50,154 bases of DNA from Oscillospiraceae bacterium (GTDB lineage Bacteria; Bacillota; Clostridia; Oscillospirales; Acutalibacteraceae). The notes under the pieces were generated by a model. That model had not been told where the DNA came from. It did no database searches and saw only the letters and a list, made by a program, of their open reading frames with translations. Positions 1 through 50,154 of this stretch are shown here, in pieces. How positions within the stretch are numbered: the stretch's first letter is position 1; each line of letters opens with the position of its first letter. The stretch covers positions 1 to 50,154 of the forward strand of contig SVPB01000003.1 in the NCBI GenBank assembly GCA_015066065.1, written 5' to 3'. Position numbers and translations under genes: made by a program.

Positions 1-1765
1 ACCCCTCATTTCAAAATGACAGTCATAAAGCATTTCAAAATGTAAATAGGAACGCTTTGCTCATTTCGAAATGAAAGTCATATATCATTTCAAAACGAAG
101 GGCATAAAAAATTGCTTTCAGAGATTGCGCTGACCCAAACTCGAAATGAAAGTACTCTCGAACGGATGGTCAGCACAATCCTTTTTTGAGGGAATGAAAG
201 TAATTTCAAAATATCATTTCAAAACTATTGTCATAGAGCATATCGAAAAGTAAATCATCAATCATACAAGAGCCATATTTAAGGGAAAGTAATAATAAAA
301 TGTTATCTTTAATTAATCTATAATTACTCTATATGGCTCTTAAAAGGAAAGTTCCGCAGGGCATAATACACCCACTGTCAATGGTGTGCACGAACCTTCA
401 TTTCTTACTGATTCTTTATTGACGCGGGGTATTATGCCCTGCTCATCTCGGCTCTCCGACTGCGTCTCCGAGCCGTTTCTATCTGACTTCGTCCAATAGA
501 AACGGCTCGGCTCCCAAAAAGAGAGTCATAAATCATTTCTAAAGGACAATCATCTATCATCATAGAAATGATAGTCATAGCACCTGCTTTGTAGTTTGTG
601 TGTTATCTTCTTCGGCTTCCTGCAGCTTGTCATTCATAATACGAATGACAACTTGCAGAAAGCCGAAAAGCTTTAATCTTGTCCAAGTTTATACTTGGCG
701 CAGGTGCAACTTTCTCTCGAAGAGACAGTCATAAATCATCCCGAAGCGAAAGTTCTTGTGCGATATTCTGCTGTAAAATAAGGTTAGTACTTGGCTTAAT
801 CTATTTTGCTTTCATCGCAAGATTAATAGATTTTCCGTGCGTGTTCTCTTGAAATCCAAGAGTGTAAATAACCTTGTATTATTTACTGACGCTACGCCGA
901 GTGCAAGGCATTTCAGCCCAGCCGAGACTAAACAACTCGTTCGGCGGGGATTTTCATTTTGTATTTAAACTACGATTAAATCCCGGAAACTTCGTATGCA
1001 ATTCCCATAAGAGACGGAGATTCCCTTAATGGACGGTAGCACCACCGCTTGAGCAGTTTTATTTACCGACGAAACTCTCAAACGTCGTGGATTCCATAAT
1101 TTTCGTCAATAACTTAAGGCTGAATCCAAGCCGTCGTTACGCACTTATTTTCGTTCACAGATTGCCATAAGTGAAAGCAGATCTGTATATTGCACTTTGC
1201 ATCTTCGCCCATTGTGCACAAGTGGTTTTGTCACACTGCACCATCCGGTCTGCCGTGTGCGCAGGTTCGCAGTCGAACATCCTTGTTTCATAACGGCTCT
1301 GCTATCCGCACATTTTAGTTCACATTGCCTTTGTGAAGGGCTTGTATATCACAGCTTTTCCTATTCCTTTGGACCACCGCGTGAAAGTGGGTTCTGATTT
1401 ATTGCGGGAAATCATAAAACCGAGCAACGTAATAGGTCGATTAAAAATGTTTCGCCTATCTTCCATATATCACCCTGTCCGCTGCCGTAACAGTGACAGC
1501 TCTTTAATTCCGTATTTCCAGTTCTTCGGTCCTACGGATAATCAGCCTTAGAGCATCGACTGATGAAGTTATACCTTAACTTCAAAGGGTTCTCTGCTAG
1601 TGATTTACAGCCTGCCGCAGAACTCAGACTGCTGTACTCGGCACCAATGCTTTGGCGCAACTAACTTCCCACGTCACATACAATCATTTTGAACCACCTT
1701 CCTTTATGCGTTTATCTTGTTCCCGTCACTTACCGGAGAACAAGACATAAAAAGAAGGCAAAAAG
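1..1765 (-). ncRNA. Candidate large structured non-coding RNA region (strand inferred from promoter at 1938-1966)
   Basis: No convincing ORF; many perfect inverted repeats, e.g. 268-278/331-341, 356-369/429-442, 470-482/496-508, 580-587/700-707, 610-635/643-670, 1142-1148/1167-1173, 1565-1571/1577-1583; recurring AGTCATAnAnCATTTC linker motif. Confidence 0.45.
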
Positions 1766-1908
1766 ATAACAAAAAAGCACCTACCCCGAAAGGTAAGTGC
1801 TAACTTGCAGTCCTTTTGCCTTTGCCCTATACGCAGGAACCAAGCATAACAAACAAGCGCAACTAATCCTTTGGGAACATTGCAATTTTCGTTATCTTTT
1901 AAAAACAC
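1726..1908 (-). CDS. Possible leader peptide ORF (60 aa, GTG start)
   Basis: ORF starts just after the promoter with an SD-like AGGAG and overlaps the terminator hairpin; coding status uncertain. Confidence 0.3.
   Translation of the reverse strand: MFLKDNENCNVPKGLVALVCYAWFLRIGQRQKDCKLALTFRGRCFFVIFLPSFYVLFSGK
1770..1801 (-). terminator. Intrinsic terminator within leader
   Basis: Minus strand AGCACTTACC-TTTCGG-GGTAGGTGCT followed by TTTTTT. Confidence 0.75.
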
Positions 1909-1937
1909 TCCTGCTTTATTTTAAATAGGTCATTATT

Positions 1938-1966
1938 AGTTTAACACCTATATTTAAATATGTCAA
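1938..1966 (-). promoter_or_regulatory. Sigma-A type promoter TTGACA-N17-TAAACT
   Basis: Minus-strand TTGACATATTTAAATATAGGTGTTAAACT; -35 at 1961-1966, -10 at 1938-1943, 17-nt spacing. Confidence 0.75.
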
Positions 1967-2005
1967 CAGGGTTGACAGTGAAATGACCTGACAGGTGACC
2001 GGAAT

Positions 2006-2227
2006 TTAAAATAGGTCTCTTGGGTCTATTCCAAGAGCCTCGGCAATATAGAATATCATACTAAACGATGGCTCTATTTTGCCCGACATAACGCGGCTGA
2101 TGTACCCGGGATTTTTACCTAAGTCGGTGCTTAGATCCTTGTACGTCTTATTTTTCTTCTCCATTGCAGCATACAGTTTGGAGTAAAAATTGTGTTTAAA
2201 CTCATACAATGTTTTTACTTCTTTCAT
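2006..2227 (-). CDS. XRE-family helix-turn-helix protein
   Basis: 73 aa; MEKKNKTYKDLSTDLGKNPGYISRVMSGKIEPSFSMIFYIAEALG is a Cro/C1-type HTH. Confidence 0.8.
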   Translation of the reverse strand: MKEVKTLYEFKHNFYSKLYAAMEKKNKTYKDLSTDLGKNPGYISRVMSGKIEPSFSMIFYIAEALGIDPRDLF

Positions 2228-2438
2228 ATTTTTAACCTCTTTTAAAAAAATTTAAGAGCCACGAACCCGCGACTCTTTGGTTAAAAATATGATAAATGTT
2301 ATATACGACTTTCAAGAAAACATTAACTGAAGGGTAAAAAACACAAAAAACAGCGAATATTTGCTCATACAACACACTTTTTTGAGCGAATATAGAAAAA
2401 ACACAGCCCTTTTTAAATAAAAGAACTGTGTTTGATTT

Positions 2439-2717
2439 TTATCGGAACAAATCTGAATGACTGCCAACTCTGTATAGCATTAAGACAAGAACATCGTCAA
2501 TAACTTCATATACCAGCAACCAATCAGGTTCTATATGGCATTCTCGGCAACCTTTGTAATTACCGCTTAAATCGTGATCGCGATATTTTTCTTCCAAAGG
2601 TTCGCCATTGGCCAACTTTTCAATTACTGCAAAAAGTTTTTCCGTATCCTTACCTTGCTTTTTGGCGAGTTTTAAATCCTTTTTGAACTGTGTTGTAAAT
2701 CTAACTTCGTACTTCAT
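2439..2717 (-). CDS. Type II toxin, YafQ/RelE family
   Basis: 92 aa; FTTQFKKDLKLAKKQGKD...LSGNYKGCRECHIEPDWLLVYEV...LVLMLYRVGSHSDLF matches the YafQ family; overlaps the antitoxin gene. Confidence 0.9.
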   Translation of the reverse strand: MKYEVRFTTQFKKDLKLAKKQGKDTEKLFAVIEKLANGEPLEEKYRDHDLSGNYKGCRECHIEPDWLLVYEVIDDVLVLMLYRVGSHSDLFR

Positions 2718-2986
2718 ACTTCAAGTGCCGCCCTTAAATCTGCCATATTACCATAACCGGTTGCGGTTTTATCATAGGCAATAGTTCTGCCTTCACGGAT
2801 AGCAGCGGCGGTAGTCTCGTTAGGAACATTTAGTTTTACTTCAAAAGGAATACCATTCTCTCTGATAGCCTGTCTTAAAAAGATATTAACAGCAGTAGTC
2901 ATATTAAGCCCTAAAGCGTCAAAAATCTTTTCAGCCTGTGCTTTAATTTCCTTATCCGTCCGAATATTTAAATTAGTAGACTCCAT
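2714..2986 (-). CDS. Type II antitoxin, RelB/DinJ family
   Basis: Start MESTNLNIRTDKEIKAQAEKIFDALGLNMTTAVNIFLRQAI at 2986 with SD GGAGGTG; ribbon-helix-helix RelB/DinJ. Confidence 0.9.
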   Translation of the reverse strand: MESTNLNIRTDKEIKAQAEKIFDALGLNMTTAVNIFLRQAIRENGIPFEVKLNVPNETTAAAIREGRTIAYDKTATGYGNMADLRAALEV

Positions 2987-3233
2987 ATAATACACCTCCG
3001 TTATTATTCTATGCATATTGTAACACATAATGCACACAATGTCAACACAAAATGTTGGTGTTATAACGAATTATACCAATCTTAAAACTAACTAATATTA
3101 CATTTTATCACTGAATGAAAAAATTGACTAATCATACATTTTCTTAATCTTGCTTACTATCTTGCTTACTATCTTGCTAAAAATCAATAAACATATCAAA
3201 ATATATTGATTTTTCTTTAAGCAGATAAAAACA

Positions 3234-3266
3234 GACCATATTTTAGAATATGCCCTAAAATATGGC
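3234..3266 (-). terminator. Intrinsic terminator after the cohesin gene
   Basis: Minus strand GGCCATATTTTAGGGCATATTCTAAAATATGGTC then TGTTTTT. Confidence 0.7.
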
Positions 3267-3276
3267 CTATTAGATG

Positions 3277-4491
3277 TTATTGTTTTTTCTTAATCAAAGC
3301 ATTTCCAAAATATCCACCGACCACACCAATAGCAAGTGCACCAACACCAACTATGAGTAGCCACCACCAAGCAATACCGCCTTCGGTTTTTGGAGTAGCG
3401 TCGGTATCGGGTTGAGTGTCAACCGGTTCGTCTGTAGAGGGTTCATCAGGAAGTTCTTCTACAGAACCGTCATGGGCTGCTGCACGTTTTACGATTACGG
3501 TGTACGTTTTCTTATCGCCATTTTCAGCTGTGCAAATTACCTTAACAGGATTATCTTGACCTGCAGCAAGGTTGTCGCCGCCTTCTACTGCAACAGAAGC
3601 TTTACCATCTACCGCTGAACCACCAATTTTAATACTGGTTGTTTCATAAGGCAACCAAACCACATATTGAGTGGTATCGGTATTAAATGCAGGAGAAAGT
3701 AAGAATCCGTCTACAGAAATGCCCGAAAGTTTATTGTTGTCACTTGCCTTATAATTCGGATCCTGCGCTCTTTTTACAGAAATGGTATAGGTTTTCTTAG
3801 CACCGTTTTCTGCTGTTACAGTAACCGTCACCTTGGTTGTTCCGTTAGCAGTAAGATTAGGGCTATTAACTGAAACCTTTGCCTTAGAATCTGCGGCAGT
3901 AGCACTAACATTAAGCTTAGACACCTCAAACGGAACGTTAGCGGTATAGTTTGTTGTGCCTGCTGAGAATGCAGGAGATATCGTAGCATTACTTACGGTA
4001 AGACTTGCAAGATTGTTATCGGTTGCGAGAGGTGCGGCGACTGTAGTCGAATATGTAACAGTACCAACATTGGCATCTGCACTACCGTCAGAAGCTTTAA
4101 CACCGGTATAAGAGATTTTGATATTTGTGCCTGCCGCAACAGATTTTACCTTAAATGTAGCAGTAAATAAAGTTTTGTTGCCGTTTATAGGATTGCTTAA
4201 ATTGTTATCATATGCAACAAAATTATTACCGTTAAATTCAACCGCCCAAGGGGAACCAATCTTTTGAGTTGTTCCAGACAGGGTGACCTGATTGCTATCA
4301 TAAGACAGTGTGCCTGAGGCGCCGAAAATTCCGCTACCATTCAGATTAAAACTTAATGTTATGGTATCGCCTGCACGAACTGTGCCAGGACCGGTTAAAC
4401 TTGCACTTGCGCTTGCTGCCGAAACAGTGATCGGCAACATTAACGCAAGGGTTAAAACCAAAACTGTTAAAATTGAAATTACTTTTTTCAT
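3277..4491 (-). CDS. Membrane-anchored cohesin-domain protein with two cadherin-like beta-sandwich domains
   Basis: Signal peptide; cohesin-like SLTGPGTVRAGDTITLSFNLNGSGIFGASGTLSYDSNQVTL...ATFKVKS; two repeats LxxLTVSNATISPAFSAGTTNYTANVP / LSGISVDGFLLSPAFNTDTTQYVVWLP; acidic/Thr linker; C-terminal TM and KKK. Confidence 0.85.
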   Translation of the reverse strand: MKKVISILTVLVLTLALMLPITVSAASASASLTGPGTVRAGDTITLSFNLNGSGIFGASGTLSYDSNQVTLSGTTQKIGSPWAVEFNGNNFVAYDNNLSNPINGNKTLFTATFKVKSVAAGTNIKISYTGVKASDGSADANVGTVTYSTTVAAPLATDNNLASLTVSNATISPAFSAGTTNYTANVPFEVSKLNVSATAADSKAKVSVNSPNLTANGTTKVTVTVTAENGAKKTYTISVKRAQDPNYKASDNNKLSGISVDGFLLSPAFNTDTTQYVVWLPYETTSIKIGGSAVDGKASVAVEGGDNLAAGQDNPVKVICTAENGDKKTYTVIVKRAAAHDGSVEELPDEPSTDEPVDTQPDTDATPKTEGGIAWWWLLIVGVGALAIGVVGGYFGNALIKKKQ

Positions 4492-4502
4492 ATTCTTTCT
4501 CC

Positions 4503-7500
4503 TTATCTTGCGGTGATACTGCCTTTACCAAGAATCTTGGCTTTAACCTGAATAAAGTCTGTAATAGAAATTCCACTATCACCATTTGTGTTGGCTGCAG
4601 TAGCATACACACCCGTTAAAGTTGACTTGTTCAGTATATGTGCCTTTATAGCTATCATATCTGTAACTGAAATGGAACCATCTCCGTTGGTATCACCCGT
4701 AACAATAACTGTGTAAGATGTTTTTACAGTATTTCCATCCATAATCTTAACGACCATTCCGGTACCAACCGCAGTGTTGCCACTAACCTCAGAGCTGCCT
4801 TTATAAACCTTGCAGTAAGAACCTTCGTTAAGTCCGGACAACAACGAAGAAACCGTTGTGCCTGCAGTTATCTTGCTAATATTGTTACCACTTATGGTGT
4901 GTTTTGAAGACGTAATTGCGGAAGGAACTTTTGCTTTTACTGAAATTGTGAAGGTGTCAACTTTACCACAATGCTCAACAGTTACAGTTTGTGTTCCGGC
5001 GTTCATACCATACGAGGCTGACCAATTTGATGATATTATTGCTGTTGTGTTATTATCATAATAAGCTGTTATAACCATTCCCGAAAAATCCATATCATCG
5101 TGTTCAACATAGGATAATTTTGTGGGCTTTGAAGTAACTTTTATTGATAAAAGATTTTTGCTGTAGGTTGCTTCACAGGTATCACATTCATAATAAATGT
5201 TTCCATTTTTGTCAGTCTTGCCTTTGTCCCAAATATGTATGCCAGTCGCTTCAATGATGTTTTGTTTTACTAGTACCTCTTCGCAAACAGAACAATGCTT
5301 TCCATCAGTTAGGCCTGTTTTGGTACAAGTCGGCTCAACACGATTATCTAAAACCTCTGTGTGACCTAGTGCATCTGGGAAACGCTCTTCTTGATAATCA
5401 CAAAACTTACATTTGTAAATTTCATGTCCTGTTTCAGTACAATTAGGCTTTTTTACGGTTTCTAACAATTCCAGTTGATGTTTGCCTTCTTCAATAAGCA
5501 GTAATGATTTAGAAAGCACATTTCCTGTTTTATCTATTGCGCGCAAAATCACATAACCGGGTTTTAACGGAGAAATGGTAGCTGCAGAAGTCTTTTTAAT
5601 CGAGGAACCCCAAGTAATAGTACTAGAGGAAACATTAGTTATTTTGGCAGTTGTTTCATCGGATATGATAAAATCAAAGTCCTTGTTCGCTTCATACTCT
5701 AATGTGATAGTTTCATCAGTTGTTAGTTTGTAATCATATACCAAACTTAGATTCGTAACATCAAAAGTTAGGCTTCCTCCATTATAAGTAACCGTAATAG
5801 TTTGTTCTCCAGCTTTAGTCTTATCGTATCCCGACACCATGGAAGGAATCACATCTATTTCTTCAACAGTTCCGTCGTTATAAATTTCAGCAATTTTAGC
5901 ACCTGATATATCAAAATCTTCTAACCCAACATAATACTCCGTTTTATATGGTAAGGATACTATACTTATACCTTGTACCTTTTGGATAAAGTTTATGCTG
6001 TTTGTAATTAACTCAGGATATGTATAATCTGATCCTGTTGGCATTCTCCAAACATTTTCAAAATCAAAACCGCTAAATGTAGTTTGTGATTGCAAGTGTT
6101 CAGATGTACATTTAATCGCACCTTCATCGCCGTATTCCTCGCCAGAACTAACGTTATTTAAATAATAACAATTTATAAATTTTGCATCCGGATTGCTTAG
6201 ATCAACAAGTAGTCCCGAAATTGCACCGCCTGCTCGTTCGGATGTAATATAGCCAACATTGTAACACGACTGAATTATATTATGATTTGTTCCGGCTATT
6301 CCACCGGCATACGAATATGAGTCATCACCATTTATCGCTCGAATATATCCTGTGTTAAAACAATCTTGTATTAATCCTGAGTTTGTACCGGCTATTCCAC
6401 CGGCATCATCTGTCGAATATATATATCCTGTGTTATAACAATTTTTAACAGTTCCACTATACACTACACCAACAATGCCGCCCAATGTGGTTGAACCGGT
6501 TTCATCTTCAATTTTTATATCGCAAGTATTAAAACAATTCTCAATAATTCCATTATCATTACGCCCAGACACACCGCCCGCACTTCCATACTTAATCGAA
6601 ATGTGTCCGTCTTCTATGCCTAAATTTTTAATGGTTCCACTATTGGTGTTAAATAAACCTGCGAAAACTGTCTGTTCGGATTGAATGTTTATAATAATGT
6701 TTTTTACACTATATCCATTTCCATCAAATACACCTGTGAAAGATTTATTCGTGGTTCCTGAACCGATCGGCTTCCAACCAGTTCCATTGTTATAAAATTT
6801 ACCATTTACTTCAAAATCAGACTCTAAGAATTCTATGTTTTTTACTAATTTAAAATGAGAAGATAAATAATTTCTTGTGTTATTCAAATGAGATGCACAA
6901 GCAATATAATAAGGAGATGCTTCCGTTCCATTTCCACCATTAAATGTTGCGTTTTCATTTACAATAAAACAGTCGACACCCTTTATTGTGGGATATTTGT
7001 AGTAATTACCCTCTGCAAATTCCCAAATAGATTCAAAATCAAAATTTATGTATGTGGATTGGTTCTTCAAATTTGAAAGGGAACGTTCTGATGTCCCAGT
7101 AATAGTTTTTCCACCTTCAATAGCAGGATAAAAGCAATCTTTTGCTGTAACTCCACTAGCATATGCAATAATTCCGCCTTTTTCAGCAGAACTAATTGTG
7201 CCCACGTTATAACAATTACTGATTTTAAGTCCGTTAGAGTATCCGACTATACCACCAACTCTACCATAAGTTCCATCTGCCGATAATTCTCCTGCATTAA
7301 AACAGTCTTTAATAACATCTTTAGAATTGGTGAGCGCAACGATACCGCCAACTTCGCTATCATAAGAAGCGTAGGAATTTCCAGGAAGTTGTTCAGAAAA
7401 CGATATGCCATTTAGTTTGCCAAAATTAGCGCAGCTAGTTATTTCGGTTTCAACTATATCTCCTGCTATTCCACCAATATTGTGAGTTCCAGTAAGTTCC

Positions 7501-8240
7501 CCATAATTAACAGATTCGCTTATGCTACCTTCTTGAACTGCACCACATATTCCACCGACTCGGTCAAAGGCGCCATCACATGTAATTTTTACATCACTTT
7601 GGCAGTCGATTATATCTGCCCAAGCTGTTCTTCCACAAATACCTCCAACATATACACTTTCATAATTGGGTGCTGTATCAATTACAATAGTTCCATTTGT
7701 TTTACAATTCTTTATGGCTGTGCTTGAAGCGGAACCGGAAACGCATCCCACATCAGCCCGTTTTGATAATTTAAGCGAAATATTGACAGAGCGCATTTCT
7801 AGATCTCTTACTTCGCCAGATACATCACCAAAGAGACCTATATATCCCAAATTAGAAGAATCACCATATATCGTAAGACCTTCTATGTAGTGACCGTTTC
7901 CATCAAAGGTTCCTGTAAAAGACCAAAAATAAGAACCGCTCGTCGTAATTATGGCTTCCCAACCATTTCCATTATTATAAAAATCTCCCCCTACGGCAAA
8001 ATCCGTAGCAGAAAATTCAATATCATCAATCAATTTATAATGTGCATCAAGTTCATTACGAACATTATTTAAGTGTTCCTTTGTTTCGATCAAGTAAGGA
8101 TCAGCTTGTGTACCACTACCACCAGCAAATTGTGTTGTTACTGCATTTGCCGTTATTGCCCCCAATGGCAAAGTAGTAATAATCATAGCAACGGAAAGCA
8201 ACACCGCAAATAGTTGTTTCCCTTTCTTTTTAATCTTCAT
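4503..8240 (-). CDS. Secreted multidomain GLUG-repeat protein with Ig-like domains and C-terminal type I dockerin
   Basis: Start MKIKKKGKQLFAVLLSVAMIITTLPLGAITANA at 8240 with SD GGAGGAGG; repeated GGIVGYSNGLKISNCYNVG-type GLUG motifs; C-term GDTNGDGSISVTDMIAIKAHIL...NTNGDSGISITDFIQVKAKIL dockerin repeats. Confidence 0.85.
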   Translation of the reverse strand: MKIKKKGKQLFAVLLSVAMIITTLPLGAITANAVTTQFAGGSGTQADPYLIETKEHLNNVRNELDAHYKLIDDIEFSATDFAVGGDFYNNGNGWEAIITTSGSYFWSFTGTFDGNGHYIEGLTIYGDSSNLGYIGLFGDVSGEVRDLEMRSVNISLKLSKRADVGCVSGSASSTAIKNCKTNGTIVIDTAPNYESVYVGGICGRTAWADIIDCQSDVKITCDGAFDRVGGICGAVQEGSISESVNYGELTGTHNIGGIAGDIVETEITSCANFGKLNGISFSEQLPGNSYASYDSEVGGIVALTNSKDVIKDCFNAGELSADGTYGRVGGIVGYSNGLKISNCYNVGTISSAEKGGIIAYASGVTAKDCFYPAIEGGKTITGTSERSLSNLKNQSTYINFDFESIWEFAEGNYYKYPTIKGVDCFIVNENATFNGGNGTEASPYYIACASHLNNTRNYLSSHFKLVKNIEFLESDFEVNGKFYNNGTGWKPIGSGTTNKSFTGVFDGNGYSVKNIIINIQSEQTVFAGLFNTNSGTIKNLGIEDGHISIKYGSAGGVSGRNDNGIIENCFNTCDIKIEDETGSTTLGGIVGVVYSGTVKNCYNTGYIYSTDDAGGIAGTNSGLIQDCFNTGYIRAINGDDSYSYAGGIAGTNHNIIQSCYNVGYITSERAGGAISGLLVDLSNPDAKFINCYYLNNVSSGEEYGDEGAIKCTSEHLQSQTTFSGFDFENVWRMPTGSDYTYPELITNSINFIQKVQGISIVSLPYKTEYYVGLEDFDISGAKIAEIYNDGTVEEIDVIPSMVSGYDKTKAGEQTITVTYNGGSLTFDVTNLSLVYDYKLTTDETITLEYEANKDFDFIISDETTAKITNVSSSTITWGSSIKKTSAATISPLKPGYVILRAIDKTGNVLSKSLLLIEEGKHQLELLETVKKPNCTETGHEIYKCKFCDYQEERFPDALGHTEVLDNRVEPTCTKTGLTDGKHCSVCEEVLVKQNIIEATGIHIWDKGKTDKNGNIYYECDTCEATYSKNLLSIKVTSKPTKLSYVEHDDMDFSGMVITAYYDNNTTAIISSNWSASYGMNAGTQTVTVEHCGKVDTFTISVKAKVPSAITSSKHTISGNNISKITAGTTVSSLLSGLNEGSYCKVYKGSSEVSGNTAVGTGMVVKIMDGNTVKTSYTVIVTGDTNGDGSISVTDMIAIKAHILNKSTLTGVYATAANTNGDSGISITDFIQVKAKILGKGSITAR

Positions 8241-8271
8241 AATGATGAGCCTCCTCCAAGGATTTCTAGTA

Positions 8272-8482
8272 TTAAAAAAGTGCGCCAACCGAAGCCGACG
8301 CACCGAAAAACGCAAACCCCGATTGTCGCCAAACAAATTTCAAGTATGAGAGGTTTCCCTACACAATAACCTGATGGAATTTGCGTTTTTACCAAATTCA
8401 CATGATTATTGTGCGCAAAAAGGGTATACTTACCCCTTTGCAAGGAAATCAACCATCATACTTTTATAAAATTTGTTTGGCA
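8272..8482 (-). promoter_or_regulatory. Riboswitch-like 5' leader upstream of the dockerin gene
   Basis: Closing stem 8456-8463/8342-8349, stem 8406-8413/8362-8369 with inner 8393-8399/8377-8383, a GC-rich hairpin, and an alternative 11-bp pairing 8380-8390/8306-8316 ahead of a terminator. Confidence 0.6.
8274..8303 (-). terminator. Intrinsic terminator with UUCG tetraloop in the leader
   Basis: Minus strand GTGCGTCGGC-TTCG-GTTGGCGCAC-TTTTTT. Confidence 0.85.
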
Positions 8483-8488
8483 TTTATT

Positions 8489-8497
8489 ATTATATCA
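8489..8497 (-). promoter_or_regulatory. Extended -10 promoter element of the leader
   Basis: Minus strand TGATATAAT (TGnTATAAT); weak -35. Confidence 0.55.
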
Positions 8498-8582
8498 CAC
8501 TTACTAACAAAAGAAAAGTAGTTTTCAAAAATTATCAATTTTTACGGCTAGACTATAAAAGATTATACAAATCAAAGTATTC

Positions 8583-8756
8583 TCATTGTGATTTCTTTCT
8601 CTCCAAACCGCCATCACAAGCGACAAATAGTGTTATCCCAAAGCATATAAGGAAAGCTCCGGTTGCTGTATTGGCTTTATATAATAAAGCAAAATATGCA
8701 GTTTGAATTGTAGTTAAAGTCAAGATACTTACTACTATAAATTTAAATACTTTCAT
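8583..8756 (-). CDS. Small two-transmembrane protein
   Basis: MKVFKFIVVSILTLTTIQTAYFALLYKANTATGAFLICFGITLFVACDGGLERKKSQ; SD AAAGGAGAAG; directly downstream of the SLOG gene. Confidence 0.6.
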   Translation of the reverse strand: MKVFKFIVVSILTLTTIQTAYFALLYKANTATGAFLICFGITLFVACDGGLERKKSQ

Positions 8757-8770
8757 TTTTCTTCTCCTTT

Positions 8771-9268
8771 TCAATTGTCAACACAGTCGGCAAGATTGAT
8801 TATGGGTTTATTTTGCTCGGAAGCATATTTTACGGTTTTATAAGCACCGCCCTCGTTATGCTCGATATAGCAAATAACCAAATCAGCTCTATCCGCCATC
8901 TCGCGATTGCGAATTTGTATAGCTGATTTCGGATGTGCTTTTGAAGCTGCATACGAAATTTCAATATCACTATAATAATCTTCAAAATAATTTTGGTTAT
9001 TAATGTATTCCGCGGTTGGGTACGGTAGCATCAAAACAAGAGAACTATTATCATCCCTATAATTTTTTCGTACACGAAGCACAGTTGATGAAACGCACTG
9101 GTCGAATTCACCGTTACGACCCACCAAAAAATCCACATACTCTTTTTCGTTAATAATCTTTCTTATCTGCTCTTCGAGCAGTTCTTCAACCTTAAACGGA
9201 TTATCTATATACCTGTGACCGAAAAAGGCGACGGTAAAAATCTCTAACACGTTATACATCCTTATCAC
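8771..9268 (-). CDS. SLOG-superfamily (DUF1273/YpsA-like) nucleotide-binding protein
   Basis: AFFGHRYI...FLVGRNGEFDQCVSSTVLRVRK...LMLPY...AIQIRNREMADRADLVICYIEHNEGGAYKTVKYASEQNKPIINLA; start uncertain (9250-9268). Confidence 0.75.
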   Translation of the reverse strand: MIRMYNVLEIFTVAFFGHRYIDNPFKVEELLEEQIRKIINEKEYVDFLVGRNGEFDQCVSSTVLRVRKNYRDDNSSLVLMLPYPTAEYINNQNYFEDYYSDIEISYAASKAHPKSAIQIRNREMADRADLVICYIEHNEGGAYKTVKYASEQNKPIINLADCVDN

Positions 9269-9305
9269 ACATTACTAATTTTAGTTTTAACATCTACTAC
9301 TATTA

Positions 9306-9364
9306 TACCGCTTTTAGCGGTAATTATCAACTATAATCGGTAGTTTTATCGTGAATATTACCGC
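9306..9364. promoter_or_regulatory. Putative XRE operator repeats in divergent promoter region
   Basis: Perfect inverted repeat TACCGC-TTTTA-GCGGTA at 9306-9322, further half-sites CGGTA (9338) and TACCGC (9359). Confidence 0.55.
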
Positions 9365-9403
9365 TTAAATTATTATACAATAATAAAAAGCGAGGTGTTG
9401 ACG

Positions 9404-9715
9404 ATGGATTTGCAATTCATTAGAGATAGGATTTCTGTTTTAAGAACGAAAAAGAATGTTTCTGAATATAGAATGAGCACAGATTTAGGGCACAGCAAAA
9501 GTTACATGCAGAGTATTTCATCTGGCAGATCAATGCCGTCCTTAGGAGAGTTCCTTTATATATGTGAATATCTCGGTGTTACTCCTAGAGAGTTCTTCGA
9601 TGAAGATATAAAAGAACCACAGCTCGTTCAGAAATTATATGAGTTGACTCGTAATATGTCCCAGGAAGATCTTGATGTGCTTATTAGCACCGCAGAACGA
9701 TTAAATAACAAATAA
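9404..9715 (+). CDS. XRE-family transcriptional regulator
   Basis: MDLQFIRDRISVLRTKKNVSEYRMSTDLGHSKSYMQSISSGRSMPSLGEFLYICEYLGVTPREFF HTH. Confidence 0.85.
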   Translation: MDLQFIRDRISVLRTKKNVSEYRMSTDLGHSKSYMQSISSGRSMPSLGEFLYICEYLGVTPREFFDEDIKEPQLVQKLYELTRNMSQEDLDVLISTAERLNNK

Positions 9716-9896
9716 ACGAAAGGCAGCCTCACTATCAAAAGTGAGACTGCCTTTTCTTTTGTAAAATTGGATATTAAGATAATATATAAAGTAAAAGTAT
9801 TGATTTTTATAGTTGGTTGTGGTAATATAATATCATAATTTGACAATGAACAACGAATGGTTTATTGACGAAAAGTTTGAGAGGAGATTTTAGTTT

Positions 9897-11645
9897 ATGG
9901 ATGTACATTCTGTCCGTCAGATGATGAGGACTAAAAGTATATACGAAATACCTATGCGCGTTACATTCTACGCCCGTGTATCTTCCGAAAAGGACGAGCA
10001 GTTAAACTCTCTTGACAACCAGATATCCTATTATCGTAACTTTATAAAGAAAAACGCTAACTGGGAGTTTGTTGAGGGATATATAGACGAAGGTCTTTCG
10101 GGTATGAGCACCAAAAAGCGCGAGAATTTTCACAATATGATTAGTGATGCAAAGGCAGGACTATTTGACCTTGTTATCACAAAGGAAATTACTCGTTTTG
10201 CCCGTAATACTCTTGACAGTATTCAATACACTCGTGACCTACTTTCCTACGGTGTAGGTGTATTCTTTCAGAACGATAACATCAATACTCTTGATGAAGA
10301 TAGTGAGCTTCGACTTACTATTATGTCAGGTATTGCTCAGGACGAATTACGCAAGTTGTCTTCCCGTATCAAATTTGGTCATCAAGAGGCCATAAAGAAA
10401 AATGTTGTCCTTGGTAACAGCCGTATTTTCGGCTACCGTAAGGACAACAAAAGGTTAGTTATTGACGAAAAAGAAGCAGAAATGGTTCGCGAATTATTTG
10501 AACTTTACGCAACAGACCAATACAGTATGAAGCAGATTGAGGAAATCTTTTGGAACAAGGGTTACCGCAACAACAATGGTAAACGTATTTGCCACAGTAC
10601 AATGTCTAATACCATTTCAAACCCAAAGTACAAGGGCTATTATGTAGGCAACAAGGTAAAGATAATTGATATGTTTACCAAAAAGCAAAAGTTTTTACCG
10701 CCTGAGGAATGGGTTATGTTTAAGGACGAAACCGGCGAAATTGTCCCTGCCATTGTCAGCGAAGACCTTTGGGAAAAAGCCAACGCTGTTCTTAGAAGGC
10801 GTAGCCATGATGTAAAGAACAGACAGAATCTTTGCAACCACCCGAATCTGCTAACTGGTAAAATGTATTGCACCCATTGTGGAAAGCTCTACTACCGCAA
10901 GGATAGCAAAGACCGCAAAGGCAATGTGTTGTCACGTTGGATATGTAGTGGCAAAATCAACAACGGCACTGATTCTTGTCCCTCGTTCACTATTTACGAA
11001 GAAGAAATCAAAGAAGTTCTTACTGAGGTTTTTAAAGACACTGCCGAGGATGCAAGATTGATTATTGAGGAATATTCAAATATGTATGCAGAAGTTTTAG
11101 CAAAAGACACTTCATCTGGGGAACTGCAAAAGCTCAAAGACCGACTTGATTTTTTATCAAAGAAAAAATCAAAGTTGCTTGAGTATAATATTGCGGGTCA
11201 AATCAACGACCGAGATTTTGTTGAGATGAACAAACAAATTTCGGACGAGTCTGCTGAGGTTTACTCTACTATTCAGGAAATTGAATATGAAATCAATTCA
11301 CGAACTGAATATAAGCAAAGAATAGAAGAGATACGAAATATTTTGCTTAAAGCCGAAAATGAAGCGAGCCAGAATATGATTGACTCGGCATTCATAAACA
11401 GGTATATTGATAAAATTTACGTTACACCTATTGAAGAAGGCACTGTCGAAATTTCGGTAAAGATATTCTCCGGACAGACGGTTGAGAAACATTTGTCCAA
11501 CCTACGAAAACGCCATAAATCTATTAAAAATGCCGAAAAAACCGATGAAAACGAGTCCTCTGATGACGGTATTGTAGATATTGGCAGTACGGGACACACT
11601 TTTAAGAAGATGATCAAGGCTTACGAGGAGAACAACCTGAAGTAA
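9897..11645 (+). CDS. Large serine recombinase / site-specific integrase
   Basis: Resolvase N-term RVTFYARVSSEKDEQLNSLDNQ, SGIAQDELRKLSSRIKFGHQ, recombinase domain, zinc ribbon CTHCGKLYYRK...WICSG, coiled coil. Confidence 0.95.
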   Translation: MDVHSVRQMMRTKSIYEIPMRVTFYARVSSEKDEQLNSLDNQISYYRNFIKKNANWEFVEGYIDEGLSGMSTKKRENFHNMISDAKAGLFDLVITKEITRFARNTLDSIQYTRDLLSYGVGVFFQNDNINTLDEDSELRLTIMSGIAQDELRKLSSRIKFGHQEAIKKNVVLGNSRIFGYRKDNKRLVIDEKEAEMVRELFELYATDQYSMKQIEEIFWNKGYRNNNGKRICHSTMSNTISNPKYKGYYVGNKVKIIDMFTKKQKFLPPEEWVMFKDETGEIVPAIVSEDLWEKANAVLRRRSHDVKNRQNLCNHPNLLTGKMYCTHCGKLYYRKDSKDRKGNVLSRWICSGKINNGTDSCPSFTIYEEEIKEVLTEVFKDTAEDARLIIEEYSNMYAEVLAKDTSSGELQKLKDRLDFLSKKKSKLLEYNIAGQINDRDFVEMNKQISDESAEVYSTIQEIEYEINSRTEYKQRIEEIRNILLKAENEASQNMIDSAFINRYIDKIYVTPIEEGTVEISVKIFSGQTVEKHLSNLRKRHKSIKNAEKTDENESSDDGIVDIGSTGHTFKKMIKAYEENNLK

Positions 11646-11663
11646 GTCCTCTAGCACCGTCAA

Positions 11664-11702
11664 AAAAGGAAGCCGGGAGATATCTCCCGGCTTCCTTTTT
11701 TT
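11664..11702 (+). terminator. Intrinsic terminator after recombinase
   Basis: AGGAAGCCGGGAGATATCTCCCGGCTTCCTTTTTTT. Confidence 0.85.
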
Positions 11703-11713
11703 GTCTGCTATGA

Positions 11714-12058
11714 GCAAGTGCGCCAACAAAAGAGATGCATGAAAAACGAGGGCTGGAAAAGCTGTTGCCCGATCGGGGCGGTGCGTCGTTCCATAGGCTG
11801 ATGCATTCCTCGGGTGCGCTTATCGCCGTATACCGCTGCCGTGAGAAGCCGTATGGCCTGCGTGCCATGTTCTCCTATGATGGCGGCAAAACCTGGGATA
11901 AGGACCATGTGATCTACGAGAATGCCGCCTCTGCTGATCGGGGTTACCCCTCCATGGTGGAGCTGGAAGACGGTAGCTTGCTGACCGCATTCTACGCCCG
12001 GGATCGGGTGGAGGACCCGTCGGTTATTATGCAGCTTGTATGGGCCTTTGAAGAATAA
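11714..12058 (+). pseudogene. 3' remnant of a sialidase/BNR-repeat glycosidase gene
   Basis: HRLMHSSGALIAVYRCREKPYGLRAMFSYDGGKTWDKDHVIYENAASADRGYPSMVELEDGSLLTAFYA is typical of a sialidase C-terminus; no N-terminal portion; next to the recombinase. Confidence 0.8.
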
Positions 12059-12127
12059 TGAGGCTTGACATCGATCATCTGGATACTTATAATGTTTCTT
12101 GATTACTGCATGGAAGGGGTATGACCC

Positions 12128-12433
12128 ATGGACGAAAAGAAGTGGCAGGAATATCAGGATAAGCTGGCTGAGGTGCGTGCGCGTTATGCCAAACAACGCT
12201 GGAAATCCCGCTTTTGGTGGGGACTGTATAATGTGGTGGTGGACGTTCTTCTGTTTGTGGTCGTAGCCGGTTACACCAGCGTGCCGCTGTGTCTGGCTTT
12301 GTGTCTGGCCAGCACCATTCTCTCCACCATGGAGCTGCACATGGTTAACAAAAAATGGGTTGCCTTGCAGTTAAAACAGGAGCAGGAAATCATGGAAAAG
12401 GCGCCGGTGGGCCGCATCCGCTTGTATGAGTAA
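12128..12433 (+). CDS. Hypothetical membrane protein
   Basis: 101 aa with hydrophobic segment; SD GAAGGGG upstream; terminator after stop. Confidence 0.7.
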   Translation: MDEKKWQEYQDKLAEVRARYAKQRWKSRFWWGLYNVVVDVLLFVVVAGYTSVPLCLALCLASTILSTMELHMVNKKWVALQLKQEQEIMEKAPVGRIRLYE

Positions 12434-12471
12434 ACAAAGAAGCCGAAAGCGATATGCTTTCGGCTTCTTTA

Positions 12472-12894
12472 TTATAGGTAGTCCTTTTCGGTAAACAGCC
12501 GGATGCCGTTCTCCGCGAGCATAGCGGCGGTGACCCCCATGCCGGGGATCTTGTGGCCGGTGTGGGTGCCGTCATGGATACGGTGAACGCCACAGCTGGG
12601 ACTGCTTTCCTTGAGAATAGCAGCGGTCAACCCGTACCGACGGCAGGTTGCCAATGCCAGCCGGGCTCCCTCGGTGTAGGCGGCGGTGCAGTCGGTGCCA
12701 TCGGCGGCCAAAACCCTCTCGCCCACCCGTTCGCAGGGGATACGGGGTGTGGGCAGACCGCCGGCACACTCCGGACAGAAGGGGATGGCTTCCCCCGATT
12801 CTGCCAGCTGGCGCAGGACGGGGATGTCAAAGTGCCCCTCGTCGTAACGGCAATCTTGTCCGCACAGACAGGCGCTGATCAGATACTTGGCCAT
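12472..12894 (-). CDS. DUF523 family protein
   Basis: MAKYLISACLCGQDCRYDEGH...FCPECAGGLPTPRIPCER...AILKESSPSCGVHRIHDGTHTGHKIPGMGVTAAML. Confidence 0.9.
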   Translation of the reverse strand: MAKYLISACLCGQDCRYDEGHFDIPVLRQLAESGEAIPFCPECAGGLPTPRIPCERVGERVLAADGTDCTAAYTEGARLALATCRRYGLTAAILKESSPSCGVHRIHDGTHTGHKIPGMGVTAAMLAENGIRLFTEKDYL

Positions 12895-12895
12895 A

Positions 12896-13483
12896 TCAGA
12901 AGTACCGCACCAGCGAGATGACCTTGCCCAGCACGGTGGCCTCCTTAACAATGATTGGCTCAAAGGCATCGTTCTCCGGCTGCAGACGGATGTGATCCTT
13001 CTCTACAAAGATCCGCTTGACGGTGGCTTCGTCACCGATGAGTGCTACAACGATATCGCCATTTTGGGCGTTGTTGGTACGGCGTACGATGACCACGTCC
13101 CGGTCAAGGATACCGGCGTTGATCATACTGGTACCGCTGACCCGCAGGGCGAATAGCTCTCCGGCCGGGTACTGACTGCCACCGGAGAAGGGGACATAGT
13201 CCTCCACCTCTTCCACCGCCAGGATGGGAAGACCGGCGGTCACCTTGCCCAGCAGCGGCACGCGGGTAACACTTTCGCCCGGCAGACGAATGGCGCGGTT
13301 GAGCCCACTGCGCCGGTCAATGTATCCCTCGTCCTCCAGCCGCTTAAGGTAAGCGTGGACGGTGGAGGTGGACTTGATACCGGTGGCTTCGCAGATCTCC
13401 CGTACCGACGGCGGAATGCCGTCCTGGAGCCGTTCCTTCACAAAGGCGAGGACCTTCTGTTGCTTCTCGTTAAGCGGTTTCAT
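12896..13483 (-). CDS. lexA: LexA repressor
   Basis: MKPLNEKQQKVLAFVKERLQDGIPPSVREICEATGIKSTSTVHAYLKRLEDEGYI..., S24 domain GTSMINAGILDRDVVIVR; SD AGGAGG. Confidence 0.95.
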   Translation of the reverse strand: MKPLNEKQQKVLAFVKERLQDGIPPSVREICEATGIKSTSTVHAYLKRLEDEGYIDRRSGLNRAIRLPGESVTRVPLLGKVTAGLPILAVEEVEDYVPFSGGSQYPAGELFALRVSGTSMINAGILDRDVVIVRRTNNAQNGDIVVALIGDEATVKRIFVEKDHIRLQPENDAFEPIIVKEATVLGKVISLVRYF

Positions 13484-13512
13484 AGGCAAAACCTCCTGAA
13501 TGATTGTTGTTT

Positions 13513-13592
13513 CGAACGTTTGTGTGAGGAGAAACACCCCTCCATTTCCTATAGTATACCACATCTTTTTCAAAAAAGCAAACATTTGTTTG
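13513..13592. promoter_or_regulatory. LexA (SOS) box(es) upstream of lexA
   Basis: CAAACATTTGTTTG at 13579-13592 and weaker CGAACGTTTGTGTG at 13513-13526. Confidence 0.65.
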
Positions 13593-13689
13593 TTTATTTA
13601 CAAAATTTTTTGTCGTAAAAGCTTGTTCATATTTTTCTTTCGTTTTATTCATGATTTGGAAACAGAAAAATCATAATCTTCTTTTATAA

Positions 13690-13815
13690 TAAAATCGTGC
13701 TCAGGAGGAACGGGAGGCCGCACTCCCTTCCATCACAAAAGAGCACTAATCCTCCTCAAAACACCCCTCTAACAGAAAGCCCCTCTGTCCGGCAAGGACA
13801 GAGGGGCTTTCTGTT
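13690..13815 (+). ncRNA. Candidate small RNA / orphan structured transcript
   Basis: GTGCTC...GAGCAC hairpin enclosing GGGAG...CTCCC, followed by a strong terminator-like stem AAGCCCCTCTGTCC-GGCAA-GGACAGAGGGGCTT; no ORF. Confidence 0.3.
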
Positions 13816-14257
13816 ATGAACACGTCTCCAAAAGAGTGGTTAATGCCGCGCGAAAACGGTCGTTTTGCTGTGGAGTGCGCGGAGGAGGTCCCTTGGTGCG
13901 TCCACCGGAGCGTCTGATTTTTTGTCCCATATACCGGGAGTGAAGCAGGCCATCAATATTCTGCGCGGTGTACTCCATCCCGTCCTGATGCAACACGCGA
14001 GCCCCTTTCGCCAGACACATGGCGGCCAATCCGTAGTCCTGGGTGACGACCAGATCGCCGGGGATGACCAGATTGACCAGCCGAAAATCCACGCTGTCAG
14101 CCCCTTTTTCCACCACGATGGTATGCGCCCCTTCCCGGTGCATTTCGTGGGCGGTATCACATAGCAGGATCACTTCCGTCTGGTATGCGGCCGCTGCCTG
14201 AAGGGTGATATCCGCCACCGGGCAAGCATCGGCATCGATTAATATACGCAAGGTCAT
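13814..14257 (-). CDS. UPF0178 (YaiI/YqxD) family protein
   Basis: MTLRILIDADACPVADITLQAAAAYQTEVILLCDTAHE...DYGLAAMCLAKGARVLHQDGMEYT. Confidence 0.9.
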   Translation of the reverse strand: MTLRILIDADACPVADITLQAAAAYQTEVILLCDTAHEMHREGAHTIVVEKGADSVDFRLVNLVIPGDLVVTQDYGLAAMCLAKGARVLHQDGMEYTAQNIDGLLHSRYMGQKIRRSGGRTKGPPPRTPQQNDRFRAALTTLLETCS

Positions 14258-14289
14258 CGCCTCCCGATGCCTATTGTACCATACCCGGT

Positions 14290-14961
14290 TCAGCCGGTCA
14301 ACTCTTGCCGCATCCATTCCAGCAGTACCCGTTCCCGACGAGAAACCTGCACCTGGGACATCCCCAGCAGATCGGCGGTGGCTTGTTGCGTTTTGCCATT
14401 CATGTACCGCAGCTGGATGAGCCGGCGATCCCGTTCCTCCAGCCGGTCGATGATTTGAGATAAAGCTAATCGGTCGGTGACGGCTCCTTCATGGGAGGGG
14501 GTAGGGAGGTCCCAGCTGCGGCCCTCGTTCTCTTGATCATCCGCCGTAAGGGAGAGGGGAGGCAGTCCGGCACAGAGGGCTTGGGCCGCTTCAGCCGGTT
14601 CCACCTGCAGGACGTTAGCGATTGCCTCTACGGTAGGCTCCCGGCCCAGCTCCACCGCCAGTTGCTCTCGGGCACGTACGGCCCGTAGCGACAGCTCTTT
14701 TAGGGCGCGGCTGACCTTAACGGTACCGCCTTCCCGGAATAGTCGCCGCATTTCCCCCAGGATCAGCGGTACCGCATAGGTGGAGAACTGCAGTCCCCGT
14801 TCCGGCTCAAATCCGTCGGCGGCTTTGATAAGCCCTACACAGCCGGCCTGAAACAGATCGTCGTACTCTATGCCTCGACCTTTGAAGCGGTGGGCACAGG
14901 TGTGCACCAAACCGATATGGCGGCAGATGTATTCTTCTCTTGTTTCTTCAGCGGTGATCAT
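14290..14961 (-). CDS. sigF: Sporulation sigma factor SigF
   Basis: Sigma-70 regions 2-4 (DLFQAGCVGLIKAADGFEPERGLQFSTYAVPLILGEMRR); downstream of spoIIAA-spoIIAB. Confidence 0.92.
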   Translation of the reverse strand: MITAEETREEYICRHIGLVHTCAHRFKGRGIEYDDLFQAGCVGLIKAADGFEPERGLQFSTYAVPLILGEMRRLFREGGTVKVSRALKELSLRAVRAREQLAVELGREPTVEAIANVLQVEPAEAAQALCAGLPPLSLTADDQENEGRSWDLPTPSHEGAVTDRLALSQIIDRLEERDRRLIQLRYMNGKTQQATADLLGMSQVQVSRRERVLLEWMRQELTG

Positions 14962-15407
14962 GATGCCCCCTTGATCCGGGGGACTATGTACTTTTCCATG
15001 CTGACGGTGGTGCCCTTGCCCGGCTTGGAGCGAACCTTCAGCCGGTCGGTGAAGCTTTGCATCACCGAGAATCCTAGACCGGAGCGTTCGTCACCGCCGG
15101 TCGTGTAGAGGGGCTCCATGGCCTTTTCAATGTCGGGAATACCGCACCCCTTGTCCTTTACTTGTAAGGCGATGCGCCCATTGTCATACAATCGCATGAT
15201 CAGGGTAATGGTCCCCAGCGCATCCGGATAGGCGTGAACGATGGCGTTGGTGACCGCCTCAGACACGGCGGTGCGCAGATCGGCCAGCTCATCCACGGCC
15301 GGGTCCATTTGTGCGGCAAAGGCCGCAACGGCGGCGCGGGCAAAGCCTTCGTTAGCAGAACGGCTCAGGAAGGTCAGCCGCATTTCATTGATCGGTTTCA
15401 TTGTCAT
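14958..15407 (-). CDS. spoIIAB: Anti-sigma F factor SpoIIAB
   Basis: GHKL kinase: LADLRTAVSEAVTNAIVHAYPD...DKGCGIPDIEKAMEPLYTTGGDERSGLGFSVMQSF. Confidence 0.93.
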   Translation of the reverse strand: MTMKPINEMRLTFLSRSANEGFARAAVAAFAAQMDPAVDELADLRTAVSEAVTNAIVHAYPDALGTITLIMRLYDNGRIALQVKDKGCGIPDIEKAMEPLYTTGGDERSGLGFSVMQSFTDRLKVRSKPGKGTTVSMEKYIVPRIKGAS

Positions 15408-15726
15408 CCATCCTTTCTTTTTCCCACAAGGGGAGGTTGTCCATGCCGGCCAAGCGTATGACCGTTTCCATCCGTGGGGAAGCTCCTCGGATACGCAGGG
15501 TACCGCCCAGCGACCGGCTCAGTCGGTAGCGTCCCATGATTAGGCCGATCCCCGAGCTGTCCATAAAGGTCAGCCCGGACAGATCCAACACCAGCAAGGG
15601 GCATCGCTCCTGCAGCAGCACCTCGTCGATCCGTGAGCGAATATCCCCGGCGCTGTGATGATCCAGCTCGCCCGAGAGATGCGCCACCAGCGCATGGGGT
15701 TGTCGCTCCAGTTCCAGTTGCATCAT
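15385..15726 (-). CDS. spoIIAA: Anti-sigma F factor antagonist SpoIIAA
   Basis: STAS domain: HLSGELDHHSAGDIRSRID...LVLDLSGLTFMDSSGIGLIMGRYRL. Confidence 0.93.
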   Translation of the reverse strand: MMQLELERQPHALVAHLSGELDHHSAGDIRSRIDEVLLQERCPLLVLDLSGLTFMDSSGIGLIMGRYRLSRSLGGTLRIRGASPRMETVIRLAGMDNLPLWEKERMDDNETDQ

Positions 15727-15777
15727 ACCTTCATCCTCTCTTATGCTATAATTACCGATTTTTTCCTCCCTATACGT

Positions 15778-15822
15778 AAAAAAGACAAAGCCTCTACCCT
15801 ATAAGGATAAAGGCTTTGTCCT
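15778..15822 (-). terminator. Terminator after ispDF
   Basis: GACAAAGCC(TCTACCCTATAAGGATAAA)GGCTTTGTC, followed on the minus strand by TTTTTT. Confidence 0.7.
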
Positions 15823-15877
15823 GATTATTTGCGCAAAAGCCGGTGTCGTATACCGACTTTGTTTGGCAAAGGGATGC

Positions 15878-17044
15878 TTATTTTGTCAGAAGGCATACCG
15901 CATGGGCGGCAATGCCCTCCATACTGCCGGTAAACCCTAACCCCTCCTCCGTGGTGGCTTTAATGCTTACAGAGGTGGCAGGCAGCTCACAGGCGGCGGC
16001 AAGGCGCGCACGCATGGAGGAGATATGCGGCTTAAGCTTGGGCTGTTGCGCCAGCACGGTGGCGTCAATGTTGGCCACCGTATACCCGGCGCGGCGGATG
16101 TGGGCTATCACCTGAGTAAGCAGGCCAATGCTGTCGGCACCGGCGTAGGCCGGGTCGTTATCCGGGAACAGTCCGCCGATGTCGCCCAGGGCGGCCGCCC
16201 CTAACAGCGCATCCATGATGGCGTGGGTGAGCACATCAGCATCGGAGTGCCCGAGCAAGCCCTTGTCGTGGGGGATGGTGACACCGCCCAATATCAAAGG
16301 ACGTCCCTCTACCAGACGGTGTACATCATAGCCGTGGCCGATACGCATGGTGTCACGCTCCTTCTTGTCCGTGGTAAGGATGGCCTGCGCCAGCAGGACG
16401 TCTTCGGGGGTGGTCAGCTTCAGGTTGGTTTCCAATCCGGGGACCAGCTGCACCGGGTGACCGGCCATCTCCATCAGCCGGCAATCATCCGTAGCATCCA
16501 ATCCAGCGTTGACGGCGGCTTCCATGGCCGCCTTGTAGGCGGTGGCGGCAAACACCTGAGGAGTCTGCACCCGCCACAGATCGGTGCGGTCGACGGTAGC
16601 GGTAATGACGCCTTTTTCGTCTGCCTTCTTTAGTGTGTCCTTGACTTGAACAGCCACGGCGGCGGCACCGGTGAGGGCGGCGGTGGCAATGACCTGCTCG
16701 ACAGTCTCCGGCGTGACCAGCGGTCGTGCACCATCGTGAATGCCCACCAACGTGGTTTCTGCAGGCAGTAGTTTCAGCCCGTTTTGCACCGATTGTTGAC
16801 GGGTGTCACCACCGGACACCACGTGGCGCAGCTTGGTGATGCCGTTGGCGGCTGCCATGAGCGCAAAATCAGCTTTGTCCTCCGGCCGGGCAATGAGCAG
16901 GATCTCATTGATGGCATCCACCTTCTGCATGGTCAGCAGGGTGCGTAACAGCACCGGTTTGCCGTCCAGGAGAATGGATTGTTTGGGTTGTCCCATCCGG
17001 GTGGAATGCCCGGCGGCGGCGATCATCATCACGGTATAGGACAT
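15878..17044 (-). CDS. ispDF: Bifunctional IspD/IspF
   Basis: N-term IspD ([15 protein letters not shown]...[11 protein letters not shown]) fused to C-term IspF ([58 protein letters not shown]). Confidence 0.95.
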
Positions 17045-17071
17045 AGCGGCCTCCTTTGGGTTTGGTTTATA

Positions 17072-18910
17072 CTACCGAGAAAGTACCGAGAAAGACACCA
17101 GATTTTGATAGCCGATGAAGGAAGGCGTGCGTGTGTAGATCGGCTCTTCCAGCTGGGCGATACGGTCAATGTGCCCTTCCAGATATGCTTCAATAGTGCG
17201 TTGGGCGCTGCGCAGACGTTCCTTGATACCGCCATTGCGCAGATCCACTACATCAAAGCCGAAGGGCTTGTTGTCGTGATGCCACTCGGCACGATGGGCT
17301 TCGTGATAGGCCTCCAGAGCCTCCAGCGTGGCAGGAATACGCTCTTCGGCGATGGTGCGCAGCGTGTCCCTGTCGCCCGTGTCATAGGCCTGACGGATAT
17401 CCTTGGATAAGGTAGCCTTCAGACTCAGCAGACGGCACAAAGCACGGCTGGTACGGAAAATATACTCAAACTGTCCGCCATCCGCCTGTTCCAGACGGCG
17501 TGCCTTCTCTGCGTATTCCTCGGTGTATTCCGGCAGAATGTGAGGATCCATAATGCCGTGAAGGGGATCGTTGTAAAACAGATGGAAGGATTCCAGATGA
17601 GCCTCGTACTGTAGGTTGACACCGGAGATCCGGTTTGGCTCATCCAACAGCAGGAAGGTATCAAAGGGCAGATGGAAGGTCTCTTCAAACCGTTCCTTTA
17701 CCCAATCCCGATCCTCGCCTTTAGCATAGCAGTATTCTGCGTACTGCTGCAGGGTGGTCATGACCGAGAAGTGGGAACACAAGGCGCCATGATCGCCCCA
17801 GGCGGTGGCGATGACCAGGGGGAGTCGATCCTCCCGGCACAGCGGCAGCTGCACGTCGTTAGCGCCAAGGGAGTAATAGTTGCGAGGAGCAAGGCTCGCC
17901 CACTTCCATGCGCCACCGGCAAACGCCACCGGCCTCCCCAGCTTGTGGTGACAATCCAGCATATGACGCACCATTTTTTTATCGTAATTGTAGTAATCCC
18001 AGTATACGGTGGTCACGCCCTCCGGCACCATCTCCACCACGTGCTGGGGGATCTCTCCCTCATCGGTGTAGTACCAGGGGAATCCGGAGGTGCGGAAGAA
18101 CATATCGCTCCAGATCATGGGAGCAAAGTCGTACTCCTGACACATGCCAACGACCTTGTTAAGGTGTTCTAAGAAAATCTCGGCGCTGGGGCGGTAGCCG
18201 TGCTGTGTCAGATAGGCTCCCCGACCGATGCCGTGCGCCTCGTCCATGCCGATGTGGATGCGCTTGGAACGAAAACACTCTCGACAGGTACGCAGCATGG
18301 CGTCGATCAGCTGATACGTACCGTCAGCACCCACCAGCAGGATGTGCTCGTCTTCCTTGATACCGTTAAAGTCCGGCCACTTGAGGGCGGCGGTCAGATG
18401 CCCCAGCACCTGGATGCAGGGGATGACCTCAATGCCGTAAGAGGCGGCATAGTCGTCGATCTCTTTGAGTTCAGCATGGCTGTACCGGCCGCGCATATGG
18501 CCAAAGGCCGGGTACTCCGGGATCTCGTAGGTGTCCTCGGTGTACAGCATAAAGGCGGTAAATCCCATCAACGCCAGATAACGGATCATCCGCTTGGCGG
18601 CATCCATATGCAGTACGGCATTACGGGAACAGTCACTCATCAGACACAGATCCTCGTGAGCCGGGCGCTCTGCGTAGGTGCCGTCCTTTCCCACGTGGGA
18701 GGGGAGCATGGTCAGTAAACGGAAGAATTCGGGAATTTTATGGTAGGATAACGTGATGTCATCACCGTTCACCACCAGCTCAGGGCCGTTCTCGTTCTGC
18801 CGGACGGTGACCGGAATGCCGTCCTCGCCTACGGAAAACGAGAGCAAGGGGAGTATATCCTCCAGCGGTTGCTTAAGGGCAGTCGGAAGATTAACAAAGG
18901 TGATTTTCAT
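17072..18910 (-). CDS. Glycoside hydrolase family 20 beta-N-acetylhexosaminidase-like protein
   Basis: GFTAFMLYTEDTYEIPEYPAFGHMRGRYSHAELKEIDDYAASYGIEVIPCIQVLGHL and RIHIGMDEAHGIGRG motifs. Confidence 0.85.
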   Translation of the reverse strand: MKITFVNLPTALKQPLEDILPLLSFSVGEDGIPVTVRQNENGPELVVNGDDITLSYHKIPEFFRLLTMLPSHVGKDGTYAERPAHEDLCLMSDCSRNAVLHMDAAKRMIRYLALMGFTAFMLYTEDTYEIPEYPAFGHMRGRYSHAELKEIDDYAASYGIEVIPCIQVLGHLTAALKWPDFNGIKEDEHILLVGADGTYQLIDAMLRTCRECFRSKRIHIGMDEAHGIGRGAYLTQHGYRPSAEIFLEHLNKVVGMCQEYDFAPMIWSDMFFRTSGFPWYYTDEGEIPQHVVEMVPEGVTTVYWDYYNYDKKMVRHMLDCHHKLGRPVAFAGGAWKWASLAPRNYYSLGANDVQLPLCREDRLPLVIATAWGDHGALCSHFSVMTTLQQYAEYCYAKGEDRDWVKERFEETFHLPFDTFLLLDEPNRISGVNLQYEAHLESFHLFYNDPLHGIMDPHILPEYTEEYAEKARRLEQADGGQFEYIFRTSRALCRLLSLKATLSKDIRQAYDTGDRDTLRTIAEERIPATLEALEAYHEAHRAEWHHDNKPFGFDVVDLRNGGIKERLRSAQRTIEAYLEGHIDRIAQLEEPIYTRTPSFIGYQNLVSFSVLSR

Positions 18911-19075
18911 AAGGTCATACCTCCTGACGGTGGGTGTTTTATTGCCGCCATTATAGCATATCCTTTATGGTGAAACAAGGTACAATTGTATGAAAAAATA
19001 TTCAAAATCGTTTAATATGGCCCGTTTCCCTACTTTAAAGACGAAAAGACCGCTGCGGCGGTCTTTTCGTTTAGC

Positions 19076-20038
19076 TTAGATAGAAATTTCTGCAGCCATG
19101 CGGAAGGCGTCCATGTCAAAGGGCTTTTTCATCTCCAGCGCTTCGGTGATATCGTAGTCACACAGCACGCTGTTGCGGATGGCGACCACGCGCTCGCTCT
19201 TGCCCTCCTCCAGCAGATGCACCGCATAGTGCCCCATGCGGCTGGCCAGAATACGGTCGCGGGCCGAAGGAGTTCCACCGCGCTGTACGTGCCCCAGTAC
19301 GGTGGCACGGGCCTCCACACCGGTGGCCTCCTCGATCTTTTTGGCCAGCTCGTCCACGTGGCCAACACCTTCGGCCACGATAATGATGAAGTGCTGTTTG
19401 CCGGTTTTGGCAATTTCCTTCATCCGTTCCACCACATCTCGCTGGAAATCGTATTCCACCTCAGGCACCAGAATGCTGGTAGCACCAACGGCGATGCCGG
19501 CGTTCATGGCCAACCAGCCAGCGTGACGTCCCATAACCTCTACCACGCTGCAACGGTCGTGAGATTGGGAGGTATCACGCAGACGATCCACCATCTCTAC
19601 CACCGTATTGGTGGCAGTATCATAGCCGATGGTCTCGTCACAGCACCCGATATCGTTATCGATGGTACCGGGGATAGCAATACAGGGGATGCCCCGGGCG
19701 GTCAGGTCACGGGCGCCACGGAAGGAACCGTCGCCGCCAATGACGATGACCCCATCAATGCCGTGACGGCGGCAGGTGTCGACTGCCTTTTGCATGCCCT
19801 CTTCGGTACGGAACTCGGGGCTGCGGGCGGTGTACAGCACCGTGCCGCCGCGATGGATGATATCCGATACCGTGCGCAGGGTCATGGGGATAAGCTCGTC
19901 GTGAATCAGACCGTTATAGCCGCGCACCGAGCCAAACACTTCTATGCCTTCGTGCAGTGCAGAGCGTACCACAGCACGCACAGCCGCATTCATGCCCGGA
20001 GCGTCTCCGCCACTGGTCACAACAGCAATTTTTTTCAT
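19076..20038 (-). CDS. pfkA: ATP-dependent 6-phosphofructokinase
   Basis: IAVVTSGGDAPGMNAAVRAVVR...GGDGSFRGA...GTIDNDIGCCDETIGYDTA...EVMGRHAGWLA. Confidence 0.97.
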   Translation of the reverse strand: MKKIAVVTSGGDAPGMNAAVRAVVRSALHEGIEVFGSVRGYNGLIHDELIPMTLRTVSDIIHRGGTVLYTARSPEFRTEEGMQKAVDTCRRHGIDGVIVIGGDGSFRGARDLTARGIPCIAIPGTIDNDIGCCDETIGYDTATNTVVEMVDRLRDTSQSHDRCSVVEVMGRHAGWLAMNAGIAVGATSILVPEVEYDFQRDVVERMKEIAKTGKQHFIIIVAEGVGHVDELAKKIEEATGVEARATVLGHVQRGGTPSARDRILASRMGHYAVHLLEEGKSERVVAIRNSVLCDYDITEALEMKKPFDMDAFRMAAEISI

Positions 20039-20322
20039 AGGGCAGTCTCTCCTTACTACTTGGTAACGGGTGTATAGGCTTGTTCCTATATTACCCCATT
20101 TTTACCCTTATATTTTATCCTCCAACACCCGCAATGACAATGGATTTTTTTACCTGACAGATGGATTTTTGTTGCATTCTGTCGTATCTTTGTGATAACA
20201 TTTCGAGAAAAATATGATAAAATTGTCCAAAAAATCTTTACAATTCATATGTTTTTTAGTATAATAATATCATAAATAAGGGCGTAACGCCGTATAATAC
20301 ACCACGCAAGGAGGTTTTTTAT

Positions 20323-20946
20323 ATGAAAAAAGGGACCATCATCACCATTGGCCGGCAATGTGGCAGCGGCGGTCATGAGGTGGGTAAAAAATTGGCCGCC
20401 AAGCTGGGGGTTCCTTTCTATGATAAGGAGCTGTTGCGCCTGGCCGCTGAGCAAAGCGGTCTGGCGCCGGAAAACTTTGATATGTACGATGAGGTGCCTA
20501 CCAGCAGCTTGCTGTATTCCCTATCCCTGGGTAACTATGGTATGGCTATGGGCCAGTATGATATGCCCATCCATCAGAAGATCTTTCTGGCGCAGTTTGA
20601 CACCATCCAGAAGCTGGCAGACAAGGGGGAGAGCTGCGTGATCATCGGCCGTTGTGCGGACTATGCGCTGGCCAAACGAGAGCAGGTCATCAACGTGTTT
20701 TTGCGCGCTGATCCCAAGGCAAGGGTGGAGCGCTTGGTACAGCAGTATGCCGACCTTAATGCCAAAAAAGCGGCGGATCAGATGGTTAAAACCGACAAGC
20801 GCCGGGCGGCCTATCACAACTTCTACGCCGATACCCGGTGGGGGAGCCCGGACAGCTACGACCTGATGATCGATTGCCTTAAGACCGGCATTGACGAGAC
20901 GGTGGAGCTGTTGGCGACTTACGCCGCCTTGCGATTCCCCGATTGA
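20323..20946 (+). CDS. Cytidylate kinase-like family protein
   Basis: TIGRQCGSGGHEVGKKLAAKLGVPFYDKELL...CVIIGRCADYAL...YADTRWGSPDSYDLMIDC. Confidence 0.9.
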   Translation: MKKGTIITIGRQCGSGGHEVGKKLAAKLGVPFYDKELLRLAAEQSGLAPENFDMYDEVPTSSLLYSLSLGNYGMAMGQYDMPIHQKIFLAQFDTIQKLADKGESCVIIGRCADYALAKREQVINVFLRADPKARVERLVQQYADLNAKKAADQMVKTDKRRAAYHNFYADTRWGSPDSYDLMIDCLKTGIDETVELLATYAALRFPD

Positions 20947-21003
20947 TAGAGAGTCATAAAAAGCCCTCCTGCGGCATTGCCGCAGGAGGGCTTTTGGTGT
21001 GCG

Positions 21004-21855
21004 TTACAGCCCGTTCTGCATCCGGGCGGCGGTGATGGTGTTTTTGAGCAGCATGGCGATGGTCATAGGGCCGACACCGCCGGGTACCGGGGTGATGGCG
21101 CCGGCAATGGGTTCCACGGCGGCGTAGTCAACGTCACCGCAGAGCTTACCGTTCTCATCTCTGTCCATTCCCACATCGATGACCACGGCGCCGGGCTTGA
21201 CCATGTCTGCTGTGACAAATTTGGGCTTGCCTACAGCGGCTACCAAAATATCCGCCCGTCGGCAGATGTCCGCCAGCCCCTTAGTACGAGAGTGGCAGAT
21301 GGTCACGGTACCGTTCTCGTGCAGCAGGAGCATGGCCATGGGCTTACCCACGATATTGCTGCGGCCGATGACCACGCATTCTTTCCCCTCCACCGTCACA
21401 CCGGCACGGTGGATAAGCTCCATCACACCGGCAGGGGTGCAGGGGAGGAACCGATGGTCACCGATCATGATATGTCCCACGTTGGCGGCATGAAACGCAT
21501 CCACATCCTTGTCAGGAGAGATGGCGGCAATGACCGCCTTGTCGTCCAGATGCCGCGGCAGAGGCAGTTGGCAAAGAATACCGTGAATATCGGTACGGGC
21601 ATTAAGCTCCTCTACCTTGGCCAGCAGTTCTTCTTGGGTGGTTGTGGCAGGCATATTGATCTGCTCTGCATACAGGCCGGCTTCGAGGCAGGCCTTTTGC
21701 TTGTTGCGCACGTAGGTGCAGGAGGCCGGATCCTCACCCACCAGGATCACCGCCAGACCGGGAGTGACCCCTTGGACGGTCAATGCCGCGGCTTCGGCGG
21801 CTACTTCAGCTCGGATGACAGCGGCAATGGCTTTGCCGTCAATGATGTTCGCCAT
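21004..21855 (-). CDS. folD: Bifunctional methylenetetrahydrofolate dehydrogenase/cyclohydrolase
   Basis: [22 protein letters not shown]...[13 protein letters not shown]...[18 protein letters not shown]...[18 protein letters not shown]. Confidence 0.97.
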
Positions 21856-21858
21856 TGT

Positions 21859-22863
21859 TTATTCCTCCTTTTTGTCCTCTTGCCCGGCTTCGACGGGTTC
21901 ACTCTCATCCTCTTGGACCGATTCGGTGGTCGTCGTTTCTTCTTCGTGATCCAATCCGCTGATGATGCTCTTCTTGAGATCAGGCACCTCATCCCCCTGC
22001 TCCAGCACCAGCTCTTTGGGCAGTGCGTTTTGACGCCGCCACAGGATAAAGGGCAGTATCACACCCAGCAGAATGGCCAGGACGGCTACCAGCTGAGAGG
22101 TGCGCATGGTACCGGCCATGAGGCTGTCGGTGCGCAGGCCTTCGATGAAGAAGCGACCGGCACCGTACCATACCAAGTATCCGCAGAAGATCTGTCCTTT
22201 AAACTTATATAGCCGTTTGGACAGGATATGTAACAGCACAAATCCCAGGATGCACCACAGCGATTCGTACAGGAAGGTGGGATGCACCGGTTGCATAACG
22301 TCGTAATACTCGTGAGCGTGGGTCCCTTCCTGAATGATGTCACCGGTCATACCCCAAGGCAGGGTGGTGTTGCTGCCGAAGGCTTCCTGGTTGAAAAAGT
22401 TGCCCCAGCGCCCCACCGCTTGACCGATGAGGAAGCCCAGCGAGGCCAGGTCGGCCATGGCAAAGAAGGAGAGCTTGCACAGCTTGCACATAAGGATGCC
22501 GGTGAGGAAGGCGGCAATGATACCGCCATAGATACCCAGGCCACCCTTCCACACCTGCAGGATGGTGATGGGATTATCCAGATACATCTGCAGATCCGGA
22601 CTGAACAGAATAAAGTACAGCCGGGCACCCACAAAGCCCATAAGGGTGCAGACAAGCACGGCATCGATCATCTTATCCGGATTGACCCCGAAGTGACCGG
22701 CCCGGCGAATGCCGTAGATGACCGCCAGTAAAAAGCCGATGGCGATGAGTACTCCGTACCATTTGATTTGAAGCCCAAACAAGGAAAACCCTTCGCTGAT
22801 GTTGAATTGCCAGTCAAGGGAAGGGAAGGCGATCCAATGAGAGGCTGTTGATAAAAGTGGCAT
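21859..22863 (-). CDS. lgt: Prolipoprotein diacylglyceryl transferase
   Basis: GVLIAIGFLLAVIYGIRRAGHFG...GARLYFILF...GGLGIYGGIIAAF...GRWGNFFNQEAFGSNT. Confidence 0.96.
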   Translation of the reverse strand: MPLLSTASHWIAFPSLDWQFNISEGFSLFGLQIKWYGVLIAIGFLLAVIYGIRRAGHFGVNPDKMIDAVLVCTLMGFVGARLYFILFSPDLQMYLDNPITILQVWKGGLGIYGGIIAAFLTGILMCKLCKLSFFAMADLASLGFLIGQAVGRWGNFFNQEAFGSNTTLPWGMTGDIIQEGTHAHEYYDVMQPVHPTFLYESLWCILGFVLLHILSKRLYKFKGQIFCGYLVWYGAGRFFIEGLRTDSLMAGTMRTSQLVAVLAILLGVILPFILWRRQNALPKELVLEQGDEVPDLKKSIISGLDHEEETTTTESVQEDESEPVEAGQEDKKEE

Positions 22864-22891
22864 AATCTTTCGTCCTTTCTATGTACCTCGG

Positions 22892-24154
22892 TCATTGGGG
22901 GACAATGACCGATAAGGTGCGATGTTCGGTAGGGATGCGCCGACGGATCTGCTCTGTCAGCTCTTGCGCTGTCAGGGTGGCGATGGCGTCCAGCTCCCCC
23001 AGAGGGGGGATGCCGTCCAGGACGTTGCTGAGCAGCATTTCACCGCAGGTGGTAGCATCATCCAGTTCAGCCAGCAGACGGCCGTATATCGCCCGTCGTA
23101 CCTCTTCCATGCGCTGTTCGTCCACCCCGTCTGTTTGCAGACGGGTAAGCTCCGCACAGATAGCCGCCTCAACCGCATCCGGATCGGCGGATTCTCCTCC
23201 AAACAGCCAGACGCCGTAGCCCGGGCCGTTGAAATACTCGGTACCAAACTGGTCGTTAATGAGCTGTTTCTCCATTAATTCGCTGTAAAGGTCAGAGCCT
23301 TTACCAGCTACCAACTCCAGGATCAGCAAGGCACCGGCAACGGTGGCGGCGCTGGGCTGTACCACCGGCTCCTTCAAACCCAGATAGAACAGCGGTGCCG
23401 CTACCGGCATGGCTTCTTCCACCCGGGCTTTAAGCACGGTATTCGGTTCATCCACGGTGAAGGGAGCCGGGAGGATATCCGGGGCCGGCTTCAAATGACG
23501 ATCGGCGGCGGCCATTACCTCCTCGGGGGTGATCTTACCGGCGACCACCAGCACCATATTGTGCAGGTTGTAGTACTGCTCATAGCAGCGATACAGCAGG
23601 CGGTCGGTGATATGGGAGATGGATTCCACCGTACCGGCAATGTCGATGCGCACCGGATGGGTGTGGTACATCCCTTGCAGGAGGTTAAACAGCACCCCTC
23701 GTCCGGGATCGTCCTCGCACATGCGGATCTCCTGACCGATGATGCCTTGCTCCTTCTGTACCGTCTCGGGGGTAAAGTAGGGCTTTTGCACAAAGTCCAG
23801 CAGGATATCCAAGGAGGCCACCACATTGTCGGTGGCCTGGAACAGATATGCGGTGCGTTCAAAGCTGGTGTAGGCGTTGGCGGAGGCACCGGTGGCGGCA
23901 AACAGCCGGAAGGCGTCGCCTTCTTCGCTTTCAAACAGCTTGTGTTCCAGATAGTGGGCGATGCCGGCCGGTACCTCCTCGGTGCCGCCGTTGGGGGTGG
24001 GGAGGGTGTTGTACACCGACCCATACCGGGTGGCAAACACAGCGTAAGCGGAACAGGCCCCTTCTTGCGGCCATACCAGAATATCCAGGCCGGAAGGATG
24101 GGTGGTGCGGTAGATGGTATCCCCGGTCAGGGGATGGGTCATGGTTTGCATCAT
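22892..24154 (-). CDS. M16 family zinc peptidase (YmfH-like)
   Basis: GIAHYLEHKLFESEEGDAFRLFAATGASANAYTSFERTAYLF; HxxEH motif. Confidence 0.92.
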   Translation of the reverse strand: MMQTMTHPLTGDTIYRTTHPSGLDILVWPQEGACSAYAVFATRYGSVYNTLPTPNGGTEEVPAGIAHYLEHKLFESEEGDAFRLFAATGASANAYTSFERTAYLFQATDNVVASLDILLDFVQKPYFTPETVQKEQGIIGQEIRMCEDDPGRGVLFNLLQGMYHTHPVRIDIAGTVESISHITDRLLYRCYEQYYNLHNMVLVVAGKITPEEVMAAADRHLKPAPDILPAPFTVDEPNTVLKARVEEAMPVAAPLFYLGLKEPVVQPSAATVAGALLILELVAGKGSDLYSELMEKQLINDQFGTEYFNGPGYGVWLFGGESADPDAVEAAICAELTRLQTDGVDEQRMEEVRRAIYGRLLAELDDATTCGEMLLSNVLDGIPPLGELDAIATLTAQELTEQIRRRIPTEHRTLSVIVPQ

Positions 24155-25431
24155 ACGGTGGCCTCCTCATCCTCAGGGTGTAGCAGATAGACGCTGTCCA
24201 GATGCACCGTCCGGGCAGCACGGCAGACCTCGTCACGGGTCACGGCCGCCAGGGCAGCTACCGTATCCTTCGGGGTGGTATAGCGATCGTAGAGGGTCTG
24301 GGAAAGGTACCAAGCCTCCCGATCAGCCGGCGTTTCATCCATGGCGGCAAATCGCTGGATAAGACTGCGTCGGGCATCCTCCAGCTCGTCATCGGTAAAA
24401 ATGCCTTCCCGGATGGCCTCCAGCTGCCGCAGTATTTCATCCTTGGTACGTCCGGCATCGGCTGTCTCCACACCGCTGTCAATGAGCATAACACCGTGGA
24501 AACGGTCATAGGTGGAGGCGCAGTAGTAGCACAGGCTTTTTTCTTCCCGTACGTGCCGGAACAGCAGGGAGGAGGGGCACCCACCCAGCAGGGTGTTCAT
24601 CAGCCGGGCGGCCATGACCGGGCCATGCGGTTCGGTAGCGGCAATGCGCAGTCCCAGCACCAGCTTGGCTTGCTTTAACGGCATTTTCTCGGTCAGACGG
24701 TCCTCTTTAAAGGTAAATGCATCGGCAGGCTTCGGCTTGACCACACGCCGGGGAGGCAGGGCGGCAAACCGCTGCCGGATGGCATCCGCCAGCGCAGCGC
24801 CGTCCCCTTCGTCCTGGTAGATGAAATGAATGCGAGCAGTAGCCAGCAGGGTGTCCAGCGCTTGTACCGCATCACGGGGTGTTAGAGCAGACACGGTATC
24901 AACCGTGCCGCAGGGATTGACACTGTAGGGGTCGTTGGGGCAAAGCAAGCGTTCGCACTGATGACGGGCATACTGACGCTTATTGTTGATCTCCGCATGC
25001 AGACGCTCCAGCAGGATGCGCTTTTCCTGCGCAAAGTCCGCTTCCCGGAATGCGCCGTTTTCCTGCATGGGGTCCAACAGCAGATCCAGCAACAGCCGGG
25101 CGGCCTGCTGTGCCAGATTCTCCTTGTGCAGGGTGTACTGTTGCCGCAGATAGCTGATGGAGAGGCAGATGACCTGCCATTGCCCCAGCCGCAGGGTGTC
25201 CGCCTGAACGGTAGCGCCGTATAAGCTATCCAGCCGCCGGTTAAAGGCGGTGACGGTGGGGTATTCCCGACAGCAACGGGTCAACAGCCCCGGCAGGATG
25301 GCGTACTGGGCGGCGGTGGCTTCACGCAGAGGCACCGCCAGCACGGCGGCCAATCGCCCGGTACGGAATCCGCCGTCCGGCAGATGAAGCAGGGTGATAT
25401 CCTGCGGCAGTTGCATGACATTTGGTTGCAT
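24151..25431 (-). CDS. M16-like peptidase (YmfF-like)
   Basis: LPGLLTRCCREYPTVTAFNRRLDSLYGATVQ...LNTLLGGCPSSLLFRHVREEKSLCYYCAS; 4-nt overlap with partner. Confidence 0.9.
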   Translation of the reverse strand: MQPNVMQLPQDITLLHLPDGGFRTGRLAAVLAVPLREATAAQYAILPGLLTRCCREYPTVTAFNRRLDSLYGATVQADTLRLGQWQVICLSISYLRQQYTLHKENLAQQAARLLLDLLLDPMQENGAFREADFAQEKRILLERLHAEINNKRQYARHQCERLLCPNDPYSVNPCGTVDTVSALTPRDAVQALDTLLATARIHFIYQDEGDGAALADAIRQRFAALPPRRVVKPKPADAFTFKEDRLTEKMPLKQAKLVLGLRIAATEPHGPVMAARLMNTLLGGCPSSLLFRHVREEKSLCYYCASTYDRFHGVMLIDSGVETADAGRTKDEILRQLEAIREGIFTDDELEDARRSLIQRFAAMDETPADREAWYLSQTLYDRYTTPKDTVAALAAVTRDEVCRAARTVHLDSVYLLHPEDEEATV

Positions 25432-25482
25432 AGTTTATCTCCTTATATATGGATAGGGTTAGTTTTTACCGTGGTGGCCGAT

Positions 25483-26190
25483 TTATGCCTTCAGCATAGC
25501 CACGGTGATATCCCCGGCCAACTGTCCGGCATAGACCTCCAGCTCGTCAAAGGATACATTAGCTTGATGCTCCGCCAGATCGGAGATCACCCGCAGGATG
25601 GCAAAGGGAACGCCGTTAGCACAGGCGGTTTGAGCGATGGCGGCGCCTTCCATCTCGGTAGCGGCGGCGTCAAACTGCCGGATAATATGGGCTTTTAAAT
25701 CGCTGTCGTCCACAAAAATATCGCCGGAGGCGATGGTGCCGGTGATGGCTTTGCTGCCGGCCGGCAACACCTGCTCGGCGGCCGCCAAAGCCAGATGGCA
25801 CAAGGCCTTGTCCGCTTCAAAGACGGTGGGACGGCTGTCGTCCTCGCCGTGCATATACCCGGGTGCGTGCCCGAAGGCGGTCAGGTCAAAGTCGTGCTGT
25901 ACCGCGCCGGTGGCAACCACCAGGTCCTTGACGGCCAGCCGGGTATCCAGTCCGCCGGCCATACCGGTGTTGATGAGCGCCGTTACCCCAAAACGATCGA
26001 CGAGCATCTGGGCGGTGATGGCGGCGGCTACCTTACCGATGCCACTCTTGACCACCACGACATGTTGACCGGCCAGCTTTCCTTGCGTAAATAGTCGTCC
26101 GGCCACTTCCACCGGTCGGGTATCGGTCATACGGGCAATGAGGTTCTGCACCTCGGAATCCATGGCACCGATGATACCGTAGATCGCCAT
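25483..26190 (-). CDS. mtnN: 5'-methylthioadenosine/S-adenosylhomocysteine nucleosidase
   Basis: MAIYGIIGAMDSEVQNLIARM...VVVVKSGIGKVAAAITAQMLVDRFGVTALINTGMAGG...EMEGAAIAQTA. Confidence 0.95.
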   Translation of the reverse strand: MAIYGIIGAMDSEVQNLIARMTDTRPVEVAGRLFTQGKLAGQHVVVVKSGIGKVAAAITAQMLVDRFGVTALINTGMAGGLDTRLAVKDLVVATGAVQHDFDLTAFGHAPGYMHGEDDSRPTVFEADKALCHLALAAAEQVLPAGSKAITGTIASGDIFVDDSDLKAHIIRQFDAAATEMEGAAIAQTACANGVPFAILRVISDLAEHQANVSFDELEVYAGQLAGDITVAMLKA

Positions 26191-26341
26191 AGAGACCACC
26201 TTCCTTCCGCATAAGTGTTGATCACCATGTATCGTACCATATTTTTCAAAGAAGTGCAACGGTTTTTCGCAGATGACTTGCACCAAAGTACAATATGTGA
26301 TACAATAAAAAATAAGATTAACGAAGGAAGGGGAGGTTTCC

Positions 26342-27337
26342 GTGCCCAAAAAGCCACATCAGAAGCAGAAGCTACTGCATCTCTTGGATATCTTACAGCG
26401 TGAGACAGACGAAGAACATCCCTTGACTTTGGAACAGCTGCGCCAGGCATTGGCCGCCCGGGGCATTGAGGCGGAACGTAAAAGCCTCTATGACGATCTG
26501 GAACAGCTGCGGCTGTACGGCGCCGACGTGCTGACGGTACGGGATCGCACCGTGCGGTATTACATCGGCGCCCGGGATTTTGATCTGCCGGAATTACGGC
26601 TGTTGGTGGATGCGGTGCAATCCTCCCGGTTTATCACCGTGCGCAAAAGCCGCGATCTCATCGGCAAGCTGGAGACCTTGTGCAGCCGCCATCAGGCGGT
26701 GCTTTTACAGCGGCAGTTGCTGGTCACCGGCCGCATCAAGACCATGAACGAGAGCATTTACTATAACGTGGATGCTCTGCAGGAGGCGGTGGCCGCCGAT
26801 CGACAGATCACCTTTCAGTATTTTGAGTGGACGATGGGAAAGGAACGCCATCTGCGCCGGGAAGGTGCCCGTTATTTGGTCAGCCCGTGGGCGCTGACTT
26901 GGGATGATGAAAACTATTATCTCATCGGATACGAGGAGGATCGACAGATGATCCGCCATTATCGGGTAGATCGGATGCTGCATATCGAGGTGACGGATCA
27001 TCCCCGGAAAGGGGCGGAAGCCTTTGAGGCGCTGGATACGGCGGTGTACGCCCGCAAGACCTTCGGCATGTTCTCCGGACAGGAGGTGCCGGTGGCGTTG
27101 CATTGCGCCCCTTGGATGGCCGGCGTGATTATCGACCGATTTGGGCAGGATGTCATCATGTATCCCGACGGCGACGGCTTTCGCGTCCGGGTGCCGGTGA
27201 CGGTCAGTCCTTTGTTTTTTGCCTGGTTAGCCGGATTTGGCGCCGATGTAACGGTGCTGGAGCCGGCTGATGTGGCGGAGGAATACCGGAACCATTTGCG
27301 TACCATATTGGCGTCTTACGATGTGGGTGAGGTGTGA
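26342..27337 (+). CDS. WYL-domain transcriptional regulator
   Basis: N-terminal HTH followed by WYL domain (RYLVSPWALTWDDENYYLIGYEEDRQMIRHYRVDRM). Confidence 0.9.
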   Translation: MPKKPHQKQKLLHLLDILQRETDEEHPLTLEQLRQALAARGIEAERKSLYDDLEQLRLYGADVLTVRDRTVRYYIGARDFDLPELRLLVDAVQSSRFITVRKSRDLIGKLETLCSRHQAVLLQRQLLVTGRIKTMNESIYYNVDALQEAVAADRQITFQYFEWTMGKERHLRREGARYLVSPWALTWDDENYYLIGYEEDRQMIRHYRVDRMLHIEVTDHPRKGAEAFEALDTAVYARKTFGMFSGQEVPVALHCAPWMAGVIIDRFGQDVIMYPDGDGFRVRVPVTVSPLFFAWLAGFGADVTVLEPADVAEEYRNHLRTILASYDVGEV

Positions 27338-27338
27338 T

Positions 27339-27857
27339 ATGGAGTACACCCTTATCCGTTCCTCTCGTCGCACGCTATCGCTGGAAATTGCTCCGGATTT
27401 GACGGTGCTTGTGCGTGCTCCGCATCTCTGTGGAAAGGGACGTATCGACCGCTTTGTGGAGGCCCATCGGGATTGGATTGACCGGCATATGGCAGCGGCG
27501 CAACGCCGCCAAAAGGCACAGCAGGCACGTCAGGTGTCAGCGGAAGAGGAGGCTCGCCTGCGCTGCTTGGCGCAGGCGTATATTCCTCAACGGGTGGCCG
27601 TCTTTGCCCGGCAGATGGCGGTTGCCCCTGCCGGCGTGCGGATCACATCGGCGCAGAAGCGCTTTGGCAGCTGCAGCGGGAAGAATAGCCTGTGCTTTTC
27701 CTGGCGACTGATGCAGTACCCACCGGAGGCGGTGGATTATGTGGTGGTACACGAGCTGGCGCACGTGATTCACCATGATCACAGTGCCGCTTTTTGGGCG
27801 CTGGTGGAGAAGCACATGCCGGATTATCGACAGCGCCAAGACCTGTTACGGGACTAA
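27339..27857 (+). CDS. YgjP/SprT-like zinc metallopeptidase (DUF45)
   Basis: KRFGSCSGKNSLCFSWRLMQYPPEAVDYVVVHELAHVIHHDHSAAFWALVEKHMPDYRQRQDLL. Confidence 0.92.
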   Translation: MEYTLIRSSRRTLSLEIAPDLTVLVRAPHLCGKGRIDRFVEAHRDWIDRHMAAAQRRQKAQQARQVSAEEEARLRCLAQAYIPQRVAVFARQMAVAPAGVRITSAQKRFGSCSGKNSLCFSWRLMQYPPEAVDYVVVHELAHVIHHDHSAAFWALVEKHMPDYRQRQDLLRD

Positions 27858-27902
27858 GTATACGACGGATATGTGTTAACTGCGTGAAATGAGGTGAACG
27901 GA

Positions 27903-29201
27903 ATGAAAATTAGACTTTGGCCGTTGTTGCTGGCCATACTGCTTTGCTGTACCGGCTGTAGCTTGGATGTGGAAAATTTTCTGCAGCCTCCTTTGGCCCA
28001 GGAGGAGCAGCAGGCCATCCGTGAAGCGCTGGAGACCTATATCCGTGATACCGGCAATTCCGGCATCCGCTATACCTTGCAGTATCCCACCGAAGGGTTG
28101 TACACCTCTGCTTTTGTGGTGTGTGATGACCGGGGATATCCGGTGGAAAACGCAAAAGACGAAGCGGCTTTGGCGGTTGCCTTTTATGAGCTGAGTGCCA
28201 CCAAGGAGCCGCACATCAACCTTCTTCGACGGGAGGGGGATATGTGGATATCGGTGGGCGATGTTATCGGATCCGGCACCGATGTGCTTCAGGTATCCTT
28301 TGGTGATCTGGACGGGGACGGTACCGCTGAACTGCTGACCGGCTGGAGCACATACAACAGCCGGGATCATCGGCTGATGGTGTTGTCGGTCAACCGCGGC
28401 CTGCAGCTGTTATCGGACGACCGGCTGTATACCAGTCTGGTGGTGTGCGATACCGACCAAAGCAAACGTGACCGTCTGCTGATGCTGCGCATCGGTGATG
28501 GCCACGAGGTGACAGCGACCCTGACAGACTTCCGCAACGGAGTGCTCAGCGAAGTGGGTCGGGTACGACTGGATGATTACATTCAACAGTTTGGCGTTAC
28601 CAGTCTGTGTAAGCTGGGTGAAGACACCTACGGCGTGTACGTGGATGCCGCCAAGAGTGGCGGCACCATGGTGACCGAGCTTATTTGTTTTGATGAAACG
28701 ACGGTGTACGCTCCCTTCTACAACAGCAGCAAGGGGGTGACCACGGTCACCGCCCGGCAATCCGGTCTGTCCCTGCGTGACGTGGACGGTGATGGTAAGG
28801 TGGAAATACCTATCGGCCAGTTCCTGCCCGGCTGGGTAGAGATGGAGGATGCGCCTTCCTCAGCGTGGCTGACGGTATGGCGGCGTTGGGATCTCGGCGG
28901 CAACTGGACGGATGTGATGCACACGGTGGTCAATACCACGGATGGGTATATGCTTATCTTGGATGAAACGCAGCAGCTGGATCTGACCACACGGTATGAT
29001 GAAGGCACCCACACGCTGACGCTGGTAAACACCACCACCGGCAACGGATGGTTATCGGTGCGTCCGGTCGACGAGGAGGGGCTTCCTGCCGGATACGAGC
29101 TTCTGTCCAAGGCCACCCAGACCCGTACGGCGTATGCCGTGCGGTACGATAAGAAACGCCTGGACATGCAGAAGATACGCTATATGGTCTCGTTTGATTG
29201 A
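27903..29201 (+). CDS. Putative lipoprotein
   Basis: Signal/lipobox LLLAILLCCTGC; DLDGDGTAELLTGW repeat-like segments. Confidence 0.8.
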   Translation: MKIRLWPLLLAILLCCTGCSLDVENFLQPPLAQEEQQAIREALETYIRDTGNSGIRYTLQYPTEGLYTSAFVVCDDRGYPVENAKDEAALAVAFYELSATKEPHINLLRREGDMWISVGDVIGSGTDVLQVSFGDLDGDGTAELLTGWSTYNSRDHRLMVLSVNRGLQLLSDDRLYTSLVVCDTDQSKRDRLLMLRIGDGHEVTATLTDFRNGVLSEVGRVRLDDYIQQFGVTSLCKLGEDTYGVYVDAAKSGGTMVTELICFDETTVYAPFYNSSKGVTTVTARQSGLSLRDVDGDGKVEIPIGQFLPGWVEMEDAPSSAWLTVWRRWDLGGNWTDVMHTVVNTTDGYMLILDETQQLDLTTRYDEGTHTLTLVNTTTGNGWLSVRPVDEEGLPAGYELLSKATQTRTAYAVRYDKKRLDMQKIRYMVSFD

Positions 29202-29215
29202 GAGGAATTAAGAAT

Positions 29216-29908
29216 ATGAAAAAAGTTTTAATTTGTGAGGATGAAGCCTCCATTCGCTCTTTTGTGGTGGTCAATCTGCAGAGAGCCGGTTACACGGTGG
29301 TGGAAGCCGCCAGCGGAGAGGAAGCGTTGCAGAAGTACGAGCAGGAGCCTGCGGTGCAAGTGGCGCTGTTAGATGTGATGCTCCCCGGCATAGATGGGTT
29401 TGAGACCTGCCGCTGTTTGCGCCGCATGAACAAGGATCTGGGCATTATCATGCTGACAGCGCTGTCGCAGGAAGCGGAAAAGGTGACCGGCTTGCAGAAT
29501 GGGGCGGACGACTACGTGACCAAGCCCTTCAGCACAGCGGAGCTTATTGCCCGGGTGGACGCCTTGTATCGACGGGTGTCGGCGGCGCAAGGCCCCTCCG
29601 CCTACCGGGAGGAGATACAGAGTGGCGACCTGATTTTGAATCGCCGCACCCGGAGCCTGCAGGTGCATGACAGAACGGTGGAGCTGACCCAGGTGGAATA
29701 CCAGCTCATGGAGTGCTTCCTGCAGCATCCCGGCGAGACCCTTGGCCGTGCCCGGTTGTTGGAGGCGGTGTGGGGCAGTGATTATTATGGCGACGACAAG
29801 ATCGTGGATGTCAATGTACGGCGTCTGCGGATGAAGCTGGAGAAGGACCCGTCCAATCCGGTTTATATTCAAACGGTGTGGGGGCAGGGATACCGATGGA
29901 ACGGTTAA
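29216..29908 (+). CDS. OmpR/PhoB-family response regulator
   Basis: MKKVLICEDEASIRSFVVVNLQRAGY...ALLDVMLPGIDGFETC, winged-helix C-term. Confidence 0.95.
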   Translation: MKKVLICEDEASIRSFVVVNLQRAGYTVVEAASGEEALQKYEQEPAVQVALLDVMLPGIDGFETCRCLRRMNKDLGIIMLTALSQEAEKVTGLQNGADDYVTKPFSTAELIARVDALYRRVSAAQGPSAYREEIQSGDLILNRRTRSLQVHDRTVELTQVEYQLMECFLQHPGETLGRARLLEAVWGSDYYGDDKIVDVNVRRLRMKLEKDPSNPVYIQTVWGQGYRWNG

Positions 29909-31338
29909 ACTTCTTGGTGCGCCCCGGACAGCGGCGCAGTCTGACCGGACGATGGTTTCGCAACGCCTTTGGTATCATCGTTATATTTCTGTTGCTGTTG
30001 GGGCTGCTGTTTGCCGGGATGATGCGCTTTTATTATCATCAAGGAGTACAAACGGCGCTGGAAAGCCGTGCGGAATTATATCAGCGCACCCTGGAGCTGT
30101 CCGAGGATGCCCAGAGCTTGCCTTGGGCGGCTCGCAGTCGGGAGCTGATTGCTTACTTTACCGACAAGGATAAGATGGAGCTGCAGGTGCTGGATGCCGA
30201 TGGTCAGGTGTTGTTGTCCTCCACCGGCTTTGTGCCGACAGAGGACAGCCAACCGGAGGATTACCGACAGGCCCTGTCAGCGGAAAATGGACAAGGAGTC
30301 TGCGACGGCCGTAACAGCGCCGGAGAATCGGTGATGGCGCTGACGGTGCTGGAATCCGATACCAAAGGGCAGACTATCGGTGCGCTGCGCTACGTAGTAT
30401 CCCTGACTCAGGTCAACCGCCAGGTCTGGCTGATGACCTTTCTGCTGTTTGGCGTGATGCTGCTCATCGTGTTTTTTGTGGCGTTGTCCGGCTCGTACTT
30501 TATCAATTCTATTGTTAATCCTGTGGCAGATATCGGACGTACCGCCCGGCGCATCGCTATGGGAGAATACGATGCCCGGCTGGAAAAACGCTACGATGAC
30601 GAGATCGGCGATCTGTGCGATACCATCAACTTTATGGCAGGAGAGATCGGCGCCGCCGAAAAGGTGAAAAACGAGTTTATTTCCTCGGTATCTCATGAGC
30701 TGCGCACCCCCTTGACGGCTATCAAGGGCTGGAGCGAGACCCTGCAGGCATCGCCGGAGGATGCGCAGCTGACCGCACAAGGGCTGGCAGTTATCGGTAA
30801 GGAGGCCGATCGCCTGTACAGCCTGGTGGAAGAGCTGTTGGACTTTTCCCGTATGGAGAGTGGCCACATCAAGCTGCGTCGGGAACCGTTGGATGTATTG
30901 GCCGAGCTGGAGGAAGCGGTCTTCCTGTACGAAGACCGTGCCCGCCGGGCCGGCATCCGCCTGCAGTATTGTGAAGGTAAGGATCTGCCGCCGATCATCG
31001 GTGACGGTGACCGTCTCAAGCAGGTGTTTGTGAACCTGTTGGATAATGCGGTTAAATACTCCCATGAGGGGGACCGCATCCGGGTGGAAGCGGTGTCGGT
31101 GTCCCAGACGGTGCAGATCGTCATCAGCGATACCGGTATAGGAATCGCAGAGGAAGAACTGCCCCGTGTGCGGCAGAAATTCTATCAGGTGGACCCCGGC
31201 GCCTCCGGTTCAGGACTGGGTCTTGCGCTGGTAGATGAGATCGTACGTCTGCACGGCGGTACGGTGGATATTGACAGTCAATCCGGTGTGGGAACCACCG
31301 TTACGGTGACCTTGCCGGTTCTGGAAGGGGAAGAATAA
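29896..31338 (+). CDS. Sensor histidine kinase
   Basis: HAMP, FISSVSHELRTPLTAIKGWSETL, NLLDNAVKYS, DTGIGI, GSGLGLAL. Confidence 0.95.
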   Translation: MERLNFLVRPGQRRSLTGRWFRNAFGIIVIFLLLLGLLFAGMMRFYYHQGVQTALESRAELYQRTLELSEDAQSLPWAARSRELIAYFTDKDKMELQVLDADGQVLLSSTGFVPTEDSQPEDYRQALSAENGQGVCDGRNSAGESVMALTVLESDTKGQTIGALRYVVSLTQVNRQVWLMTFLLFGVMLLIVFFVALSGSYFINSIVNPVADIGRTARRIAMGEYDARLEKRYDDEIGDLCDTINFMAGEIGAAEKVKNEFISSVSHELRTPLTAIKGWSETLQASPEDAQLTAQGLAVIGKEADRLYSLVEELLDFSRMESGHIKLRREPLDVLAELEEAVFLYEDRARRAGIRLQYCEGKDLPPIIGDGDRLKQVFVNLLDNAVKYSHEGDRIRVEAVSVSQTVQIVISDTGIGIAEEELPRVRQKFYQVDPGASGSGLGLALVDEIVRLHGGTVDIDSQSGVGTTVTVTLPVLEGEE

Positions 31339-31341
31339 GTG

Positions 31342-32289
31342 ATGAAAGACAGTAAGGCGTGTCCACTCAAAAAGACCTCCATCGGTGGTCAGGCGTTGAT
31401 CGAAGGTGTCATGATGCGTGGGCCGGAAAGGACCGCTATGGCGGTGCGTCACGTTTCCGGCGAGATGGTCACCGAGGAGTGGGATACCCCTCAGAATAAC
31501 CGTCCTCGCTGGACCAAATGGCTATTTATCCGTGGGCTGTTTAACTTCGTAGACTCCTTGAAGGTGGGGTACAAATGCCTGATGCGTTCTGCTGAGCTGT
31601 CCGGACTGGACGAGGAGGAGAGCAAGCCGGCTGATCCTAAGGAGGAAAAGAAGGAAAGCGCTCTGCTCAAGCTGGTGATGATTCTGGGAACAGTGCTGGG
31701 CCTGGCGCTGTCGCTGGTGCTGTTTATGTGGTTGCCGATACAGCTGTTTTCGTGGCTGACAGCGGCCTTCCCTGGGCTGGAAAAGCCCTATCTGCGCGGT
31801 ATTTTTGAGGGCGTCCTGCGGATCCTCATCTTCTTGTCTTACATGCTGCTGGTGTCCCGGATGAAGGATATTCGCCGTACCTTCCAGTATCATGGCGCTG
31901 AGCATAAGTCCATCTTCTGTTATGAAAAAGGCTTGCCCCTCACGGTGGAGAATGTGCGTCAACAGCGTCGGTTTCATCCCCGGTGCGGCACCTCGTTTAT
32001 GATCCTGATGTTGTTGGTGGGCATCATTATATCCATTCTTATCCCTATACAAAACACCCTGCTGCGCACGGGCGTCAAGCTGCTGCTGTTGCCGCTGTCG
32101 GTGGGGGTGGGCTACGAGCTGATTAAGCTTGCCGGTCGGCATGACAACCGGCTGACCCGGGCGATTTCCGCACCTGGCGTCTGGATGCAGCATCTGACCA
32201 CCAAGGAACCGGATGACAGCATGATCGAATGTGCCATCACCGCCCTGCAGGCGGTGGTTCCGGAGGACCCGGAGAGTGACCGGTGGTGA
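31342..32289 (+). CDS. DUF1385 family membrane protein
   Basis: IGGQALIEGVMMRGPERTAMAVR...YHGAEHKSIFCYEKGLPLTVENVRQQRRFHPRCGTSFM. Confidence 0.93.
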   Translation: MKDSKACPLKKTSIGGQALIEGVMMRGPERTAMAVRHVSGEMVTEEWDTPQNNRPRWTKWLFIRGLFNFVDSLKVGYKCLMRSAELSGLDEEESKPADPKEEKKESALLKLVMILGTVLGLALSLVLFMWLPIQLFSWLTAAFPGLEKPYLRGIFEGVLRILIFLSYMLLVSRMKDIRRTFQYHGAEHKSIFCYEKGLPLTVENVRQQRRFHPRCGTSFMILMLLVGIIISILIPIQNTLLRTGVKLLLLPLSVGVGYELIKLAGRHDNRLTRAISAPGVWMQHLTTKEPDDSMIECAITALQAVVPEDPESDRW

Positions 32290-33119
32290 CCCGACAGCAG
32301 TGGTGGCAGACAGCGCAGGAACGACTGCGGCAGGCTGGCTGTGAGGATGCCGCTTTTGATGCACTCTGTCTGTTGGAGGACCGAGGCGGTCTGCCTCGGG
32401 GAAGGCGCCCGGACGACACCCCTTTGGAAGAGTCTGCCTTGACCGAGCTCAATGCAGCGCTGGCAAAACGCGCGGACGGATACCCCTTACAGTATCTGCT
32501 GGGGGAATGGGACTTCTTGGACCTGACCCTGCGGGTAGGGGAAGGGGTGCTCATTCCCCGTCCGGACACCGAGGTGCTGTGCGAAGCGGTGGCCGCCCGT
32601 CTGGGGCCGTCCTCTCGGGTGTTGGACCTATGTGCCGGCAGCGGATGCGTGGGACTGGGGGTAGCGTCTCTGCGCCCGGATGTCACGGTGACAGCAGTGG
32701 AGCTGTCCGAGCAGGCTCTGGTGTATCTGCAGGAGAATGTGGCACGCTATCCCCGACTGCAGGTATCCCCTCGCCGGGGGGACGTGCTTACCGATGCCGC
32801 CGATTATCCCGTCGGCTATGAGGCGGTGGTTTCCAACCCACCGTATATCCCCACCGGTGATCTGGATGGCTTGATGCGAGAGGTACAGCATGAGCCGCGT
32901 ATGGCGCTGGATGGCGCTGAGGACGGCCTGCTGTTCTACCGGGTTATCGCAGACGAGTGGACGACCAGGCTGGTACCTGGTGGCGTGTGCGCCGTGGAAG
33001 TGGGTGCCGGTCAGGCGCCGGATGTGGCGGCGCTGTTTGCCGCGGCCGGCCTTGTTGACGTGACGGTGATTCCCGATTACGCCGGCATCGATCGGGTGGT
33101 TTTAGGGGTCAAAAAATAA
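32283..33119 (+). CDS. prmC: Peptide chain release factor N5-glutamine methyltransferase
   Basis: YLLGEWDFLDLTLRVGEGVLIPRPDTEVL...VLDLCAGSGCVGLGVA...VVSNPPYIP. Confidence 0.95.
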   Translation: MVTRQQWWQTAQERLRQAGCEDAAFDALCLLEDRGGLPRGRRPDDTPLEESALTELNAALAKRADGYPLQYLLGEWDFLDLTLRVGEGVLIPRPDTEVLCEAVAARLGPSSRVLDLCAGSGCVGLGVASLRPDVTVTAVELSEQALVYLQENVARYPRLQVSPRRGDVLTDAADYPVGYEAVVSNPPYIPTGDLDGLMREVQHEPRMALDGAEDGLLFYRVIADEWTTRLVPGGVCAVEVGAGQAPDVAALFAAAGLVDVTVIPDYAGIDRVVLGVKK

Positions 33120-33123
33120 AAAA

Positions 33124-33137
33124 CAAACAAATGTTCG
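33124..33137. promoter_or_regulatory. LexA (SOS) box upstream of recA
   Basis: CAAACAAATGTTCG (reverse CGAACATTTGTTTG), close to the box upstream of lexA. Confidence 0.8.
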
Positions 33138-33230
33138 AAAATCTATTGCATTTTTCGAAAGAATGGTGTATGATAAGAACAACACAGAGAGTTCCCGGCA
33201 GTGAACGGGGACGCGCAGGAGGTAATGACC

Positions 33231-34388
33231 ATGGCTGTCAAGGCAGAAAAGACCAAGAAATCCCCCGATAACAGCGAACAGAGCGAACGCCGCAAGGCGC
33301 TGGATATGGCGTTGGCGCAGATCGAGAAGCAGTACGGCAAAGGCACCGTTATGCGTTTGGGCGAAAACGTTAAGATGAACGTGGATGCCATTCCTACCGG
33401 CTCTATGGCGCTGGATGCTGCGCTGGGTATCGGCGGTTTGCCCAAGGGGCGTATTGTGGAGATCTACGGGCCAGAGGCCTCCGGTAAGACCACGCTGGCC
33501 TTGCATGTCGTGGCCGAAACGCAGAAAAAAGGCGGCGAAGCCGCTTATATTGACGTGGAGCATGCGTTGGATCCGGTCTACGCCCGTGCTTTGGGTGTGG
33601 ACGTGGATTCCCTGCTGGTATCCCAGCCGGATACCGGTGAACAGGCCCTGGAGATCATGGAAGCCTTGATCCGTTCCGGCGCTGTGGATGTGGTGGTGCT
33701 GGATTCGGTGGCGGCGCTGGTGCCTCGGGCGGAGATCGAGGGCGAAATGGGTGATGCTCATGTGGGCCTGCAGGCGCGCTTGATGTCCCAGGCGATGCGT
33801 AAGCTGGCGCCGGCGGTGTCCAAATCCAATTGCTTGGCGCTGTTTATCAATCAGCTGCGCATGAAGGTGGGCGTGGTGTACGGCAACCCGGAGGTGACCT
33901 CCGGCGGTAATGCGCTCAAGTATTATGCGTCGGTGCGTCTGGATGTACGCCGTACCGAGACGCTTAAGAGTGGTGCGGATGCTATCGGCTCCCATACCCG
34001 TGTTAAGGTGGTCAAGAATAAGCTGGCACCGCCCTTCAAGCAGGCGGAGTTCGACGTGCTGTACGGTATCGGCATTTCCCGTGACAGCGAGCTGGTTGAC
34101 CTGGCCGTGAAGCTGGATATCATCGAAAAATCCGGTTCTTGGTTCTCTTACAAGGGAGAGCGCCTGGCACAGGGCCGTGACAACGTCCGGGATCTGCTGC
34201 GTGGCGATGCGGCGCTGTCGGCGGAGATAGAACAGCTGGTACGTGAGAACATCGATAAGGTGGTGCCCGGCGCCCGTCCGGCGGTGTCGGTGGCGCCGGC
34301 TCCGGTGGAGATCCCTCTGGAAGCGGCACAGCAGGTGTCTGCTCCGGCGGCGAAGGCGCAGATCGATATCGTGGTTGACGAAGAATAA
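33231..34388 (+). CDS. recA: Recombinase RecA
   Basis: [58 protein letters not shown]. Confidence 0.98.
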
Positions 34389-34438
34389 CAAGGCCAAGAG
34401 GGGCAGAGGGGACTCTGCCCCTCTTTTGAGGTGATAGC

Positions 34439-35074
34439 ATGGTGATTACCGAAGCACGGCGGTTGCGCCGGCATTTATACCAGCTGGTGCTGGACGGAAC
34501 GGAGGGCCCACAGGTGGATGTGCGCACCTTCGATGAGTCCTCCTACAGGGTAGGGGGTCACATTACCCCTTCTGAGCTGGAATCGCTGGTGGCCCGGTCG
34601 CAGTATGACCGGGCACACGACAAGGCACTGTATCTGCTGGGCTTGAGGGACTACGCCTGCAAGGAGCTGGAGCGTAAGCTGTGCAGCGATGCCCCTGCGG
34701 AGGTGGCACAGGCGGTGGTCAGCCGTTTGCGTGAGGTAGGTCTGCTTAATGACGAAACTTACGCTACCCGGGCGGCGGCCAGCTTATCCGCCTATAAGCA
34801 GTATCCTCGCCGCCGGGTGGAACAGGAGCTGGTGCGGCGCGGCGTTTCCCGGGAACTGGCGCACGAGGCGGCTGCTCAGACTGAAACGGAGGATTTTCAA
34901 CAAGCACTTGCAATACTGAGGAAAAAGTATTATAATAAACTGAATGATCGCGATTCCCGGCAAAGGGCAGCGGCGGCGCTGGTGCGGCGCGGCTTTTCCT
35001 ACGGCGCCATCCGGCAGGCGATGGAAGCACTGGGAGCGCAGAATGAGCTCGAGGAGCAGGAAGCTTATGACTAA
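34439..35074 (+). CDS. recX: Regulatory protein RecX
   Basis: ALYLLGLRDYACKELERKL...VVSRLREVGLLNDETYA...YKQYPRRRVEQELVRRGVS; follows recA. Confidence 0.9.
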   Translation: MVITEARRLRRHLYQLVLDGTEGPQVDVRTFDESSYRVGGHITPSELESLVARSQYDRAHDKALYLLGLRDYACKELERKLCSDAPAEVAQAVVSRLREVGLLNDETYATRAAASLSAYKQYPRRRVEQELVRRGVSRELAHEAAAQTETEDFQQALAILRKKYYNKLNDRDSRQRAAAALVRRGFSYGAIRQAMEALGAQNELEEQEAYD

Positions 35075-36392
35075 AGTAGGGATGGTATCCCTTGGATGCC
35101 CCAAGAATCAAATGGACGCCGAATTAATGCTGGCGCGGTTAGAGAAGGCTGGTTTTCGCATCACGGCGGAAAGCGGTCTGGCCGACGTGGTTATTGTGAA
35201 CACCTGCGGCTTTATCGAGGATGCCAAGAAGGAATCCATTGAGAACATATTGGAATTTGCTCAGCTAAAAAAAGAAGGGCAGATCAAGAAGATTTTGGTC
35301 ACCGGCTGTCTGGCGGAACGGTATCAGCAGCAGCTGGTAGCCGAGATCCCCGAGTGTGATGGCGTACTGGGTCTGGGCGCCAACGCCGATATCGTAGAAG
35401 CGGTCAACAAGGCGCTGGAAGGGGAGCCCTGCTATCGGTTTCCTCCCAAGAGCGATTGGGTGCTGGACGGTGACCGTCTGTTGACCACCCCGCATTTTTT
35501 TGCCTATCTTCGTATAGCGGACGGGTGTGACAACCGGTGCACCTATTGCGCCATTCCCTCCATCCGTGGCGGCTTGCGCAGTCGCCGGATGGACACTCTG
35601 GTGGACGAAGCACGCCAGCTGGTAGCCGGTGGGGTGAAGGAGCTGGTGCTGGTAGCACAGGATACGACCGTGTACGGCCTTGATCTGTATGGGGAATATC
35701 GTCTGCCCCAGCTTCTCCGGGAACTGTGTGCCATCGACGGCCTCCACTGGATTCGTCTGCTGTACTGCTATCCGGAGCATATCACCGATGAACTGCTGGA
35801 GGTTATGGCCAGCGAGGAGAAGGTGTTGCCTTATGTGGATATGCCCATCCAGCACGCCAGCGGCGCTGTCCTGCGGCGGATGAACCGCCCGGGTGATCGG
35901 GATAGCCTGACCGCCCTGGTTGCCCACATGCGGCAGAAGGTGCCGGGGATCACCCTGCGCACCACCGTGATGACCGGTTTCCCCGGCGAGACCAAGCAGG
36001 ATTTCCGGGAGCTGTGTGAGTTTATCAAGGAAGCGAAGTTTGATCGGCTGGGTTGCTTTGCTTATTCTCCGGAGGAGGGTACACCGGCGGCAACCATGCC
36101 AGATCAAGTGTCCAATAAGCTGAAGGAACGCCGCCGCGATATGGTGATGGAGGAGCAGACCCGTCTGATGGATGCGGCTAATGCTGCCAAGGTAGGGCAG
36201 GAGCTGACCGTACTGGTGGAAAGCTTCGACAAGTACGCGGAGTGTTGGTTTGGCCGCAGTCAAGCCGACGCCCCCGACATTGACGGCAAGGTGTTCTTTA
36301 CCTGCTCCGGTCGCCGTGTGCATCCCGGCGACATGATTCGTGTACGCATTACCGATACCCTTGATTGGGATCTGATGGGAGAGATGATTTAA
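35067..36392 (+). CDS. rimO: Ribosomal protein S12 methylthiotransferase RimO
   Basis: MTKVGMVSLGCPKNQMDAELML...IADGCDNRCTYCAIPSIRGGLRSR radical SAM. Confidence 0.96.
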   Translation: MTKVGMVSLGCPKNQMDAELMLARLEKAGFRITAESGLADVVIVNTCGFIEDAKKESIENILEFAQLKKEGQIKKILVTGCLAERYQQQLVAEIPECDGVLGLGANADIVEAVNKALEGEPCYRFPPKSDWVLDGDRLLTTPHFFAYLRIADGCDNRCTYCAIPSIRGGLRSRRMDTLVDEARQLVAGGVKELVLVAQDTTVYGLDLYGEYRLPQLLRELCAIDGLHWIRLLYCYPEHITDELLEVMASEEKVLPYVDMPIQHASGAVLRRMNRPGDRDSLTALVAHMRQKVPGITLRTTVMTGFPGETKQDFRELCEFIKEAKFDRLGCFAYSPEEGTPAATMPDQVSNKLKERRRDMVMEEQTRLMDAANAAKVGQELTVLVESFDKYAECWFGRSQADAPDIDGKVFFTCSGRRVHPGDMIRVRITDTLDWDLMGEMI

Positions 36393-36970
36393 TGAATTTA
36401 CCCAACAAACTGACGGTAGCCCGCTGCGTGCTCACCTTTGTGTTTTTGGCGGTTCTGCTTATTGATTTTCCCTTCCATTATGGCCTTTCGTTGATCATTT
36501 TTGCGGTTGCCTCCCTGACCGATATGCTGGATGGCAAGATCGCCCGTGGCCGCAACATGGTCACCAATCTGGGCAAGTTTCTTGATCCTTTGGCCGATAA
36601 GACCCTGACTACCGCCGCCTTTCTGGGTATCGCCAACGAGCTGGGCGGCATGGACAACCTTTGCTGGGCGGTGATGATCATCCTCACCCGTGAGTTTGCG
36701 GTAACCTCGGCGCGTCTGCTGGCGGCTAAGGAGGGCGTGGTGATTGCGGCCAGTATGGCCGGCAAGCTCAAGACGGTCATGCAGATGGTTTCGGTCATGT
36801 ATATGCTGGCTGCCATGCAGGTGGGGGCGTGGCAGATCGTTTCCATTGACGTGACCCGGTGGCTTATCTATGTAGGCTTGCTGTTGGTGTGGATCTCGGT
36901 GGCATTCACTGTGGTCTCCGGGGCGCAGTATGTGTGGAATTGTCGTCAATATTTTAACGAAAACAAATAA
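36392..36970 (+). CDS. pgsA: CDP-diacylglycerol-glycerol-3-phosphate 3-phosphatidyltransferase
   Basis: MNLPNKLTVARCVLT...SLTDMLDGKIARGRNMVTNLGKFLDPLADK. Confidence 0.95.
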   Translation: MNLPNKLTVARCVLTFVFLAVLLIDFPFHYGLSLIIFAVASLTDMLDGKIARGRNMVTNLGKFLDPLADKTLTTAAFLGIANELGGMDNLCWAVMIILTREFAVTSARLLAAKEGVVIAASMAGKLKTVMQMVSVMYMLAAMQVGAWQIVSIDVTRWLIYVGLLLVWISVAFTVVSGAQYVWNCRQYFNENK

Positions 36971-37009
36971 AAGGGTAGACAAAACCAGTTTTTTCGCTTA
37001 TAATGATAA

Positions 37010-37275
37010 TACAGCGATTGATGGGAGAAGTACCCGAGGACTGGCACGGCAGAGAGAGATCGCCCTGGCTGCAAGCGATTTTGGTGTCCAGCTCGGCTAA
37101 ATGCACCCATCAGCTCCGGAGGGGAAGATGCCAAGGCATTGTGTATCCTCCGGCGGCCGCCGCCGTTATCCGGCTAGGCTCTGTTGGGAGCCGATGAGTG
37201 AATGACGGAGTGGAACCGTGGGAGCGTTGCTTTCACCTCCGTTGCCTTTTAGGCAACGGAGGTGTTTTCTTTTTT
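37010..37275 (+). promoter_or_regulatory. T-box leader (probable Cys specifier)
   Basis: AGAGAG motif, GGCTGCAAGCGA, TGC at 37102-37104 in the expected specifier context, T-box GAGTGGAACCGTGGGA, terminator CACCTCCGTTGCC-TTTT-AGGCAACGGAGGTG-TTTT; upstream of cysE-cysS. Confidence 0.88.
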
Positions 37276-37347
37276 TGGTGACGAGAATGACCCGTGTCAC
37301 CTTAAATGCGCCATTCTATCGATGATTTTACTGAAGGAGTGACCGAT

Positions 37348-37968
37348 ATGTTCAAACAAATGCGCGAGGATATTGCCACCATCCGGGATCGGGATCCGGC
37401 AGCACGGTCGGGGTTTGAAGTGTGGGCGCTGTACAATGGGTATAAAGCGCTGCGCTCCCACCGTCGGGCCGGCTGGTTTTTGCGTCACGGATTCCATTTT
37501 TTGGCGCGTTGGGAATCCCAGCGCTGTGTGCGTCGCACCGGCATTGAGATCCATCCGGCGGCCACCATCGGCAAGCGGTTTTTCATCGACCACGGTACCG
37601 GCGTGGTTATTGGCGAGACCACCGAGATCGGTGACGATTGCACCATCTACCAAGGGGTGACGCTGGGAGGTACCGGTAAGGATCACGGTAAACGTCATCC
37701 CACCCTGGGCAACCACGTTATGGTGGGTGCCGGCGCCAAGGTACTGGGCCCTATTCACATCGGTAACAACGTACGCATCGCCGCCGGTGCGGTGGTGCTG
37801 ACGGATATTCCGGATAACTGCACGGCTGTGGGTATTCCGGCCAAGGTGGTACGCAAGGATGGCGAAAAGGTGCCGGAGCTGGATCAGATCCACATTCCCG
37901 ATCCGGTAGCGCAGGAGCTGCGCCGTCTGGAAGAGCGCATCACCGCTTTGGAGAATCAAAAGCAATAA
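37348..37968 (+). CDS. cysE: Serine O-acetyltransferase
   Basis: [67 protein letters not shown]. Confidence 0.96.
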
Positions 37969-37982
37969 GGAGGAAAACAACC

Positions 37983-39380
37983 ATGAAAGTATATAATACC
38001 CTTACCCGCCGCAAGGACGAACTGGTGCCCATCGAGGAGGGCAAGATCCGGCTGTACGCCTGCGGTCCCACGGTGTATAACTTTATCCACATTGGCAACG
38101 CTCGCCCTCTGTGCATATTTGACGTGCTGCGTCGCTATCTGGAATGGCGCGGCTATGAGGTGAAATTTGTGCAGAACTTCACCGACATTGACGATAAGAT
38201 CATTCGCAAGGCCAATGAGGAGGGGGTCACCTATCAGGAGATCGCCGAACGGTACATTGCGGAATTCTGGACGGATGCCAAGGGCCTTGGCGTGCGCCCC
38301 GCCACCATCCATCCCAAAGCCACCGAGAATATCGACATGATTATCGAGATCATCGAGACGTTGGTGAATAAGGGCTGTGCTTACGTGGCCTCCAATGGTG
38401 ACGTTTACTTCCGTCCCCGTCACTTTGACGGATATGGCAAGCTGTCTCACCAGCCCATTGACGAGCTGGAAAGCGGTGCCCGTATTGCGGTGGAGGAGCT
38501 TAAGGAGGATCCGCTGGACTTTGCCCTGTGGAAAGCCTCCAAGCCCGGTGAGCCCAGCTGGCCGTCTCCCTTTAGCGACGGCCGTCCCGGTTGGCACATT
38601 GAATGCTCTGCCATGGCCCGGCGGTTTTTGGGGGAGACCATCGATATTCACGGCGGTGGGCAGGATCTGATCTTCCCTCACCACGAGAATGAGATTGCCC
38701 AGAGTGAGTGCTGCAACGGGGTTCCCTTTGCTCACTATTGGATGCACAACGGCTATATCAATGTGGACAATAAGAAGATGTCCAAGTCTCTCAATAACTT
38801 CTTTACCGTCCGCGATGTAGCCAAGGAGTTCGGCTATGAGCCGATCCGTTTCTTCCTGATCTCCTCTTCCTACCGCAGTCCCATCAACTACAATACCGAG
38901 ATCATCCAGCAGGGCATTGGCGCTCTGGATCGTCTGTATAACTGTAAGAATGCCATGGCCTTCGCCTTGAGCAATGCCGCTGAGGGTGCGGCAGACGAGG
39001 CGTTCCTGCGGCAGGTGGAGGCTCGCCGTAACCAGTTTATCGAGGCCATGGACGACGATCTCAATACCGCTGATGGCATTGCGGCCTTGTTTGAGCTGGT
39101 CAAGGATATCAATGTCATGCTGGCATCCGGCACCGCTGCCAAGGAGACGATTCTAGCCGGCAAGAAGCTGTTTGACGAGCTGACCGATGTGCTGGGCTTC
39201 TGCTATGAACGCCAGTCCTCCGGAGCAGATGACGAGGAGATCGAGGCGCTGATCGCTGCTCGCACCACCGCCCGTAAGGAGAAGAACTGGGCGGAGGCGG
39301 ATCGTATCCGTGATGAGCTTAAAGCACGCAACATCGTGCTGGAGGACACCCCCCAGGGCGTCAAGTGGCACCGGGGGTAA
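37983..39380 (+). CDS. cysS: Cysteinyl-tRNA synthetase
   Basis: LYACGPTVYNFIHIGNARPLCIFDVLRRYL...GRPGWHIECSAMARRFLGETIDIHGGGQDLIFPHHENE...KMSKSLNN. Confidence 0.97.
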   Translation: MKVYNTLTRRKDELVPIEEGKIRLYACGPTVYNFIHIGNARPLCIFDVLRRYLEWRGYEVKFVQNFTDIDDKIIRKANEEGVTYQEIAERYIAEFWTDAKGLGVRPATIHPKATENIDMIIEIIETLVNKGCAYVASNGDVYFRPRHFDGYGKLSHQPIDELESGARIAVEELKEDPLDFALWKASKPGEPSWPSPFSDGRPGWHIECSAMARRFLGETIDIHGGGQDLIFPHHENEIAQSECCNGVPFAHYWMHNGYINVDNKKMSKSLNNFFTVRDVAKEFGYEPIRFFLISSSYRSPINYNTEIIQQGIGALDRLYNCKNAMAFALSNAAEGAADEAFLRQVEARRNQFIEAMDDDLNTADGIAALFELVKDINVMLASGTAAKETILAGKKLFDELTDVLGFCYERQSSGADDEEIEALIAARTTARKEKNWAEADRIRDELKARNIVLEDTPQGVKWHRG

Positions 39381-39383
39381 ACC

Positions 39384-39929
39384 ATGGATCGGTTTAAACG
39401 GACGCTGACTTTATCGGCGGTAACTGCCGGCTTGATTTTCCTGAGCTGGTGGCTGCAGTCACAGGTTACTGTGCAAAGCCCGGAGGGCTTTCTGCGTGCG
39501 CTGAGCTGTCTGCCCGGTGCCGGCGTGATACTGCTGGGTACAGGGATCTTCCTGCGTCGGGGTGCTACCGCCGTGTTTCTGGATGTGGTGGGTGGCGTGA
39601 CCCTGGCCGCCGGCCTTACCTTATTTGTGCTATACGGCGGCATGGACGATCCTACCGCCGTGGGGGCGGACACCGGCATCAATCTGGTGCTGTGCTTGTG
39701 GACAGCATTGCCCGTTTGCTTTGCGGTATATACTTTGGTGCTGGGGCTGGGCAGTCGTGAGGATACCCGTGTCCGTCGGCGGATTGCCGGCTGGACACCG
39801 GTAGCGCTGTTCGCTTGGATCCTTGTTTTGTTATTTTCCGGTCAGATGCTTCACCTGGTACATGCGAAACCGGTGGAGGAAGAGACGCATCACAGTGACC
39901 TGGCGTGGATTGGGTCAGAAGAGGGATAA
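39384..39929 (+). CDS. Hypothetical membrane protein
   Basis: 181 aa with several hydrophobic helices, between cysS and malic enzyme. Confidence 0.75.
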   Translation: MDRFKRTLTLSAVTAGLIFLSWWLQSQVTVQSPEGFLRALSCLPGAGVILLGTGIFLRRGATAVFLDVVGGVTLAAGLTLFVLYGGMDDPTAVGADTGINLVLCLWTALPVCFAVYTLVLGLGSREDTRVRRRIAGWTPVALFAWILVLLFSGQMLHLVHAKPVEEETHHSDLAWIGSEEG

Positions 39930-39931
39930 CT

Positions 39932-41104
39932 ATGACTATCAAAGAAAAAGCATTACAGCAGCACAAAGAATGGGCCGGCAAGCTGGAGATCACCGCCCGT
40001 GCCCGTGTCACCAACAGCGAGGAGCTGTCCGTGGCATACACCCCAGGTGTGGCGGAGCCTTGTCTGGCGATTCAGAAGGATTACGACCTGTCCTTTTCCC
40101 TGACCCGTCGTTGGAATACCGTGGCGGTTATCACCGACGGAACGGCGGTGTTGGGTCTGGGCGACATCGGCCCGGAAGCCGGCATGCCGGTTATGGAAGG
40201 AAAATGCGTGCTGTTTAAGGAGTTTGCCGGGGTGGATGCTTTCCCCTTGTGCTTACGCACCAAGGACGTGGACGAGCTGGTACGTACCATTTATCTGTTA
40301 TCCGGCAGCTTTGGCGGCATTAATCTGGAGGATATTTCTGCCCCCCGTTGCTTCGAGGTGGAGCAGCGCCTTAAGGAGCTGTGCGATATTCCGGTGTTCC
40401 ATGATGACCAGCATGGCACCGCCATTGTGGTGGGTGCGGCGCTGATCAATGCCCTTAAGCTGGTGGACAAGCCCATCCGGCAGGTGCGCTGTGTTATCAA
40501 TGGTGCCGGTTCGGCCGGGATAGCCATTGCCCGGCACCTGATGCGGCTGGGTGTGCAGGATCTTATTCTGTGCGATCGATCGGGCATCTTGTGCCGCAAC
40601 GAGCCATACGATAACCCGGCCCACAACACGATGGCGGCTTGTACCAATGCGGCATGCCTGACCGGTGATCTGCAGGAGGCGATGAAGGGAGCCGACGTAT
40701 TTATCGGGGTATCCGCCCCTCATGTGGTGACCTCGGATATGATCGCCGGCATGGCGGACAAGCCCATTGTGTTCCCTATGGCCAATCCGGTGCCGGAGAT
40801 CGAGCCGGAGGAGGCGAAAACGGCAGGCGCCTATGTGGTGGGCACCGGCCGTTCCGATCATCCCAATCAGATCAACAACGTGCTGGCCTTTCCCGGCATC
40901 TTCCGCGGTGCGCTGGACGTGCGTGCCCGGGATATCAACGACGCTATGAAGCTGGCCGCCAGCCTAGCCATCGCTTCGCTAGTGGGTGAGGAGGAGCTTT
41001 CGCCGGAATACATCCTGCCCAAAGCTTTTGACCCCCGTGTGGGCGAAACGGTAGCGGCGGCGGTAGCACAAGCGGCAAGGGAAAGCGGCGTGGCACGCAT
41101 ATAA
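39932..41104 (+). CDS. NAD-dependent malic enzyme
   Basis: VAYTPGVAEPCLAIQKD...ITDGTAVLGLGDIGPEAGMPVMEGKCVLFKEFAGVDAFP...FHDDQHGTAIV. Confidence 0.95.
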   Translation: MTIKEKALQQHKEWAGKLEITARARVTNSEELSVAYTPGVAEPCLAIQKDYDLSFSLTRRWNTVAVITDGTAVLGLGDIGPEAGMPVMEGKCVLFKEFAGVDAFPLCLRTKDVDELVRTIYLLSGSFGGINLEDISAPRCFEVEQRLKELCDIPVFHDDQHGTAIVVGAALINALKLVDKPIRQVRCVINGAGSAGIAIARHLMRLGVQDLILCDRSGILCRNEPYDNPAHNTMAACTNAACLTGDLQEAMKGADVFIGVSAPHVVTSDMIAGMADKPIVFPMANPVPEIEPEEAKTAGAYVVGTGRSDHPNQINNVLAFPGIFRGALDVRARDINDAMKLAASLAIASLVGEEELSPEYILPKAFDPRVGETVAAAVAQAARESGVARI

Positions 41105-41152
41105 ACCACCGATGAGGCATATCATCAATGCATAGGGGTGCATAATAAGACG

Positions 41153-41725
41153 ATGGATATTTTGGAGATTATCCTTATCGGCATCGGCTTGTCCATGGAT
41201 GCGGCGGCGGTTTCCCTTTGTAAGGGACTGTCCGCCTGTCATATTCGTGTGCGGCAGAGTCTGCTGGTAGGTGTGTATTTTGGCGGTTTTCAGGCGCTTA
41301 TGCCGGCGCTGGGATACTTTCTTGGCAGTGCGTTCGAGGTGTATATCCAGCGGTATTCCCATTGGGTGTCCTTTATCCTGCTGCTGCTCATCGGTGCCAA
41401 CATGATACGGGAATCCTTTGAAGAAGAGGAGTGCTGTGACGCCTCCTTCCGTTTCGGTTCTCTGCTCCCTCTGGCGGTGGCTACCAGCATCGATGCGCTG
41501 GTGATCGGTGTTCATTTTGAAGCGGAGAGCTACAATGTTTCTCAGCTTTTGCTTTCGGTAGCGATTATCGGGGCTATCACCTTCGCTATCTCTGCCGTGG
41601 CGGTGTGGCTGGGTACTGTGGTTGGATCCCGGTACAACCGGGCAGCCCAACGGGTAGGCGGCAGTATTCTGATCTTGATCGGCCTCAAAGTGTTGCTGGA
41701 GGGGCTTGGGATCCTTAATCTGTAA
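41153..41725 (+). CDS. mntP: MntP-family manganese efflux pump
   Basis: IGIGLSMDAAAVSLCKGL...VATSIDALVIGVHF; alternative GTG start at 41138. Confidence 0.9.
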   Translation: MDILEIILIGIGLSMDAAAVSLCKGLSACHIRVRQSLLVGVYFGGFQALMPALGYFLGSAFEVYIQRYSHWVSFILLLLIGANMIRESFEEEECCDASFRFGSLLPLAVATSIDALVIGVHFEAESYNVSQLLLSVAIIGAITFAISAVAVWLGTVVGSRYNRAAQRVGGSILILIGLKVLLEGLGILNL

Positions 41726-41742
41726 GTAAAGGATGACGATAT

Positions 41743-44319
41743 ATGGCACAATGGCTGGTTGTTGATGGCAACAGCATCGTAAACCGAGCGTTCTATGGAG
41801 TCAAAGCGCTGACCACCCGGGATGGACGGTACACCAACGCCATCGTGGGCTTTCTCAATATTCTGGCACGCCTGCGGGAGATGACCGAAGCGACCCATAT
41901 TGCGGTGGCCTTTGACCTGCATGCGCCTACCTTCCGCCATGAGGCGTATGATGGCTATAAGGCCGGGCGTAAGGGGATGCCGGACGAATTGCGCGAACAG
42001 ATGGAACCACTCAAGGCCATTCTGCGTGCTATGGGCATCACGCTGGTGGAACAGCCCGGCTATGAGGCGGATGATATCCTGGGCACCTTGGCTTCGGCCG
42101 CGGCGGCGGTGGGAGATACCTGCGCCATCGCTACCGGCGATCGGGATTCCCTGCAGTTGGTGGGGGAACGGGTCAATGTATTGCTGGCTACCACCAAGAT
42201 GGGACATCCGGAGACGGTGGTATATACGCCGGCTACGGTGATGGAAAAATACGGGCTGACACCGGAACAGCTCATTGATCTCAAAGCATTGCAGGGAGAC
42301 GCCAGCGACAACATCCCCGGTGTTCCCGGCGTGGGCGAAAAGACCGCTTTGGATCTGATGCAGCGTTTCGGTTCGCTGGATGCGATCTACGAGCATCTGG
42401 ACACGTTGGATATCCGTGACAGCTTGCGTGCCAAGCTAGCGGCAGGTAAGGAAAGTGCTTACATGAGCCGAATGCTGGGCACCATCTGTCGGCAGGTGCC
42501 GATGGATACTACTCCCGCTGGATACACGGTGGGGGAGATGCACCGGGCGGAGTTAGCCAGCTTGCTGCAAGGCTTAGAGCTTTACAAGTGGATGGACAAG
42601 CTGGGGCTGACCGAGGAGGTTCCCGTGGCGGTGCCGTCAATGGCAGAGACGCCGGCAATCTCGATCGGCGGCAACGAAATGGCCGCCGCCATTCTTCAAT
42701 CAGCCCGTCAGACCGGCCAGCTGGACGTGTTGGCGCAGGTGGAGGGGGAGGAAATTGTCGCCCTTTCCTTAGGCTGTGACGGCATTTTGGCCCACGTAGA
42801 CCGGATGGCCCCGGAGTTTGAAGAGCTTCTCGGCTTGTTATCCGATGCCCATGTGATCAAACGCACGCACGACGGCAAACCGCTGTATGCCGCCATGCTG
42901 TCTATGGGTGTACAGCCCGAAGCCTTTACACTGGATACGGCGCTGGCGGCCTACCTTTTGGATCCTCTCTCCTCCTCTTACGACCTGATTCGCCTGTTGC
43001 GTGACTATGGTATCGCTGTCTCGGAGGGGGATGAACAAGGCTTGTCCGGCTTTGGGATGCTGGCTGACCGCCTGTTACAGGAAGTGACGGCACAGGATAT
43101 GCTGGCGCTGCTGTCCGATGTGGAGATGCCGCTGTCCATGGTATTGGCTTCCATGGAGCTGGTGGGATGTGCGGTGGACAAGGACGGTATTGCCGCCTTT
43201 GGCCGGGAGCTGACCGCCCGTATTGCGGTGTTGCAGCAGGAGATCTTCCAGGCGGTGGGGTACGAGTTTAATCTTAACTCCCCCAAACAGCTGGGGAAGG
43301 CGCTGTTTGAGGATCTGGGCTTGCCGGCCGGCAAGAAGACCAAGTCTGGCTATTCCACCAACGCAGAGGTGCTGGAGAAGCTTAAAGGCGTGCATCCGGC
43401 GGTGGAAAAGCTGCTGGAGTACCGCACCTTATCCAAGCTCAACGGCACCTATTGTGAGGGGCTTCTCAAGGTCATTGCGCCGGATGGTCGTATCCATTCG
43501 GTGTTTAATCAGACCGAGACACGGACCGGGCGCATCTCCTCCTCTGAGCCTAATCTGCAGAACATCCCGGTACGTTCCGAGCTGGGACGGCAGATGCGCC
43601 GGTTTTTCCCGGCCCGGGAAGGGTGGGTGCTGTGTGATGCCGACTACTCTCAGATCGAACTGCGTGTACTGGCGCACATGGCGGATGAACCTACCATGCT
43701 GCAGGCCTTCAACACCGGGGAGGATATTCACCGGTCCACGGCGGCGCAGGTGTTTGGTGTGTCGGAGCAAGAAGTAACGCCTCAGATGCGTTCCTCCGCC
43801 AAGGCGGTCAATTTCGGCATCATCTATGGGATCGGCGCTCACTCTTTATCGGAGGATATCGGAGTAACCTACGGCGAGGCCAAGGCGTACATCGACCGCT
43901 ATCTCCATCACTTCGGGGCGGTATCCGCTTTCATGGACAAGCTGATTATCGATGCGGCGGACAAGGGATACGCCCAGACGTTATTTGGCCGGCGTCGCCC
44001 TCTGCCGGAGTTAAAAGCCGGGAACGCCATGACCCGTAAGTTCGGGGAGCGTGTGGCGCGCAATATGCCCATCCAAGGCACGGCCGCCGACATCATCAAG
44101 ATCGCTATGGTACGGGTGTATCGCCGTCTGCAGCAAGAAAATATGCAGGCACGCCTGATCCTGCAGATCCACGATGAGCTGATGGTGGAGGCGCCGGCAA
44201 ACGAAGCGGAACGTGCCGCTGTCATTCTCCGGGAGGAGATGGAGGCCGCCGCCACCCTTCGTGTGCGTCTGGAGGTGGACGTACACCACGGCCGCACCTG
44301 GTACGATGCCAAAGGATAA
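41743..44319 (+). CDS. polA: DNA polymerase I
   Basis: 5' nuclease, degenerate 3'-5' exonuclease region, polymerase motifs DADYSQIELRVLAHM, RSSAKAVNFGIIYG, QIHDELMVEAP. Confidence 0.97.
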   Translation: MAQWLVVDGNSIVNRAFYGVKALTTRDGRYTNAIVGFLNILARLREMTEATHIAVAFDLHAPTFRHEAYDGYKAGRKGMPDELREQMEPLKAILRAMGITLVEQPGYEADDILGTLASAAAAVGDTCAIATGDRDSLQLVGERVNVLLATTKMGHPETVVYTPATVMEKYGLTPEQLIDLKALQGDASDNIPGVPGVGEKTALDLMQRFGSLDAIYEHLDTLDIRDSLRAKLAAGKESAYMSRMLGTICRQVPMDTTPAGYTVGEMHRAELASLLQGLELYKWMDKLGLTEEVPVAVPSMAETPAISIGGNEMAAAILQSARQTGQLDVLAQVEGEEIVALSLGCDGILAHVDRMAPEFEELLGLLSDAHVIKRTHDGKPLYAAMLSMGVQPEAFTLDTALAAYLLDPLSSSYDLIRLLRDYGIAVSEGDEQGLSGFGMLADRLLQEVTAQDMLALLSDVEMPLSMVLASMELVGCAVDKDGIAAFGRELTARIAVLQQEIFQAVGYEFNLNSPKQLGKALFEDLGLPAGKKTKSGYSTNAEVLEKLKGVHPAVEKLLEYRTLSKLNGTYCEGLLKVIAPDGRIHSVFNQTETRTGRISSSEPNLQNIPVRSELGRQMRRFFPAREGWVLCDADYSQIELRVLAHMADEPTMLQAFNTGEDIHRSTAAQVFGVSEQEVTPQMRSSAKAVNFGIIYGIGAHSLSEDIGVTYGEAKAYIDRYLHHFGAVSAFMDKLIIDAADKGYAQTLFGRRRPLPELKAGNAMTRKFGERVARNMPIQGTAADIIKIAMVRVYRRLQQENMQARLILQIHDELMVEAPANEAERAAVILREEMEAAATLRVRLEVDVHHGRTWYDAKG

Positions 44320-44332
44320 AAGGCCAAAATCA

Positions 44333-44366
44333 AAAGCCGGGAAGCGTTGCGCTTCCCGGCTTTTAT
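44333..44366. terminator. Bidirectional terminator after polA
   Basis: AAAAGCCGGGAAGCGTTGCGCTTCCCGGCTTTT. Confidence 0.85.
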
Positions 44367-44372
44367 CAATGA

Positions 44373-44579
44373 TTATTGGCGCCAGAGCCAGTGGAGGGGC
44401 TGTTCGTACACGGGCGACCAGACCAGGTAATCTTTCTCGCTGTGGAAGATACTGTAAAACACAGGGATATCCGTTGCCATCGGGAAGGCGGCACGCAGCC
44501 GGGGAAAGACCCGTTCGTGCAGAATATCCCGTTCCGCCTGCACATCCTTAAGCGTGCTGGATACAAAGAACCCTTTCAT
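44373..44579 (-). CDS. Short DUF4062-like protein or fragment
   Basis: MKGFFVSSTLKDVQAERDILHERVFPRLRAAFP resembles the N-terminus of DUF4062 domains; only 68 aa. Confidence 0.5.
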   Translation of the reverse strand: MKGFFVSSTLKDVQAERDILHERVFPRLRAAFPMATDIPVFYSIFHSEKDYLVWSPVYEQPLHWLWRQ

Positions 44580-44810
44580 CCTTATCACTCCCATGCGCAT
44601 CGGTATAGCACAAACGACGCGCAAAGACAATTATTCTGTGTTTTTTAATTCCGCTTTTGTTCACAACCATGTTGCACAGAAAAAACCGCCAATTTTTAGT
44701 AATAATGACAAAAGAATCTATTTTTTCCAAAAAATATTGCAATAAAATACACAAAACCCCTTGCCATTATACCCGGTAATTGTTACAATAATAGGCAGAA
44801 AGATAGGGAG

Positions 44811-46211
44811 GTGTTTGCGGTGGATACAGGATGGGCTGCGCCGGATCTGTCGGAGCGTATACAAGCCTTTACACGAGGGGAGGACGGCCATTGTTATCAA
44901 TGGCTGGGCTGTCATCCTGCCGGCGACGGCGGGTATACCTTTCGGGTGTGGGCACCACAAGCACAGTCGGTTTCGTTGGTGGGAGATTTTTGCGGCTGGG
45001 ATGCGGATGCTCAGCCGATGGAACCGCTGAGCGAAGGGGTCTGGACCTGCACGCTGCAGGGCATCGAGGCATATTCCGCTTACGGGTATCGTATAATGGA
45101 TAAGAACGGACAGGCCGCTGTGCAGACAGATCCTTTTGCCACCCACCGCAGTGAAACGGCCGCTATGGTCAGCGGTGGGGTGATCTGCCGTGAACGGGAA
45201 CCGCTGTCGTCCGCCTGCTGTCCTCCCAATATCTATGAGGTGCAGTTAGGCGCCTGGCGGCGGTATGCGGATGGCCGGGTGTTTTCCTACGACACCTTGT
45301 GTGAAGAACTGATTCCTTACGTGACCGATATGGGCTTTACCCATATCCGGCTATTGGACTTCACCCACGATACGGCGCCGGATCCCCGGCATGGTACGAC
45401 CGAGGCGTTTGTTGCCTTGGTGGATGCCTGCCACCGAGCCGGTATCGGTGTACTGCTGGATTGGCGTCCGGCTACGGATGAATCACCTGCCGCACAGAGT
45501 ATGGCATTATCCCGGGCTTATTTTTGGCTGGAGGTCTGGCAGGTGGACGGCCTGTGGGCACAACAGCCGGATCCTCTGTGGCGATCTTTGGCTGAGGATG
45601 TGTACGACAAGCTGTTTTTAACGCCCTCTCCGGGAGAAAGCCTTCCGCCGGCCGGTCGCTCTCTGCTAGCTGGTATGCCCGGAGATGAGGATCAGGCTTT
45701 TGCCGGTGTGCGCACCCTCCTGATCTATCGGCTTCTCTCGCCCATCCCTCGTCGGCTTCTCATGGGCGACGAGATCGGTCAGCAACGCCCCTGGACAGCG
45801 GACGGAAGTCTGGATTGGCTGTTGATGGATTACGATAATCATCGGATGCTGCGTCATTATGTGCGCACCCTTAATCAGCTGTTCCGCCGGACGACCGCTT
45901 TGTGGTCAGGGGCGGTATGGATGCCTCATCACGGGGTGCTGGTGGCACGGCTGCCGGAAGATGTGGTGGCTGTATGCAACACCACCCTATTTACCATGGA
46001 GGATATTCCCATAGGGATACCGGACAATGGGGAGCGCCGGGAGCTGTTTAACACCGATCTGGCCGAGTTTGGTGGCGAGAACCGCCGGGTACCGCCCCTC
46101 TATCCTCGGCTAACCCCCGAGGGAGACTATCCCTATTCCATTTCATTGACCCTGCCGCCTTTATCGACGGTACTGATACGCAAGAAGGAGGATCTGACTT
46201 ATGTTCCGTAA
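44811..46211 (+). CDS. GlgB-like protein (CBM48 plus reduced GH13-like region), predicted catalytically inactive
   Basis: CBM48 [23 protein letters not shown]; GlgB-like [11 protein letters not shown] and [43 protein letters not shown]; catalytic motifs missing; first gene of glycogen operon. Confidence 0.85.
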
Positions 46212-47430
46212 GCAAGAATGTGTAGCAATGCTGTTAGCCGGTGGCCAAGGAAGCCGCCTGTATGCGCTGACCAAACGCATTGCCAAACCGGCGGTGCCCT
46301 TTGGCGGCAAGTACCGCATCATCGACTTTCCGCTGTCCAACTGTGTCAATTCCGGTATCGAGACGGTGGGCGTACTGACCCAGTACCAGCCGCTGGAGCT
46401 TAACGATTACATCGGTTCCGGCCAGCCGTGGGATCTGGACCGTATGGATGCAGGCGTCCATGTGCTGGCGCCCTACCAGCGCAGTAAGGGCGGCGACTGG
46501 TACAAGGGTACCGCCAACGCTATCTACCAGAATATGCAGTTTATCGAGCGATACGACCCGGAATATGTGCTGATCCTTTCCGGCGACCATATCTACAAGA
46601 TGGACTACAGTCTCATGCTGCAGGCGCACAAAGAACGGGGCGCTGACTGCACCATTGCGGTGCTGGACGTTCCCCGGGAGGAGGCCAGCCGTTTTGGCAT
46701 TCTCAATACCAACCCGGATGGCTCTATCTATGAGTTTGACGAAAAACCGGCGGTGCCCAAGAGCACCTTGGCTTCCATGGGAATTTACATATTCACATGG
46801 GAGAAACTGCGAAAATATCTCATAGCAGACGAGGAGAATGCCGCTTCACACAATGACTTTGGTAAGGATGTGCTGCCGTCCATGCTGGCGGCCGGGGAGC
46901 GTATGTTTGCCTATCGGTTTGAAGGTTACTGGAAAGACGTGGGTACCATTGACAGCTTGTGGGAGGCCAACCTGGATCTTCTCAATCCCAAGATTCCGCT
47001 GGATCTGTCCGATCCTGCCTGGAAGATCTACTCCCGTAACCCCGGGATGCCGCCCCAGCACCTGTCGGCTACTGCGCAGGTGCAGAACAGCATGATTACG
47101 GAAGGCTGTGAGATCAGCGGCCGGGTGGAATACTCGGTGATTTTTGCCGGAGTGACCATCGAGGAAGGAGCCGAGGTCGTCGACTCCATCCTAATGCCCG
47201 GCACGGTGGTGCGCAAGGGCGCCCGGGTGCAGTACGCTATTCTGGCGGAAAACACCGACATCGGCGAGGGGGCTACGGTGGGCGAACGCCCCGAACAGGC
47301 CACCGATCTGACCAAATGGGGCGTTGCCGTGGTTGCCTCCGGCATTCGGGTGGCGCCGGGCGCCGTCGTCCCGGCCAAAGCGATGGTAGAACAAGATGTA
47401 GAAGCGAAGGAGGTGAGCGCTCATGCGTAA
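46201..47430 (+). CDS. glgC: Glucose-1-phosphate adenylyltransferase
   Basis: [46 protein letters not shown]. Confidence 0.96.
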
Positions 47431-48535
47431 CTATACGGCTTTGGGTTTGATTTTTCCTAATATGCACGACGATGCCATCCGGGATTGTACGGCTGTTCGC
47501 TCCTTTGGCTCTCTGCCGTTTGGCGGTCGGTATCGACTCATTGATTTTGTGCTGTCCTCCATGGTCAATGCCGGTATCATCAAGGTAGGGGTGCTGACCA
47601 AGAGCCATTACCAGTCCCTCATGGACCATCTGGGATCGGGCAAGGCGTGGGATCTGTCCCGCAAGAACGAGGGCCTATACTTTCTGCCGCCGCTGAGCAA
47701 CAGCGACGCTAAGTATCAGGGCCGTATCAGCTCTTTGGCAGACGTGATGACCTTCCTGCACCGTTCCAAGGAAAAGCTGGTGGTGCTGTCGGACTGCCAC
47801 ATGGTCAGTAGCATAGACTACAGCGCCATGATCCGCGCTCATGAGGAAAGTGGTGCGGAGATCACCATGGCGTACCGTCGGGGTGTGGTTCCGCCGCTGG
47901 CGGATATCCCCCAGATTCAGGTGGACGGCACCGGCCGTGTGACCGATATGCTATTGGGCCGTATGTCCGCAGAAGAAGCGCTGTACGGCACCGGTATTTA
48001 CGTGGTCCGCAAGGATTGGCTGATGCGTGTAGTCAACGAAGCGGTGGCACGCAACCAGTACCATTTTGAGAGGGATATTCTGCAAGGGCGGTTGCATGAG
48101 ATCGCTTTGTATGGATACGAGGTGCCGGAATGGATGATGCCAATCTATTCGCTGGAAAGCTATTATCAAGCCAATCTGCAGCTGCTGGACGCCGAGGTGC
48201 GCCGCCAGCTGTTCCCCAAATCCCGTCCGGTGTATACCAAACTGCGTGACTGCGCTCCGGCGCAGTATGGCCTGCACGCCAAGGTGGAGAACTCTCTTGT
48301 GGCGGATGGTGCGCATATCGAAGGTACGGTGCGCAACAGCATCGTTTTTCGGGGTGTCACGGTGGGACGTGATTCGGTGCTGGAGGATTGCGTGGTCATG
48401 CAGGACGTGACGGTGGACCGCCACTGTTCTCTGCGCTGTGTCATGGCGGATAAGAACGCTCTGTTCCGGGAAGGCCGTACCCTGCAAGGGTTCGACAGCT
48501 ACCCGGTGTACATCAAGAAGAATGCGGTCGTTTAA
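47423..48535 (+). CDS. glgD: Glucose-1-phosphate adenylyltransferase regulatory subunit GlgD
   Basis: [45 protein letters not shown]; adjacent to glgC. Confidence 0.95.
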
Positions 48536-48550
48536 AGGAGGGAAGACCCA

Positions 48551-49978
48551 ATGAAGGTTCTGTACGTAGCCAGTGAGGCGTTGCCCTTTGCCGCCTCCGG
48601 CGGTTTAGCAGATGTGGCTGGTTCGTTGCCCCGGGCGTTGCGGCGGCGGCTCATCGGCTGTCGGGTGGTGATGCCGCTGTACGAGTCGGTGCCGCAGGAG
48701 ATGCGCGATTCCATGACCTTCCTGACCAGCTTGTCGGTACCGGTGGCGTGGCGCCGCCAGTACTGCGGCGTGTTTGAGGCTAAGGTGGATGGGGTCATCT
48801 ACTACCTGCTGGATAATCAGTATTATTTCAAGCGGCAGGGGATGTACGGCCACTACGATGATGCCGAACGGTTTGCCTTCTTCTCTCGGGCGGTACTGGA
48901 GATGCTCCCTTACATCGACTTTTGCCCGGATGTCATCCACGCCAACGACTGGCAGTCGGCGCTGGTGCCGTTGTATTACAGCCTTTACTATGCTGATCGT
49001 GAGGGGTATAAGGGCATCAAAACGGTGTTTACCATCCACAACATTCAGTATCAGGGTAAATACGGTATGGAACTGCTGGACGATGTCGTGGGCATTCCCC
49101 AGCAGAGCCGTTCCCTCATGGAGTTTGACGGTTGCGCCAACTATATGAAGAGCGCCATCGAGACAGCCCATTGCGTTACCACGGTTAGTCCCACGTATGC
49201 CACCGAGATCCTTGACCCCTGGTTCTCCTGGGGGCTGGATCCCATCCTGCAGGCGCGTCAGTGGAAGTTACACGGCATCCTCAACGGGATTGATACGGTG
49301 GGGTATGACCCGGCGGCGGACGACAATATCTACGCCCCCTACACCGTGGAAACGGTAGCTGAGGGTAAGGCGGCCAATAAACAGGCACTGCAGGAGCGTC
49401 TTGGTCTGCCACAGCGCAAAGACGTGCCCCTTGTCGGCATGGTGACCCGGCTGGCTTCTCATAAAGGCTTGGACCTGGTCAAGTACATTGTGGACACCTT
49501 ACTGACACGGGAACTACAGTTGGTCATTCTCGGTTCCGGGGAGTGGGTGTACGAGAGCTTTTTCCGGGAACTGCAGTCTAAATACCCGGAGAAATTCTGC
49601 TACTGCGCCGGCTTTGTGCCGGAGCTGGCCCGTAAGATTTACGCCGGAGCAGATATCTTCCTCATGCCGTCCAAGAGTGAGCCCTGCGGTCTGGCGCAGA
49701 TGGTGGCTTGCCGTTACGGAACCCTTCCGGTGGTACGACAGACCGGCGGCCTGAAGGACAGCATCCGGGATAGTGGTGATGAAGGTGGCTTTGGTTTCAC
49801 CTTCCAGAGCTATAATGCCGACGATATGCTGGCGGCCATCGACCGGGCGCTGGCAGCGTATGCCGACCCTGCCCGGCTGGCACAGCTGCGCACCCTCTGC
49901 ATGACCGAGGACTTCAGTTGGGGTCGCTCGGCCAACGAATATATTCGTCTGTATAAATCCTTGCTCAAGGATGAATAG
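48551..49978 (+). CDS. glgA: Glycogen synthase
   Basis: MKVLYVASEALPFAASGGLADVAGSLPRAL...DVIHANDWQSALVPLY...MPSKSEPCGLAQMVACRYG. Confidence 0.97.
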   Translation: MKVLYVASEALPFAASGGLADVAGSLPRALRRRLIGCRVVMPLYESVPQEMRDSMTFLTSLSVPVAWRRQYCGVFEAKVDGVIYYLLDNQYYFKRQGMYGHYDDAERFAFFSRAVLEMLPYIDFCPDVIHANDWQSALVPLYYSLYYADREGYKGIKTVFTIHNIQYQGKYGMELLDDVVGIPQQSRSLMEFDGCANYMKSAIETAHCVTTVSPTYATEILDPWFSWGLDPILQARQWKLHGILNGIDTVGYDPAADDNIYAPYTVETVAEGKAANKQALQERLGLPQRKDVPLVGMVTRLASHKGLDLVKYIVDTLLTRELQLVILGSGEWVYESFFRELQSKYPEKFCYCAGFVPELARKIYAGADIFLMPSKSEPCGLAQMVACRYGTLPVVRQTGGLKDSIRDSGDEGGFGFTFQSYNADDMLAAIDRALAAYADPARLAQLRTLCMTEDFSWGRSANEYIRLYKSLLKDE

Positions 49979-49989
49979 TCCATAAAGCA

Positions 49990-50026
49990 AAGAACGTTCC
50001 GGCAACCGTTGCCGGAACGTTCTTTT
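49990..50026 (+). terminator. Terminator of glg operon
   Basis: AGAACGTTCCGGCAACCGTTGCCGGAACGTTCTTTT. Confidence 0.85.
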
Positions 50027-50034
50027 GTTGGCGT

Positions 50035-50154
50035 CTTTAGGCGTGGAAATAAACCCCCAGTTCTACTGGGGGAAGATAAAAAGCTTTAGCATGAGAAAAA
50101 CCTCCATGATACAATGGTAAATGGTTTGGCGACCGCATTACCAAAAAGTATCAT
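50035..50154 (+). mobile_element. Left end of an IS200/IS605-family element (truncated by window)
   Basis: Subterminal hairpin CCCCCAGTTCTACTGGGGG at 50054-50072, then a leader with ATGATAC...GTATCAT stem typical of the region upstream of tnpA. Confidence 0.7.

Follow-up and report, generated by a model that had tools for sequence, protein, structure and literature searches.

What does the left end of this locus encode, given that about 1.7 kb there lacks a credible reading frame and is crowded with inverted repeats? The window analyzed here is a stretch of 50,154 nucleotides from an Oscillospiraceae bacterium (GCA_015066065.1, contig SVPB01000003.1). The first-pass annotation had proposed that positions 1-1765 may be a large structured RNA on the minus strand, of no recognized class, with a sigma-A promoter pointing into it. 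This reading was supported by the analyses below, in which the region emerged as most of a gene for a structured noncoding RNA of about 1.9 kb.

Hairpins, promoter and coding potential

All six inverted repeats listed in the first-pass annotation were exact reverse complements. Hairpin density on the minus strand was above chance; positions 1-765 folded to -283 kcal/mol against a shuffled mean of -182 (z = -12.9), and the z scores for 1692-1905 and 766-1691 were respectively -7.0 and -3.5, with no shuffle as good in any of the three. The promoter was confirmed as TTGACA and TAAACT separated by 17 nt, with an extended -10 (TG). However, the conserved RNA did not stop at 1765 but included a well-folded leader up to about 1905-1930, and the left limit was an assembly edge, because the window is contig C46 of its assembly from base 1; the RNA is cut there. 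Direct repeats of about 24 nt, not noted in the first pass, lay between the hairpins. The longest stop-free run (94 codons) equaled the shuffled mean, and indels against homologues were rarely multiples of three (e.g., 0 of 17 and 3 of 23), excluding a decayed protein gene.

Anatomy and conservation of the RNA

The own genome held no second copy of the RNA. A first look at 148 relatives gave G003, G057 and small pieces (G numbers denote genomes and L numbers loci). When 398 genomes of the family were searched, long matches were obtained in G248, G283, G347, G312 (two contigs), G216, G205 and G160, along with shorter ones. A gapped pattern from the core retrieved 11 named records, nearly all of them MAGs of Clostridia, several from goat, sheep, roe deer and water deer gut. 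Homologues over the full length were present in other genera and families and were 73-89% identical to the window over the aligned part; full-length copies were about 80-89% identical, including copies in other families, which together with their patchy distribution implies horizontal transfer, although this is an inference. A class-level model search found no copy beyond the order (0 of 390 genomes apart from the window's own, with stricter filters). The features in the window, from 5' to 3' on the RNA strand and with the repeat units last, were as follows.

1938-1966, minus strand: promoter of the RNA
1692-1905, minus strand: leader domain, with a long closing stem (about 1886-1901 with 1757-1771), two inner hairpins, then a second stem
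1770-1801, minus strand: terminator-like hairpin in the leader, GCACTTACCTTTCGGGGTAGGTGC followed by T6, a possible attenuator
1264-1691, minus strand: core domain, a highly conserved multi-branched fold (GGGAAGTTAGTTG... to ...TTCGACTGCGAACC)
1165-1263, minus strand: optional module, present in the window, L089, L091 and G312 contig 11, absent from G248, G283, G347, L083, L090 and others
1147-1160, plus strand: att-like motif ATTTTCGTTCACAG inside the RNA gene (reverse complement on the RNA strand), of the same motif family as the att-like site in front of the integrase in L090, L091, L063 and L064
1099-1108, plus strand: att-like motif ATTTTCGTCA inside the RNA gene, in inverted orientation to the preceding one and part of the inverted pair ATTTTCGTCA...TGACGAAAAT in front of the integrase in homologues
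765-1110, minus strand: middle domain (GTTTCCGGGATTTAATCG ... GTACTAACCTTATTTTACA), recognizable in the divergent G251 and G633
580-708, minus strand: large hairpin of the 3' array (GCACCTGC ... GCAGGTGC, inner arms 611-638/640-667)
468-510, minus strand: hairpin F (CCGAGCCGTTTCTAT ... ATAGAAACGGCTCGG)
356-442, minus strand: hairpin M (GCAGGGCATAATACCC ... GGGTGTATTATGCCCTGC) with an inner GTCAA/TTGAC helix
268-341, minus strand: hairpin AAGAGCCATAT ... ATATGGCTCTT, whose loop varied in length and sequence among homologues
123-180, minus strand: hairpin GGATTGTGCTGACC ... GGTCAGCGCAATC
719-742, minus strand: 24-nt repeat unit, GGGATGATTTATGACTGTCTCTTC
516-539, minus strand: 24-nt repeat unit, GAAATGATTTATGACTCTCTTTTT
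68-91, minus strand: 24-nt repeat unit, GAAATGATATATGACTTTCATTTC
13-36, minus strand: 24-nt repeat unit, GAAATGCTTTATGACTGTCATTTT, the last before the contig edge, where homologues go on to the att-like site and the integrase

In most homologues, a TTGACA box with 17-nt spacing lay just upstream of the conserved 5' end, and four of these were perfect 12/12 promoters although the surrounding sequence differed; the promoter was conserved in position, not in sequence. A promoter resemblance in other genomes was not taken as evidence of homology, because in two of them it preceded what reads as rpoB. The terminator-like hairpin was also found in L090 and L091. A second leader type (G248, G347, G312a, G160, L083 and L085) differed in sequence but kept this hairpin, with G-C replaced by A-T at its base. 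The 24-nt units occurred 54 times in 20 homologous sequences against a mean of 0.06 in shuffles. However, they were conserved in sequence more than in pairing; a strictly conserved mini-hairpin was not confirmed, with pairing holding in 13-21 of 21 units depending on position.

MAFFT alone misaligned hairpin F in divergent sequences, and a covariance model built only from five close, near-identical sequences of the F and M region was used instead. This model recovered divergent copies in other genera and families (G583, G633, G160 and G318) at E = 4e-10 to 4e-7, although the E-values of such a home-made model are rough. In the resulting alignment 16 of 40 pairs had changed on both sides, ten of them in the two helices of hairpin M, and 91% of cells were paired against 37-44% in slid controls; none of 500 shuffles did as well, showing that the two hairpins were kept by compensatory change. 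The alignment was fitted to the structure and so leans towards it, and these tests do not correct for phylogeny. Nevertheless, hairpin F read by hand, with no model involved, gave 109 of 120 cells paired across 8 divergent lineages, with up to 4 pair types at one position; an automatic alignment of hairpin M was shifted in several rows and was not used. In the core, compensatory changes were visible by eye (e.g., GAAGTTA/TAACTTC, GAAGTC/GACTTC, AGGTTA/TAACCT), and 17 such pairs were counted in an earlier alignment that included G160. However, the whole-core fold (124 pairs) was only moderately better than shuffled columns and 160-nt windows inside the core were weak, so that only part of the core is well supported and its long-range pairing is uncertain.

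Consensus folds were better in the RNA sense than in the antisense for the leader (6 homologues; z = -12.2 and -10.2, respectively), the core (11 homologues; -4.8 and -3.8) and the middle domain (11 sequences; -6.5 and -3.4). Sense folds were also better in most windows along the RNA, with a summed energy of -1298 against -1144 kcal/mol and a mean z of -4.2 against -3.6. In strictly Watson-Crick stems of 10 or more pairs, 40 columns showed G-T and 18 showed A-C. This asymmetry favors the minus strand and is expected for an RNA of this strand, not for a function of double-stranded DNA.

Two explanations without a functional RNA were weighed against these data. In the first, the hairpins and repeats act as DNA, as recombination or binding sites of an integron-like platform in which the recombinase moves cassettes at ATTTTCGTACACAG-type sites and the fold matters as a cruciform or single-stranded DNA. 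Consistent with it, att-like motifs lay before the recombinase, inside the RNA gene and, in L090 and G312 contig 11, just before the RNA; a regulator gene (L083) and a Doc/Phd pair (G160) lay at the att-like site; and in G003 the homology started abruptly inside a surface-protein gene, near the internal motif. However, the strand asymmetry, the conserved promoter position and the long conserved segments that are not hairpins speak against it, and no array of cassettes with a repeated site was seen; single genes lay at the att-like site in L083 and G160. We consider it unlikely. In the second, nested palindromic (MITE-like) insertion sequences accumulated next to an integrase with no function. 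Modules were indeed gained and lost between copies, the 24-nt units are direct repeats, and the region breaks assemblies, as repeated DNA does. By contrast, the own genome held no further copies, the order of domains was conserved across families, loops and single-stranded segments were conserved, and no terminal inverted repeats or target duplications were seen at the modules. The compensatory changes across families also speak strongly against it, making this explanation very improbable.

Comparison with known large RNAs

None of 4227 Rfam models, including group I and group II introns and riboswitches, matched either strand at gathering scores, and only chance matches appeared up to E = 5; the best match on 1-2100 was a eukaryotic snoRNA model far below its gathering score. 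Ten homologous loci gave no match inside the RNA. Phage and plasmid records gave no match at distant-blastn sensitivity, and viral contigs gave none with four RNA patterns or with the recombinase alignment. No description of the RNA was found in the open-access literature searched, which did not include bioRxiv. GOLLD, ROOL and OLE are the recognized large ornate RNAs (PMC12286853); only a handful of bacterial RNAs are this large and ornate, and most have no known function. The analogy with GOLLD and ROOL drawn in the first-pass annotation fits in kind, as a large ornate RNA on a mobile element, but the RNA belongs to neither family. GOLLD, with a conserved 3' part and a more variable 5' part, is 800 nt or a little more and occurs in phages and prophages, often near tRNA islands (PMC12286853). 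The RNA described here is about twice as long, is tied to a tyrosine recombinase and an att-like site, and was not found in the phage or viral collections. ROOL, from gut and rumen bacteria, is about 660 nt and phage-borne (PMC12286853). OLE, a large ornate RNA of Clostridia and relatives, gave no match. The most abundant transcripts of a phage satellite (the PLE IIR transcript, defined by flanking inverted repeats) and of a phage (ICP1), in different hosts, are also large and noncoding (PMC7567579). CsrB/RsmZ-type protein-sponge RNAs and ToxI repeat RNAs likewise carry a repeated short motif within one RNA, but the motif differs and the present RNA is far larger. A gut survey reported 3161 motifs of 27-219 bp, some near integrases (PMC8040213). 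The present RNA suggests that surveys limited to motifs of about 200 nt and to human-gut data miss very long structured RNAs, here helped by the breaking of assemblies in this region.

The neighboring recombinase and possible functions

In homologues, the RNA ended about 150-200 bp before a tyrosine recombinase gene; the array ended at the att-like site ATTTTCGTACACA..ATTATTTTCGTCA..TGACGAAAAT..ATTTTCGTACACAG, and the recombinase start codon followed. When the pair ATTTTCGTCA...TGACGAAAAT was searched as an element marker, it was found in 3 of 146 genomes, one of them (G084) unrelated in context. The recombinase had 310-342 aa, a SAM-like N domain and weak similarity to XerC/XerD. It resembles integron and Xer-like platforms in lying next to a site with direct and inverted motifs at which genes are found inserted, but scored at most 41 bits against the integron integrase cut-off of 265. 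Of the 398 family genomes, about 13 had a strong RNA match, 14 had the recombinase and 8 had both (Fisher P = 2.5e-10). Genomes with the RNA but no recombinase were mostly cut by contig ends, and the window's own genome is one of them. Further out lay a second, Tn916-type or large serine recombinase and, in three loci, a tRNA beyond the outer integrase, as a likely insertion site rather than a tRNA array, indicating that the pair probably sits near the integrase end of a larger integrative element.

Taken together, we are highly confident that this is a real, new and conserved gene for a large structured RNA linked to an integrase, although all homologues are metagenome-assembled, many contigs break inside the region, and transcription and both RNA ends are inferred without expression data. 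The constant neighbor gives a concrete handle on function that GOLLD and ROOL lack. As a whole, a new class in this genetic setting, with action in trans as the leading function, is held with reasonable confidence. Trans action was inferred because the RNA persisted where genes on the opposite strand separated it from the recombinase (L083, G160) or where a different, Tn916-type integrase followed (G583). The RNA would be made from its own promoter, get past the leader hairpin and work as an element-encoded structural RNA; the repeats with the near-invariant TATGACT motif would be binding sites for a protein, giving a scaffold or sponge that controls the recombinase or another step in the life of the element. 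This specific role remains tentative; no protein partner is known. Alternatively, the region could be a 1.9-kb structured 5' leader of the recombinase mRNA, in which the terminator-like hairpin and downstream folds decide whether the recombinase is made. The same orientation and adjacency in L063, L064, L090, L091, L069 and others, the early position of that hairpin and the lack of a strong terminator between the RNA and the recombinase gene are consistent with this cis-acting reading, which remains open. However, the intervening opposite-strand genes in L083 and G160, the different integrase types following the RNA in G583 and G262, and the unusually large size of such a conserved leader make it less likely. 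It is also conceivable, but improbable, that the RNA binds the recombinase (e.g., through the 24-nt motifs) and is needed for, or directs, capture and exchange of genes at the att-like site, as an RNA-assisted, integron-like platform.

A helix-turn-helix regulator gene (L083 2930-3994, minus strand) and a Doc/Phd-like pair (L068 1517-2190, minus strand) sat between the 3' end of the RNA and the recombinase, as if captured at the att-like site. The recombinase gene had an early in-frame stop in L083 (4233-4325) and two internal stops in G633 (L132; G633:C4:177503-178429) while the RNA stayed recognizable, showing that the RNA can outlast the enzyme. The record title of L083 (CASDQF010000055.1) says Alphaproteobacteria, but the contig carries the Clostridia-type RNA and recombinase and is probably mis-binned.

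Cargo on the other side of the RNA varied. It included an AbiL-type pair in G205, a methyltransferase plus a candidate defense protein in G628, type I restriction genes in G013 (which showed only the repeat array, not the RNA core) and AraC regulators in G347 and G312. PADLOC listed AbiL-like, methyltransferase plus PDC-S46, and type I restriction genes in related loci (L069 5548-7494; L127 4060-8182; L031 7118-14469). In the window, an XRE regulator and a YafQ/RelB toxin-antitoxin pair (2006-3037, minus strand) lay directly upstream of the RNA promoter and are likely element cargo or a stabilizer. Large secreted proteins with cohesin, Big_3, cadherin-like and dockerin domains followed (3277-8336, minus strand), and similar cohesin-like and repeat proteins lay next to the RNA in G248 and G003 (L063 3599-8999; L027 2229-3761). 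Contigs of many genomes ended inside the RNA (window position 1; G347 C14:1; G312 C8 end; G057 C10:1 and C7:1; G009 C21:1), indicating that it is probably multi-copy or strain-variable in the communities and under-represented in assemblies. A large serine recombinase with resolvase, recombinase and zinc-ribbon domains (9897-11645, plus strand) was located about 8 kb from the RNA and may belong to the same or a neighboring element.

Follow-up and report, generated by a model that had tools for sequence, protein, structure and literature searches.

The window is the whole 50,154-nucleotide stretch of Oscillospiraceae DNA that we analysed. On its minus strand lies a dockerin-cohesin operon of two genes. 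The first (positions 4503-8240) encodes a secreted protein of 1245 amino acids with GLUG, Big_3 and dockerin type I domains; the second (3277-4491), separated by an 11-nt gap, encodes cohesin-like and cadherin-like domains, the cohesin match being barely above the cut-off (25.4 versus 24.1 bits). Just downstream of the operon there is a RelB/YafQ-type toxin-antitoxin pair (2439-3037, minus strand). On the other side, a large serine recombinase gene (9897-11645, plus strand) adjoins an extended run of genes that apparently belong to a prophage (approximately 12000-50154), among them a UvsX-like recombinase and a family-A-like DNA polymerase, and the unit of leader and dockerin gene thus sits beside an integrated phage.

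The operon is preceded by a minus-strand leader at 8481-8274, and all of the features named in the original prediction of a riboswitch-like leader are found there. The extended -10 promoter element TGATATAAT (8497-8489) lies where that prediction had put it; it has the form TGnTAnnnT, and 132 of 154 homologous leaders carry such a box at most 20 nt ahead of P1, with a spacing peak at 6 nt. Transcription probably starts at or adjoining 8481, where P1 begins. The minimum free energy (MFE) of the leader is -82.7 kcal/mol, compared with -48.5 +/- 4.2 kcal/mol for dinucleotide shuffles (z = -8.1; none of 200 shuffles was as good).

The outermost stem, P1, is 13 bp long and pairs GCCAAACAAATTT (8481-8469) with AAATTTGTTTGGC (8340-8328), as supported by pair counts in 47 leaders. 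The original prediction had overlooked it, while correctly describing the junction stems that it encloses. These are P2, the proposed closing stem, in which AAGTATGA (8463-8456) pairs with TCATACTT (8349-8342); the hairpin P3, AAAGGGGTAAGTATACCCTTTT (8439-8418; AAAGGGGTA..TATACCCTTTT), whose sequence is conserved in part and which is a candidate sensing element; and P4, in which CACAATAATCA (8413-8403) faces GGTTATTGTG (8371-8362). P2 and both strands of P4 are present in the MFE structure. Inside P4 is the inner pairing GAATTTG/CAAATTC. We refer to the GAATTTG strand as W (8399-8393); through CAAATTC it is the local partner of strand X, AAAAACGCAAATTCC (8390-8376).

Directly after P1 follows strand Y, CAATCGGGGTTTGCGTTTTT (8325-8306). 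An alternative pairing of 11 bp between the loop region and the segment before the terminator had been proposed; it exists, but extends over 15 bp (8390-8376 with 8320-8306) and is the X:Y helix, to which we assign the role of an anti-antiterminator. A separate antiterminator, formed by Y with strand Z, had been missed. Z, GGCTTCGGTTG (8296-8286), comprises the loop and the 3' half of the intrinsic terminator, an 11-bp UUCG-capped hairpin (8304-8279) with a T-run to 8274. X and Y thus each have two potential partners (W or Y for X, X or Z for Y), and all four strands are supported by pair counts and by a preference for cognate partners across the family. The end of the T-run is 33 nt from the ATG at 8240, close to the 35 nt originally estimated, and a Shine-Dalgarno sequence, GGAGGAGG, lies at 8257-8250. 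In group-1 leaders (see below) two U-rich tracts flank P3 beside the A-rich strand X (8428-8416 and 8390-8386 in the window); that these tracts could form a U-A-U triple helix with X:Y is pure speculation.

When 60 related genomes were searched with blastn, many leaders of like build were found, several per genome. The genome that contains the window carries one further copy (L031), two in all, and this one too is upstream of a secreted-protein gene. A search pattern of 23 bases, taken from the 3' part of the leader and fixing Y, matched at least 120 stretches of named genomes. Among the matches listed, the titles were uncultured Clostridia, Oscillospiraceae, Ruminococcaceae, Ruminococcus, Eubacterium, Christensenella, Monoglobus and Pumilibacter, with one bare "Bacillota"; the sources were mostly ruminant, deer and rabbit guts, together with at least five viral contigs. 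Close relatives of the leader are seen in viral contigs L171-L175. From 47 leaders we then derived the covariance model R2. It matched 22 of the 60 relatives and 55 of 245 genomes of the class Clostridia, copy numbers in the latter search being lower bounds since few candidates were scored per genome. Within one genus the number of copies is patchy, from 0 to 11 per genome among the 60 relatives. In a phylum-wide sample of 199 genomes, approximately 190 of them outside the class, the sole match was the window's own genome, and none of those outside the class matched. A plasmid collection gave no match, and in a phage collection two unannotated human-faecal records (MT835503.1 and MT835845.1) match the pre-terminator part only.

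The family falls into two subtypes. In group 1, to which the focal leader belongs, the P3 hairpin is GGGAUAnUAUACCC and the tip hairpin reads GAAUUUGnUAAAAAYGCAAAUUCC; group-2 leaders are shorter, and a GUAUUUUUA..UAAAAAUAC-type hairpin holds their A-rich strand. The extended -10 element is common to both groups. Conserved letters cluster in W, X, Y, Z, P1 and P3, and the interior stems are free to vary. Leaders also occur in tandem: L120 has three consecutive copies ahead of a single gene (722-1381, minus strand), and L221 has two copies (1139-1703, plus strand); in L120 two of the three units have one common terminator sequence yet unrelated X and Y strands. In L018, a Gut-1 RNA (RF01706; 848-922, plus strand) lies less than 600 nt from a family leader. 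Movement of leader and gene as one cassette is unsupported: similarity between leaders ends approximately 5 nt past the T-run, and upstream of the leaders the promoter boxes alone are common between copies.

The consensus of X is AAAAAYGCAAAUUCC, that of Y CWAUCGGAGUUUGCGUUUUU and that of Z RCUUCGGUWG, so that Y is complementary both to X, inside the P1 domain, and to Z. The original prediction had made itself dependent on conservation of the junction stems in homologous leaders; the stems are kept, with covariation, and W:X, X:Y, Y:Z and the terminator helix all covary across the family. In 47 group-1 leaders the fraction of paired cells is 97.7% for P1, 97.0% for X:Y, 97.9% for Y:Z and 98.7% for the terminator, compared with 27-51% for slid-partner controls; P1 has changes on both sides in eight of its 13 pairs, and one Y:Z pair occurs as AU (24), UA (14) and UG (5). 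W:X is paired in 90.3% of cells (alignment A2). The corresponding values for 26 group-2 leaders are 97.3% (P1), 92.2% (X:Y) and 86.6% (Y:Z), with slid controls at 32-54%, and here one X:Y pair occurs as GC (13), AU (9) and GU (4). These counts are to be read with the reservation that part of the leader set was collected by the Y-fixing pattern and that kinship among the sequences inflates covariation. A mutual-information ranking that was not guided by the model places P1, the terminator and Y:Z among the top pairs, some of which reflect subclades. RNAalifold on MAFFT alignments recovers P1 and the terminator only, since these alignments do not bring the variable stems P2 and P4 into register.

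As an alignment-free approach, we folded each strand of 75 model hits with its own partner and with the partners of other leaders. The 75 hits are less biased than the pattern set, and include two antisense matches that weaken rather than create the effect. For Y:Z none of 2000 permutations was as good as the own partners in either group. For X:Y the numbers were 9 of 2000 (group 1) and 0 of 2000 (group 2), and for W:X 38 of 2000 and 0 of 2000, respectively; a control pairing of an interior strand with Z showed no preference for own partners. X and Y are nearly constant in group 1, where only 22 of 52 leaders do better than their own row median for X:Y, and the support for this helix comes from the few changes there and from group 2. 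Individual leaders are instructive as well. In L017, L047, L018 and L019 the terminator loops depart from UUCG and are matched by changes in Y, and in L047, L018, L017, L019 and L191 the altered X, Y and Z still fit one another. In L120, two tandem relatives whose X and Y letters are unrelated have X:Y helices of -20.6 and -21.1 kcal/mol, equalled by 2 and 0 of 500 shuffles; in the same two copies, the most divergent ones, Y:Z was not better than with shuffled Y (89 and 71 of 500).

We consider it very probable, judging by these comparisons, that the leaders form an undescribed Clostridia family of cis-acting transcription attenuators working by a relay of W, X, Y and Z, a relay that we infer to operate in cells. 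RNA polymerase would start at P1, and the P1-closed domain would present X, held in its local hairpin with W. If Y captured X, over 15 bp in the focal leader, Z would remain free, the terminator helix of Z with its complement Z' would form and transcription would stop. As X lies inside P1, the X:Y helix would be a pseudoknot. If X were instead kept by W or otherwise blocked, Y would pair with Z over at least 10 bp, the terminator would not form and the gene would be read. The balance between W:X and X:Y would be tipped by a signal that acts on the P1-P4 domain. As the strands emerge in the order X, Y, Z, transcription may stop by default, and a signal keeping X off Y may turn the gene on; it is also conceivable that the sign is reversed, with a ligand stabilising the pseudoknot and so switching the gene off. 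The calculated energies for the focal leader, obtained with folding tools that do not score the pseudoknot, are -17.0 kcal/mol for the terminator state, -17.9 for the antiterminator, -18.6 for X:Y and -6.1 for W:X. With the terminator and antiterminator states less than 1 kcal/mol apart the switch would be finely balanced, with the choice of Y between X and Z being decisive.

Could the leader belong, in diverged form, to one of the known riboswitch classes? Its layout of junction, pseudoknot and terminator is riboswitch-like, but we consider this hardly credible. As the original prediction had it, no known family fits: Rfam 15 gave no match at curated thresholds in the window, nor on the leader in 20 relatives, and permissive scans gave only chance-level matches on the leader, with no recurring family and no believable weak match. 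The sub-threshold matches of the L018 leader, ylbH (E = 0.018, opposite strand) and Phe_leader (E = 0.34), are isolated. The c-di-GMP-I and c-di-GMP-II models have no match in the window or the relatives, and the T-box model none in the window or in 20 relatives. The leader is moreover present in eight genomes of at least 95% completeness that have no GGDEF gene (G013, G024, G025, G042, G046, G056, G057 and G058), which makes c-di-GMP unlikely as a general signal and counts against membership in its riboswitch classes. We found no earlier description of the family in the literature searched, the scope of which did not include a 2017 survey of 224 candidate RNAs.

Gene calls and signal-peptide calls in what follows are heuristic. 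Behind the terminators we identified 109 distinct genes with a Shine-Dalgarno-bearing start within 60 nt, 14-55 nt past the T-run with a sharp peak at 16-20 nt; family-wide, the distance is usually 14-30 nt. The proteins they encode do not belong to any one family (mean column identity 5%). The commonest, at 17 of 109, are LRR_5 surface repeats, followed by EcoRI-type methylases, AMP-binding enzymes, MazE/AbrB-like regulators, RHS, WG repeats and zinc ribbons, and most of the others are unrelated. By a simple heuristic, 59% of the downstream proteins have a signal or membrane N-terminus, compared with 20% of 303 control ORFs, and 21% versus 4% have a lipobox. The description as a leader of the dockerin-cohesin operon is therefore apt for the focal copy, but the family is not restricted to cellulosomal genes. 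EcoRI-type adenine methyltransferases are found behind three leaders (L037, L126 and L129), suggesting that some targets are defence-like.

The regular spacing to these ORFs bears on whether the leader is a stand-alone small RNA whose terminator precedes genes by chance. Its own promoter and terminator frame it, and some copies have no obvious ORF within 60 nt; nevertheless, we regard this as very unlikely given the 109 ORFs and their sharply peaked distance, and coevolution of Y with Z would be pointless in a plain terminator.

What, then, might set the switch? A conserved 5' leader structure lies immediately before the controlled gene, and comparison and energies point to mutually exclusive terminator and antiterminator states tied to an upstream domain. 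By its logic the leader would be a transcription attenuator of the riboswitch kind, in none of the named classes tested, with putative ligand binding. We slightly favour a small molecule or ion as the signal over a protein. The fuller reading, to which we lean only tentatively, at a little under an even chance, is that the leaders constitute a new class of orphan riboswitches or sensor RNAs. Each would be a portable unit of promoter and switch that, by way of a four-helix relay, places accessory genes of gut Clostridia, mostly for surface-exposed products, under a common internal signal.

An RNA-binding protein, be it antiterminator or repressor, that acts on X or the P3 hairpin and drives the attenuator in place of a small ligand is a serious competitor, albeit one we rather doubt. 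Conservation of letters in W, X, Y, Z, P1 and P3 next to variable interior stems would suit a hairpin-reading protein, and very diverse targets would suit a global regulator. However, no regulator gene was found travelling with the leader, and two obvious candidates are encoded by none of the carriers among the 60 relatives: CsrA matches occur in G034, G037, G044 and G048 only, and the CAT_RBD domain in G034, G044, G048 and G049 only, all of them non-carriers, which makes control by CsrA or BglG/SacY-type antitermination unlikely.

A trans-acting or antisense RNA might also set the switch by pairing with X or Y, as in plasmid attenuators such as that of pT181. The relay resembles antisense-driven attenuators, and with several copies per genome and interchangeable X and Y strands cross-talk would be possible. 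We nonetheless think this improbable, as the opposite strand has merely weak consensus promoter matches (9/12), none convincing, and the letters of X and Y drift widely between copies, an ill fit to one common partner in trans.

Our favoured reading, a riboswitch-like attenuator, has precedents among transcription-terminating riboswitches, including the pseudoknotted ZTP, fluoride and preQ1 classes. Like these, the leader has a folded 5' domain, a pseudoknot near an intrinsic terminator, and exclusive terminator and antiterminator upstream of a Shine-Dalgarno sequence and ORF. It differs in that its pseudoknot strand Y would double as the antiterminator strand, in having no Rfam match, and in standing, with as many as 11 copies in a genome, upstream of accessory genes that are unrelated to one another rather than of those for one metabolic pathway. 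The trp leader works by a relay of 1:2, 2:3 and 3:4 pairings, and the pT181 and pIP501 attenuators are controlled by antisense RNA. With these our leader shares the chain of overlapping helices, each pairing excluding the next, but its relay is one step longer (W:X, X:Y, Y:Z, Z:Z') and closed by P1, and neither leader peptide nor antisense RNA was detected; in an unsystematic look at leader ORFs, we noticed no conserved start codon in the alignments. Comparable in setting is the SLH motif, which is likewise a riboswitch candidate of the orphan kind, known from Clostridia as well as other groups and reported mainly before S-layer homology genes (PMC6429828). Both are orphan candidates upstream of surface-protein genes, at least partly in Clostridia; the leader has no match to SLH or to any other Rfam family.

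Approximately one in five of the sampled Clostridia-class genomes carries the leader, many in multiple copies, yet it is absent from the RNA family library searched. The relay offers a clean and testable model of a pseudoknot serving as an anti-antiterminator. The leader appears to place many unrelated accessory genes under one signal, surface adhesins, lipoproteins and cellulosome parts being over-represented among the targets, and the identity of that signal would reveal when these gut bacteria alter their surface.
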